A stretch of DNA of 64,000 bases from Hypholoma sublateritium FD-334 SS-4 (Eukaryota > Basidiomycota > Agaricomycetes > Agaricales > Strophariaceae), in the NCBI GenBank assembly GCA_000827495.1, contig KN817533.1, positions 499,751 through 563,750 on the forward strand, given 5' to 3'. Position numbers and translations under genes: made by a program. Shown in pieces: positions 1 to 64,000 of the stretch. Within the stretch, counting starts at the first letter, position 1, and every line of letters begins with the position of its first letter. Under the pieces are notes generated by a model that was given only the letters and a program-made list of their open reading frames with translations, was not told the origin of the DNA and did not search any database.

Positions 1-2914
1 ATCAGGGTGGGGATGGCGATGGCGATGGCTTTGAGGAGTGGCTCGTATTTGGTCGTGCGCAACGATTTCGATGGAGTCGTGGATATGGGCGATGAATTCG
101 ACTTCGTGCCTAGGGTTTGGATGTTCAGGTCGACACGGGGGGCTTCGAGGACGATCGGTTCGGCTCCGTGCGCCTCAGATGAAGGCGATGACGTCGACGT
201 TGCCGTCGCACTCGAAAACTTCGATGGCCTCAAGTTGGGCGCTGAGGGCGTCGGCCGTGATTTCTAGGCGGTTACGCTGTTCTCCAGCTTTCGGTAGCAC
301 GGCATAGCGATTGAATTGGCCATGGGTGAGGAGGTTCGAGATGATGACGTGGCGTGAATGCAGCGGGGTGCGCACGATCGCGCGCAAGAGCACCCATTTC
401 TCAGCACCCAGCGAGAAGAGTAGGCCCCGTCCACGCGGCCGCAGGCGATTGAATGGCGATAACAGCTCGCATATGCGGATCGCCCGCGATCGATGAGAGC
501 TCGCCAGACTAGAGACTCGTAGGCTGGGGAATGCGTGGGCGGGGTGTCCGTGGATGCTGATATCGGCGCTGTGCACGGTCTGCGGGTTCCAGGATGCGCT
601 GGGAGTGGGTCGTGGACTGGGGGGAGGATGAGGCACATAGCGGAGCGGTGGTCGGTGCCAGACACAAGGATCCGGAGCCGTTATGGGCTTGGCTGTATGC
701 GCGGGGGGGCAGCGGGTGGGCGGTGAGCGTACGATGCGGGCAGATCGAGGACTCGCGGAATGTGAAGCGCAGCGAGCGATCCTGGCTGTGTGGTGTTCGC
801 GAGGCGGCGGTGGGATGACGGCAGCGTCGGAGCAGAGCGGCGGCGATGGAGGCCTAAGCATGCCGGGCGTCGAGCGTGCGGTGGGATGGGGACATGTAGG
901 ACGATGAGCGTGGGCTAAAGGCGTGTTACGCAACATGGATATGCACTCCGATTCCGGCGATCGCCGGCCCACCTGCTATCAGCACCCCATATCTCCGCGG
1001 TGCCCGTCGCTGGATCGCACGGCGCCTACGTACGAACAAGTTAATTGCCCTACGAGCCCCCCCGGGGACAATATCTACACGGAATACGCCGATGTTTGGA
1101 TATACACTCGACGGCGGCTCCGCGCAGTTCACCGAAGCGGCGCCGTTTCGCGGACACCGCGCGCGCATGGACGGTTTTTAATTTCGGTAGAAAATATCCG
1201 GTATATCCCCCCGAATGGGCTGCGCTCGGCGGCGGCTCTGAGAAGGGAGCATAAGGCGCAGAAACAGGACGGAATAAACACACGCCGCTTTGCGCATGGA
1301 CAGGTTTCAATGCACTTCTCCAAGCGGGGAGAACGCGCTCTTTTGCGAGCGCGCGCAGGCGGGTACTCCCGGCAGAAATGAGCGAAAATGTCCAGGCGCT
1401 GGGCGGGCAATGACATAGCATGTGGGTAGTGGCATGTGAATGGGTGGCGCATCTGGTAAGAGAACGACGCTGTATCGCTTTGTGAATGTAGGCATGCACC
1501 GCGCTGCGTGCGACCGGTTATGAGAATAATAATCAGGTGAGGGCGTACAGCACGGCCTCGTACTACCAGAGAAACGAGCCCACGCTAACGGCACGCCCGG
1601 AAGATCAGCACCCACAAGCCCGGCCGCGCTGTCAGCGCATGTGCTGATTATACATGAAAAGAAAGAATGATGCGTGAGTTCAAGAAACGCCAGCAGACAG
1701 CTCGCGTGCGGACAGACTTCCATCTAAAAAGCATCAAAGGGGCGCACGATTGCACGTGGTGGAGGAGACGCGCCCTGAGGTTGGTACGGATGGCTTCATT
1801 CGTGCATGCATACAACCTGGAAAAACGAGGTAAACGAGGTAGGCGGTGGCGCGATGACTGACTTCTGCGCAGGCGCGGACGCAGGCCTCAATTTCCTTTC
1901 CTAAGCGCCGTATGCGTGAGTGCGATGGCACGCGGGAATCGGGATTTCGGTGCGCAGACACGCGTAGGGGACTGACGTAGAGATGAAATAAGGGGATGTC
2001 AGTACATCCGGCGGCCGGATAGGATAGCGCTCACGGACGGATCGTACAGTAGTACGCACAGAGAGCGGCGGGAGGGGTGCAGGACTCCGTGCGTAGATCG
2101 ACACGGATCCCCGCGGATCGCCGCCGTAGACTGACAGTTATTAAGGTAGGCCGTGTTTGTGAGTGCGTTTTCAGCACCGTGGACGATCGTGATGGTGGAG
2201 GTGGGCTTCCGGGTCTGCGTTACGCTGCGGTGGGCTCAAATCAGGTGGGAATGGGCGCCGTATGAAGGCGGGGTGGAGAACACCCCTGCGAGAACATTCG
2301 CGTCGCTACATTGCACGGCGACTGCATACGAGCACGGTTTGTTCTTTACGATAAACGCGATGAAGAATATCTGCTGTATCGGGGATTTGAGTCATCACTA
2401 TCAGTGGCGGATCTGCGTGCCGAGAGCGTGATGACACGAACCTTAGACTACATAGAGGACACATACGCGCGGGGTGCCATCCTGCCGCAGGCCACGTCCG
2501 CATAGACGAATGTTGTATCTATTTTTGAACTGAGAGAGAGCGCACCTTCGTGAGAGCACACGAAGGTCTCTACAGAACGTACACGAGTATGGGCTATTCG
2601 AAGGTTATATTGATATGCGCTCGCGGATTCGCGCGTGTCCGGAAGCACGACGATGCGTAAAACATGCGCCGCGCGGTTGGACGGGCATTGGTCAATTTCC
2701 CACAGCAGAGAGAGCGCACTCTCGTACTAGCATACTCGTCAGCTTTCTCCCTGCAGGACTGAGCAACCCCGTCCAGGATACGAGCGGTGCGCTGTCAATG
2801 ATGGCGTATGCATGGTGTGTGTGGGGCGGGCCGGGTACGGTGCTGAAAAGCCAGCGATATCCAGACTACCGTTGATACACGCGTACGGATGGGTTATATG
2901 CAACAACACATCAA
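1..2914. other. Gene-poor CG-rich region left of the first transposon
   Basis: No convincing intact gene is visible. The DNA is CG-rich with many overlapping open frames on both strands, as expected by chance at this composition. The only protein-like stretch is the minus-strand frame at 175-486, described separately. No terminal repeats or simple-repeat arrays stand out. Confidence 0.5.
175..486 (-). pseudogene. Possible coding remnant or 5' part of a gene running off the left edge
   Basis: The minus strand has an open stretch of 103 codons whose composition looks like real protein (alternating hydrophobic and charged residues, for example HVIISNLLTHGQFNRY and ITADALSAQLEAIEVFE), unlike the Pro/Arg/Ser-rich frames around it. 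It ends at a stop at 175. A possible GT..AG intron just before the stop could join it to a further open frame reaching position 1 (containing KYEPLLKAIAIAIPTL), so it may be exons of a gene truncated by the window edge. The family is not recognised. A similar-looking fragment lies on the same strand near 30.4 kb. The reading is by eye only and chance remains possible. Confidence 0.25.
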
Positions 2915-2923
2915 CAGAGCATG
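2915..2923. repeat. Left target site duplication (CAGAGCATG)
   Basis: The nine bases directly outside the left TIR are repeated exactly, in the same orientation, directly outside the right TIR at 8280-8288. This is the expected scar of staggered-cut integration. Confidence 0.85.
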
Positions 2924-3116
2924 TAGTCTCATGCCCATCCTCTCGCGGGTGCCTTCCCAATTTGGGTCCCTCCCCGTGAGAGTCTGGGATATAACCAACA
3001 GGTTCAAGGGACTTTGGCGTTCGGTGGTATTTCTCGGATTACATAATGATAATACGAGCCTCGCGCGCGCGTCGATATTGTCGCGCCCGCCTCCTATTCC
3101 CCTCCTTCGCGTTTTT
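2924..3116 (+). repeat. Left 193-bp terminal inverted repeat of the helicase/DUF6589 transposon
   Basis: It is identical by eye to the reverse complement of 8087-8279 over its whole length and diverges immediately after GCGTTTTT. It ends 53 bp before the helicase start codon, so it is a good candidate for carrying that gene's promoter. A TATA-like TATAAATATA at 3151-3160 lies just inside, only about 10 bp before the ATG, which is too close to act as a conventional TATA box for that start. Confidence 0.9.
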
Positions 3117-3169
3117 CGCCACTCGTTTGCCACTCGTTCACACTTTTTACTATAAATATAACTTCTAAT

Positions 3170-5331
3170 ATGTCTAATGTCACTCCTTTGCAACAAAAGC
3201 ACCGAAAACGTCGCCGAATTCAAGACGAAAACACTCCTTCACGCCCTCTAATCACATCACCACGCAGTCGTCGGCCAGCCACAATAAGTTCATCTACCTC
3301 TCGCCTCGAGGAGCAAGGACCTTTCTCAACACCGGGGCCTCTACTCACAGACAAAGTGAACCGCATATCCTACAGAAATGGGTATGTAGTAAAACCCAAA
3401 ACTCCATCATTCAAACCGTACACCATAAACAAGCCTGGCCGCCCCAAGCACAAGGCTTTTGCTTTTACAGACTTTCCACAGCTTGAACCAATGAAAGAGC
3501 TTGATCAATCTCGTTGGAATACACTTGCTCTGCAGGCGCGGTTGATTCAGGCGGACCAGGAGCTGCGAGATTATCAGATGGAAGCCGCAAATTGGGTTAT
3601 TGGACGAAAAGGAGACCTATGTGTCATTGCACCCACTGGGGCCGGTAAATCCTTGCTGTGGATGCTGCCACTCTTAGCACAGAAGAGTGGAATCTCCTTG
3701 GTAATTGTACCATATACAAGCCTTGGGCACCAAGGGGAACAACGGTGCGGCTTGAAAACATTTCCTACATCACCTATTACTACGTATATTAAATATATAT
3801 TGCACTTAGACACCTCAAGTTAGCGATTGAATGTACCTTTTTACATTCCGGTCAATCAAATAACAAGGTTCTTGAGAAGATCGCTCAAGGTGGTGATATG
3901 CATGTCGTTTACACATGTGTTGAAATGCTCGAGACACCTGCTGTCGCCCGGGTCCTCTATTCCGAGTCATTCCAGGCGCAACTTTCAGGAATATACATCG
4001 ATGAGGCACATGTCATTCACGAGAGCCATTCCTGGCGACCTGCTTACACCCGACTTCACCTCTTGCGGCACATATTAGGGCTAGATATTCCATTGGTGGG
4101 CATGTCCGCAACATGTCCGACACGTTATCGCCGTTCCCTTGAAATCTATGCTGGTCTTCAACCCGGATATCACCTCATCAACCTAGGCAATTTCCGTCCA
4201 GAGCTGTCTGTTATTGTCGCAAATATGATACATGATGCCACGTCCTTTTTAGATTTATGTTTTGTCCTTCCGTCGACGACAACAACGCTTGATTCAATCA
4301 CCCCAGCCATCATCTATTGCGACGATCTCGAAATGCTCACCAAGATGTTCTGGTTCTTTCAGACCCGCGCGACGTCACTTGGTCTTCCAGCTTGTGTCAT
4401 CGACATTTTGCATGCAGGTCTATCCGAAGCACACCAGAAAATATGCACGGATGATTTCACACTTGGAAAATCACGCATCTTACTGGGCTCCGATAAAATA
4501 GGCGCGGGGATGGACTTTCCGCATGTTGGCCTTGTTGTCCAATATCGCTGTCGAGACCTGACACTTGTGCGATGGGAACAGCGTCGTGGGAGAGGCGGAC
4601 GGCGTAAAGGGGCCATGGCATTAGGTGTGCTTCTCGTCGAGAAGTCTATGACAGGTGAAGACAGTGATCTGTCGGTTCTATCTCCGAAAACCGAGGATCC
4701 CGCGCTACTGGACTATATTCAGACAAAGAATTGCCATGAAGTTATTTCTGATAAATGGAACGAGAACCCACCACGTCCATCCAACGTTGACCGCACTCCT
4801 TTCTCTCCCACACGTCGCAATTGTCTACGCTGCTCAAACTGCAATCCTACAAATCTCCGGCTCAATATTCAACTGGTTTGGGTTACTGAAGACATGCAAC
4901 AACGTCCTCTGAACCGTGTCTATCACGCGCCAGCTCCGAATACCGTCCAGCAGGCTCAGATACTGGAAAAATTAAAGACGTGGCGGTTTTGCCTGTGGGA
5001 GAAGGAGTGGAAAGCTGACTGGCCAAGTTACGGACCGCAGGCACTGGTCAGTGATTTAGACCTTCAGGAAATTTCCAAACGCGCGCACACCCTATTCTCA
5101 GCCGACGACATCGATGCCGTGACACAAATTCACCTTGACGACATATCCACCTCACTCCTCGAAAATCTTCGCACCATCTTGAAGGACACCTGTGGTACTC
5201 TTGCACCTGCTGCTCAAGGTATCCCCCGCACCGAGATACAACTTACTACACCGACCCCAGGTCATCATTATTCCAGAATTCAGTGGGTAGATAACTTTGG
5301 TCCGCAGGTATTTGACGTGATGGATACTTAA
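3170..5331 (+). CDS. RecQ-like DEAH-box DNA helicase carried by the transposon
   Basis: Two exons (3170-3744, 3810-5331) joined by a 65-bp GT..AG intron give a 698-residue superfamily 2 helicase. Visible motifs in order: Walker A APTGAGKS (about 154-161), DEAH (256-259), motif III MSAT, a second RecA-like domain with ILHAGLSEAHQ and GSDKIGAGMD, and motif VI QRRGRGGR (about 449-456). A CLRCSNC cysteine cluster follows, as in the zinc region of RecQ proteins, but no typical winged-helix RQC or HRDC domain was recognised. The N-terminal 110 residues are basic and Pro/Ser-rich. RecQ enzymes unwind DNA 3' to 5' using ATP in the nucleus. Position inside a TIR element, facing the DUF6589 gene, suggests a role in copying or repair during transposition, which is inference. 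It could instead be a captured host gene. Confidence 0.9.
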
Positions 5332-5342
5332 TTTACATCACT

Positions 5343-8044
5343 CTAGATAATCGTAATATCTTCTCGTGAAATCAGAGTGTGATTTTGGATGTCTGCATCG
5401 CGTGCTGTTGATAGCTCAGTGTCAACCGCTAACTGATCTCCGTGGCGAGTTTGAAGGCGCAGAATGTGCCGGCTGAGGTGCTTAGCATGTCCACCATTTT
5501 TCCCCGCCAATCGAGTAATTCCTGTCCGATACAAATCAACTACTGCATGCTCCGAAGATTTATCCCGTGTGAAGTCGAAGACAGCCGACTTGTAAAGGTG
5601 GTTTGTGATGAGTTGAATGTCCTTATGTTGGGAAACATGCGCGTGCTTCTGGTCTGTTCTCTCGACACCTATATCTTCAAAGAGCTGGTCGGAAAGTAAA
5701 GATACATGTCCAATGGCCGGCGTGATTTTCTCGAGAACATCGGGTGTTATGTTTGGGCCATGTGCGCGCTCTTTGATGTGGTCATTGAGATGCTCGACAT
5801 TGATATCAGTCGGCTTGAATCCGTCGGGCTTTCCGTGTGGGTTAACTAGCATCCCATTGAATGCAACTGAGGCATAGTCCTTTGGCCAGTCATGCACAAT
5901 ATTGTGTAGAACCTCCATGCATTCGTTTGCATAATTATAGCTCCCACCAGCATAAAACATGGGCAGCCAATACTTGATCATACGAGCAATACGCTGGGGA
6001 TGTCCATGTTTGATGGCGTGCTGCATTTCTCGTAGAGTCATGAGATCATGCATTAAAAGTACTGCATGTCCTGATTGTGTGTTTCCTTGAAGTGATTTCG
6101 CTCCAGAAGCTTCAAGTCGATCGACAGACGGTAATAGAAATTGATCCACAATTTTTGCGGCGGCTGATTGCAGATCTCCTGCTGTCAACAAAGTAGTAGA
6201 TAAGTCTTCAGCACGTTCCACCCCAAGAATTGTCATTGTCGCTGTGATGGCAAGCCCATTGAGTATTACGTCCAAAAACCGAAGCCATCCATAGTAATCA
6301 ACCTTTTGTAGGTTGATTTCCGTCCGATTGGGAAGGACATTACGGAGAGTGATAAGGCTCACGGCGTCAGAATGGCCTTCTGTGCCCCAGAAATTTCCTC
6401 CAGCGGCATGAATGAAATTGAGACCAAAGTGCATAAGTCCACTGGTCATAGAAAAGCTTGAGAGGTGATCAAATCGGTGGGCAGAGCGATCAACTGCATG
6501 CTGATCTTGCGCAGCACGATCTCGGACAGTTGTCAGACGGTCCCCAAGCACAGTAAACATTGTGCGTTCAAAGGTTTCAATTGGGATGTTGAGAACCTTT
6601 CCGAAGTAATGCTCAAGGACAACCATATTTCCTCTGGTTGATCCTTGCTCCTGATCAAAGGTAGGCAGGTAATATTGCTCAGTCTTTGCAGGAAATATGG
6701 CAGCTGAGTCGCGAAAACTTGGGATGGTTGGGGAAAACTTTGCTAGACCTTCGACCTGTGTTGCGAGAATATTCTGGAGGTGGATAATTGAATTCTCGCG
6801 GAATGATTGCTGATCGTGAGATGCTGGCACAATATCTGCAAGAGATTTTCGGGGAGGAAGTTGATGTCGAGTACGTGCTGTGGCTTCGAAGCGCGAGATA
6901 CTAGTGATGTGCTCGGCTCTCTCTCCAATGGGTGTTGGAAGAATGACCAACAGGGCGGACACTTCATCATGTGTCGCTGATTTGTTCAGTGCTGTTGCTT
7001 CAACAGCATATGCTGTCCAATTGAAATTGTCATAAGGAAGCATCTTGATCTTTGCTGGATCGTTTGCTGCTTTCTGTGCCTGGAGCAAGGAGCTCTTACT
7101 GAGCGCAGCTATTGCTTGTATTTGGAATCCATAAGACGTTGAGATTCCGAGGTGGTTAAAGGCCTGTGTGAGGCGTTTAGGCACTCGGTTGTCCCATAAA
7201 ATTAGTGAATTCATGGCGGCATGATAATTCAACTTTCTGCTCCGTAAATTAAGGATTGACGATGTGATCATTGTCCTGCCCTGTTGATAAATATAAAAAA
7301 GTAGTCCATTAAATGATATATATATTCCCTCACTGCATCAGGGTTTCTACTTCCTTCAGTGACTTCAAGTGGATCCTTTGCGATAACAGCTTTGATAATT
7401 GATTGCAGGTAAGGTGTGACCCGATCGTAAGTTGCTGTTAAATCATAGAGGCGGAAATTGTTGACCATGTCGACAGTAATATTATTGGAGGATACACGTA
7501 GTGACTTGGCTTCTGTTTCATGTGGACCAGAAGATGCTCTTTCAGCAAGCCAGCCGCCCTCCCGCGCGCAGATCTGCGATGCCTTGTTGATTATCCAACT
7601 ACACATCTCTTTATCTCGCAATCCTCCACTTTCAATCCACCACAGTTCCATCAAGACGAGAAATCCGCCCCCAGCCTTGAATATATTTGATGAGTTGGTT
7701 ATTTCTCCATCTTTCGAAGTGAACATGGTCTCCAAAAATATCCTGAGAGAGAAGCGAGAGAATGTTTGCATAAAGTCTAATGTCTTTCGTGTCTTCTGGG
7801 CATTTGTCATGGGTGGGGCACGTTTCTCAGGAGTTTTAGGCTGCTCGTATGTACTGTCATCTTCGTCCTCATCCATAGATTCAAGCTGGTGGAACAGCAC
7901 CCATCGCTCGTCATTGTTATCTGATGATCGCGCCGGTGATGATGCCTGTGGGTTTAAAATAGGAGAGCTGATCGCGCAAGGTTCATCAAGCTCGGAATCT
8001 GAGTCCAGACCACGGAGAGTGAAAGAAATAAGATCACCACTCAT
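5343..8044 (-). CDS. DUF6589-domain protein, candidate transposase of the element
   Basis: Two exons on the minus strand (8044-7334 and 7280-5343) with a 53-bp intron keep phase and give 882 residues. The first exon is acidic and Ser-rich, then has a helical region. The second begins with the R-K-L-N-Y-H...LILW and LGIS-SYG pattern I associate with basidiomycete DUF6589 proteins, followed by GDRLTTVR (about 483-490), GLMHFGLNFI, WLPMFYAGGSYNYANE (ending about 690), LVNPHGK and a DINVEHLNDHIK segment. Family assignment is from memory of these motifs. The Asp of GD-LT and the Glu of NYANE are spaced like acidic residues of an RNase H-fold nuclease, so a DDE-type transposase is plausible, but this is inference. 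The start codon was chosen because it lies just inside the TIR (43 bp). Earlier in-frame codons lie within the TIR itself. Confidence 0.82.
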
Positions 8045-8086
8045 GTTTTCAGTTTTTCTACACCGCGCACGATTGAATATAGCTGT

Positions 8087-8279
8087 AAAAACGCGAAGGA
8101 GGGGAATAGGAGGCGGGCGCGACAATATCGACGCGCGCGCGAGGCTCGTATTATCATTATGTAATCCGAGAAATACCACCGAACGCCAAAGTCCCTTGAA
8201 CCTGTTGGTTATATCCCAGACTCTCACGGGGAGGGACCCAAATTGGGAAGGCACCCGCGAGAGGATGGGCATGAGACTA
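8087..8279 (-). repeat. Right 193-bp terminal inverted repeat of the helicase/DUF6589 transposon
   Basis: It is the exact reverse complement of the left TIR. It ends 42 bp upstream of the DUF6589 start codon, so both genes of the element are preceded by the same 193-bp sequence and probably share promoter elements. Confidence 0.9.
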
Positions 8280-8288
8280 CAGAGCATG
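8280..8288. repeat. Right target site duplication (CAGAGCATG)
   Basis: This is the direct copy of 2915-2923, lying immediately outside the right TIR. Confidence 0.85.
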
Positions 8289-8829
8289 TGCACGCCGCAC
8301 GCGGCCGATGTGAACACGCGCGTAGGAGCCCTGCAAAGTGCTGCACAAACCCATCCGGGTGTGTATGAAGCGGCACGCGCCTGAATGAAAGCGTGACTGA
8401 AAATGGAGGGGTGTACTACGTGTGCCGGGGAAGCGGTAGATGCATACGCTCTCGAATAAATGCGTGCAGGAATGAGGAAAGCGGGGCGTCGAAGGCAGGG
8501 GAGCGCAGGTGATCGATGTGGCGCGCCGACACCTCACGGTATCCGCAGCGCAGCATGACTTCCCGGCTGTGCAGCGAGCTGATGGGCGTGAGGTGATGGT
8601 GTGATGACAGGGGCGGCAGCCAGAGGATACTGAGTGTCGAACGTGCGGCGGGTGGGTGTGTCAACCACGATGAAACGACGATGAGCGAGGGCATGAACAC
8701 GAGGGTGAGCTATGAGTTGATATTTATAACAATTCTCTCGCCGATTGGAGGACAGCCGGGCCCGAATTTTGTATTGAACATATACGGTGTATCGCCACGC
8801 AATGCGACGCGACTGCGCGGTGTGCTTAG

Positions 8830-10870
8830 ACGCGCTACATATACGTACTCGCACCGTCTCACGCAGGCGCCACGCGCATGGAAAGGCGCTTTTAGATGAC
8901 TCCACGAGCGAAGAGTGCGCTTCGTGCGAGCGCACGCAGACGGCGGCTCCCGGCAAGCATAGCCGCGCCCTTCCAGGCGGTGGGCGAGGAAACGGTACAG
9001 CTCGTGGATTTGGGTGGTACTCTGCGTGTTGTGGCCAGTACGCATGCACACGCACGCGCATGGACGGGTTCTTGGAGTTTTATTTCTAGCGGGGAGGGCA
9101 CGCGCTCGTAAAATCGCACTGGCGCGACTGCTCCCAGCATGTTAAAAATGAGCAAACCCGTCCAGGCGGCGAGCGTACCGTGCGATGTCGTGGCATCGCG
9201 GCGTGGCGCGGTGATAGGGGCAGGGGCAGGTCTGGTACCCTTTGGACGATAGCGGCGGATGCAGGGGGGAGCGGCAGATGCATTGCACTGCGAGCGACCG
9301 GCTGTAGCAATTGCATACCGATCTGGGGCACACGGCGCAGGATCTTATGATCCTGCACCCAGTGACGCCCAGAAGATAAGCGTTCCGCGCCGCCCGCGCT
9401 GTCTGGATGATGTGCAGTGTGCCTGTTAAGAGCCAGTGTCTCCATGGATGCGGGCAATGCACAATGGCAGCACGCGCACATGCGGACGGATCCGGTCCCA
9501 CCTTGAACAACGGGGTGTGATAGGTCAGCGACACACCCCGTAGATGTTTCGCCAGGCTCCGTCCGCGCGCTCAAGTGCCGCATTACCGTGGAACAGAAGA
9601 ATTAGGCGGGGTTGACGCGGGAGCATGTTCAGCCAGGCGTGTATGCGCGCAATAGCACGCAGGCGCAGCTAGCGCCCTGCAGACACAGCGATGGGACCTG
9701 TCATCCCACGCGCGGGTGGTGCGTTGTGCAAACTAGTGTACGAGGGGAGGAGGCATACCGAGAGGCATGTCTCTGCGCGAGACGCTCGCCGTGCGTGGGC
9801 AGGACCAAATTTTTGGCCTTTGGGGGCGGGGAGAAAACGCTCGGGTGCAAATGCACACACTGCGCTGCGTCCCGCGAAGGATGGAAGTCCTGTACAGGCG
9901 GCGGAAAGCGACGGGAGGCGACGGGCGAGGGCTGAAGAATGGTGTGCGGGTAATCGGGAAGCGTGGACTCGGACAGGGACGCCGTTTCACGGAAGCCAGT
10001 CATGACCGGTGCTCGGGTGGAGCCGAGTCCTATTGGATACCAATGCTACACTTGTGCGCGGCCTGCGGTGGATGGCGTTCGCTGTAGGCGAGGAGCAATA
10101 TCTTGGGAGGGGGCATATGGATGGGGTGGGTGGGACTACAGCTATATACGCCAAGGAGTACACCTTAGATCAGGGTGAGGTGTTCATGGAAGAAGTGCGT
10201 GCGAGCATCGATGGATATCGATGCCTCATGGCATGTGGGTGTGCAAGACGGGGCGCAGCACGTCTCTCTGGCTGTGCCGCGTGTCTCTGTGCGGTGGTGG
10301 ACATGTGCTGGTGGCGGATGTATTAGCGCCGGCGCAGATGGACGGCAAAGGTAGGCAACAGATGCTGGCCCGTGGGCATGAGAGCGAGGCGGGTTTTGTA
10401 CGCGCGTCCCGCGGGAAAATCGGGCCGGCGTTGCAATCATGACGTCACTGCCTGAGGCCTAGGCGCCTAGGCCCTTTTGCAGCCCGCCTCGCGCGCTTCC
10501 GTCGCTGGGTCGTACTGCGCTTGCGTACGAACGCGCTCGCACACCACAGGACTGTGATAGCATATTTTATGTCGCCCCTTCAATACAACGTCTGCGAACA
10601 TGATTTAGATATTCCGATCCGGATGCTCCTGCTACTTGCCGCCGGCGATCAGGCCCAGGCGGCGCATACACAACACGCACAGGCGGCGAACTATCAGGCT
10701 GTCATTACATGTTAAAAACTCCATACATCAGGATCCGTCCGCGCGCACAAGTTGTGCATATCTGAACAAGAATAAAAGCGTAATGAGCGGGGACGCAGTG
10801 GTGGGTGCATAATTGCGCGAATGCACGGATAGTGATCCGCGTTTCACGTAGATGAACCATGTATTTATAA
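8830..10870 (+). repeat. Diverged segmental duplication, copy 1
   Basis: Collinear matches to 24120-25960 in the same orientation: GTACTCGCACCGTCTC at about 8846 and 24125; a stretch around GGTACCCTTTGGACGATAGC (about 9230 and 24500); AGGCGGGGTTGACGCGGGAG (about 9605 and 24873); ATCGATGGATATCGATGCCT (10208 and 25232); GACGTCAC (10441 and 25492); CATCAGGATCCGTCCGCGCG (about 10727 and 25807). The segments between anchors are clearly alignable but have many substitutions and indels, so the duplication is old. No conserved coding frame was found. Ends are approximate. Confidence 0.75.
10456..10473. repeat. 18-bp perfect palindrome present in only one duplicate
   Basis: GGCCTAGGCGCCTAGGCC is self-complementary and is also two tandem copies of an 8-bp palindrome. 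It lies within about 25 bp that are absent at the corresponding site of the second duplicate (after GACGTCAC at 25492), where the flanking GCAGCCCGCC follows almost directly. Confidence 0.7.
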
Positions 10871-13369
10871 AATTGGGGCACAGTCTGCCTTACATAAATC
10901 ACTTCTACATAACGTGCCTACTGCGAGCCGACAGCGTTCCCCACACGCGGTGTATGCACTGCATGTATGTACTTAAGCACAAGCCCCATCGTAGTGTCGT
11001 TTCATTTCCATAATCCATACCTCCGCGCTGCATCCCCCCTTCTGCCGTTCAAAAGACCCACCCACTCTCACCGGTCGCAGCACAACGCACGCGCCTCCCG
11101 GACATCTAAGACATCCACCTCCTGGCCCACATGCGTACAACGGTTAACCATAAAGACGTCGTGCATGTTGCTCTCAGTGGATGGATTCCCGATGAAGGTA
11201 CGGGAGGGGCCCGATGCGTCGCCACTCCGCGTGCACATCATGTCCCTCAGTTCACCAATCCCTTGTTCCTCCCATTTCTCTGCGCACCCAAACTCTCAAT
11301 ACACTCTCCGTTTCCGTGGATGCGCCAGCAGCTTTTATAGCACCTACACCTTCGCTAATCCCCCGTATCCCTGTGCGCCTAGCCGCCGTGCGTTTATACT
11401 CCCGCACAGACACACGAACGATTCGGGCCCACGCCACGCCGCATATACCTTTAAATTTCGCGAGCTGCGGGGCCCTCCCTTGGTGTTCTCGTCCATGCAC
11501 TGTGCGGGAGCACGTACTCACACGATCATGGCCGCATCACATCGCGTCCCGTTCACGCATCGTCACCCCATCTCTTTCCCGTCTGTTGTTTATTGAACCA
11601 ATGCCGATACTGCTCTCAAAAGAATTTATGTCATATTCATACAGTTCAATAAATGTTTCGTGATCTGAAAAATCAGCGTAAATAATACATTCGTTCAATT
11701 GAACATCCATGTATCTGGACTATCCAAGCGCAAGGCATCTTTATCACAAGTATCTTCCCTTCAGAAATGTTTATCTCCTCCGCAAGCCGCAAAAATTCAC
11801 TCTACATATTGAATTCTCTCCAGCTTCCCTGTTCCGCACCGCAGATTGCCTTCCTTCTCCGTCAAACTGCAGTCAGATCCCCATAGCGCAGTGCTTACTA
11901 TATCCCATTGCCCATACATAGAGATTTCGCGTACATAGACGCGCCGCGCGGCCCGTCCATATCACCTATCAGCAACCCGGTACCGCGTACAGTGTACACT
12001 GCGCATCGAACGCGCGTGCACGGGTAGTCATGGAATCGCACAAGCCGGCCGCAGTGGCGCGATACGCGCGGAGCAGGTTGCTCAGCGGTTGCTGAATGGG
12101 GGTTTACAGCGCAATCACGCCGTGGGAAGAGGGGATTAATTTCAAAAATGACAAGGCGCGAAAAAAAGCAGACCGCAGCCTGGACGCGCACCATGAGTGT
12201 TCGGTGCACACAATGTACATGCGCACACACAGCGCGGAGGTGCCACCGCGGACAAGTCGAACCTATGTGGTCCCGTTACCAGACGCTGCGCGCTGTTCGG
12301 GCGTAATCGAAACCGTATGCGTGCGCCTGGGAACCGGCAAAATATACGCGGGAGGTTTGGCAGAGGGGCGAGAGGAATAGGAGAAATCAAGAGCGATACG
12401 GCAGGTCTGTCCACCGCGGAGGAAGGAACACGGCAGGCTGGGGCGCGGTGAGGGCGCAATGTGGAGATGAAGGCAGGCGACGTGCCAAGGGAAGCGCCAG
12501 CGTCGAAGTGAATACGACGGGGATGGGGGAGTGTGAGGTATCCAGTGCGCTTGCATCCCGAAACACCGAAATATAGCCATTTTGAGCGTTAGGAACATGA
12601 CTCGGGCAAATGACTATAGGGAGAAGATTCAGCACACGAAACTCGCGGACCCTCGTTGCTAGAGCGCATGCAGGTACACCTAGATACCAATTTCCGTACT
12701 ATTTAAATTATAGCGTACTGTAAAAACTTGGCTACTTCCCCTCTACCCAGTATATCTCCCCCCCATTCTATCTTCAGAAGTTCAGTCTCTCGCTCATTTC
12801 GAAGTTCGCAGTACATAGATTATTATTTATTCCCTAAATAATTACACTACACTCCTCACCTTTCCGTGAACCCCCAAGACGTCCACACCAGTCGTCGCTC
12901 GCACCCCACAACCACCTTTCAGGAGTAAAGCGGCGGCGGCGGCGGCATGTAAATAGCGGAAGGACCTGTCATGTATTCTGAAAGAAAAAATATGCGTTAG
13001 TGGAGTAGAACAATCACATACAGATGCTGCAATCGATCGCTCTCCAAGAAAAGAGCGTACGATGAACGGATAGAAAAGGGGAGGCCACTGGCATACACAC
13101 GCTCCTACGGCGACCCTCAGACATCGTCAGTGGGCGGGGAGTGCGGTGAAGCAAAATTACCGCGCTTATGCGCGCCCACATGGAGACGAGACTGCGCGGG
13201 AGAGGAAGCGGTGACGCAGCGACGGAGATCGGGGGAGATCGGGTGGAGGAAAGGGGCGGGGAATACTGGGAGAAGGAAGTAGCAGGGTCTGGGCGCACTC
13301 ATCCGTCTAGGACGTTGGCGCACACAAGGTGTGAGAGAGCGTGTCTTCTGTCAGTGACAGATTCAGTGT

Positions 13370-13690
13370 GGAGACATATGCAAGGGGAAAATGTACACGC
13401 AGCGGTATGTGCGTATCCTCCAGTGCGTCGCAGGGTAGGACGACAGCAGATCGCCGACATCCAAGGAGCTGGATAGCTGGTGAAATTTGAAAGGACGTGA
13501 CGCGTGGTGGTAGTAAGAATTGACTTACGATGAGTTTAGCCGGCTGGGGCAAGAAAACGCGCACGGGCGCGTGGTGGGAGGAGGAGCAAGGTGAGAAAGC
13601 ATTCAACTCGACAGCGATTTAGATCTTCAAACACGCACAGATAAATGTACAGCCACTCGGCTCGATCACTTCTGAGGCCGTCCGCAGGCC
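13370..13690 (+). repeat. Diverged repeat, copy 1 (partner at 16740-16980)
   Basis: The segment around ACGCACAGATAAATGTACAG (about 13633) and the following CTCGGCTCGATCAC resemble ACGCACAGATAAAATCACAG and CCGGCGCGATCAC at about 16936. Upstream, the CGTCGCAGGGTAGGACGA stretch resembles AATCGCAGGCGAGGACGA near 16783. The match is patchy and ends are approximate. Confidence 0.45.
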
Positions 13691-16600
13691 CTACGTTCGA
13701 GTGTCGTGTCCTGTCGCTTCCTGCGCTGTGGATTACCAGCCGGATGACGGTATAATATCCTGTATGACACTCTGGAGTCTGCGGTACGACGGCCACGTCC
13801 CGCAGGCCGGCATCGCGAGCCGACACGCCGATCACGCGCGCTGGCTGAGTAAGGATGTAGCTGTTTATTTGCCTCTCCCCTCCGATCCGCGTCCCGCCGC
13901 ATGCCCTTTCGCTTCACCTCCTCCAGCTTCAGCCCCTCCAACAGTCCGCCAACAAGATAAGTAGTCTTATCTGCAGCGGCGCTACCGTCATGCACTCGCT
14001 TGTCCTTCCACTCTACACCTAGCTCCTTTCCCCACTCTCATCCATGGGTACAGTGCGCCGTGTCTCTCGGCGACCACTGTTCATCCACGTCCTCCACCCG
14101 GCCATCAGCAGCTTCCCAAGACGTATTGCCTCTGTGAAACCGAGAACAGCCCACTGCCCACATCAAATTGCCGCGATTTCTCTGAGTACAACGCAAATTC
14201 ACGACGCTAGGTATGTACCCCCTACTCGCATTCACACGTTGCTACTGACTCTAATATTTCATGTGTTGCCCTACATCTCTTTCTGGCCTTCATGTCACCG
14301 TGGGTAGTACGAATACTCGCCATCCGCCGCTGCCGAAAAACATCAGGGGCGCCGCCCGAGATGCTTTCTGTCCCACAGTCGACACCTCCTGTTCTCGGTG
14401 CGCCCTACACCACTTAATGTAAGCTCCCCCACCACCTGTCCTTGCACATCGTCACCCGTGCCGAATTTCCACCTCACGGACTTACGTACGCGCGGCGTCC
14501 CACTACGCCGCATCGCACGTCTCCCCGTTTCAGTGAACATATTTGTACGGGTGCGTGTCTGCGCTGGCCCTCCTTCTCCCTTTCTGTGAATCCACCTTGT
14601 CTTGGCTCGCGTCACGCACCTCGGGCGCGCGCCCGTGTCACATTTCGCTCTGCTATGCATCCCCGCTGACGGGGCCTTGCCCATCTTGCTACCGCAAAAT
14701 CAACGCAGTAACAGGCCGCCCCGCAGTCCCGCATTTCGCTTATGACCGCTCGATCTCCCTTCTCACCTGGGTACCTGGCCCGCAAATTCGCATTCGGCAA
14801 CCAAGAGGCGCTTAGGGTCGACGTCGGACTGTCCGACACGTACAGCTCGCCGTGCGCCTCAGCATCGCAGTTGCACGCCGGATATCGATGCGGTTGTACC
14901 AAGACTCTTCTTTGTGTCGCTGTTCAACGGAATGCCGGCTGCGGGACGGAGACAAGATAGAGGAAATACAGGAAAATTTAGATACTTACAGCATTAAGCC
15001 TGTCAACTTTTTAGATTACATGATAAGTTAAGACAAAGCTAACTAAACATACAGTCTATTTATTCTCTACGTGTGGACGATGAAATATTGAAAATGCAAT
15101 TTCGACTGATATTCAGACATGGCTCTCCGGACGATGGTCATATCGAGGAAGCGTAACGTGGCCCAATGCTTTGCGTAGGATGAGGCTGTGGTTGCGAAAG
15201 CGCGACAAGCAGGAGCGAGTGTTACTTAAATTCACCGCAAAAGCGGGCGCGGAAAGACTTCGGATGGCAAACGCGCGAGTATTAAATTCTGTACGTTTGC
15301 AAAATTGCATGTACCGCGTCTCTGTATTATTTAGTATGCGTATTATCTATTTATCTAATGGGCTTGCTCTCATATATGCTATCTTGATCGATGCGCGCGG
15401 CGCACGCGTAGGGTATCGACGCTGCGGCACACGTTAGCGCGACTGTGCGTGCGCAGCGCGCACCGAGAAATCCCGGACGGATAGCGCGAACATGCGCGGA
15501 CATTATGCGCATGTACAAGTAGCGACCCCGCGCACGGCCGACCATCACAAGTTCCTCTGTAAACCCAGCACTGCATGCATGGCGCACGGCGCCGGAGACG
15601 CGCGTGCACGGGTGGACCAGGATTCAGCTAGGTCAGCCGTGGAGACGCGGCGCACGAGGGGCACGAAGAGTAAGAAGTAGACGAACCGCCGAAACCGAAT
15701 CTGCACTCGAGATTCCCGCCAGGAAGCTGGTAGCGCTTGTAGCGCAAGAACACGCCCAGGAAAGCGCTCCAAGACACGGAGCAGAGGCGGCATCGAGCGA
15801 GCAGCGGAGACCAAAGGCTGCGCACGCAGCGCAGGTACTAAATGCACAGGCATTCCCCTGCGCGTTGACCCAACATAGCCACACTCTACCTGTTTAGCAG
15901 TACACTAGCCGCAGCGCGTGGTGTTGGCACAGCAGACACAGGATGCGTGCTCCCGGATGCATGCCGTTCAGCGCGGGAGCGAGTAGCGGAGAGGGTCAAG
16001 GAAAGGGGGATGTGCGATGAGACTGAGAAGGTGGAAATGGAAAGCCAGCCGTGTATGTGATGCACCGAGGATTCAGTGAAATAAGATAGCCTGCACGAAC
16101 ACGAGTGTTCGACGCACTTGGTCACACTCCCGCGCATAAGACATTTCAACAGCTTTACCGGGTGCAGCGCGCTATGCAGGTGCATCCGACACCGCACATG
16201 TGCACCCGGATTCAGGCCGAATATATGCGGGAGCAGGGGACCAGGAGGAGGGCGAGTAGCGGGCGTCAGGACGAAGGATTTAGGTAGATGGTGGCGGTGG
16301 AGAACGGGTGCATAGAAATTCTGCTGAGGTGGAGGCTGGATAGAGCGCGTGGTAGTGGGCCAGACATGAAAGGGAAGCTGAGCAAGCGAGGGCTGGAGTA
16401 GCACGGCGGTATCAGCTCGAAGGGCATGATCGACGATGCGCGCGCGGGACCGCTCTTGCGCAGAGCACAACCACAAATTTCACGGGCACGCACCGCGGTG
16501 CAGCATACACAGCGCACGCGTGTTCCCGGATAAATTCGAGAATGCACAAGAGCGGGAGCGGCGTATATCGGAAGGGATCGGGATGAGGTGAGAGGGACGC

Positions 16601-16739
16601 ACTAAGAGAAGTTTCTGTGGGATCAGATGGGCCAGCGGACGGTGTCTCGTGCTTCTGGGGTCTTGCTGTGAAAGGGCGATCTCTGCAGAGTGAACACACA
16701 GAGAGGAGCAAGCATCAGTCAGAAGTAATTATCCGTTGC

Positions 16740-16980
16740 GAGAGACACAAACACTACACAGCTGCATATCCATCCTCCCAGTGAATCGCAGGCGAGGACG
16801 ATAGGAGATCGATGAGTGGATGGCTGTGATGTGACCTGGAAGAACGGACATACCGTAAAAGCGATATGAAGGAGATGACACTACAGGGCAGGAGACGGAT
16901 TCGGTGCAAAGTGGCTTTTGACGGGAAACCAAATACGCACAGATAAAATCACAGCCACCCGGCGCGATCACGCCCTCAAG
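16740..16980 (+). repeat. Diverged repeat, copy 2 (partner at 13370-13690)
   Basis: Same orientation as the copy at 13.4 kb and about 3.3 kb away from it. See that entry for the shared blocks. It ends about 300 bp before the start codon of the gene at 17274. Confidence 0.45.
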
Positions 16981-17273
16981 GGGGGGGACTGCGCAATCGG
17001 AACGCTGTAGCCGTACGCTTTGAACTCGCGCTTATTGAGAAGGCCCCCCCACCTAGTGATGATTACCATAGAGCTTAGTATCCTGCCACTGTGGCCTCAA
17101 ATGTATAATGAAAGCGAGGCCAGGAAAATTATCTCTGTGGCCCAGGCCACCAGAGTGGCTGGTCTTTGCTTAGTGGCATTCATCAGGCATATAAGGCGTG
17201 TCGAATTTTCGAAAGGTATTATCTCCCACTTCAAATATACTCAAGACTTCAATCATCAAAACTCTCGTATTCA

Positions 17274-18107
17274 ATGGATGTCAGTGAAAATAACAATGCG
17301 CCCTCACGCGGACAGGCACTCCCCAAGCCGTCCGATACTCGAGCCGGCACACAGGGACAAGTCACTGCGTCAGCGGAACAAGTCGCACCTCGTATTCCGC
17401 TCGACAAATCTACACCTGCGTCGGAGTGGTCATTCACCCAAGGACCGTATGATCAACGAGGATATTATATCCTCCCACAAACTGCCGTCCGCCCGGCAAA
17501 TGCTACTGCGCAAGGACCGTCCAGCTCGCAGGAACCTAACCACCAGCTTCCAGCCGCATCCTCTACCCGTGTCACCGCACTTGTGAACACCGCCGCCGGA
17601 GCTACACAACCCCACAAGCACATCACCGAGTTTCCTTACGTTGCGATCTATCTATCCATAGCTGGGCCACCGCTCTTGTTCCGTCATCAAGACGGATTGG
17701 GATCCAGCCTGGCATGGTGGGCCTCCCGAGCTAAGATGTCGGCCATGTGGCTACGTCCGAGCGTGCGCGCTGTGATCTGGGGCCACCCCGAGACACGGCA
17801 GGAGCTCATTCGTTCTTTCAGCAAGCCAGAGGCACGGATGTCAATCGAAGAGATCAAGAGAACAATATTCAACGATGTGTGTTTGATCCTTTCGAAGGAA
17901 TCGTCGCAGGACGCATTCTGGAACGTCGTCCGGCGTCTCTATCCTTACGCGCCGCACTGCCCATACCATGTCTCCGAGTGGGCCATTCCGTGTCTGACGT
18001 GCGGCAAGGAGATTGTCGGATACGCTAGTGATACACTCTGGATAGAACGTTACTTAAGCCACCGCAAAAATGTGTGCGAGAAAACTTTGGATGCTAGACC
18101 CGCGTAG
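17274..18107 (+). CDS. Orphan protein with C2HC zinc-finger-like C-terminus
   Basis: A single-exon frame of 277 residues. The chosen ATG (MDVSENNNAPSR) begins the protein-like part; the frame is open further upstream but lacks an obviously better start. The first 130 residues are Ser/Thr/Pro/Gln-rich and probably disordered. The second half is ordered, with FPYVAIYLSIAG, AWWASRAKMSAMWLRPS and an amphipathic segment, then CPYHVSEWAIPCLTCGK and a C-x2-C-x19-H-x4-C arrangement (CLTC...H...C) that could bind zinc. I recognise no family. It may be a nuclear or DNA-linked protein, but that is a guess. It is the only intact gene between the two transposons and its composition differs from its CG-rich surroundings, so it may belong to a mobile or recently inserted segment. 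Confidence 0.6.
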   Translation: MDVSENNNAPSRGQALPKPSDTRAGTQGQVTASAEQVAPRIPLDKSTPASEWSFTQGPYDQRGYYILPQTAVRPANATAQGPSSSQEPNHQLPAASSTRVTALVNTAAGATQPHKHITEFPYVAIYLSIAGPPLLFRHQDGLGSSLAWWASRAKMSAMWLRPSVRAVIWGHPETRQELIRSFSKPEARMSIEEIKRTIFNDVCLILSKESSQDAFWNVVRRLYPYAPHCPYHVSEWAIPCLTCGKEIVGYASDTLWIERYLSHRKNVCEKTLDARPA

Positions 18108-18652
18108 TCTTGCTTGAGTCTTGCGTACGCTTATAGTATTTATTTAGCATGTCTTTGAGTCACTTTGTCTGTGTAGTATTAGATACCATTTGATAGTTTA
18201 TACATTGGGGCTATTGTCCTATCGCCATTGTGTTTTATATCCAGTCGTTGTATCCTCACACATGTGCTTGAGAGTCCATCCGCACAACGTGTTGGGCTGT
18301 CCTACGCGCCATGGACATGGCCAGATATGGTCGCTCCCGTCTTCAGGCAGCATACATCTCGCAGTACGGTTTAATTTGTTACTGTATCACGCACCGTCTA
18401 GAATGTAATTGACAGTGCCAGACAGTGCCCCGTTTCAGATACGCGGCACGAATGCAGAACGCGATTGCATATTCCTATTCAACGTGCGTTCATTTCTTCG
18501 CACACAGGCGCAGCCGGCCATTGCGCTCGGCGCGTACACCCGTACTAGTTCCTGTGACAAAAGATTATCTGCACAACTACGACGTGCCTTTGTGCGAGTG
18601 CCGGCCAGATATACACGCACGGACACATAAAAGACGCGCGACGCTCTTTCTG
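18108..18652. other. Spacer between the orphan gene and the second mobile element
   Basis: No gene or structured repeat is seen. The first 100 bp are AT-richer and probably hold the 3' untranslated region of the upstream gene. Confidence 0.5.
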
Positions 18653-18660
18653 ATGCGCAT

Positions 18661-19153
18661 ATGGCGGTCCGATAGTGGAAGTATTCCGCGTAAGTTCAAA
18701 ATCACCCGCAAAAGTTTCGAGATCAATTCAGTGTTCCCGAAAATTATTGTGACATCCCCGTACATTATATTGACTAGCCCGGAAGATATAAACACTCCCC
18801 GTAAATCTAAAGTACTCCCCGTAAAAACTGAACAAGTCCCCGGAATATTTCAGCAGTCCCCTGANAAATTTAGATACAATTTAGCCTGCCCCGTACAGTC
18901 TCCCACTTCCCCGAGATTTATTAAACACCCCCGTAAACACTCCCAACTTCCCCGGAAATATGAAGTCACTCCCCCGGAAAGATTGAGATATAAGGTTTAC
19001 ACTCAGGCCGAGGTGCCGTGCTTAGGTAAATGATCCGTCGGCATGCTACCGGCTCTGCCGGCTGACTTTAAATTCTATTTCCCACCACTCTAAGGCAGCG
19101 GCTGGAACGCGCTTCGCTCTTCACATCTCTGAGCTGCTTTTCAAGGCCACAAC
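18661..19153 (+). repeat. Left 493-bp TIR with CCCCG motif array
   Basis: It begins ATGGCGGTCCGATAGTGG and ends AAGGCCACAAC. More than ten short CCCC(G)-centred motifs followed by A/T-rich bases (for example TCCCCGTAC, CTCCCCGTAAA, GTCCCCGGAAT, TTCCCCGGAAA) occur between about 18690 and 18985 at irregular 15-35 bp spacing, all in one orientation. The remaining inner 150 bp lacks them and has a small hairpin ACCGGCTCTGCCGG-like stretch near 19050. Confidence 0.85.
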
Positions 19154-20630
19154 ATAAGGTGTGGTTCTAAGTATCCTATCCCAAGCTTCTTTACATTGAA
19201 ATCAATCGCTTCCCGACTCATGCCTGGTGGCACCGTGAGTGCAAACAGTATGGGCGGTATCTAGTATTCAATTTGCGGTAGATAGTTTACAGTACAGACA
19301 CGCCGGCTTATGAGATGAAAATATTGGAGAGTATGGGAATGGGGCCAGTGTAGATTTTACGAGTGAGCGGGACGTTCAAGAGCGTGTATGTGTGGTACGC
19401 ACCTTTGTGAGACGGGCGCCTAACACCCTGTCTGATGGGAAACCGGAGAGCGCTTAAGGGCGCGCGTTGTGAGCATGGCAATGGACAGGCTTACATGAGC
19501 TCTGATCCTGCACAGGTGCATATAATGGAAACAAGTAGTCAAAACAAACTCGACTAGAGCTGTTGCGTGCGTGGGAAGTACGAGACTGTCGTTGCTCGTG
19601 TCTACAGTGACTGCCTATGCCACGCCGTATGCTACGATATATGTCTGCACTCCGACAATCACCTAGTTGTGACTCGTAACTGAAACCTGGTTCATCAGTG
19701 AACGCGACGTAAACAGGCGCGCACGCGTGGGGAAGACGAGCGTACGTGAGACGGCTTCTACGGCTTAGCTTCCTCTGCAGTGCCAGCAGCGCTTGAGCAG
19801 CGCGCCAGCAAATCTACTGCATTACGTACCGTGGAGCTTATGTCACGGAGCCATCCAGGTCTGGTGCATATTAGCAACGAGCGCCGTGAGCCCATGTAGG
19901 TGCGGCGCGGTGCAGCATACGTTCTGAATGGTTAGAGATTCCACGGCATGTGTCGCATGAGTGCGACGAGACGCGTGCGCTGGAGCGGACGGCAGCGCCT
20001 TGTAAATGCTGTACAGTCCAACTTGAAGCACGGCGGCGACATCAGCGCACCAGACTCCAGTACTAGGCGTGCGGTATTCCATGGACCACGTCCCTGTCGA
20101 CCAACACCGTTTCAATAGGCGGCGGCCCGGGTGGCAATGCACTGTCTTGCAGACGTGAACTGTAGCCTTTCTCACGGACGTTTCGAACGATCACGTTGGT
20201 CCGCTGAGCGCTTAGGGAGTGCAGCGGCCACGAAGCGGACAAACCGTGGTACCGAGCCCAGAGTAAGAAAAAGCAGCATGCCACGGCGCACCCGCCTGCG
20301 CAATCTCTAGGTTGAAAGGTCGAATACTTATCCATATACATCTATTATGCTCGTCCTGCCCCAACTCTGCGCGCCGACGCTTTCATCACGTAAATAGGGA
20401 GCACGAAAAATGCAAACATTCGCGCTTTTAAGAAGGTAAGCGTGTGCATTATGACACCGATATACACAGGCCCGGAGCGTCCTGCTCACCTGGTTACGGC
20501 GGGCCGGCGGCAGAGCGCGTACGCACCCACACGCGCACGGGCCAGCGTCACTGTTGCATGCGCACCCTGCTGCATGACATACTCACAAAATCATGGTGTA
20601 TTTACGAACATATATTAATCTAATAAAAGT

Positions 20631-21123
20631 GTTGTGGCCTTGAAAAGCAGCTCAGAGATGTGAAGAGCGAAGCGCGTTCCAGCCGCTGCCTTAGAGTGGT
20701 GGGAAATAGAATTTAAAGTCAGCCGGCAGAGCCGGTAGCATGCCGACGGATCATTTACCTAAGCACGGCACCTCGGCCTGAGTGTAAACCTTATATCTCA
20801 ATCTTTCCGGGGGAGTGACTTCATATTTCCGGGGAAGTTGGGAGTGTTTACGGGGGTGTTTAATAAATCTCGGGGAAGTGGGAGACTGTACGGGGCAGGC
20901 TAAATTGTATCTAAATTTNTCAGGGGACTGCTGAAATATTCCGGGGACTTGTTCAGTTTTTACGGGGAGTACTTTAGATTTACGGGGAGTGTTTATATCT
21001 TCCGGGCTAGTCAATATAATGTACGGGGATGTCACAATAATTTTCGGGAACACTGAATTGATCTCGAAACTTTTGCGGGTGATTTTGAACTTACGCGGAA
21101 TACTTCCACTATCGGACCGCCAT
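20631..21123 (-). repeat. Right 493-bp TIR with CCCCG motif array
   Basis: This is the reverse complement of 18661-19153 over all 493 positions checked by eye, with the ambiguous base at the mirrored position. Confidence 0.85.
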
Positions 21124-24119
21124 ATGCGCATGAGGGTAATGGTAAATGGGACTAAGCTGGTGGTGCGTCGCGTGCTTTGTATAACATCCTCCACGGTATG
21201 CATGGGCACCGCGCTGGGTGCGTATATGCGCTCGTAATCGCTGCATTTATATGTGTACAATAGAGGTTTGGCTTCACGTTCCATGACCGGAGGCACAGAG
21301 CCTCGTCCAGCTGTCGTCTATTCCATTCTATCTGATCACGGTCGCGAGATAAGTAGCAGCGAATGCCCAATGTAGATGTATCCACCACACAGAGACAGAC
21401 GACGATATGCATTATGAAACAGTCTACTAGAACACGAGATTCGATGCAGTGAAGACGAAGCATCGCTACCGGGGTGCGTCCCTTGCTCGCCCCGCACATG
21501 TGGGAGCGTGTCGGGCGCCACGGCGGGGCGGGACGGACCGACAAGAATCTTATCTTAAGCCGCGGCGCATGCGGCTCAAACGCAGCTGCGCAAAAAAGTC
21601 GTCGGTACCACCGAGGCTTTCCGACAGGTACACGTTGTATAAATCATACAGAAATCCACCAGCGTCTCGTAAAGGAGTGTCACAAAAATTTGGGCGAGTT
21701 GGGCGAGCGCGTCGCGGTCTTTGGAAGCTACAGTGAACGGCTGGCGCACTTGGCAGCGCGGGGGTGTGTGAATTTAAATCAAGACGGAGCTGGAACACAG
21801 ATAAGTGTGTGACCAGACAAGGCGAGCCGCAGTGCTTTCCCGCTCCACCGAAGAAGGACAACATCCGCTTGTGGGGTGGGCGTGATATACGACGGGGAAT
21901 CGATGATAGTATCAAGGCATAGTGGTCCTGTGAGGAGATACTGCGGTAGTGGAGTAGCTCACCCAACCGGCATCAGCCTTTGACATCGAGCGCGCAACAC
22001 TGATATAAGAACAAAAATGATTCCACGGATGCAGTAGTGCATGTATGTTTGCGCTATGTTACCGTGGAATGGATAAGTCATCTATGAGTGTGCGGCGCTG
22101 AATGTCTAGCATAGACGGGGGGAGGAATGACAGTCAGCAATCGATCCTTTATATCCCTACTGCACGCTGGCTGCACGTTGTTTCCACGCCACATCCGGCG
22201 CTTTCCGGGACAGCGATGGATCGATTGCTGGTTGCTCCTCTTCACCTCATAACCCTCCGTCGCCGTGTCTGCACGTATCTGCCCCAGGTCTCAAGCCGTT
22301 TTAAAAGTCCCTTCGTGTACCGCGTTCATCCGGATTCGTCGGAGCTATCATTACAGAAAACACCTGAGCTCGCCGAGCGACATCTCAACCCCTCCACGTA
22401 CGCCGACTTCTATACTTTCTATCTGGCCCTTCAACTGACCTATATCTCTACCTGCGTCCCATACCTATTCCATGCCCTCCTGGTCTATGTCTATATGCCG
22501 CTCGTTTCCAGCTACCTGCCACGGACCTCATCGAACCCCTCCCCATACACATCATGTGTTCACCTACCTTCGACCTCGCATCCGCCTACATAGTTCTACC
22601 GGCACCTTCCCATTTTTTTCAATCCGATTTTCGCTGCGCATCCTGCGCGCCTATCCAGTGAATCATCCCTTCCGCACACAGTCATCATGAGACGCGCGCA
22701 ATAGCGCTGCCCTCACCTCCGTCTGCATTGGTACGTGTGCACCATACTCCTTCTATTCCTAACTGAACGGGAGCCAATGGCAATATCACTCTCTGGTCCC
22801 CTCGGCCCCGTCGCTTCGAGCGATGCATAAACCGCCTCCGCAACGCATAGCATCCGCCCCGCCCAATCTCCCGTGCGTCGCTCCACACACCTTCATCCTT
22901 GGCCCGTATGGTCCGGCGTGCTTTTCGCTGCGTACAACAACCCACGTCCAAACCATCCTGTTATCCGCTTCCGTCTCCCTCGCCGCCTGCTGCATTGCGT
23001 CGCGCCCACAGTTATGATGTGTGCGTTTATGGGCCGAATGAGGATATGCACTGCGTATTCGTTCCCGGTCCCATGTCTCATTCCACATGTGGACTGTGGA
23101 CGCGCGTTTAAGCTATGGCGTCGGTACGGGTACTGTATACTGGAAACGCCTATACGACCCTCCATATGATACACCCGCTGTTATGACCCCTTATTCAGGA
23201 TATTACTGGACACCGTCAGCCATGGTGCGGAGCTATAACGGATCTCTTATGCCTGTCCAGATGCGGTACGCTCCCTTGCTTTCTCGAGAACGCCGCACAA
23301 CCAATATACACGACACTCAGTACAGCTGTCTCGACTCTGAAGCACAGCCCTCATCTCCCGGTGCGTACTTCATTTTTTGAACGCACATCCCACACCACCC
23401 CTCCCCGCCGCACCTCCTCTCGCATCACCGCGCGCTCGGAGTCAGTATCCTACCACAGCCTATTTTGTGTTGATACCGCTATTCGCAATTATTAATATCG
23501 CACGCATGTGCTATGGTCGTCAAGTCGTATGTACCTGCAGCGCGCGTCGTGTGTGTGGGCGGTGCACCCCCAATGCTACTCATTTTGTTTCATGAATTAC
23601 ACACAATTGTACTTATTAGTATATGATTATGTGCGTATACCTCCCCCCAGCCACGTATCTACTCCCACAATATTGGGAGCAGAGCTTATAGGTCTCTGAA
23701 GCGAGAGGCGGACCAGATGCTGAGTATTAATACCAGCCTTCCAAGTGCGTCGCGGGCCGCGGCCGAGCAGCCTGCCTCGCGCTGTGCCGCCGCTGCATCG
23801 CACGGTGCCTGCGTACGAACATGATACGCGCTCTATGATCCCCACGATAGAATATATCGTAGATACAACGCGATTGTACGATCTGTCGCCTCCCCGGGCC
23901 GGACTAGCGCTTGGAAGGACAAAGCACCGCACGCGCAGAAAAATCAGCGGCGCTCTGCGCGTATAACGGCGCTGGATTATACGCCGACTGGGATCTGTCC
24001 CACACACGTGGACGGCTTTGGGCAGCGTTCTACAGCGTGGAGAGTACATATGTCCCCGTGCAAGTGACCGCGGGCGGCTGCTACCGGCAGGAATTTCACT
24101 GCAGGCGCGACGGCACGGC

Positions 24120-25960
24120 GCTGCATATAGGTACTCGCACCGTCTCATGCAGGCACCGCGCGCATGGAAGGGAACTAGTCACCTATTACACGAACAGAGA
24201 GCGCGCTTCGTGCGAGCGCACGCGGGCGGCGGCTCGTGGCAAGAATGAGCGCGCCCTTCCAGGCGCTGGACGAGGAGACGGTGTAGTGGGAGGTTCGGCG
24301 TCGACGGATGCACACGCACGCGCATTGACGGGTTCTAGGCGCTCCATTGCGGTAGCGGGGAGAGCACGCCGTCATGCAAGCGCACGAACGCGGCTGCTCG
24401 CGGCATGTCGGATATGAGCAGACCCGCCCAGGCGGCTGGCGTACCGTGCGATGTCGTGGCGTCGCGGCGTGGAGCGGTGATGGGTGCGGGAGCGGGCCTG
24501 GTACCCTTTGGACGATAGCGGGGGATGCATGGGGGAGTGGGAGATGCATTGCACTGCGAGCGACCGGCTGTAGCAATTGCTTGGAATCTGGAGCGCACGG
24601 CGCAGGATCATAAGATTCCGCACCTAGTAACGCACAGAACATAAGTGCTCCATGCCGGCCGCGTTTTCTGGGCAATGTGCGGTGTATCCCTGTTAAGAAA
24701 GAGTGCGTGCGTGCGTGAGAGGGAGGAACAATGGCAGCACGCGCGGTCGCATGCGGACGAGGCTGAACCAACCATAGAAACGGGGTGTGCTAGGGCAGCG
24801 ACACACCCCGTAGACGTTGCGCCAGGCTCCGTCCGCGCGCTCACGTTCCGCATTACCCTGTAACAGAGTATTTAGGCGGGGTTGACGCGGGAGTATGTTT
24901 CCTCGCGTGCGGGTATGCGTGCCGCACGCATACTAAGAACAATGGTGGACGCAAGCCGGCCACATCAGACTCAGACTCAGACGACGCATGCACCTAGCCG
25001 CGCTGCCGGGGGATTGGGCGGGGGAGAGAGGCATATGGGATCCAGATTCCAGATTTGTACGCGGCCTGCGGTGGATGTCGTTTCCTGTAGGTGCGGTGGG
25101 ATACGCTGGGCGGGAGGGCGTATGGATGGTGGAAGGGATGAATGGATGGGGTGGATGGGATTGCGGCTATATAAGCGGTGGACTGCACACTAGCGCAGGG
25201 CGAGGTTTCCATGGAACGTGCGCGTGCGAGCATCGATGGATATCGATGCCTCATGGCATGTGGGGCGTGTGCAAGACGGGGCGCAGCACGGCGCTCTCTT
25301 GATCTGCGGTGTGTCGCTACGTGGAAGTGGTGATGGGCTGATGGCGATTGTATGAGTGTTGGGGCGGACAGACTGCGATAGTAGGCCTAAGATGCCGGGG
25401 CATGAGAGGGAGGTGGGAAAAGCCTAGTCGGTTTTGAGGTAGAGCGTGGTACGCGCGTCCTGCGGGAGAGTCGGGCCGGCTTTCCAACCATGACGTCACC
25501 TTGCTGCAGCCCGCCTCGCACCTGTGTTGCACCGCGGTTGCGTACCAACGCGCTTGCGAGGCACGGAGTTGAGATAGCATATTTTGTGATATCCATCGAT
25601 ACAATGTCTACAACAGTACTTACCGCCGGCAGTCAGGCGACGTATGCACGCCATCAATAAGTTTAAAAAGCGATACATATGTGCAGAGAACAATAAAGGA
25701 TAACATGCGCAGACCGGGTCGCGCGCGGACGGGTATGTGAAGTCCTATTCATCGACGGGGTGCGCACCCGCGGTGCGCGGGCAGCTACATGCCCCGTGGA
25801 TTCTTCATCAGGATCCGTCCGCGCGCATAAGCGGCACATGTCTGAAAAATAAAAGAAACACGGGGACCAGAGACGCGGAGATAGGTGCATGACTGCGAAA
25901 ATGCACGGACAGGGACTGCCTTGAAATGGATCATGTATGTCCGCGCGGAATGCTCGTCCC
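24120..25960 (+). repeat. Diverged segmental duplication, copy 2
   Basis: Collinear with 8830-10870 in the same orientation, about 15.2 kb downstream; shared anchor blocks are listed under copy 1. It lacks the 18-bp palindrome segment of copy 1. The copies differ by frequent substitutions and by indels of tens of bases. Confidence 0.75.
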
Positions 25961-26779
25961 ATGGCACACGCACACGCAGCTGACATCCTCAAACACAACG
26001 ACGGCCCCATCCGAGCACGCGTGAGCGGTCGCCGGCGTGGAATTCGAACATCAGCCGAGAAAAGGAGAGAAAAAGGTAGGTGAACAGGCAATGGATAGGC
26101 GCGAAGAGTGATATTCATCGAAAGCCCAGCGCGGTCCACATATTCGAGTGCACGCGGATGCACACACGCGCGAGCGGACGGGATCGGTCATGGCCTGGGT
26201 CAGCGGGGAGGGCGCGGGCAGTCGAAAGACGCAGGCGGAGGTTCCCCGCACATTCCTGCTTATAACCCCGTCCGGGCGCGCGTGGAGCGTACACCCTGCG
26301 GTGTAAGCGTGCGCCGAGAAAGGGAAACGGGGAGAGCGCTTGCACTCGCGCATGGTGAAATGCATTTTCATCGACGTGGCAGGCCTCGAGCCCCGTGGAT
26401 TTTGCATCCAGATCTGTCCACGCGCGGTCGCAGTGCACTTTCCAGCAAGAAATGGAATAGAGAGGTCCCTGAGTGGGAGAGGTGCGACCGAAGGTTTGGT
26501 TATACATTTCACACTGTAGGAATTAACAAGATTAAGAAATGGGGTGCAATGAGTTCAAACGATATACTTACATGCAACGCTGCGTGCTTCGAAGGGCAAG
26601 AAAAAAGATGCGACAGAGCCCAGATTACACCCGCTCGAAAGCGGGGTAACGCACGCGGCCGATATGTAGGCGCGAGCGCGCATAGGGACACCCAATTTTT
26701 ACACCCTGAATCCGTCTGGATGCGCATGGATCAGCGCGCGTTCAAACGGGAGCATACCCTGATCTTTCTTTTCAAAAAC

Positions 26780-26960
26780 GCGCGTCGGACGCCGGACGCG
26801 AGTGCACGCATGCACGCGGACGGGGAAGGAACATTTCCAAAAAGGAAACGGGGCGGGCACGCACGGCCAATACGCCAGCGTGCGCGTGCTAGACGCCCCG
26901 TACGCTGATGTCCAGCCCCGTCCGAGCGCGCGCGGTGCACGCGTAGAGAGCAGACGGGAG
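26780..26960 (+). repeat. 200-bp CG-rich repeat unit, copy A
   Basis: The unit runs from CG(C/T)CGGACGCCGGACGCGAG through ACGCGGACGGGG and GGGCGGGCACGC to GATGTCCAGCCCCGTCCG and the following GCGCGCGCGGTGCACGCG. The same succession occurs at about 28450-28640 and 31730-31910. Confidence 0.65.
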
Positions 26961-28449
26961 GGAAATAGCAGGATTATGGCATCTTACCATTTAGTTGCTG
27001 GACGTGAGCGGTGGCGTGGACTAAGTCTGACGGCGCGTAAAAAGTCGTTTGAGTGGATATCGTAGTGTGAACTGGTGTGGTACTCACTGCTGTGGTCTGA
27101 ATCCAGCTTCGGCTGACATTCTTGGAAAATGATGAGATTCATCGAGGAGCGGACAGTACATGGCACGCTAGCTATAGCATTAGTTTTTGAGGTAAATAGA
27201 AGCTATAGAATGTACTCACCGACATGCGCTACGTTTCGGCATGCCATCACCCTTCGGAAGATCGTTCACAGCGAATATCTGAAGGCAGAAGGTGGGAGGT
27301 ATCTGGCAAACGAGATAGCGGGACGATGATGGGAATACGAATTAATCATCGTTGATAATCGCGATATGGTGGTGCTGTACAGTTATCGGGGAAGCCCGTT
27401 ATGCCGCTTAGCGGCACCCTCGCGAGACGGCAGGTCCAAAGATATCAGCGAGCTATTTTTATTGTCAAGTGGTAGGTCCACGGCCCGCTGATTTCTACTG
27501 CGCGAAGCACTACTTACAACTTCAATAATTCATTGACAATAAGTACGTCTTGCTACCTCATTAAAATGTACGCATGGCTACTCTCAACAGAGATGAGAAA
27601 ATTCACCCAGCCGGCAAGTGAGTGGGCGTAGCGCATGGTCAGTGGCTAACATAGGAAGTCCTGCAGTAAGGCGACCCGAAGCGCCCTGGACAACTGCGTG
27701 CAAGCACGCCCGCGTCGTATTACAGGTACGCGCATCAGCTTGACGCGCGCAGGTGGCCGAATTGTAGGCGCGCGCCCGCGCACCGCATGTTCCCACCCAA
27801 AGCGCCGTCCGGGCGCACTGTGCGAGGAGGTTGACGCGCAGAGAAAATGCACACGAAAGACGCAGGAGAGCGCTGCGTACACGAGGGAGCTACATCGCAG
27901 TGCGCGCGGCCGGCTATCTTCATAACTGCCCGAACGGGCGCATGGAGTGGTCTCATGTTGGTGAGCCCACGCCAATTCACGCCCGGAAGAATAGTGCTCC
28001 ACTGCCGGCCGCGCCGCAGGGCAAGACACGTTATAAGAATGCGTGCGTGCGGGGAATACCAACGCTCGGGTATAGAACGCACACTCGCGCGGAGATCACT
28101 CGTGCAAAGGCAACAACGAGACGTCCGCTCGCGCGTGCAGGCAGCAGCGCGTCCCGCAGATATTGCATGAAATTCCGTCCGCGCACGCGACGCGCAACCC
28201 AGCGATGACGCGAATGAGGCGGGCGGAGACGCGGAGGTGGGCGCCCAGGTGAGGGAAAGAAGAAAAATATGAGGGAACGGAAAGGAAGGAGCAGAATGCA
28301 AGGAAACGCAATGGAAGGCGATGAGGGCGGCGCGCAGAGGCCCGCACTGCGCGGTGTCGGCGGGAGGTCGCGCACGCCGCGCGCGTGGACGGCGAGTAGC
28401 GCCGACGTAAACACGCGCTCAAGCGGGCAGAACCGCGCAGACACCCCAG

Positions 28450-28640
28450 CGCGCATCGGACGCCGAACGCGAGTACACGCACGCACGCGGATGGGGTAAG
28501 GGTATTTCACCGCCTCCGCGGGACGGGCACGCGCGGCCGCTACGCCGGGCGCGAGCGTGCTACGCGCCCCGAATGCCGATGTCCAGCCCCGTCCGGGTGC
28601 GCGCGGTGCATGCATGAGCGCATGGGACACGGCGGCGAGG
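28450..28640 (+). repeat. 200-bp CG-rich repeat unit, copy B
   Basis: Same ordered blocks as copy A, with CGCATCGGACGCCGAACGCG at the start and GATGTCCAGCCCCGTCCGGG near the end. It lies inside the larger 27950-30740 duplication. Confidence 0.65.
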
Positions 28641-29929
28641 GAATGCGCTATTTGCGGGAGCGAAGAGCTGATAGGAAGGTCGGGATGAACAAGTAAGGAC
28701 GGCACAAACGCCGGTGCACGCGTGCGCGGACGGACTCTCAGAGCGATCCTAGAGCGTGGCGCGCACGCGCCGACGTATTCGGCGCGCGCAGGCGCCCCGC
28801 ACGTTCCGGCGTAGAGTCCCGTCCGGGCGCGCGTGGTGCGGCAACAAAAGCGCATCTACGAAGAAACAAAATGCGGCGCCCGTTGGCGGGTGCACGCGCG
28901 CGCGGACGGAACAACGCAATTATACTCAGCGGGGCGCCCGCGCGCGCCGCCGTTCTGACGCAGAGTCCCGTCCGGGCGTGCTTGGTGCAGCATGCGCGTG
29001 CGACAACGAAAGCACATCGTAAAAAGCAAAGAATGAGGAGCGCGCTGGGCATGGGGATATCTTGTGGGGTAGGTAAATCAGACTCGAAGTGAGGAGATGC
29101 GTACATTGTATAATAATGGGGTGAACGATGCCCCGCCGCCGCTGCGTAATCCGTTGGTCCTAGAGAGCAGACGTAAGTAAATGGGTACTTTTTGGCAGCT
29201 TACCATTTAGTTAGCGTGCGCTATGCATGCTAGATGTGTGTTCTGGGCTGATCTGTGTTTACTTGGACGTAAGAAAATAACTGGGAGGGAAGTAGATGGG
29301 CGAATTTAGTACGTACCGGCGCTTGGAAGTCGGCATAGGTTCACTGCGGATAATCATGGATGAGAAGAGGTTCGTCGACGAACGGAAAATAACACCGTAC
29401 GCTAGTTATAACGTTGAGTAATTCTGAGGTAAGTAAATAGGAGATATAACACATACTCGCTATGTTTTTCCAGCATGCCTTCATTCGTCGAAATCTCGCT
29501 CGTAGCGGATACCCCCATATATTTCACGAAGTATTCGCGCAGTACTACAGCGCATGTATGACCTGTTTCAGCGCACGATCAGCACCAGTGCCTATACTCG
29601 CTTGAACGCGGAAACTACCTACTCGCCTTAGAACCCGAACAAGCGGGATCACAACACCACAATCGCAATGCTCTTCTCATCCAGGGGCCGCCTCGCCGCG
29701 CTGCGTCCGCCGTCCCCGTGCGCGTGAGCGGCGAAGCGTACGACATCGAATTCAGCGACGGGATCGTCGTTGGCGCGGGAGTGTGTTCGTCGTGCAGGAG
29801 AGCGCGTCTGGCGCGCCGGGTTTGAAGCGAGCGTCACGTTCGCGGAGGCCGAATGGGCTGGAGCAGCGCTCACCGCGTTCAATGCGGACGGCGCGGAGAA
29901 CGCGCCCGCTGACTTCTGGCGTGGTGGGT

Positions 29930-30340
29930 GCCGCTGCCCGTACCCGCGGCGCTGTCCGTGCCCCTGCCCACGTCGATTCGTGCCGCCGGCCGTGACCCCG
30001 GCCGTGTCCGTGTCCGCGTCTGTTTCCGTGCCCATGGCCGCGTCCATGCCCCCGTCCGTGTCCCTGCCCAGGTCCCTGTCCGCACCCGTGGTGCCCGTGT
30101 CCGTTCCGCGCCCGTGCCCACGGTGCCCAAGATGTCCCAGATGTCCGCGGTGCCCGCGCTGCCCCCGCCCCGTTGCCCGAGATGCCCGCGTTGGACGGTG
30201 CCCTACATGTCCCCGCCCACGTTGCGGTTGATGCCCCTGCCCCCGCTGTGGACGCTGCCCGTGCTGCCCTCGTCCCCGCTGCGGTCGCTGTCCACGCCCT
30301 CGTTGTGGACGCTGCCCTCGCCCGCGCTGCGGATGCGGCC
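29930..30340 (+). repeat. Degenerate GTGTCC/GTGCCC hexamer-like tract, copy 1
   Basis: The sequence is an imperfect succession of TGTCCGTG, TGCCC and CGTCC units. Read on the plus strand it gives a Cys-Pro-Arg-rich frame (RCPCPCPRRF, later CPRCPRCPRC). Read on the minus strand it gives Gly-Arg-His-rich frames resembling RGG boxes. Because all frames stay open through biased repeats, coding is not supported. Confidence 0.55.
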
Positions 30341-30384
30341 GCCGCCGCCGCTTCGCCGACACCGTCCAAGTCCAAGACACGAGC

Positions 30385-30664
30385 TTAGAAGCCGAGTTCG
30401 TGTTCGATCACGCCGCGGATGTTGAAAACGTCGAGGTAAACGAGGACGAGCGGACGCTGTTTGAATTCGAGGAGGCTGCCGATGACGTCGCTGACGAAAA
30501 AAGCGTGTGTGTCGAGATCGAGGTGAGCGTTGCGGACGAGGATGAGGTCATCGATATGGAGGATGTCGTGCAGGTCGCGGATGTTGACGATGAAGAGATC
30601 AGGGTCGCCGCTGACGAAGTCGAGGTCGCAGGTGTGGATGACGGTGCCGCTGAAGGGCGACTAC
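30385..30664 (-). pseudogene. Protein-like minus-strand frame of 93 codons, probably a gene remnant
   Basis: The minus strand between an upstream TAG and a TAA at 30385-30387 is open with a balanced, protein-like composition: VIHTCDLDFVSGD, DLFIVNIRDLHDILHIDD, LILVRNAHLDLD and VLVYLDVFNIRGVIEHELGF. The plus strand of the same DNA gives an extremely acidic frame, which is the usual shadow of GAC/GTC/CTC-rich codons. No start codon precedes it in frame, so it would have to be a spliced exon or a decayed piece. I do not recognise the family. It sits at the distal end of the 3-kb duplication copy 1. Confidence 0.25.
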
Positions 30665-31729
30665 TTCGACTTCGAGGACTTCGACAGCGTCGAGTTTGAC
30701 GCTCGGGTTTGACGCTGACGACTTCGAGGACGCCATCTAGACCCACGCGTGCGCCGTTTTTCCCCTTTCCCTTTTTTCTCTTCGCTTTCGCTTCGCCTTT
30801 CTTTTCTTCGTTCATTTCAGATCTTCGCGCCGGCTCCTCGTGAGTTCAGATACTTCATATCATAGAAAAGGGTCCATACCTCGATCGTCCTCCTGAGTCG
30901 ATATCACTTGTTGCATTCCGCATGCAGAGGCAGACCAGAGCAGCGGTACATGGTGGTTTGGGCTTAGTGCCAGTGACCGCCTAATCGACTGATCGATGAT
31001 CCGGGCCGAGGACCGAGGAAGTCTGCCGACGGTGCCCCCTCACTACTGTGGTAACTGAGGCGATGCCAATGCACGCCCAAAGACGAGCGCTCCACAAGCT
31101 GGCCGCGCCGCAGGACACATACCAAGAGCGTTAGAAAAGAGCGTGAGTGCGAGGAATACCAACGCTCGGGTACACATAGCACGCGCACACGCGCGGACCT
31201 GCCACACAAGGATATCAACGGAACGCCCGCTCGCCCGTGCAAGCAGCCGCGCGGCATGCAGATACTGCATGAAGTTCCGGCCGCGCGCGTGGCGCGCATT
31301 ACCCAGTGACGAAGCGAATGAGGCGGGCGGTGACGCCGTGGAGGTAGGCGTCCACTCCAGCACAGGCGCGGACGGGATATTGGAAAAAATATGATAGCGG
31401 GTTGTACACACCGCGCGGAGAGTAGAGGCGCCCCGCAGACACTGCACGATTTGGTCCGGGCGCTGCGAGCCGGAGCGCGGTGTCGGAAGGAAGAAAAGAA
31501 CGCAAGGGAAAGGAAAGGAAGGAGGAGAATAGAAGGAAACGCGATGGAACGCGATGAGGGCGGCGCGCACGCTGTGCGCGTGGACGGTGCGTTCTTAATG
31601 CCGCACCTAGCGGGGCGAACGCACGCACGCGCTTGCATGCATGCATGCAACAGAACGGAGTGCAGTGCGCCCCGCGGCGGCAGATGCAGAGCACCGTCCA
31701 GGCGGCTGGTAGTGGCGATGTAAGAGCAC

Positions 31730-31910
31730 GCATCGGACGCCGGCCGCAAGGCACGCACGCACGCACGCGGACGGGGCAAAGAGATCTTAAAAGCGATGAC
31801 GGGGCGGGCACGCCGGCGCGCGCGTGCTAGACGCCCCGAACGCCGATGTCCAGCCCCGTCCGGGCGCGCGCGGTGGACGCGTGCGCGCATGGGAGACAGC
31901 GGCGAGGAAT
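31730..31910 (+). repeat. 200-bp CG-rich repeat unit, copy C
   Basis: Same ordered blocks as copies A and B, with CGCATCGGACGCCGGCCGCA at the start and GATGTCCAGCCCCGTCCGGG near the end. It lies inside the larger 31030-34200 duplication. Confidence 0.65.
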
Positions 31911-32669
31911 GCGCCGTGTGCGGGTGCGAAGATCCGATGCGAAAGACGCGTTCAAACAGCGCGCGCAGGCTGGTGCATGCGCACGCGGACGGAACGAGGA
32001 AGCGTCCCGAGAAAGCGGGGCGTACATGCACAGTCGATACGGCTGCGCGCGCGGGGGCCCCGCAGGCTGGCTTCCTCATCCCGTCCGGGCGCGCGTCGCC
32101 CCGCCCGCGCTAGAACGAAAGCGCGCATCAGAAAGGAAGAGAACGGGGGACGCGCTGCACGCAGCCTGGGAGAATACCGAATGGACAAACCAACCAGCAC
32201 GTGCAGTGCATTGAAGGTGGGACGAGGGCGAGCTGCGTGCATTCGATAGCGCCTGCTCAGAGAGGCGATGCCAGGTCCCACGCGACGGTCTTTACAGCGG
32301 GCCGCGCGCCCCTGCTCCCATCGCGCGAGGTGCAGCTCGCGTCCCGCAGAGTACTACCTGCCGGTCCATGCATGGGGCGGCTTAGCGGCGGAACGTACGG
32401 TGATGTGAGCATGTGAGGTGCGGACGAAGGCGCGCACAGGCCGGTGCACGCGCGCGCGGACGCAACTGACAGTTGGGGAGAATTCAGCGGGAGGCGCACA
32501 CACGGCCAACACTGATGCGAATGCAGACGCCCCGCACGCTCCGGCGCAGAGCCCCGTCCGGGCGCGCGTGGTGCGGTAAGAAAAGCGCATCGGCGAAGAA
32601 ACAAGATGCGTAGCGCGCTGCACGCAAACGGCGCGCGCGGACGGAACAACATTTGAGACGAGGAGAGCA

Positions 32670-32960
32670 GAGTGGGCGGGCGCTGTCCGTGTCCATGTCC
32701 CCGTCGATTCCCCTGTCCCTGCGCCTGGCCGTGTCCGCGCTCATGTCCGTGTCCCTGGCCTCGTCCGTGCCCCGTCCGTGCCCAAACCCCTGTCCCGGCC
32801 TGCACCCGCCCGTGTCCTCGGCCACGTCCCAGCCCAAGGTGTCCGCGTTGCCCTCGATGCCCGCGCTGACCCAAATGCCCGGGCTGTCCTCGCTGCCAGA
32901 AATGTCCCCGCTGCCCCGTCCTTGCTGCCCACCTCCTCGCTGCCGCAGGTGTCCGCTCAC
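32670..32960 (+). repeat. Degenerate GTGTCC/GTGCCC hexamer-like tract, copy 2
   Basis: The diverged partner of the tract at 29930-30340 begins with the same GGGCGCTGTCCGTG-type block and again encodes RCPCPCPRRF followed later by CPRCPRCPR in one plus-strand frame, with Gly-His-Arg-rich frames on the minus strand. Downstream (33-34.1 kb) the DNA is Pro/Arg/Ala-coding in most frames, with no recognisable domain. Confidence 0.55.
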
Positions 32961-35810
32961 GTTGCCGTCTGCGGTTGATGTTCCCTTCCGCGCCGTGGAT
33001 GCGGATGCTGCCGCAGTCGCAGCAGCGCAGACCCGCCGACGCCGCTGCCGCCGCTCCCCTCGCGTCCCGCCGCAGCGCAGACCCCCAACCCCCGGATCCG
33101 TCCCCGTCCCGCCGCCTGTGTTGTCCCCCTCCCCTACTGCCCGCGTCCACCCCCCCGCCCGCGCATTCTCAGCCCGCCGCCCGCCGCCGGTACGTGCCGG
33201 ACCCGCCTCCTACGCACATCCACCGCAGCCGCCCACTCCCGCGCAACGCACGCCGAGCGCCCGCCCCACGCCGCCCGCCCTGCACATTCATTCAGACGCC
33301 GCGACGCGCGAGCGCATCGGCCATAGCGCGCCACGCTGCGATTTGCGCACGAGAGCGCCCCGCGCCAGGCCGCTCGAGTCGGGGCGATACTCGTCTCTGT
33401 GCTGTGTTTTGCTTTGCGGCTCAGAACGACGAGCACGGTCGGCATACATAGGCGGCAGAAGCCGGGGGAGAGCAAGACGATGTGCGTGCGTGTGGAGGGC
33501 GCTCCCCGAAGAGCCGCTCGTATCCCCCTCCCTAACGCGCCGACACCGAACGCGCAAGGGCACGCGCGCGCGCGTCCGATCCCGCCCCCGCCCAGATCGG
33601 TGCGGTTCGAATCAGATTCCAGCGCCGCCGCCGGGCGCTTGCACACGCGCCATCGTGGAGCATCGACCGAGCATCCAAATCTCCATATCCGACAAGGCGA
33701 TCGTTCGCGCGAGTCGCGCGCGCACGGACGCGCAGATGATCCTCGGTGGAGTACAGTGGGCGCGCCACGCGCGCCGCCCGAGTCCCGCGCACCGCAATGC
33801 GATCGCCGCCCCGCCCGCGCCGCGCCTCGCTTCGCCGTCGCACCCCACGCACGACGCGCCCCATCCGCGCGGTGAAGATGCACGCGCGCGCTCGCTACCA
33901 CGCGTGAATATTGAATACCGCACACGCCGACGCGATGACTCCCGTAAGCGCCGCCGGCGTGGAAGACGCGCGCGGTGCCCCCGGGGAGCGCGAGAAGGGG
34001 AGGTGGCGCTGCGCATCATTAGCCGAGGCGGAGATACGGCGGACGCGCCGTACTGCTGGGGATGGGATGCGGCTGGGGAACGCAGCTGCGGACTGTGAAT
34101 CCCGAAGCGCTCGAGTACTTCGATGACGTCGTCGAGTTCGACGCTGCTCTCCGATTCCGCTTCATTTCCGTTGGCCTGCACTTCGTGCCTCCGCGCTGGC
34201 CCCAGTTACTTCAGGCACAGCTTCATATTCGTTGAAAAGCGTAAGTACCTTTACACGTCGCATCGTGCGCCAGAATGATAGATTTCCCTTGTTTCAATTC
34301 GCATTCGGCATCGAATACATCATGGGCTGAAAACGGTCTGCGTGACCAGGCTCCGGAGCGGGAAGGGGTAAGTTCGCGATCCACGGAACCCTGCTTCACG
34401 AACGATCAGCGTCTAACTGACACCTGAAAACAGCGCGTCAGCGTTTTTTCTGCAGAGGAGTATGCACCGCACGCACATTTAACGCCTCGCATCAACCCAG
34501 ATGCGGCGTACGAGCACCGCCGCCCAATTGCGTGGGTAATACATATCTCAAATCCACGCCGTCAAGGCCAGGTCGCGGATCGGGCGAATGCGGTCTCGCG
34601 ATCAGCCCTTCAGCGTGGAAAGGAGGCGCTGGAGGCGCTGGGACGGGAGATATCGATACATGCATGGCACGCGAGCATGCTCATGTACTGCGATAGAGTC
34701 GACGAAGCACGCAGGCGGGCTCCAACGGACGCGTTGCATCTGGTGCACTCGCACCCCGTGCGGTCGGCGGCCCAGCGCGCTGCCGTTACAGTGAGCGACC
34801 GTCGTGACGTGGCGTATTCGGCCCGCGTCGAACTAGCGTCCGGACTCCGCGCAGAGAAAAGAAAGCTCTGAGTCCAGCATGATCTAGGACGACACAAGTC
34901 AATTGGATAGGCGGCGACGGGGAATAAGCCACAGCGAAGTGTCCAGTGGAAATGAGCACAACCCGCCCATTTGCATGCCGTGCAGCAGAAGCGAAGCGGA
35001 CGAACAGCAGAGGTGTGCGTGCGTGCGTGCGTGCGGGGCGGCGGGCTTCTCGCTGTGCTGTGAGTGCACATTTCGTATGGAAAGGGGACTATGCAGAGTC
35101 CACGCTGGCGCGCGAGATGAGAGGTCGGGCCCGGTCGGGATTGATGACGGCGCAAAGTTGCGGCCACGATTCAGTGCATGGTTCGACAGATTTCTGATTG
35201 ATTGGGCTCCGTCGGCATCTGATGTGCAGTGGAGCTGGGAACAGATATGTCGCAGCGTTCGAGATGCGTCCTGGATCACTGGATATCGATGGCGTGTTGG
35301 TGGAGGTGTCGTTCTACGTGTTGCTGTTTGTTTCGATTGGAACCATCGCGGCCCGTCGATTTCCGTGAGGAAGCGGCTGCGCACCCCCAGGGCATAAGTA
35401 AGTACACATCCCACTATCTTGCCGTCCTGCCCCGGTACATTAATTACACAGTCATGTTTGTATTCCATAGGTATAGCCTTCAACATAAAATTAAAGTACT
35501 TTCCCTGGTATGTAAGTACGCGTGTGAGTATCTTCTGTACAAATGGCATTTGAACGGAATGCCATCTTATCTCTTTCCCATCTTGTCCTCAGATAATAGC
35601 ATGCGTTGCGAAGCAGCTGGGCGTCGGCTCTCCTCGTCGCATATATTCTCCAAAATATTCTTTCTTCTGTCGTTCTCCACCGTCGTTCTGGCAGCGCGTA
35701 CCTTGTCACCATATGCCAGCAGTGCAGTATCCTCGAACCAGTCCTACGTCCAAGTGAGCTGAGAATGCTCAACTTGAGTATGAGCGTCGCGTTCCAATAG
35801 CTACTTACAT

Positions 35811-36148
35811 GGCATACCCTTCTCCCACGCGGCATTTGAAGCGCTTGCAGTAAACGAGCTTAGATATCTGCAGCTGAAAGAGACGAAAGTACATTTGTCC
35901 CACGAGAGCCAGTCACAGAATCGAACTGACATGTTTCTTGCGGCAGTATGGAGTTGAGCTCGATGTTCCCGCTGCCACCATTCTGTCCACGTTCGGTCTG
36001 AGAGCCCAGGTATGTTCACGTTTCGTCTTCGCGATCACCGCCTGACAACATCTGCCCGTTTCAGTCTTACTGGTGGTCAAATATGTCCCTGCTAGGCATC
36101 TTCTTCGTCACGTTCACAGCAGTCAGCTACACCACACCACACTACTAA
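35811..36148 (+). pseudogene. C-terminal exons of an Adp1-like ABCG transporter, truncated at the 5' end
   Basis: Three short exons keep frame: about 35811-35888 (GIPFSHAAFEALAVNELRYL...), 35947-36009 (YGVELDVPAATILSTFGLRA...) and 36065-36148 (SYWWSNMSLLGIFFVTFTAV...), separated by 58- and 55-bp GT..AG introns. This is the conserved end of Adp1/White-type ABCG transporters: the 'FEAL.VNE' loop, a substrate-side segment and the last membrane helix. The frame stops at HY, several residues before the charged tail usual for the family. No ATP-binding cassette (Walker A, signature) or other membrane helices were found in the 1.6 kb upstream, which merges into the CG-rich duplicated block, so the gene appears truncated. 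Readable upstream fragments do not match the family. The assignment of these exons is from memory of the family. Confidence 0.65.
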
Positions 36149-36347
36149 TGTCAAGGAGAAGAGGTAGAGTACAAACGAGAGCTCATGTATTACCGCAATC
36201 CGAGTCGTGGTTATAATATTGCTACAAGCGCTGGAACGACAGACAGGTAACGGCAAATACAAATCACAAAATCATCAATTGGGCGAGTATTGAATGAAGG
36301 AATAACATAAGTATGAATCACATCAGCCACCACTCAAAGCCCATCTA

Positions 36348-37819
36348 TTATACTTCCGTGAACTGCAGCTCCCGCGCTTCCCCGGGCACCCGCCACGCGG
36401 AGATGCGTTCCGCACACTGCCGCACCATGCGCTCATAATCCGCCATGCGCGGCGTGCACTCGCGCACCCACACATGCGCCGTGCGCAGCTCCGCGCGCGC
36501 CCGGCGCTCCCCATCCCCGCCCACCGGCACCCACAGACGCGACCCGATCATGCGCAGCAGCGCCCCGTCGTCTACGTCCGCGGCGCAGACCGCGAGCCCG
36601 AGCTGGCGCAGCCGCGGGAGGCGCGTGCCCGCCGCGCCCGCCTCAGGCGCCCACGTCAGATCGGCGAGCACACTGTCGTCCGCCGTCCCGCCTGCGAGGC
36701 ATAGCGTCTCAAGCTCGCCTGCGCCGGGCAGCGTGATCCACGCGCGAAGCTCGTCGGGCGGCGCGCCGGGGATATCGATGTTGAGCGAGGCGAGGCGGCA
36801 GCGCGAGGCGGCGAGGAGCGCGTGCACCACCGCGCGGTCAGAGGGTGTTGAGCCGGACGTGGGCGCCGGGTGGATGTGCTGGAGCTGGAGCTGCGTGAGC
36901 GCGGGGAGGCGCAGGTGCGGGAGGATATCCGCAAGCGCGGAGCGCGGCTGCTGCGGCACGAAGGTGAGAATGAGCACGACGAGCGCAGGGAGCTCGACGC
37001 GCGAGGTGTCGATGTTCTGCGCGGTGAAGCGCCCTTCGGGATACACGTCATGCACGGATAGGTAGACGAGCGCGGGGCAGTGTATGACGCCACGCAGGAG
37101 GTCGGGCGCTGCGATGGGTCCGCTGAGCTCGAGGAATCGCAGCTGCCTGCCGAAGCGCGTGTGTGGGAGCACCGACGAACGCCATGTCAGCCTGCGCAGC
37201 CCTTTGACAGCAGCGAGGTGGGTGTAAATCTTCCCGGCCTGCGGCGTCGCGACGACGATGTCCCCTATCGGCTCCGGCATTTGAATATCTATGTGCGCCT
37301 CGCGGAGCTGGGCGACCCCGTATGGAAGGCGCTGGATGTCGCCGAGTGCCGAGATGAGCGTCGGCGGCGGGATGGGGCATGTTACGTTGATGGAGCGCCA
37401 CCGCCGACGGTGCTTCGCGAGTATCTGGAAGAGGCGCTCCATGACCTCTAGCCTGGCCAGCGTAGAGTCCGGATGGTGGCGAACTACGATGTTCAGGTTC
37501 TTCGGAATTGCCCGTTCGAGCCATAGCTCGGTGCGGTAAAAGTGATTGACGGTGGGCAGGTAGATGTCGATGTCGGTCCACAGTGAGGATGTGTGGATGA
37601 TGATATCCCGCCATTGCCGGCACACCTGCGAGAGGGGGAACGGCGAACCAAGGTCGCTTCGGATGGTGGGCTGCTTTCGGTCCGCTCCAGGGTGATATGA
37701 AGGCCAGTAGACAGCGAATATGAGGATTTCGCGCAGGAGTTCTGGGGGAAGACGCGCGAACAAAGACTTCTCCTCCCATTTTTCCCGCCCAATGCGCAGG
37801 CTTACGCTCAAATAGAGAC
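36348..37819 (-). CDS. F-box protein with divergent leucine-rich C-terminal region
   Basis: The minus strand carries a long open exon (about 490 codons). Near its start is an F-box-like motif, LPPELLREILIFAV, followed by PFPLSQVCRQWRDIIIHTSSLW, the standard form of basidiomycete F-box proteins. The rest has regularly spaced Leu-rich segments (FLELSGPI, LPALVVLILTF, LRLPALTQLQLQHI, LPRLRQLGL) as in their divergent leucine-rich repeats. F-box proteins bind Skp1 and present substrates to SCF ubiquitin ligases; the substrate here is unknown. The exon has no ATG before the F-box. A GTGAGT..CAG intron (37820-37866) fits directly upstream, so a short first exon lies beyond 37866, but its ATG could not be fixed. 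The gene converges on the ABCG remnant with a 200-bp gap. Confidence 0.8.
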
Positions 37820-37866
37820 CTGAAGATCGTCAAACACCGTAATTTTTATCATCAGGCAAAACTCAC

Positions 37867-38703
37867 CGGTTGTCGATTGGATAAGAGACGTGATATTCGT
37901 GATATTCGTGAGGTTGGGCAGTGCTAGGACAGCGGAGAGTCAACACGTCAGTCGCTTGCAAGGAACGCGTCGAAAACTCACTCAGGCCAGGCATCTCGCT
38001 TTTCTTGCCTCACTGAGTGTTGTACAGCGCGAAGAACAGGAGGGGTCTGGTGGCGGTATAGCTTGGTTATAGTTGAAGGCAGGGCTCCGGTGACATTCTC
38101 AAGGCGCGCGTCAACCAGCATATATATGGTTTATCTTCGCCGTTGCTGCCGTCTATCCGTAGCGTCGTCACCCAGGGACAAAGTATCCACCATGGCGGTT
38201 CATTGTACCGTATTCAGCTGTCGACTAGGCGGTTGTTTTGAGAACAAGGTCGTCGTTTGTTGTTCGCGTAAGACACAGACTAACTTTGATGGTAGTGATC
38301 CAAGAAGAAGCAAGACGAGGTACGCGTCGCCGGTGATTTCGATGGTCGTTGAAGCATCCATCGAGGGAGTTGAAGGCGAGGTTAACTGGAAAAATTCAAC
38401 ATTCTCGAACGTGAGTCGTGGGTTGAACTTGGGTTGAATAGGAAATAACACGTGACGTTTGCTATGTACATCAAACTCCGCTCGAACTCCGCCTCAAGTT
38501 GCGTTTCCTTCTGACCACTCGCTCGCACTCTCTCGTAGAACAAACGTGTATCTCTCCGCAGATTTGACAATAAATCTTTCGTCATATCGATATCCAGCAT
38601 GTCTGACAGACCACATCAACGTGCACCGCTTTCGCGTTTCCAACTGGCCCTGCTACCTCTTAAAAAACAGCCAATGCGCAGCTGCCTCGGACGCGTTTCC
38701 GCA
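37867..38703. other. Spacer upstream of the F-box gene with a possible small minus-strand gene
   Basis: It should contain the first exon and promoter of the F-box gene. Between 38600 and 38270 the minus strand has two open stretches with protein-like composition in different frames: DLLSNLRRDTRLFYERVRAS from an ATG at 38600, and FENVEFFQLTSPSTPSMDAS followed by ITGDAYLVLLLLGSLP. A splice linking them could not be placed with consistent phase, so a small gene is possible but unproven. Confidence 0.3.
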
Positions 38704-38705
38704 TA

Positions 38706-40097
38706 CTATCATCGACCCACACATCGGACAGTGGGGGTCGCCAATTCCCGTAGCATGTGACATTCGATTACACGCTGTGACAGTGTGTGACGCCTCTCGT
38801 ATCTTGATACATGGCCACTACAGTGGCCACAGCGCAGATATTACATATCTGGCATTTGTTTTGTGTTTTAAGATACATGTTTCACCCTCCCATGTATTTT
38901 TAATTTTTAAGTGTACAACGTGAAGTGCAGAGAGCAAGATTATGTTCAAATCCCTGCCAAATATAGGCTCCAAACTTGCATCTCTATGTAATCCTTCAAT
39001 TCTCATCCAATCACCAAGAATTATAGACCAAAGTTGATTGTAAATTCATTCTAAAGAGATCTTCCAAGCCAGAATTTTTATTTTCTCTTCCTATCCCAAG
39101 ATATACCCCCAAAATAGCCCATTTAGCATAGTTAGAGAGAAGATATCAAAATTCTGGTCTGGAAGAGTTGTAGAGAATAAAATTCTGATCAATTCTGTAC
39201 TTTGAATGAGGCAAAAACATGTAGTTTCAGAGACTACATAGACTTTTATAGTTATGCCAATACAAATGGCCGAAATTACCATTACATAGCCACTGATGGC
39301 ATTACAAAAAATTGTAGTAACGAAATAATGAAGGTAAGCGGCCAAGGATTGATGAAATGATGGGTGTATCAGGTTTTGTGACAGCGGCGTGAGTGTCACG
39401 TGACAATTCCGGCAACAGCCGACACCGAGGATTGGCGACCCCCACCGGACAGCCCTACCTTTCGGACAGTCACACATCAGTCACACTCCTTAAATGGAAT
39501 ATTTCGAGCTCCGACGTCATGCGAGCCGTAAGAAGCTGGGCTGGAGTTGAGCTCGAGAGCGCATTAGCGTACCTATCAGCTCATATAGACACAATGTACA
39601 TGAGGTTCAAGAATGNGTATTTAAGAGAGCCAGTATGTATACAACTGGAACAGATACAATGTATATTTATTTACTTGGTAGAATTTATGGAAGTTACATA
39701 GGAAAGTGAGTATAGTATTCAACATGAGTATNAACAGCATGTGGAGTTTATATTAGAGGTGCTTGTGCTTGNTGTAGATGATAGTTAGGGACTCGGACTC
39801 GGAGGATGTTGAGCAGACNTTGAGTAGACGCAAAGTAGACGCGTCCCGGGCGTGTGAATGGCATCAATGTGGCTGTGTTTAATCAATCTCCGACACGGCG
39901 CAGCTCGGCAAACGTGACAAAGAGGCCAATTTTCAGCTTTTTTTCTAGGCTAGCTACTGTAGTAAAAACACCTGGAGTATGATACTAGGACTCTATAGAG
40001 CACGTACCAAAAAAAATTGGAGTGAGAGAGTAAGAAATGGGTGAGATATCCATTGTGTCCGAAAGGTAGGGCTGTCCGATGTGTGGGTCGATGATAG
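38706..40097. mobile_element. Small TIR element interrupted by a second insertion
   Basis: A 44-bp sequence starting TACTATCATCGACCCACACA occurs at 38704-38730 plus 39452-39468 (split by the inner insertion) and, inverted and unbroken, at 40056-40099. Taking the outermost TA as a target duplication leaves an element of about 670 bp (without the insertion) with roughly 42-bp TIRs starting CTATCATCGACCC, as in Tc1/mariner-type miniature elements. There is no coding sequence. Four n bases (39616, 39732, 39772, 39819) lie inside. The TA target duplication is only two bases, so the superfamily call is weak. Confidence 0.55.
38731..39445. mobile_element. 715-bp non-autonomous element inserted in the TIR of the outer element
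   Basis: It begins GTGGGGGTCGCCAAT and ends with the exact reverse complement ATTGGCGACCCCCAC, a 15-bp TIR. The flanking CGGACA (38725-38730 and 39446-39451) is the 6-bp target duplication; one more base (CGGACAG) can be counted if the ends are shifted. The unbroken inverted copy at 40056-40099 reads ...CATCGGACAGCCC..., which is the predicted empty site with one CGGACA, confirming insertion and its boundaries. The interior is AT-rich and non-coding. Confidence 0.8.
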
Positions 40098-40381
40098 TAA
40101 GGCTAATAGAGGACCCCCACGCGCCTACCTCACGACTTCGAATCGAGACACCTCGCAATATCCCCAAGCCCAGAGGTGCTCTGCAGAAACTCTGCGACAT
40201 AGCCAACCGCGCTGCCACCGATCACGTACGAAACACGCAACCGATCGTGTCCAGACAGACATACAAAGCAAATATTCGTCTCAGCCGTGCCAATGTCTCA
40301 CCGGGAGCGTGCCACCGGCGGGGACGCAGCATGCCGCCGCCGCGGGACGGGCGCTGTATCTCTCTTCCCTCCCTTACTGCG

Positions 40382-41947
40382 ATGTCGGATCCGTGTGATA
40401 TCCCGGGGATTGAAGCTATGTGAGTAATGTGCAATATGTAGTCTTTCATGCGTGTTCTGACCACCGGCGTATCGTGATTTGCAGCGCAGGTCCACCGGTA
40501 CGCTCACAAATGCCATTTTAAAAAAGCTTCGATTCATCTGGGAAAACAGCTAATCGGATACCTGATAAACTGGGGGCTCTTCGGTGTCATCTCCATCCAA
40601 GTCTGTGAGTGTCCCCCTTGATCTTGCGCTTTATATTGTTCAATGGCCCTTCTGCTTGCAGACCTCTACTACCTCGCCTTCCCAACCGACATCCTCCCCC
40701 TCAAATGCCTGGTGATCACCATCTACGCCATCGAGGCCGCACAGACGTTCATGCTCACCAACACCGCGTTCAACATGTTCGCGTATGGGTACGGCGACCT
40801 CAACGCGCTCAACACCATCGGCACGACGTGGATATCCATCGCCGTGTTCGGCGCGATCTGTGAGTCGCTCGCCACCATCGCCGTGGTGGCTCATTACTCA
40901 ATTCATATTGCTATCGTGGTAGCGGCGTGCATCGTGCAGACGTTCTACGCGTGGCGGCTCATGATGATGTCCGGCCGCCGTCGGTTCTTCGTCGTCATCA
41001 CCTCGGTGCGTACCCCCCACGCAGAATCGAATGGACGTTCGGGGCTGACGACGGCGGCACGTAGCTCGCGTGGATATCGATGGGCGCGTCGCTCGCGTGC
41101 GGTGTCTTGATGCAGCGCGCGGTGTACTTCTCGAACTTGCAGAACTCGAACATGCCGATCACTGCGGGTGTGCGTCTCCATCTTGGTCGTCGGCTGCGCC
41201 TTAGCTCTAATTTACGGTGCACAGATCTGGATGGGGAGCGGTGCAGCGTGCAACGTCCTCATCGCTGCTTCCATGACCTACTACGTGCGTCTCTAGTCCC
41301 CCCCGACCCGGCTGTATGTACTTATTCCATATCCACAGCTCAAAAAGCGCGTAGGCAACGCCAAAACCACGCGCATCGACATCATCGCCGAGAACTTCAT
41401 CCGCTTCACCGTCGAGTCCGGCTCCGTCACCGCCGCCGTCTCCACCGTCCTGCTCGCCCTCGGCGTGACGTACCTCGCGAGCCGGCCGCGGTACTACCAG
41501 GCGCTCGCAACGACGCTCGTGAAGCTCTACGCGACGGCGCTGATGGTGCTCCTCAACGGGCGCATGAAGCTCGGGAGCGCGGCGCACCCTGCGACGTGGA
41601 CGGAATCAGAGATCGATGGGGATGGGGATGGGGCCGTGGAGCGTAGAGGGACGGGGGGGCAGGGCGTGCATGACATGAGCGCGGAGACGCGCAGTGGGGG
41701 CGTGCGCGGGATGCGCGACAGCGATGCGACGGCGGTGGAGCATGCGTCGCCGCCGGGCGTAGAACGGGCTGGGGAGGAGGAGAAGGGCACGGCCGAGGCA
41801 CAGGTGCAGAGCGCGGCGGTGTCGCCTGGTGGGGCGCGTGCGGGCGATTCTGGCGACCTTGTACAGTCACATCCGCCGGAGGAGAGCGCGAGTGAGAGGT
41901 CCCGTGGCGAGGAGGTGTCGAGGCCGGACTCGCCGATCCTCCCGTGA
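40382..41947 (+). CDS. DUF6534 family multi-pass membrane protein
   Basis: Eight exons in phase (40382-40419, 40485-40497, 40550-40604, 40662-40859, 40923-41005, 41065-41169, 41225-41284, 41339-41947) give 386 residues. The N-terminus MSDPCDIPGIEAIAGPPLIG leads into the first helix (LINWGLFGVISIQVYLYY). Further helices include a CLVITIYAIEAAQTF segment, CIVQTFYAWRL, ACNVLIAASMTYYL and VTAAVSTVLLALGVTYL. The order, the 'VLIAxSMTYYL-KKR' block and the following 'R...VESGSVTA' are the pattern of the basidiomycete DUF6534 family, which has about seven helices and unknown function. The last 120 residues are hydrophilic, Glu/Ser/Gly-rich and probably a cytosolic tail. Exon 2 is only 13 bp. The start is supported by the family-like N-terminus. 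The gene lies 466 bp upstream of the decarboxylase gene on the same strand. Confidence 0.87.
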
Positions 41948-42413
41948 GTTGCTTGCTCGTACATTGAATAACCGGAAACGCCGACTCACTCGCTGAATTC
42001 AGATAACACATCGGTGTTCTGCACCAGGGGACATGTCCCGCCCGTGGACGGTTTCTACTTAGTTGTTTGTTAGATTCCAAATATCGGGCTTAATATCACT
42101 CTTACGTACGCCAGGGCCAGGTATGTAGGATCAGCAGTCTTTCCTCCGAGTCGAGGCATTTCCGGTTCAGGGGCATGGTGCATCACGAATTTCGGCGGTG
42201 CTTACATATACAACGCGAGTGAATAATCCTTCCGGCCGTGGCGTTCGTAGGTGTCCCTGAAGGTTAATATCCTATGCGAACTCCTCACCGGCGCCTAATT
42301 TGCCGGCGACGGTGGCTGTGACACCCTGGTTCCGGCAAGTTGCGGGTACTCGTCCGATTCTCTTTATCACCGTGACGGTCATCATCCGCGGCTTGCACTC
42401 CAACCCCTCTCTC
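41948..42413. other. Intergenic spacer, promoter side of the decarboxylase gene
   Basis: It holds the 3' end of the DUF6534 gene and the presumed promoter of the next gene. The segment 42175-42300 is repeated in diverged form at 63010-63185 (separate entries). No TATA box was identified. Confidence 0.5.
42175..42300 (+). repeat. Upstream segment of the decarboxylase gene, copied near 63 kb
   Basis: Blocks ATCACGAATTTC, ACAACGCGAGTGAATAATC, GGCGTT(C/T)GTAGGT and AATATCCTATGCGAACTC occur in the same order here and at 63010-63185. The 63-kb copy carries about 60 extra bases before the last block. Confidence 0.65.
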
Positions 42414-45400
42414 ATGTCCGCCCAGCCCCCGACAAAGGTCAAGAAGATTACTCGCGCTCTCAAGTCAGCCACGCGGCTGCCCCGCGTCCCTGCTCTTCGT
42501 ACAGGCAGAGCTAGCGCAGCGCGCACAGCCCTGGTACCGCGCCCCGGGGAGCGACCTGTTGTCGTTCTTAAACTTCAAGTCATTGGATGTACAGATGTCC
42601 TCGCGAAGGACCTTGGGGGAACAAGCGATCCGTGAGTTATTTGTTCTCCAATGCTGAAGTACTAACCCTCGTTTAGCTTCGTCGTCATCACCTTCCTCAA
42701 TTCCCGCCAACAAACACATGTCTCAAAACGAACTCTCAACCCCACGTATGCAGCGAAGGATGCCACGTTCGAATTTCCCATCTACCTCTCGCTTGCGGAC
42801 CGTCTGGGCGTCATTGAGCTGGTCGCATGGGACAAGGACATCCTCAAGAAAGACTATCTCGGCGAGGTGGCCGTGCCTCTCGAACATTGGTTCAACGGCC
42901 GTGATTTTGGATTCGATCACCCGCGTAATGCAGTGCGTATGTTGCACTGTCAATCTTTCTACACCTGAGGCATGCATCCCTGCAGCCTTTCACCCTCGAC
43001 CTCGTTTCGACACATGCCGGGACCCCCAATGCTGGGAAGATCACCATCAAGCTCGGATTCGCCACCACCAGTTCGCACAATGTCTTGGAATTTGACGAAA
43101 TTTACAGAGAGCTAGTCAAGCGATCATGTCCATCGCTCATCTCCGCCCCTCCGGTCAGTGCTATCCGTTCTATATTAAACCTAAACCACACTAATTAACG
43201 TTGTAATGCCTATCTATATCTTGCCTTCCGATGAAATCACACGTATACTGCTTCGTTGCTGCTTTGTCACTTTTTCGTATCTAGACGGAAGGTGTTGGCA
43301 CCGTCAGGTCCACCTCAGCTGCTGGCGTGTCACAGCAGCTGCAGGACGATGGTGGTCTTTCCTCAGACTCGGACGACTCAGACAACGACGACGTCGAATT
43401 CGTCGAAGCATCAGACACCACGCCGCCTACCTCGGGTGGCCTGTCCGTCCCCAGCTCGCGCGCAGCTTCCCGGAGCCCCAAACCGCTGCTTGATCTGCAT
43501 GTACCTCCCGAAGCCGAAAGGGGCGTCCAAAGTTCCGCAGGCACCACCGACGCAGTTGCTTTGACCACCCCAGTAAGTATCAACACCAACACCGGCGGCA
43601 TTGCCGCCCGCCAGCCATACCCCGCACATCTCCTCCCCGAGATGCATATCCTCACGTCTTCGCCTGCGACGCCCACGCCTAGCTCGTCGCTCGCGACCAA
43701 CGGTGAGGAGACACCCTACCCCGCCGCGGGCATCGCGCTTCCCCTGCCTGCGTCTGCGTCGCCGTTGAGCCTGGGATGGAGGCGCAAAAGCGACTTTGAA
43801 TCAAATGATGAGAATGATATTGTCGGGATCGTAAAGCTTGAGATACAGAGCGCGGATGATCTCCCGCGCTTGGCGAACAGTGAGCCTGTTTTGATTTTTA
43901 TCTGCCTGTTCTTTTTCTCATAGTCCCTCAGTGATGCACACGGGATGGGACATGGACCCGTTCGTCGTCGTTTCATTTGGAAAAAAAATCTTCAGAACGC
44001 GTGTTATCCGTCATTCACGCTCGCCCATCTGGGATGAAAAGCTTCTTTTCCACGTGCGCCGGTACGAAACAGCGTTTCGCATTCAACTTACCGTCCTCGA
44101 CTGGGACAAGCTGTCTTCGAATGACCACGTCGGCGATGCAGGGCTGGATCTGAAGGAGCTTATTGATGCCGCCGCGCAGCCCGATCCGGTCACAGGTCTC
44201 TACAAGATGGACGGCACCGAAGGCGTTACACAAGAGGAAGGTATGAAGGAATTTTCGAGGCCACTTTTGACCGAGAAAAAGGTAACCTGGGAGATTAAGC
44301 ACTCTCCCGTTATTCGCTTCAAGTATGTTCACACCAGGTTTATTTTTATTTTTACTCATATTGAACATTCAGGGCAAAGTATCAGCCTTACGATGCCCTC
44401 CGCCAGCGTTTCTGGATGCAGTACCTTAAACAGTACGACACCGACGACACCGCCGCCCTCTCACATATCGAACTTACCTCAATGCTCGACTCTCTCGGCT
44501 CCACCCTCACGCGCTCCACGATCTCCTCATTCTTCATGCGCTACGGCAAGGACCCACACCGCGACGAGCTGACGTTCGATGAGGCCGTCGCGTGCCTTGA
44601 AGAGACGCTTGGGCGCCCCGACAGCGAGAAGAAGCGCCTCGACGCGGATGACGGCACGCCTGACCCCAGCATCAGCGTAACGCCCGTTCTCAGTGCTTCA
44701 GGTGCCCGCGGGGAGGAACTGCGCGTCGACCTTGCAGAACTCGACTTCTCTGGCGTCCCGCACGTCGCCGCCATGGGTGCGGACGGGCCTGGTGTGATGC
44801 CGCCGGTGTACGCCACGGAGCCGAGCCAACTACCACTCGCGGACGCTACTGCCGCCCCCGCTTGGATATGTAATGAGTCGTCTGACCTCAGCTCAGACGC
44901 TGAGGGAGAGGGCAAAGCATCGGTGTCCTCCTCCGCTATGTCCTCGCTACCTCCGGGACCGAGCACTGCCACCGGCCCGGCCCTCGCCGACGCTCCGGTC
45001 CCCACGGAGAAGAAGCCGCGTCGCAGGCAGTTCATGCGCACCACGCGCGCGTCGAAGCCGTCCCCCAGCGACGAAACGCCGCCGCCTCCGACTCCCTCCT
45101 GTGACGCGGACGGGAAAAATGACGCCGCTGTCGAGCGCTTGATAAATGTGAAGAACTGCCCTCTATGCCACCGCCCGCGGCTGAACGCGAAGTCCGAGAT
45201 GGACATCGTCACGCACCTCGCAATCTGCGCGAGCCAGGACTGGGGTCAGGTGGACCGCATCGTCGTGGGGAACTTCGTGACCGCGAACCAGGCACAGCGG
45301 AAGTGGTACACGAATATCATCGGGAAGGTGTCGGCCGGCGACTATCAGCTTGGAGCGAACTCGGCGAATATTATCGTGCAGAATAGGATGACAGGTCAGC

Positions 45401-46494
45401 TCGAGGAGGAGAAGATGCAGGTGTATGTGCGTTTGGGGATACGACTGTTGTACAAGGGTGCTACAAGCAGGATGGAGGGCGGGCGAGGTGTGTATCTGTA
45501 ATATTATTTCTGGTGCCTTACGCTGATAAGATCCTGAGCTCGCCGGCTGCTCAAGTCTCTGTCGATCAAGCAGGGCGTGAAGTACGACGACCCCGAATCT
45601 GCGGAGGGTATCTCAGCGTTTATTCAGTTCCATGGATTGAAAGTGGAGGAAATTCTTGATCCTCTCGACTCGTTCAGTAAGCACTACACAATATTTCTGA
45701 TGATATAAACTCATCGCAATACAGAAACGTTTAATGAGTTCTTTTACCGCAAGCTCAAACCGTCCGCACGCCCCATCGAGGACGTCAACGACCCGTACCG
45801 CCTCGTGAGCACCGCCGACTGTCGTCTGATGGCCTTCGAAAGCGTAAGCGAAGCGACACGGCTGTGGATCAAAGGCCTCGAATTCACAATTGCCCGTTTA
45901 CTTGGCGACGCGTACAAGGCTGACGCAGAGCGTTATACCGGCGGCGCACTCGCGATCTTCCGCCTGGCGCCGCAGGACTACCACCGCTTCCACTCGCCCG
46001 TAGAAGGCCGTATTGGAGCGATGACATACATCTCGGGCGAGTACTATACGGTCAATGTGCGTCTCATTCTATAAAATCACCCTGCGGAAGATGTTGATTG
46101 CCTATTCTTATACAGCCGCAAGCCATCCGCTCGTCGCTCGACGTGTATGGCGAAAACGCGCGGAAGATCGTGCCCATCGACAGTCCGCAGTTCGGGCGCG
46201 TCATGGCGGTCTGTGTCGGCGCGATGATGGTGGGCACGATCAAGACGACGGTCGAGGAGGGAGACTACGTGAAGAAGGGCCAAGAGTTCGGCTATTTCGC
46301 GTTTGGTACGCATTGGCTATTTTTCCCGCCTTCCAAATCTGATATATTCGCTTATAGGTGGTTCTACGATCGTCATTTTGTTTGAAAAGGGAAAGGTCGT
46401 CTGGGACGAGGATCTCCTTGTCAATGGGCGAGCGTCGCTGGAAACGCTGGTGCGTATGGGGATGGGGATTGGGTGCGGCCGTGCGAATGCGTAG
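42414..46494 (+). CDS. psd2: Phosphatidylserine decarboxylase proenzyme with two C2 domains and EF-hand (PSD2 type)
   Basis: Ten exons in phase (42414-42631, 42677-42932, 42986-43153, 43285-43879, 43932-44322, 44373-45487, 45539-45676, 45725-46056, 46116-46305, 46358-46494) give 1179 residues. Order: C2 domain from about residue 50 (VVVLKLQVIGCTDVLAKD), acidic Ser-rich linker, second C2 near 398-520 (VGIVKLEIQSADDLPRLAN; DPFVVVSFGKKIFRT), EF-hand-like region (YDTDDTAALSHIELTSML), low-complexity linker, then the catalytic domain (YTNIIGKVSAGDYQLGANSA, FHSPVEGRIGAM, VGAMMVGTI). The enzyme converts phosphatidylserine to phosphatidylethanolamine plus CO2 and self-cleaves at G-S-T to form the pyruvoyl group; GGST is at about 1135-1138 (Ser1137) with the ninth intron splitting the first Gly codon. 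The C2/EF-hand form is the endomembrane (Golgi/endosome) type, not the mitochondrial one. An in-frame ATG also exists at 42300. Confidence 0.95.
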
Positions 46495-47163
46495 ACGCGG
46501 TGTGTATTTAAAAAAGGTATTGCATATTTTTATTTCTACCTACGCATATAGCTATTTACATGTCGTGCTTATCACAAATGTATTCTCATCCTTGGAATTT
46601 GGGAACTGTATGTATATGATATATTATCTTTGCTACAGTACGCAATGATATATGACTCATGTGCATGAGGTTCGAACAAATGCCAGCATGTGATTATATG
46701 CAAGCAAAAAACCAAAGACAGACGCGTTCGACTCGTGCTTCATTCGTGTTTCTGTGCCTGGATTCCCGGAAAATTATATTCAATGGCGTGCGGGGTTTCC
46801 TATCTGTATTTTTAGATAAATGTGGACCCAAAAACTATTGAACGGACGCCTCTGACGCACATGCTGAACCTGCCAGTGCATAGTTACTGCTCGTCGCTTG
46901 TTTACTGCTACCGTGCTTGATCTACTCCCCCAGGCTGCGGCGTACGGAGTTCCTCAAACCGTACAACAGTCTGTGTGCGAAAGAGGTACCCTTACACACT
47001 GAAGCGTTCCATGCTTTAGAGGAAAACTCAAGCGACTGTCCCATGTCGATTGTATGAGAGAGTTGTCAAGTAAATAAAGTAGGCGAAGGACCAAAATAAA
47101 TTTACTGGATTTTCCAGCGAACTGTGTATAATTGTGATACACTGTGATTAGTGAATCAGATAT
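46495..47163. other. Spacer downstream of the decarboxylase gene
   Basis: AT-rich DNA with no gene seen; it presumably includes the 3' untranslated region and terminator of the upstream gene. Confidence 0.5.
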
Positions 47164-47166
47164 ATT

Positions 47167-47524
47167 AGGGCCAGTCAAAGTTAGCGATTATGAGAAAGAT
47201 TACGAAAAAGATTGTGGAAGGATTATGGAGTCGAAAATCGTGGGAGAATCCACCAGAATCATTAATCGTCGTGAATCCATGAAACGCCTCTGGAGGCGTT
47301 TATCGAGACGATTATCCCTCGATTCTGATTCTNGGTTGATTGTCGTNGTTGGAGGGATAATCCTTACTCAATCAGTCTGCAGTAATCCCTCAATAATCTT
47401 CGCTTAATCCTTTGAAAAATTTGACGGTCAAAGTTGAAATGGATTATGCAATGATTATGAAAAAGATGATCTTACAAGAATCACAGGTGAATGTTTTTCA
47501 TAATCCTTAACTTTGACTGGCCCT
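47167..47524. mobile_element. 358-bp miniature inverted-repeat element (MITE)
   Basis: The left end AGGGCCAGTCAAAGTTAGCG is matched by the right end read in reverse, AGGGCCAGTCAAAGTTAAGG, giving about 26 bp of TIR with two mismatches. ATT flanks both sides (47164-47166, 47525-47527), a 3-bp target duplication as in PIF/Harbinger-type elements, although the typical TTA/TAA is not exact. The interior has further dyads (CGCCTCTGGAGGCG at 47286-47299; GATTATCCCTC with GAGGGATAATC about 30 bp on) and two n bases (47333, 47347). It is non-coding. Confidence 0.75.
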
Positions 47525-47527
47525 ATT

Positions 47528-49123
47528 ATTCAAGAATACGACGTTTGAAATAATCGCAGGGGAATGCTAGTGGCCGCTGAATATGGGGCGGCCGGGTGGA
47601 CGGCCCGACATGGTGGTCTGTGCGCAGTGATGGACTGAAGTCTGTCACTGCTGCTTTGCTTTCTTCCTTCGAAACGCTGCGCCCATGGACTGCCGCTACG
47701 CAAAGAACTGCCGGCCGCCTTTCCGCGAGCCAATGGTGCATATATTGATGTGTACGAATCATATTCTGCCTAGCATTTATCTAACAGTAAACGTTGTACA
47801 GAAACTGAAACGTAGCACATTCGCAAATCCAGTAGCTTGTTTCGCTGCTGGTGACCTTCGACCCGCCTTCTGACTCGCCGCGCCGCCACTCAAGCAGACA
47901 GGCAGACACCCAATGTGTCACATCTTTGGTGCGTCGTCGTCCGGTCCATCCACCACCACTGCTCTCCCCCACCTTTCCGCGCGCACACCCCACCCGCAGC
48001 GCAGCGCTACGACACTGTCGACTCGACCGCGCGAACGCCCGATGCGTACGTGTGTTCACATGTACGCACACTCGCGGGGATTTGCCGCAGAGTTTTCATC
48101 GGCCTGTGCTACGTACGTGGGGGTCCGCTTTTCAGCGTCCAATATGCCAGCGGTTGGACGATGACTTCATCGTAGTGGCGGAAAGGGCGCCGTTAGCGTG
48201 TGCGTGGTACCACTTCCACATTTTTTTTTCGCCTCGTCGTCTCTTTTTGGGCGATCGCTGACATGTACTTGCATCCGCAGCAGATATACACCGTCAGTCT
48301 GTCGCCTCTGGGCATTCTGTGCTCCCCCGCGCCCGCGCCGCGCTTTCGGTGCGGGGCGCTCGAAGCGTTTGGGGCGCGGAGGCATTTTATCATTCCCCGA
48401 GAGTGATAAATGATATTCATGAGGTGTGTATACGCCGTGCGCGTGTACCCTTGTATACGTGTATACTCCCTCATCCAACTTAACGGCGTGCGTTCTTGCT
48501 CAGCACGCCTCACCGTCTCATCAGCTCGACGCATGTCCGCGCCGCCTGCTGGCTGGTGCGGATCCAGCCTCGTCCCTTACCCTGGAGATGGGATATAATC
48601 TCAGGTCCCAACTCTCAACGGGCATGTAGACCCACAACCGGCCATCTGTGCAAACCATATCCGGAGGGGAGTGGCACCGCTTAGCGCTGCGCTTTTCTAT
48701 CCTCCCAAAAATGTTATGCGTCTGGCACGATCCTGGTAGCACTGCTAGGTCATCCTACATGTATATTACGATGTACAATGGTGATGATTTACTCCGCTGC
48801 ATTAATCAAGGTTAACTCAGTGTTACTCCTCAGCGAAGCAGGAGTGGCCTGTACACGGAACACGGGCCAGAAAGGCGTCCTCATAGTGGCGATGGCCGTT
48901 GGCCCGCTATATGGCCTGTGGCGGGACAAAAAGATTTATAATGTGATTATACAGGCCCAGCTTGGGCCATCTGGCGGCGAGGATTGTATGTCAAAAGGCA
49001 TGTGGGTACCAAGGCATCCATGGCCAGCCGGAGATATCAGCGGCGCTTTGGACCGGCCTCGCGTACATGTTCGACTGTCAAAGGGCGCTGTGGCGTACAA
49101 AGGGAGAAAGCGCACAGAAGTGA
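47528..49123. other. 1.6 kb without a recognised gene
   Basis: The left part (47.5-48.7 kb) is CG-rich with chance-like frames. At 48778-49128 a plus-strand frame of 116 codons is open but lacks any recognisable motif and runs into the promoter of the next gene. No terminal repeats were identified. Confidence 0.45.
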
Positions 49124-49129
49124 TATAAG
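49124..49129 (+). promoter_or_regulatory. TATA-like box of the 49190 gene
   Basis: TATAAG within GTGATATAAGACGG lies about 60 bp before the ATG, a usual distance for fungal genes with short leaders. Confidence 0.45.
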
Positions 49130-49189
49130 ACGGCCTTGGTTTCTCGCGAGCGATACAGAAATCCCCCCGCCCGCTTCAAATTAGCCAAC

Positions 49190-50586
49190 ATGTTCGCGCC
49201 CGCCTACANCCAGTACTTCATGCCGGCACCCGAGCCGGCGTACTATAATCCTATTNTAGAAAGCGTATTATCGCCTGCATTCCTACAGAATGCATCCCAC
49301 TTCGAGGCAAGTTACATCCCGGCNAATCACCAGCCAACGCCAAACAACAGTACGTATCATTCCCCGTCTCGGAAAACGATAAGGATGCTCATACAATCAT
49401 CGTCAATCTAGAATTCGCGTCTTTTTCTTGGTCACCAGCGCCTACATCTGCGCCCGCCTTCAGACAGTACTCACCACTACCGCCTACGTATCCCACCGCC
49501 GTGCTCGCGCCTCTGGCGCCCGCACCTCTCTTGTTCAATCGATCTACGCCTGTTTATCCAAGGCTGTCAGATGCACCGCCGTCCCACTCTCCTGTCGCGA
49601 TACGAGCCACTCGCGGACGCAAACNCTCCACCCGTCGAGCGACATCACCGCTTCGTGTCCCGCCCACGCTCATCGTATCCGAGTACCCGCTCCCTGGATA
49701 CGAGGCGCGTCTACCAGCATGGGACTGGGAGCCTGTCCTTCGTCAATGGCGGAACCAACCAGCCCGCTGCAACGGAGCTATGCAGAACCTTGAGCTTCCG
49801 CAACGTATGTGTTGTTGTTTTCGGTCGCATGGGTCTTGCTTATCCGTATTCTGCGCAGTTTCTGAAGCGGATATTATTGTGCTTGCGCAATCACCTTTCA
49901 TCCAGCAGATATTGGATGAATGTGAGTTGATAATCGCTTGAAACGGCGGTTGCATTGGCCGATTCAGGTATAGGGGATCCCCCAGTGGATGTTGAGACAC
50001 ATCCAATAGTAAACAGCAGTTCCCTCAATGACGAGGAAAATGCCAGTACGCATAATATATTTGACCTGCCCACCGGATCTGGTCAAGGCCAGAGCTCCGG
50101 CGAAAGTGGGACAGGGCATGTCACCCCGCAGCCACAGCAAGGCCAAAAGTAATTATGCGCGACAATTTCCTTATGAAAGAGTAAAAGGCTGACTGGAATA
50201 ACAATGGCGAAAGGAGGATGGGCGACGACTCACTGGACGCCGACGCGATATCAGACAGGCCACCCCTGCTGAAGAGAAGTGAGTTTCCCGCATTCTCGTT
50301 GATTTCACGTTCTCATTGGAACTTCAGGATATCGCACTAGGAAACAGAGAGCGGATGTCTTCATCTTTTATCAGCCTAAAGGAGAGGGTCAGTATATTCG
50401 ACATGATGCGAGTTGATCTCCACTAACCAGAATTTCAGGGGTGACAAGATCCAATGGGAAGAGAAAAATGGGTGACAGAGAGGAGGACGAGCCCGACTCA
50501 CGGGCAAGGAAGACAGGTAAATCTGCCCCGTTCGTTTGCAATGTGATTTTCTGACTGTCGTTGCAGTGTGTCTTGCGCCGGAATGA
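49190..50586 (+). CDS. Eight-exon orphan protein, unknown function
   Basis: Eight exons splice in phase (49190-49349, 49439-49804, 49859-49921, 49968-50148, 50217-50278, 50328-50387, 50439-50516, 50567-50586) to 329 residues; preserved phase across seven GT..AG introns is the main support. The start follows a TATA-like box by about 60 bp (CAACATGTTC context). The protein starts MFAPAY, is Pro/Tyr/Ala-rich to about residue 170, has a more ordered part (LPAWDWEPVLRQW; ADIIVLAQSPFIQQILDEC), then a Ser/Gly/Gln-rich stretch and a basic C-terminal region (RYRTRKQRADVF; SNGKRKMGDREED) that could be nuclear-localising. No family recognised. The fourth intron's acceptor (GGAG) is poor and chosen for phase. 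Four n bases fall in exons (49209, 49256, 49324, 49625), so some residues are undetermined. Confidence 0.6.
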
Positions 50587-51240
50587 GAATCTATGGAACA
50601 GTGGCGTTAGATATAAACCATCACCGTGGAAGAATACTACCCAATATCCAATCCACGAACACCATCGTCGTTGATAACGACGCCGCTCTCCAGCACGAAC
50701 ACCTACAGAAAAGTGAACATCGGTGTACGTTGTGTGACATGCCGCTTACCGAGTACTTGGTAGGACTAAGAGATATCCTGAANGTGCAACGCGATGGCGG
50801 GAGGTATGAGTCCCTACAGCTTGCTCTAGGTATAGGTGTGGGTAGAGAGGGATTATCGATGGTGATGGATAGATTCGAAGCGAGACGCGTCAACGTCCTG
50901 AAGAGTATCCCAGGGCCCTTGTCCTGAAATAGATAAGCACGTGATTCTCCGCATCTTCCCGGCCTTCTCCGGCGATGCCCCGCTGCCGCATCCGTTGACC
51001 GAAAGACAGCCTTGTCGCGTTGTTTTCGCGTTTAACAAACGCAGAATTGGCTCTGGGCTGACATTAAATACATAGCCCGCCAGTGTGCACGCGAATTTAT
51101 ATTTTACATCTCTCCCTCTGTGATCACAAATTAATCACAAATGTTCCCGATTCTTTTTCTATAATATTATTCCAATGGCGATTGAGAATGTAACTACGAA
51201 TTTTTTGACCGAGAGGTGGAAGTCTGACGGCGAAAATTGA
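50587..51240. other. Spacer with an unassigned open frame
   Basis: Directly after the orphan gene's stop, a plus-strand frame stays open to 50927 (YGTVALDINHHRGRILPNIQ near its start, RCTLCDMPLTEYLVGLRDIL later). It overlaps the last exon in another frame and could belong to an alternative 3' end of the same gene. Nothing else is seen. Confidence 0.35.
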
Positions 51241-51513
51241 GAACAACAAGTACCTGAGCAAGGAGAATACTGCCCTTTCTTTCAGCCACGCAAAATACCA
51301 GGCTCTCTTCGCTCGACCACTTCAGAATATCCATGGGTTACTGAGAGAGAATACGCGAAAGAGGAGTACCGAGTACCGACGCAGCCGACGTACTGGACGA
51401 ACAAGCGCGGCATCGTCATAGAATATGCGGCGCAGACGATAATTATGAATAACAGTTATGAGGCGCAGTTATTGAAGTCCATCATCGACGAATTTCCGAA
51501 AGAAAATCGTTGA
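51241..51513 (+). CDS. Open exon-like frame of 90 codons, unknown
   Basis: The frame after a TGA at 51238 stays open to TGA at 51511-51513 and has a protein-like composition (YPWVTEREYAKEEYRVPTQP; TYWTNKRGIVIEYAAQTIIM; LLKSIIDEFPKENR). It has no early ATG; ACAAG just before 51251 could be a 3' splice site, with upstream exons not identified. It may be the last exon of a small gene or a fragment. No family is recognised. Confidence 0.3.
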   Translation, partial: EQQVPEQGEYCPFFQPRKIPGSLRSTTSEYPWVTEREYAKEEYRVPTQPTYWTNKRGIVIEYAAQTIIMNNSYEAQLLKSIIDEFPKENR

Positions 51514-51713
51514 ATAAAGTACAGTCACGCCAGTCCCTCAGATTTAGATAACGATATTTATTATTAATGATACAGTCGAGCAACCACCTGTGATAAAATC
51601 GAGCTGATTATAACGGTCGAACAGCTAAGCGTATCATCATTGCATCAGGATCCACAGAGCAACACAGCCGCCCACCACATATCTACCTTGTACCTAAATT
51701 TAAATACCCCAAC

Positions 51714-51720
51714 ATATAAG
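51714..51720 (+). promoter_or_regulatory. TATA box of the first proline-rich secreted protein
   Basis: ATATAAG lies 59 bp upstream of the ATG. The stretch that follows, ending AGAGCCGGCCTCCC, closely matches the leader of the paralogous gene at 54457, supporting a shared promoter/leader origin. Confidence 0.55.
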
Positions 51721-51772
51721 AGAGCAGAGACGCGCCAGAAATCCTTAGAGCCGGCCTCCCATCACCCCAAAA

Positions 51773-52792
51773 ATGATCATGCGCTGGACGCACCTCATCC
51801 TCCTCGCCGCGCTGCACACGGCGGCGCTCCCAGCCGCCGCGTATCCGCCGTACTACAGAAGCGGCTACGGCGAGCCGCACCCGGAGCCGGTCGTGCCGTT
51901 CGTACCGCCCTCGCCGTACTACCGCCCGTCGCCGCCGCCGCCGGTGCATCACGCGCCGTACGTCGCCCCGCGCCCGCGGCGCGACTCCGTCCCCGCTCGG
52001 CCGCGCCGGAACTCGTATGTGCCGCCGTCGATGCCGCCGTCGCAGCCGTTCCCGCACCTCCCGCATCCGCCGCCGCCGCCCCTCGATGCGTTCGGCCGGC
52101 CGGCGTACCCCCGCACGCGGCACGACTCGCAGGGCGCGGCGCGCACCAAGCACCCGCACCCCGCGCGGAGCGGTACGGTAGACACTGCGCACCTGCCGCC
52201 TGGGTTCCAGTGGTACGCGGACCCGCACGGCGCACACACCCCGTACGCGCCAGACGGCGCGCACCCCGCGGCGTTCCAGCCCTCGTTCCACGGACACGCG
52301 CCGGTGCACCGTCCGCCCCACCCCATCAACGCGTTCGTCCCCCCCGTGCCGGAAGTCAACCCGTTCCTACCGCCCGGGCACCCCGCGCACGCTACGCCTC
52401 CCGCTCCAGCATTCAACCCGTTCCTCCCCCCCGGGCACCCGGGCCACCACGCGCCCCCCGCCCATCCCCACCCCAACCATCCCGCACGCCCCGTCCCCCC
52501 CTCCGCCCGCGTCCCCCCCGCGCTCGGCCACCCCCTCTACGAGAAGTACGGCAACCCGAACTACGGCCTCCCCGCCGACGCGCACATCGACGCGTACAAG
52601 CGCCCGCCGCACGCGCGCATTGATCCGGCTGTTGCGAAGGAGCCGTATGAGGGGAACCCGCTTGGGATTACGCAGCCTGGAATTTGGGGGCACGCGCGTC
52701 CGGGGGATTGGGATGGGCATTGGGAAGGAGAGGCGTCGTCGGCGCGTCGGCATGCGGCTGATTATAAGGGGAAACAACCTGTTCGTCATTGA
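51773..52792 (+). CDS. Proline-rich secreted protein, paralogue 1
   Basis: Single exon of 339 residues from the first ATG; the second Met (MRWTHL, 51779) aligns with the start of the paralogue and is the likelier initiation site. A signal peptide (MRWTHLILLAALHTAALPAA) is followed by a mature protein very rich in Pro, His, Ala and Tyr (YYRPSPPPPVHH, PFLPPGHPAHATPPAP with a second PFLPPGHPGH copy). No Cys-rich or catalytic domain is visible. The end (GNPLGITQPGIWGHARPGDW) is less repetitive. A secreted, cell-wall-associated or extracellular structural role is inferred from composition only. It shares signal peptide, leader sequence and length with the gene at 54457, with a tandem repeat array between them, implying local duplication. 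Confidence 0.7.
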   Translation: MIMRWTHLILLAALHTAALPAAAYPPYYRSGYGEPHPEPVVPFVPPSPYYRPSPPPPVHHAPYVAPRPRRDSVPARPRRNSYVPPSMPPSQPFPHLPHPPPPPLDAFGRPAYPRTRHDSQGAARTKHPHPARSGTVDTAHLPPGFQWYADPHGAHTPYAPDGAHPAAFQPSFHGHAPVHRPPHPINAFVPPVPEVNPFLPPGHPAHATPPAPAFNPFLPPGHPGHHAPPAHPHPNHPARPVPPSARVPPALGHPLYEKYGNPNYGLPADAHIDAYKRPPHARIDPAVAKEPYEGNPLGITQPGIWGHARPGDWDGHWEGEASSARRHAADYKGKQPVRH

Positions 52793-54250
52793 ACTAGGAG
52801 ATGAATTTGGTATTTTCTTGGGGACGGGTGGAATATGCTATGTACGATATGTAAGAGTCATGTACTACGGCATCGGGCGTTCTGTATGCAGCGAGCCCAC
52901 TAGCATATTTGGTTCATTTGGTTCCAGCGCGCTTTCACGTCTCCGCATGCTGAAAAATTACAGGTGGGCGGTAGGTGCATCTAAGGCAGATTGTACCGTA
53001 CATCGAAGATAAAGACAGAGCGATGCTCAGCGCCCAGCGCGCATTTTCTAGAGAACTTCACACTTCGCGTGCCTGGGTGACCACGGACAGCCTGTCAACC
53101 AATCGTGCATCCTTACCCTGTTAGTATATGCGGCTCGAAATAAACTAGTATGTACTGGAGACCAGGCGATTAATCACGCTGTGCGTATAGTGACTTTAGA
53201 GCCGCATTGAAAGCGATTTATTCAATTTTATGTAGATGTATGCACTGTCACCGGTACTTATCTGGACTTCGTCGTTCTTTCTGCGGCGCTGCCCAAGGAC
53301 ACGCCATTCCAATGCTCAGAGCGTGAATTTTACAGCCTAAATACAATGCGGAACCTATTGAAGCGCAAAAGATAAGAGAGATCCGCAATTTTGGACCATC
53401 GCGTTTCAGACATCTGTACTACGGAATTGTGTGTTCAGTGCGCAGCGATCTGATGACTCGTATGTTTATTTTATTTGGTTCCAGTGCGCTTTCATGCTTC
53501 TGCAGGCTGAAAAATTTGATGTTGGTGGTAGGTGTATCTTCACCAACCTGTCCCATACATCGAAAAATACAGGCGATGCTCAGCGCTCCGCGCACATTCG
53601 CCGCAGAACTTCACACTTCGCGTACCGCGTCGCCTACGCAGGACCTGGAGGCCAACCGCGCATGTTTAATTTGTAAGCACACGTAGCTAGGGGAATTTAT
53701 TAGATGAAGGTGCTTTCTTGGGGAACGGGTGGAATAATCTATGCACGATATGTTTGAGTAATATACTACGTCGCACGCTCAGTAAGCAGCGATCCGGCTA
53801 GCATATTCAATCCATTTGGCTCCTGGGCGCTTTCACGCTTCCACAGGCTGCAAAATTTATGTTAGTGGTAGGTGCATTTTATGCAGCCTTTCTCGCACAT
53901 CGAAAATAAATGCAGAACGATACGCGGCGCTCAGCGCACTTTTTCCAGAGAGCTTCACACGTTTCGTACGGCGGAGATCACGGGCTGAGGCGCGGGATGC
54001 AGACATACACTGGAAATAAATGCAGAGTGATGCTCAACGCCCCCGCGCACATTCGCAACAGAACTTCGCACTTCGCGTGCCGGGGCGACCGCGGAGGGCC
54101 TGAGCGCCAGGGGTTGAAATGAACTGGATACTAAACAGTTAATCAGTGAATGGAGAGCGGCGTCGTACGACTGATTTTATCTTATGTAGATCTTTGCACA
54201 GTTACTAGCTTCTGAATCTCGCCGTTCTTTCCACGGCGCTGCCCGGCCTT
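52793..54250. repeat. Tandem array of diverged 300-bp repeats between the two secreted-protein genes
   Basis: At least three near-complete copies and one partial copy occur in direct orientation: about 52795-53110, 53395-53690, 53697-53990 and 54003-54115. Shared landmarks in order are CTTGGGGA(C/A)CGGGTGGAAT (first and third copies), TACTACG, GCAGCGA, TTTGGTTCCAG(C/T)GCGCTTTCA, GCTGAAAAATT, GGTAGGTGCAT, ACATCGAA, GCTCAGCGC and CTTCACACTTCGCG. A second alternating element (TTATGTAGAT...GCCGTTCTTTC.CGGCGCTGCCC) appears at about 53230-53295 and 54180-54240. There is no coding sequence. Confidence 0.75.
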
Positions 54251-54388
54251 TTGAAGAGAAAAATATCAGAAGAATCCGTTATTTTGCCCCATCGCGTTTC
54301 ACACGTCAGTGGACAGCCTACACACCCACACATCCACAAAGCAGTCCACATCAACGATCCTTGTTCTATTTTAACAAACCCGAACACG

Positions 54389-54394
54389 TATAAA
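54389..54394 (+). promoter_or_regulatory. TATA box of the second proline-rich secreted protein
   Basis: TATAAA in CACGTATAAAACC lies 63 bp before the ATG at 54457, at the same spacing as in the paralogous gene. Confidence 0.6.
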
Positions 54395-54456
54395 ACCACC
54401 CCCCAACGACGCGTATCCCCAGAGCCGGCCTCCACCACCCCACACCCCACCCAACC

Positions 54457-55476
54457 ATGCGCTGGACGCACCTCCTCCTCCTCTCCGCCCTCCATCACGC
54501 GCTGCTCGCAGCGGCGCTCCCCGCCCCCGCGCCGCAGGGCATATTCGACAACTTCAAGCGTCCGCGCCGGAATAGCGCCCCGCAGGTGTCGTATACATAT
54601 CAGGTCAACAACCACTACCACCTCGCGCCCGTCGCCCCGCCACCGCCGCCGCCGGTGGTGTTCGTGCCGCATCCCGCGCCGGTGCCGGTACCGTATTATG
54701 CGCCGGTGGTGCCGTATGCGGCGCCGGTCGCACCGCATCCTGCGGCAGTTGCGGCGCATATGCAGGCGCAGGCTCAGGCTCAAGCGGCCGAGGCCCACGC
54801 GCAGGCGCAGCGGGTGCAAGCTGTACACGCGGCGGCACGCGCTGCGCAGGACCACGCGCAGCAGGCATGGCAGCGCGACCAGGCGCGCATCTTCGCCGAG
54901 CAGCAGATGCTACGCGTGCATGCGCCGCAGGCACAGGCGCATTACCCCCCGGCGCGTTATAATTACCCCTCGCACCCCTCCGCCCCGGCGGCACCCGTGG
55001 CGCCCTACCCGCCGTTAAGACACAACCGCTTCGCTGCGACGGCGACGGGATACCCACCCGGCCCTGGACAGTTCTCGAGCGCCGCGCGCTCCAGCCCGCC
55101 GCGGCGCGCCACGACGCCCCCACCGTTCAACACCGCCCCATACCACGCCGAGACTCCCGCGAATCACATCCGCCCCGTGCGCCAGCCCACGCTGGCGATA
55201 ATGCCACCCCCGTCCCCCGAATCAGACCACCACTCGCACGCGCACTCGAGCACGCACCGCACCTCGCGCGCGGAGTCCCGCCGGCCGCCTAGTATCTTGT
55301 CGGATTTTTCGATTCCGCCGGCGGTGGGGCAGCGCCCGATTGCGAAGTACCGCCCCGCGCTCGAGCCGGAGCCGGAGTGGGATCATGAGGAGGGGCCGTC
55401 GTCGCGGCCGTCGCGAGGCGGGGAGCGGAGTAGGTCGCGCTCGAATAAGGGGAAGAAGCGCCGGTCTGGACTTTGA
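54457..55476 (+). CDS. Proline/alanine-rich secreted protein, paralogue 2
   Basis: Single exon, 339 residues, starting MRWTHLLLLSALHHALLAAA, a clear signal peptide nearly identical in pattern to the gene at 51773. The mature part has RPRRNSAPQ (the first paralogue has RPRRNSYVP), a Pro/Val-rich stretch, then an Ala/Gln-rich helical segment (AAHMQAQAQAQAAEAHAQAQ) absent from paralogue 1, Pro/Ser-rich tracts and a basic tail (GGERSRSRSNKGKKRR). Function is unknown; composition suggests an extracellular, wall or mucilage protein. The very basic C-terminus is unusual for a wall protein. The equal length of the two paralogues is coincidental, since their middles do not align. Confidence 0.7.
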   Translation: MRWTHLLLLSALHHALLAAALPAPAPQGIFDNFKRPRRNSAPQVSYTYQVNNHYHLAPVAPPPPPPVVFVPHPAPVPVPYYAPVVPYAAPVAPHPAAVAAHMQAQAQAQAAEAHAQAQRVQAVHAAARAAQDHAQQAWQRDQARIFAEQQMLRVHAPQAQAHYPPARYNYPSHPSAPAAPVAPYPPLRHNRFAATATGYPPGPGQFSSAARSSPPRRATTPPPFNTAPYHAETPANHIRPVRQPTLAIMPPPSPESDHHSHAHSSTHRTSRAESRRPPSILSDFSIPPAVGQRPIAKYRPALEPEPEWDHEEGPSSRPSRGGERSRSRSNKGKKRRSGL

Positions 55477-56284
55477 GTCACTGGTATTATATGTGCTAGG
55501 CGGTGCTTTCGTGATTCTACTGCTGAATTACAGACGTAACTATCTCCCAGCATGGTATTTTCGACGGGCGCTTATTAGTCGAATGGCTATTATCTAAATC
55601 ATCTTGGAATCTACCTTCGACACTTCTGATTGGCACTTATTTCGTATTTACCATCTTTTTCACTTAAACGGAGTATATGTAAACAAGAGCGCTATTCCAT
55701 ATGCTCCTTACAAGCACACCGCAGACCGCGGCGTACGCAGACGCCTTGAGGCGTGCGTTTATGCGTGCGCCGCCCCGGGCCGGTCTACCTGCGGCCAAAT
55801 AAACCCCATCAACGACGCCACCACCGACCCATTGCATGATCATTGCCGACCCCCTACTTCAACCCCGTGTTTGCCTCGCGTCTATCCAACGTCCATCGGC
55901 CGTTTCCGAGCCTCAAAAGCGTTCGCCGTATTGAATTCAGTTGGCTCTGGTTCGCGAAGGGTACGCGAATGACACTCCAATTGGCAACTGTCGACGCTCA
56001 ACACTTATTTCAGATGGTTCAACTTGAACGTTTCTGAACTTTACGTCGCCTAATTGAGGTCGTGAGATGACTCAGTGAGTAATCGTCGACTGCACGTCAA
56101 TCAATAGACGTAGGCTTACCATGAATACACGCAGGCATGGGTGCACGAGCTGCAATAGCATGTACGATCTAATGCAATGAACCAATCGTAGTTTTTCTTG
56201 TTATATATGGACATTCGTATCTGCGAGTAAGTCGAGTTACATTTCATACTTCTTTCATTGCGAGTCTGGAGTGTTCTCATGACC
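55477..56284. other. Spacer between convergent genes
   Basis: No gene or repeat is seen; it lies between the stop of the secreted-protein gene and the stop of the minus-strand JAMM-like gene. Confidence 0.5.
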
Positions 56285-57173
56285 CTAGTTTTCAACCAGC
56301 TTATCGCCGTATTCCACACCCTCAGAGGACCACTCGACCTCGATGACATCTCCAGCCGGGCCCAAGTCGTCGCTCCCTGCCGCCTCACCCTCATCCTCCG
56401 CGACCGCTCCCCGCGCCCCCGGTATGCCTTCTGGCCATTGCAAACCAGGAACAACCGTCGGCGGCCCAGGCGGATTCTGTACCACAAGCCTGAAATTCAA
56501 CGGCCCCTGCGGCACCGACGCCGGATACCCTTTGGGATTCAGCAGGCTCTCGCGCCTTTCTGGACCATACGCATAAACGCCACTTCTGGAGACGACGATT
56601 CCCGGCACGCCGCGGAAGTACGCGTTCTCCATGTCGGAGCGCGAGGGCTCGGGGCTTCCGTTCACGGGTGCCACTGCTGCGAGCGGGTGGGTGTGGAAGT
56701 TCGCCACTGGTATGTAATTGGTTAGTTGTGTTATCTAAACAATAAACTTTGATATATTAGACGCGCACCTAGAATGACATTGTTCTGGTTGATGCCTGGA
56801 CTATTCAGGTCGATCGAGGCATTCGGGCCCGCCGTTCTTTGATTCATCGTTGCCCCTTTCGGCGCTCTAGTTATGAACGCCCTAGTCAACGGGGACGGCA
56901 CTGGGAGGTCTAGCGGTATTCAATAGTGTGATACCGACAGGGAAACAGAAGGTGAGATGATGCAATGACATAAAATTACACCGCGTTAATGACCGACTAT
57001 CAAGCAGCAGGAAAATAAGACCTACCAATGTAGATGTACCCGCCTTGCTCGCAGCAATGGAACGGATCTATGAAAGAGTCCTTCCATGCCGTTTGAAACG
57101 TGCCATCGGTGGCTCGTGTTAGGCTCTTCACCGCCGCTATCAGCTCTGCGACCGAAGGACACTCTCGTGACAT
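56285..57173 (-). CDS. JAMM/MPN-like protein (possible DUF4329 family)
   Basis: Three minus-strand exons in phase (57173-57026, 56909-56769, 56706-56285) give 236 residues starting MSRECPSVAELIAAVKSLTR. A glutamate precedes GGYIYID (about 41-47), then FITRAPKGATMNQRTAG and IDLNSPGINQNNVILVANFH. The key motif is HTHP (101-104) followed after 13 residues by S-R-S-D (118-121), matching the H-x-H...S-x2-D zinc-ligand pattern of JAMM/MPN metalloproteases, then RGVPGIVVSRSGVYAYGP. The last 70 residues are acidic and disordered. JAMM enzymes cleave isopeptide or related bonds; whether this one is active, and on what, is unknown. No signal peptide is seen. Introns of 116 and 62 bp fit. A longer N-terminus upstream of the chosen ATG is possible. 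Confidence 0.75.
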
Positions 57174-59507
57174 TGCTATAGGAGAATGTAGATGTACGGG
57201 AGGAGGTACTTGTACGGAAGGATGTACTGGTACTGCGAGGTGCACCAAAGAAAGGAATACGTGCGCAGTACTTATACCGCGCCATACCATCTACACAGGG
57301 CAGGTGCCTTATGAGAACCAACCTGAACGCGTCGATCAGAACTTCGACATGGAACACTTTTTATGCAACAGGCTGCACGAGGCCACACGGATGCAGCAAT
57401 ATCGTTTATCCCTGCTATCCTTTCGAGCGCACTACTCCTGTTTTTGTGACGCTTCCATTCCCCCTGTGCAAGTAGAGGTCTTCTATGAGGTTCTCCTCGT
57501 TCTTTGACCAAGGGGTATCATCCTGTGAGCCATTAATTGACGTCACCCGCAGGCTTCCAGGTCATTTGTATGAAGCATTGCTGCATAACCTATGACCAGA
57601 ATCTGACCGGCTGTAGTTGAACCTCGGCCGTATTGGCACCACATAATGGTGTTAGTAAGGAACTAGCGTACCTTTCGCTTCGCAATTGACCTCATAGGAA
57701 GATCATCAAGAGTTGTAAAGTGACTAATAAGCCGTAGTCATTTTCATACAGAATATCTCAGTCAAACTTATGATACTAATCGTGGGGTATAGTATTTGAC
57801 TGTGATGTAGGCATGAAAATCACAGGAGTGGTAGTACGAGTCTACGACAGTCGTACTATGAGATGAACACCTCGAGTAATGCGATTTATTCCTTACACGC
57901 GGAACCGCAGGTGCTTTCCATGATCATCGCGAGAGTATGGAGAAACCGGGGAGCAAAGCTTGCACGTGATACTAGTAGTAAGTATGTGGTCTCTTCTCCC
58001 GCCACAAATACGTAGCCATCATTTGCTGCACTTCGAGTTTTTGACATCTGGAATCTTCGTGGACGTCACGGCATTCTACACCACGCACGGAATGTCGGCC
58101 ACTGTGGAAAAGACCGACAGAAGCCTCTCATCTGATACCCATCCACCAAAACGTACATCAACGGCTCGTTCGAAATTACACATGACACGACGGCGTTCCT
58201 GCGTTGTGCACATAAAGTTCATTTTCTATTTGAACATGCCGAAGCACAACCCCGGTGCAATTTGGAATGGGACTGGGAAAATTTAACAAATGGTGCAAAA
58301 GGACAGATAGGCCTTTCCTGACGAAGGGCTCAATTTTTGGGGAGACTTCTTTGTGTCTTTGTCCATGAGCTGCATGACGACAGCGTGTCAATGGGGTGAG
58401 GAGAGCCAGGAGCGGAACCTCGTCTCTTCGCTGAACGGAGGGCGAGGGATAGACGTCTAAACAACGGTGAAGGCGCTTCAAGAATATCATGAAGTGGTGT
58501 TCTACTTTATGCAAGCTTTAAATATATAAGTATTGCACTCGCATCCGCCGCGATGCAAAATGAAACATATCAACACTACGAATCTACGTGAGTGTTCCTC
58601 GTTCTTAACAGTCGCTGCGATAGATATAATTCCATACACGGTCGCACCCCAACAGTCAGTGTTTGGATCAACTGCGTAGTCCCCCCGCCAAGTTCTTTGA
58701 TGAGGTACTACGATTTCTTTTCTGCCATTCCTACACCGCGCCGGTGCTTGCCATCGTCACGGATTTACGTATGGATGAATCAAAGTACAGTTGCGCATTC
58801 CGTCCAGTGCCATAGTTTCTTGCTCCCCCACTCCGCTTTCGCCTTTGTGCTAGTGAGCGACTTCATCCGCTCTTTCTCCTTATTTCTTTCGAACAGACCT
58901 CAAACAGGTCCGGTGATCTGCACCGTGGAAATAAGTACCCGGGATGTAGACCAGAGCCTAGACCTTCTAAAATTATCTCACGTCGCTCCGCGCTATTCTG
59001 AAATTCGGGCTTCGACGGAACTCAATTAAAAGGAAAATAAATGCATTTGTTGTTCTACGCGTCCTAGAGCCCACTTTAAATTTTGTGCATCACAATTTCT
59101 GTGTATATAAAAGGGTTGTATGCAAGTTCCCGTCTGGAGACAAAGTAGTAGCTGATTGTCGAGCTGCCACGCCCCAGCCACGCCACACACGCCTTGGCAG
59201 GCCGCAGCAATGTCGCTTGCAACAGATTGACCTTCATAAGTCAGATAACGGGTGGACGAGCCGACAGAGGGAGCTATTTGTATTAAATGCACCGGAGAGA
59301 TATGTTGCTGTGTAATCCGCAGCTTCTCTGCTTGTTTGTTTCGGCCACAAGCAGAAGAGACTCACACCGGGCATTGGACGCCTTGAAATCTATTAATCAC
59401 CGACATTAGATTATCTATAAAAATAAAAACCTTCCCCTACGCCGCGATAACACATCTAAGAGAGGCAGGCGCTGTAGTATTTATTCACCATGAGAAATCT
59501 TCCTTGA
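57174..59507. other. 2.3 kb without a recognised gene
   Basis: It presumably contains the promoters of the divergent JAMM-like (minus) and membrane-protein (plus) genes. The longest open frames (57100-57507, 58592-59029, plus) have no recognisable motifs or convincing composition. Confidence 0.5.
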
Positions 59508-59513
59508 TATAAA
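59508..59513 (+). promoter_or_regulatory. TATA box of the membrane-protein gene
   Basis: TATAAA in TTGATATAAAGGCGAGG lies 50 bp upstream of the ATG at 59564. Confidence 0.6.
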
Positions 59514-59563
59514 GGCGAGGCACGAAAAAGATCTCTCATGAATACGTAGCTGTGTCCCTCATC

Positions 59564-60880
59564 ATGGCTGCTGACCCTCAAGTTTTGCTGATTGTGGACG
59601 ATACCAATACTCAGTACCTACAATTCTCTCCCGATTCTTCTGTGTCATCCACCGGCCCTGTACCCTCTTTTGTTTTCTACGGCAGTACTGCTCATATGAC
59701 CGGACCTGGGACCGATGCTCCGAACGCGACGTTTGTGACGATATTATTCGACGGTAAGTGCGGTCTTCTTGAGCACACATCTCCATAAAAATGGTGAATC
59801 ATATTCTGAAAGGTACTTCGGTTTCATTGTTCGGAAATACCACACAACAGCCGGAGGAATTCACTGTTTCTATTGACGGGAGCGAGACATTTCCGTACGA
59901 ATATCTTGGGCCTGCAGGCTACGGGCCATTTTTTGACATGGTACCTCTCGCGGATGGGCACCATAATATCACCCTATCAAATGTCGTTGGGACGTCCATA
60001 GATTTTGCCGTGATTACGGTTAACATGTCCACGAGCCTCGTTTCACAGCAGCCAGTCATTGTCGACGACAGCGAGCCCGACTCCGAGACAATAACTTACA
60101 CAGGGACGGGTTGGATTACCTCAGGAACCACCGCGAGCTTCTTCCAAATCCTCGACTCTCTGCCCAGTACCAGCGCCATTCCATATATGGAATCTACACA
60201 CCAGACAAATGGGGTCGGTGACACATTGAACTTCACGTTCACGGGAAATCGTACGATATCTTCTTCGTTTATCTCATTTATTCTCCGAATCTAATAAATA
60301 TGTGTCCCAACTAGAGCTCGCTGTCTACGGAATAATGGACCTCACAGTGCCTTCTAGCCTAGATCTCCGCTTCACCGTAGATGGAAGTTCTCAAGAAGAT
60401 AAGAGCTACGTGGTCATGGAGAGCGACGTGCTCGAGTTCCAAGGTCTCAAGCGACCGAATTTTCCGTGGTATCAGACACCAAGCAATCTCCCAGCCGGGC
60501 AACACATGTTGGGCGTCGAGGTTCTAGATTGCCAGAATCTCACGTTTGTGGTCGATTACTTCACATTCATGCCGTCAAGTCTGTCCGTTGGTCCAGCTGC
60601 GGGTCCGGGGTCGTTGTCGCGTAAAGGAGCCATCGCAGGAGGTGTTGTCGGCGGTGTTGTTTTTGTGATCTTAGTGGGCCTTTTATTTGACTGCATCCGA
60701 CGTAGAAAACGGCAACTAAGGACCAGATTCCGTGAGTAGTTTATTTCTAGCCCACTGATCCTGAGATATTCACCTTGAATGTCGCCAGCGTACCCTTTCC
60801 AAGGTGGAATACAATCTGGGATCGAAATACCTCTCGATCCAATGCACCGTGAACCCATCGCAAACGCAAATGCAGCGTAA
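59564..60880 (+). CDS. Type I single-pass membrane protein with two related extracellular domains
   Basis: Four exons in phase (59564-59753, 59813-60250, 60315-60731, 60789-60880) give 378 residues. Two halves share a pattern: LIVDDTNTQYLQFSP (residues 8-22) with a following FDGTSVSLFGN, and VIVDDSEPDSETITYTGTGW with FTGNQLAVYGIMD. This is the repeated IVDD...Y.G.W...V.G arrangement of a common mushroom family of unknown function. Many N-x-S/T sites fit an extracellular location. One helix (GAIAGGVVGGVVFVILVGLL, from about 314) is followed by CIRRRKRQLR, a stop-transfer signal, and a short Pro-rich cytosolic tail added by the last exon. No N-terminal signal peptide is visible, so the helix may itself target the protein. 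The stop at 60739 is bypassed by a good GTGAGT donor, so the last exon was included. Confidence 0.8.
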
Positions 60881-61354
60881 TGATAAGCACCAATGTACCT
60901 GTATCAAAATCAGTGTATGTTTAACTTCGAGCGAATAATAAAACATAGTTGATTTTGAACAGTCGTACTTGCAAAGATCGGCTCTAGAAGGAATAGGTGA
61001 CGACACCATTCGTTTCCACACTCCGCCGACATGTTCAAACCGCCCCAAATAGACGTCAGGCCAGACTCGTATCCCACGCTTTGCCAGTGATGAATCGATG
61101 ATGCCTTCTGTGTCTCAGGAGTGGGTCTGTCCTAGAAGTGCTTTCCATACCAATATACGATTGCAAACATAGTAGGATAGCCCCGTTCATGTAATACATG
61201 TACTGATGAAAATGAACCGGTTTAAATTTAAATTACAGCGTATAAACATTTGTTGAAATCGATGTTTGAGTTCGGAAGGAGTTATTAAATTATATATCTA
61301 ATCTATGGTGCTACGTGTATATATACTGCTTTAAATTTATGGGAGAATATCAAC
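60881..61354. other. Spacer between convergent genes
   Basis: AT-rich, with no gene seen. Confidence 0.5.
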
Positions 61355-62057
61355 CTAAACACGTGTTGAAGTATCAATATACAGCATCGCCTGCCAGGTG
61401 TCTTCATACGTATTTTTGATGCCTCCGAGCAAGACTTGGTCGCTCCGGATTCCATCACCACCAATTTTGTACGCCGGCTGTGTTGAACAAATTCTAGAAG
61501 CGTCCTGGAATTTGTTGAAATAATTTGAGCTCAATCGTTTCAATTAATGAATAGATCTGACCTTCATGAACAGCTCGATCTGATTTCCGATAATTTGGGC
61601 AAGCATTGCGCGTGTTGTGATTCTCGAGTCAACTCTGAAAGAGATTGGCTTTTGAGTGGTTTGTGTACAATGAACGTCGTATCCCGGCCACTGAACGGGG
61701 TTGTTATAACGAGAGAAATGTAATGGAAAGATTGATGCACACCATGATACGAAATTCGATCATCACTTGGTCCGGCTGCTGTGGGAAGACCAGATCCCAC
61801 CCACCGAACATGGCGTGAGCCAGGTTGTTGTGGTTTGCGTGAAGGGCTGGGAGAGACATCCTTTAAGCAACTTTCCACTCCTCAAAGAGAATTGGCTCCA
61901 TGCTCGCGGCCAAAGGCTTCCGTCCGATTGGGGAGTAAACAATCTGCGGAAGGGCATAGTACGACCTTTTGGTGGGCGTAAGAGCGCCCGACAGTGTACT
62001 GTAGCCAGTAAGCTGGTCATCGGCGAGCTGAAGGTGGGTGGTGTAGTTGTCAGACAT
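61355..62057 (-). pseudogene. Three-exon gene of unknown family broken by one in-frame stop
   Basis: Minus-strand exons 62057-61741, 61634-61562 and 61504-61355 join in phase through two GT..AG introns to 180 codons, starting MSDNYTTHLQLADDQLTGYS and ending YEDTWQAMLYIDTSTRV. The only defect is TAA at codon 65 (61863-61865), after EPILFEEWKVA and before RMSLPALHANHNN. The frame is protein-like on both sides (MFGGWDLVFPQQPDQVMIEF; KIGGDGIRSDQVLLGGIKNT). The ATG follows TATTACAG, so further exons may lie upstream; the frame is open back to about 62198. I do not recognise the family. Either the gene is recently inactivated, or a sequencing error or an unidentified splice event explains the stop. 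Confidence 0.55.
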
Positions 62058-64000
62058 CTGTAATAGCAATGCAAATATAGCAAAGTATTTTACAGGATGG
62101 GGAGGGCTGTTGAATGTCGAAGCCGATAGAGGCAGGTCCGTCTTTATACACTTCACCTGGTGTGGCTCAAACGCTTGTAAGCACCACAGGCTCTTCAAAT
62201 TTAAGCGGTAGTAGACATTTGTCTCCTTTCCTGATTACTCACCATGTAATATTATCGGCCAACGCAGTAAGCAATGATGAGCGCATGTGGACACGCTTAA
62301 ATTCCAAAAAGGGTATCATTGACCATAACAGGAATGGTAGACGCCCGGGACCGTTTTAGCAACGCTGCGCAGCGTCCTCGTCTTCATGACCCGCTAAAGT
62401 GCTGTATATTTCCGTTGAGCAGGAGACGGTCATACGGGAAGTGTAAAATTTCTTGTAAAGGCTTTTGTTAGAGGCTATAGGACCACAACGGTAGTGTCAC
62501 GTCAGCGCTCAGCGCTCGGCATTGGCCAGAAAGTTCTTGAGCACGGATACAGAATCAAGCGTAGCCATTGTGGTGACCCCATTGAGCAGGTCATCATATT
62601 AGAGTCGTCATAATAGAGCTCTCCCGACAATAGCCTGGGCGCGTACGCCGTGCACTGGCCCGCGGGCACACGCATCGGCTTGGCGATGACCTTGCGTGTC
62701 GATGAGACTGGCTCATTTGTCTCGCAGGCACTCGAAAACCAAGTCTTGACACTCTGTACTGCTATAATCGAGGGCCAATAGTGTCATGATCATACTATTT
62801 CCAAGCGTAGGTAAGTTTACAGTCACAATTCTCGACTATATCTCAGTTTACTTCTTTGATTTTCCAGTGGTACTTGAGGCATGTGGCGAATGCAAGGCCA
62901 TGGAGTGGAGCCTACTGAGCACGGATCTGTCGGACTCGTAGTCGAGGGATGCGCGAGTTCTCCAGGGCCAGCTAGTATGATCAGTCTTTCTCGCAGTAGT
63001 AATATCCCTTTCCGTTGTATCACGAATTTCAGCGGCGCTCCTACAACGCGAGTGAATAATCGTCTCAACCGCGGCGTTTGTAGGTATCCCCGAAAGTTAA
63101 AACGGCGCCTACAAGCTACCTGGAGAGCCCCACGAGCACAAATTACTCAGCTGGCGGAATATCCTATGCGAACTCGGCGGCAGTGCGAGGTACGAATCGC
63201 GGGACTCCCTCGACAAATGATATACTATCCATCGATTTGCACTGGCCAGAGGGAAGTCCAGCATCGCCGAATCGCGCGGTGTTCAGAAAAATGGCTTGCA
63301 TTAGCCAAATCTCTCGCTGCGCTCGTAGTAGATGGTCAATCTAAATTCGGCCAGCTCTAGTTCATCTGAGAGTGGTGAAGACGAGCCGGGTGAATGTGAG
63401 TAGAATCTCATATCGCAGAGCCAAGGAGTGGCGGACGCCATCGTGGGAGGGAACGAAGAGGTCGACTTGGTGCGAGGAAGAGAGGAGGTAGCTGAAACAA
63501 TGTTGGTCGCCTTGTTGGAGTAGCGCCTGCCTAGAGTTGACGGCGTTAGGAAATCTGATTCAACTGAATAAGATGAATAGATGACCTTGCGTACCTACAG
63601 ATCCACCGATGTCTGGCCGTAATGATCGTCGAGTCAAGAACACGAATATAGTGGTACAAATTGTTACAATTGATTCGCGTGCACTTGGATTGTAACGTAT
63701 TTGACTCGAACGGAATATCCGAGAGAAATCGCGCAAAAGCGGATCACAGGCGCAGCCGAAGTACAGGACGGATAAGCGCGACATCCTCGTTCATCGAGAC
63801 GTCATCGTCATGCAACGACCTACAGCAGAAAGTGAGCCATACTCCAGATTACATAAGATAACCTCACTCACCATCGAAACAGGCGGGGAGAGTGCATCAT
63901 CCGCCCACTTGTCCACCCGCGCGGCACGAGACGCTTGTTCTTCTGACGCTTGCCCGAGTCACGGCCGACGCACTGCTCATATGCATTGAAGCGTTGTGTA
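62058..64000. other. Right end of the window: fragments only
   Basis: A plus-strand frame at about 62618-62781 is protein-like (LGAYAVHWPAGTRIGLAMTL, then FVSQALENQVLTL), resembling part of a secreted-protein exon, but no flanking exons were found. The segment 63010-63185 copies the decarboxylase upstream region. At about 63330-63490 an ATG frame rich in Ser/Glu (SSSSSESGEDEPGE) could splice to EWRTPSWEGT, giving a tiny protein; this is weak. Nothing clear was found between 63500 and 64000. Confidence 0.35.
63010..63185 (+). repeat. Diverged copy of the decarboxylase upstream segment
   Basis: Matches 42175-42300 in the same orientation (ATCACGAATTTCAGCGGCGC, ACAACGCGAGTGAATAATCG, GGCGTTTGTAGGTATCCCCG, then AATATCCTATGCGAACTC after an extra stretch of about 60 bases). 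No decarboxylase coding sequence follows it. Confidence 0.65.

Follow-up and report, generated by a model that had tools for sequence, protein, structure and literature searches.

A Hypholoma sublateritium TIR transposon, most likely of the AcademH lineage, pairs a very likely DDE transposase of the DUF6589 family with a RecQ-like helicase

AcademH, a lineage within the Academ superfamily of transposons, is reportedly due to Kojima 2020 (Mob DNA 11:15). In the passages of PMC10045372 that deal with Academ, AcademH elements carry a helicase and are flanked by 9- or 10-bp duplications, while AcademX, the other Academ lineage, carries a nuclease gene and has duplications of 3-4 bp. It is suggested there that the two duplication lengths go with the two enzymes, the helicase of AcademH and the nuclease of AcademX. 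AcademH has a low copy number in Basidiomycota according to excerpts of PMC10045372 and PMC10799480, and a passage of PMC9587614 lists Academ among the DDD/E superfamilies. The same source describes, in its section on KolobokH, a RecQ helicase located downstream of the transposase domain and, in one instance, encoded on the complementary strand. The original prediction for the locus studied here regarded RecQ helicases as foreign to TIR transposons, which the helicase of AcademH (PMC10045372) and the RecQ of KolobokH (PMC9587614) contradict, as far as these passages go. It also assigned the element to a poorly described group. The description is indeed thin, but a group with helicases had already been described in the form of AcademH and KolobokH.

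We analyzed a window of 64,000 nt from Hypholoma sublateritium FD-334 SS-4, which contains a transposon of 5,356 bp at positions 2924-8279. Its features are as follows.

2915-2923, no strand: left copy of the 9-bp target-site duplication CAGAGCATG, from the sequence and the single copy in the paralogous empty site
2924-3116, plus strand: left TIR, 193 bp, starting with TAGTCTC, from the sequence
3170-5331, plus strand: gene for a RecQ-like SF2 helicase of 698 aa; exons 3170-3744 and 3810-5331, ATG at 3170, stop at 5331
3629-3652, plus strand: helicase motif sequence APTGAGKS
3745-3809, plus strand: predicted helicase intron, GT...AG, 65 nt, from the open frame and motif continuity
3997-4011, plus strand: helicase motif sequence IDEAH
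4579-4602, plus strand: helicase motif sequence QRRGRGGR
5343-8044, minus strand: DUF6589 gene, 882 aa, predicted DDE transposase; exons 8044-7334 and 7280-5343, ATG at 8044, stop at 5343
5922-5924, minus strand: codon of E690, predicted catalytic Glu (NYANE), from conservation and the model
6540-6542, minus strand: codon of D484, predicted second catalytic Asp (GDRLTT), from conservation and the model
7029-7031, minus strand: codon of D321, predicted first catalytic Asp (YDNFNW), from conservation and the model
7281-7333, minus strand: DUF6589 intron, 53 nt, from homologue alignments
8087-8279, minus strand: right TIR, 193 bp, terminating in GAGACTA, from the sequence
8280-8288, no strand: right copy of the target-site duplication CAGAGCATG, from the sequence

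The two TIRs are identical at 193/193 positions, and both they and the perfect 9-bp duplication agree with the original prediction. The raw inverted repeat has a length of 195, since TG/CA in the flanks pairs as well. The raw direct repeat at the element ends measures 11 bp (ACAGAGCATGT), and the window alone leaves the duplication at 9 to 11 bp. It is fixed at 9 bp by a 768-bp MITE on another contig (C18) with ends 82-84% similar to the window TIR, which has an exact 9-bp duplication, ACGGAGGAG, adjoining TAG...CTA on either side. The helicase and DUF6589 genes are arranged tail to tail with an 11-bp gap. Both are open and contain introns, as had been claimed, but they occupy most of the interior rather than the whole of it. 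The G+C content is 47% inside the element versus 59% (1-2923) and 56% (8280-16000) outside. Within each TIR (2940-2982 on the left, with the mirror stretch on the right), CTCTCGCGGG pairs by eye with CCCGTGAGAG at 9/10 positions, so that either end could form a fold-back.

The left and right flanks each match one other site in the genome, and both matches fall inside C16:434351-434850, on the same contig and 68 kb away. This paralogous site lacks the insert and contains the target once, as CAGAGCGTG. The flanks joined with a single target copy align through to it, at an identity of 78% on the left and 85% on the right, with an 8-base gap slightly before the target and a 7-base gap directly after it. 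The element thus inserted into pre-existing sequence, with the paralogous site standing for the empty state. The repeated flank consists of window positions 2603-2923 and 8289-8445, and its 78-85%-identical copy lies 68 kb upstream.

A search of the 46.1-Mb genome with the TIR, which the original prediction had called for, returned 16 matches at 11 loci: the window element, which is the one full-length copy found in this way, the C18 MITE, three very short palindromes and six single ends. In the palindromes (C16:329736-329824, C68:109449-109550 and C131:71495-71577), 43-53 bp of each TIR end are joined almost without a spacer, and the break lies near the CTCTCGCGGG/CCCGTGAGAG region. The C16 palindrome is flanked by a perfect 9-bp duplication, CACCACACC, and has an N at its centre, which may hide an assembly gap; those on C68 and C131 have no perfect duplication. 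We considered the palindromes as excision relics and dropped this reading for these reasons.

The 882-aa protein matches PF20231 (DUF6589) with an E-value of 5e-92 in Pfam, where this family, which is expanded in mushrooms, is still listed as of unknown function. Its splice junction is spanned by one alignment in 8/8 homologues compared, and P0004, the homologue read residue by residue at the junction, shows no gap there. Two DUF6589 queries matched 158 and 340 mushroom proteins; a further protein search, queried with an alignment, returned mostly the same close relatives again, and none of 43 pattern matches in IMG/VR contigs was confirmed as a relative. PDB sequences gave no match to the DUF6589 profile at E-values up to 1. 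Structures predicted for DUF6589 proteins from two lineages (pLDDT 90 and 88) match the Hermes, P element, RAG1, Transib and IS256-type transposases. The nearest fold is that of Hermes (hAT), with ISCth4 (IS256) ranking lower. A strongly conserved D-D-E triad is placed where an RNase H-fold transposase needs one: in the models of both lineages, the first Asp is on strand 1, the second follows strand 4 and the Glu belongs to a later helix. Together, the fold matches and the triad make a DDE transposase with an RNase H fold the very likely identity of DUF6589, and D321, D484 and E690 are its predicted catalytic residues. The proposal that DUF6589 supplies the nuclease is therefore likely to be right. 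As in Hermes and the P element, the predicted RNase H core contains a helical insertion between the second Asp and the Glu, but no sequence similarity of these transposases to DUF6589 was found.

The association of the two genes recurs in the genome. The search with PF20231 found 18 matches, spread over 10 loci, and a remnant on C99 forms an eleventh. A related helicase is located within 5 kb of DUF6589 at 7/11 loci (C16, C31, C34, C38 at 37 kb, C99, C113 at 25 kb and C126), the surroundings of all loci but C196 and C52 having been inspected; around the C37 and C38 (19 kb) loci, the 10 kb examined contained no helicase that we could find. The genes are convergent at five of the seven linked loci and divergent at two (C34 and C113). 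Since the orientation varies, it is the proximity that has been kept, not one frozen arrangement.

We screened eleven loci (L037-L047) for ends of the TAG...CTA type flanked by an exact 9-bp duplication, requiring a partial end match. Such boundaries were found on C126 (CCCTGGCCT), C34 (TACTGTCAG, with the weakest match between its own ends, 10/20), C31 (CTCCATCCC) and C113 (AGCCGGTGC), four cases compared to none in 20 offset controls and three in 20 shuffling rounds. The C113 case, near 69 kb (L041, 4781-8521), is an element bounded by TAG ends and a perfect 9-bp duplication, and it contains a helicase and no detectable DUF6589; 0/247 DUF6589 proteins match it at an E-value of 1e-4. The C99 element (L046), a second candidate for a helicase-only element, was rejected on account of the DUF6589 remnant inside it, and its duplication, TGACCAGA, is 8 bp, or 9 bp if it shares the final A with the element. 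TAG...CTA ends thus bound four linked loci with a perfect 9-bp duplication, the window included, and a fifth (C99) with the 8-bp one. The motif TAGNYTC occurs at 11/12 ends of the six elements (window, C126, C34, C31, C113 helicase-only and C99), TAG and the partial end match being conditions of the search and the motif itself not. No ends with a duplication were detected around the linked pairs on C113 (22001-42000) and C38 (32001-42000), two regions that contain N gaps, and no TAG...CTA ends with a duplication at the C37 locus.

The repeated linkage and the TIR and duplication boundaries support both genes as machinery of the element rather than passengers. The original prediction had made this depend on linked or TIR-bounded copies elsewhere; the genes are linked at seven of the eleven loci, and several are bounded with different duplications. 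The two genes also appear to have diverged in parallel, a reading based on two within-lineage pairs: C34 and C113 share 42% identity in the transposase and 57% in the helicase, C31 and C38 45% and 35%. The window transposase is 24-31% identical to the others, other cross-lineage transposase pairs show 24-44% over stretches of 60-389 residues, and helicases compared across lineages about 21-34%. Against parallel divergence, the transposase of C37, a broken copy, is 58% like that of C34, and the 10 kb examined there contain no helicase.

Pfam identifies DEAD (4.5e-8) and Helicase_C (2.8e-10) domains in the helicase. Its best solved relatives are RecQ-type, with human RECQ5 at the top (E-value 2.3e-7, exon 2 as query). 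APTGAGKS is motif I (Walker A), IDEAH motif II and QRRGRGGR motif VI; motifs I, II, III, V and VI are present. The intron is placed by the open frame and motif continuity, and the frame stays open with other GT/GC-AG choices as well.

We favor, with a probability of about 0.8, a TIR transposon in which the DUF6589 DDE transposase likely cuts and pastes at a 9-bp stagger and the RecQ-like helicase likely unwinds the DNA ends or aids in their repair, the element being most likely AcademH. The DUF6589 protein would bind the TAGNYTC ends, and its D-D-E triad would cut the element out. Joining of the two ends to the target at sites staggered by 9 bp would create the 9-bp duplication. Several of the transposase families matched by the fold cut via hairpin intermediates. 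The helicase, which likely helps transposition, might open the strands at the element ends or process the broken donor site after excision. There is a considerable chance, somewhat short of even, that it is instead a dispensable accessory, engaged for example in host repair of the excision gap, with no part in cutting or joining: all the support for its role comes from linkage. The retained open frame and motifs (I, II, III, V and VI) speak against dispensability, as does the helicase frame kept in the C113 copy that lacks detectable DUF6589.

The favored transposon resembles AcademH, as the latter is described in the passages cited above, in the presence of a helicase beside the transposase (DEAD, Helicase_C, RECQ5 relative), in the 9-bp duplication of the window and related copies, which falls within the 9-10-bp range, and in its low copy number in Basidiomycota. 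A DDD/E transposase is predicted from the fold and the conserved triad. The helicase, the duplication length and the low copy number make AcademH, within the Academ superfamily, the most likely placement of the element. AcademX differs, on the same description, in its nuclease gene and 3-4-bp duplications, and Pfam found no XPG domain in the four window frames scanned. We consider it unlikely that the DUF6589-helicase elements form a separate superfamily that reached the AcademH plan with a different transposase, PF20231 being then, in an equally improbable version, a Hermes/P element/RAG1-type DDE enzyme in obligate pairing with a RecQ-type helicase outside Academ. The comparison with AcademH is one of descriptions, and the literature searched does not name DUF6589 (the string PF20231 occurs there once in each of four papers that, by title, concern other subjects). 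RecQ-type helicases have joined Kolobok as well, once on the complementary strand according to the section on KolobokH in PMC9587614, so that recruitment can happen more than once. The duplication length, the helicase and the fungal low-copy distribution nevertheless all coincide with what is described for AcademH.

It is very improbable that the element is a Mutator-like (MULE) or hAT transposon whose transposase has diverged. Its long TIRs and 9-bp duplication recall Mutator, IS256 is Mutator-related, and the nearest folds are Hermes and, lower, ISCth4. However, Pfam finds DUF6589 only, with no MULE, Transposase_mut or hAT model at E-values up to 1, and the fold likeness also reaches the P element, RAG1 and Transib. 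Mutator was rejected because of the missing MULE and Transposase_mut domains. hAT and P elements have 8-bp duplications and are not known to carry a helicase gene, and hAT was rejected because of the 9-bp duplication and the absence of a hAT model. KolobokH is likewise a fungal DNA transposon with a RecQ helicase, as far as it is described. Its difference lies in the 9-bp duplication and DUF6589 protein of the window element; Kolobok duplicates TTAA, and KolobokH was rejected because the duplication is CAGAGCATG. That the two genes are passengers caught between the TIRs of another transposon is barely credible and was rejected on the repeated linkage and parallel divergence: the C113 helicase-only element, with its TAG ends and 9-bp duplication, shows that gene content varies, and gene order differs between copies, but helicases are linked to 7/11 DUF6589 loci in lineages with mostly 24-44% identical transposases, the genes occupy most of the interior, and Pfam found no other transposase in the four window frames scanned, which were taken from a larger set whose other, overlapping frames reach up to 311 aa.

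What is new is the function predicted for DUF6589, the element itself being probably a further member of AcademH; in the literature searched, a transposase function was not found stated under the name DUF6589. The family thereby gains a testable function, and an annotation as transposases could replace the label "hypothetical" on hundreds of mushroom proteins. With its identical ends and open frames, the window copy is a subject for asking what job a helicase has in a cut-and-paste transposon and whether the helicase sets the 9-bp duplication.
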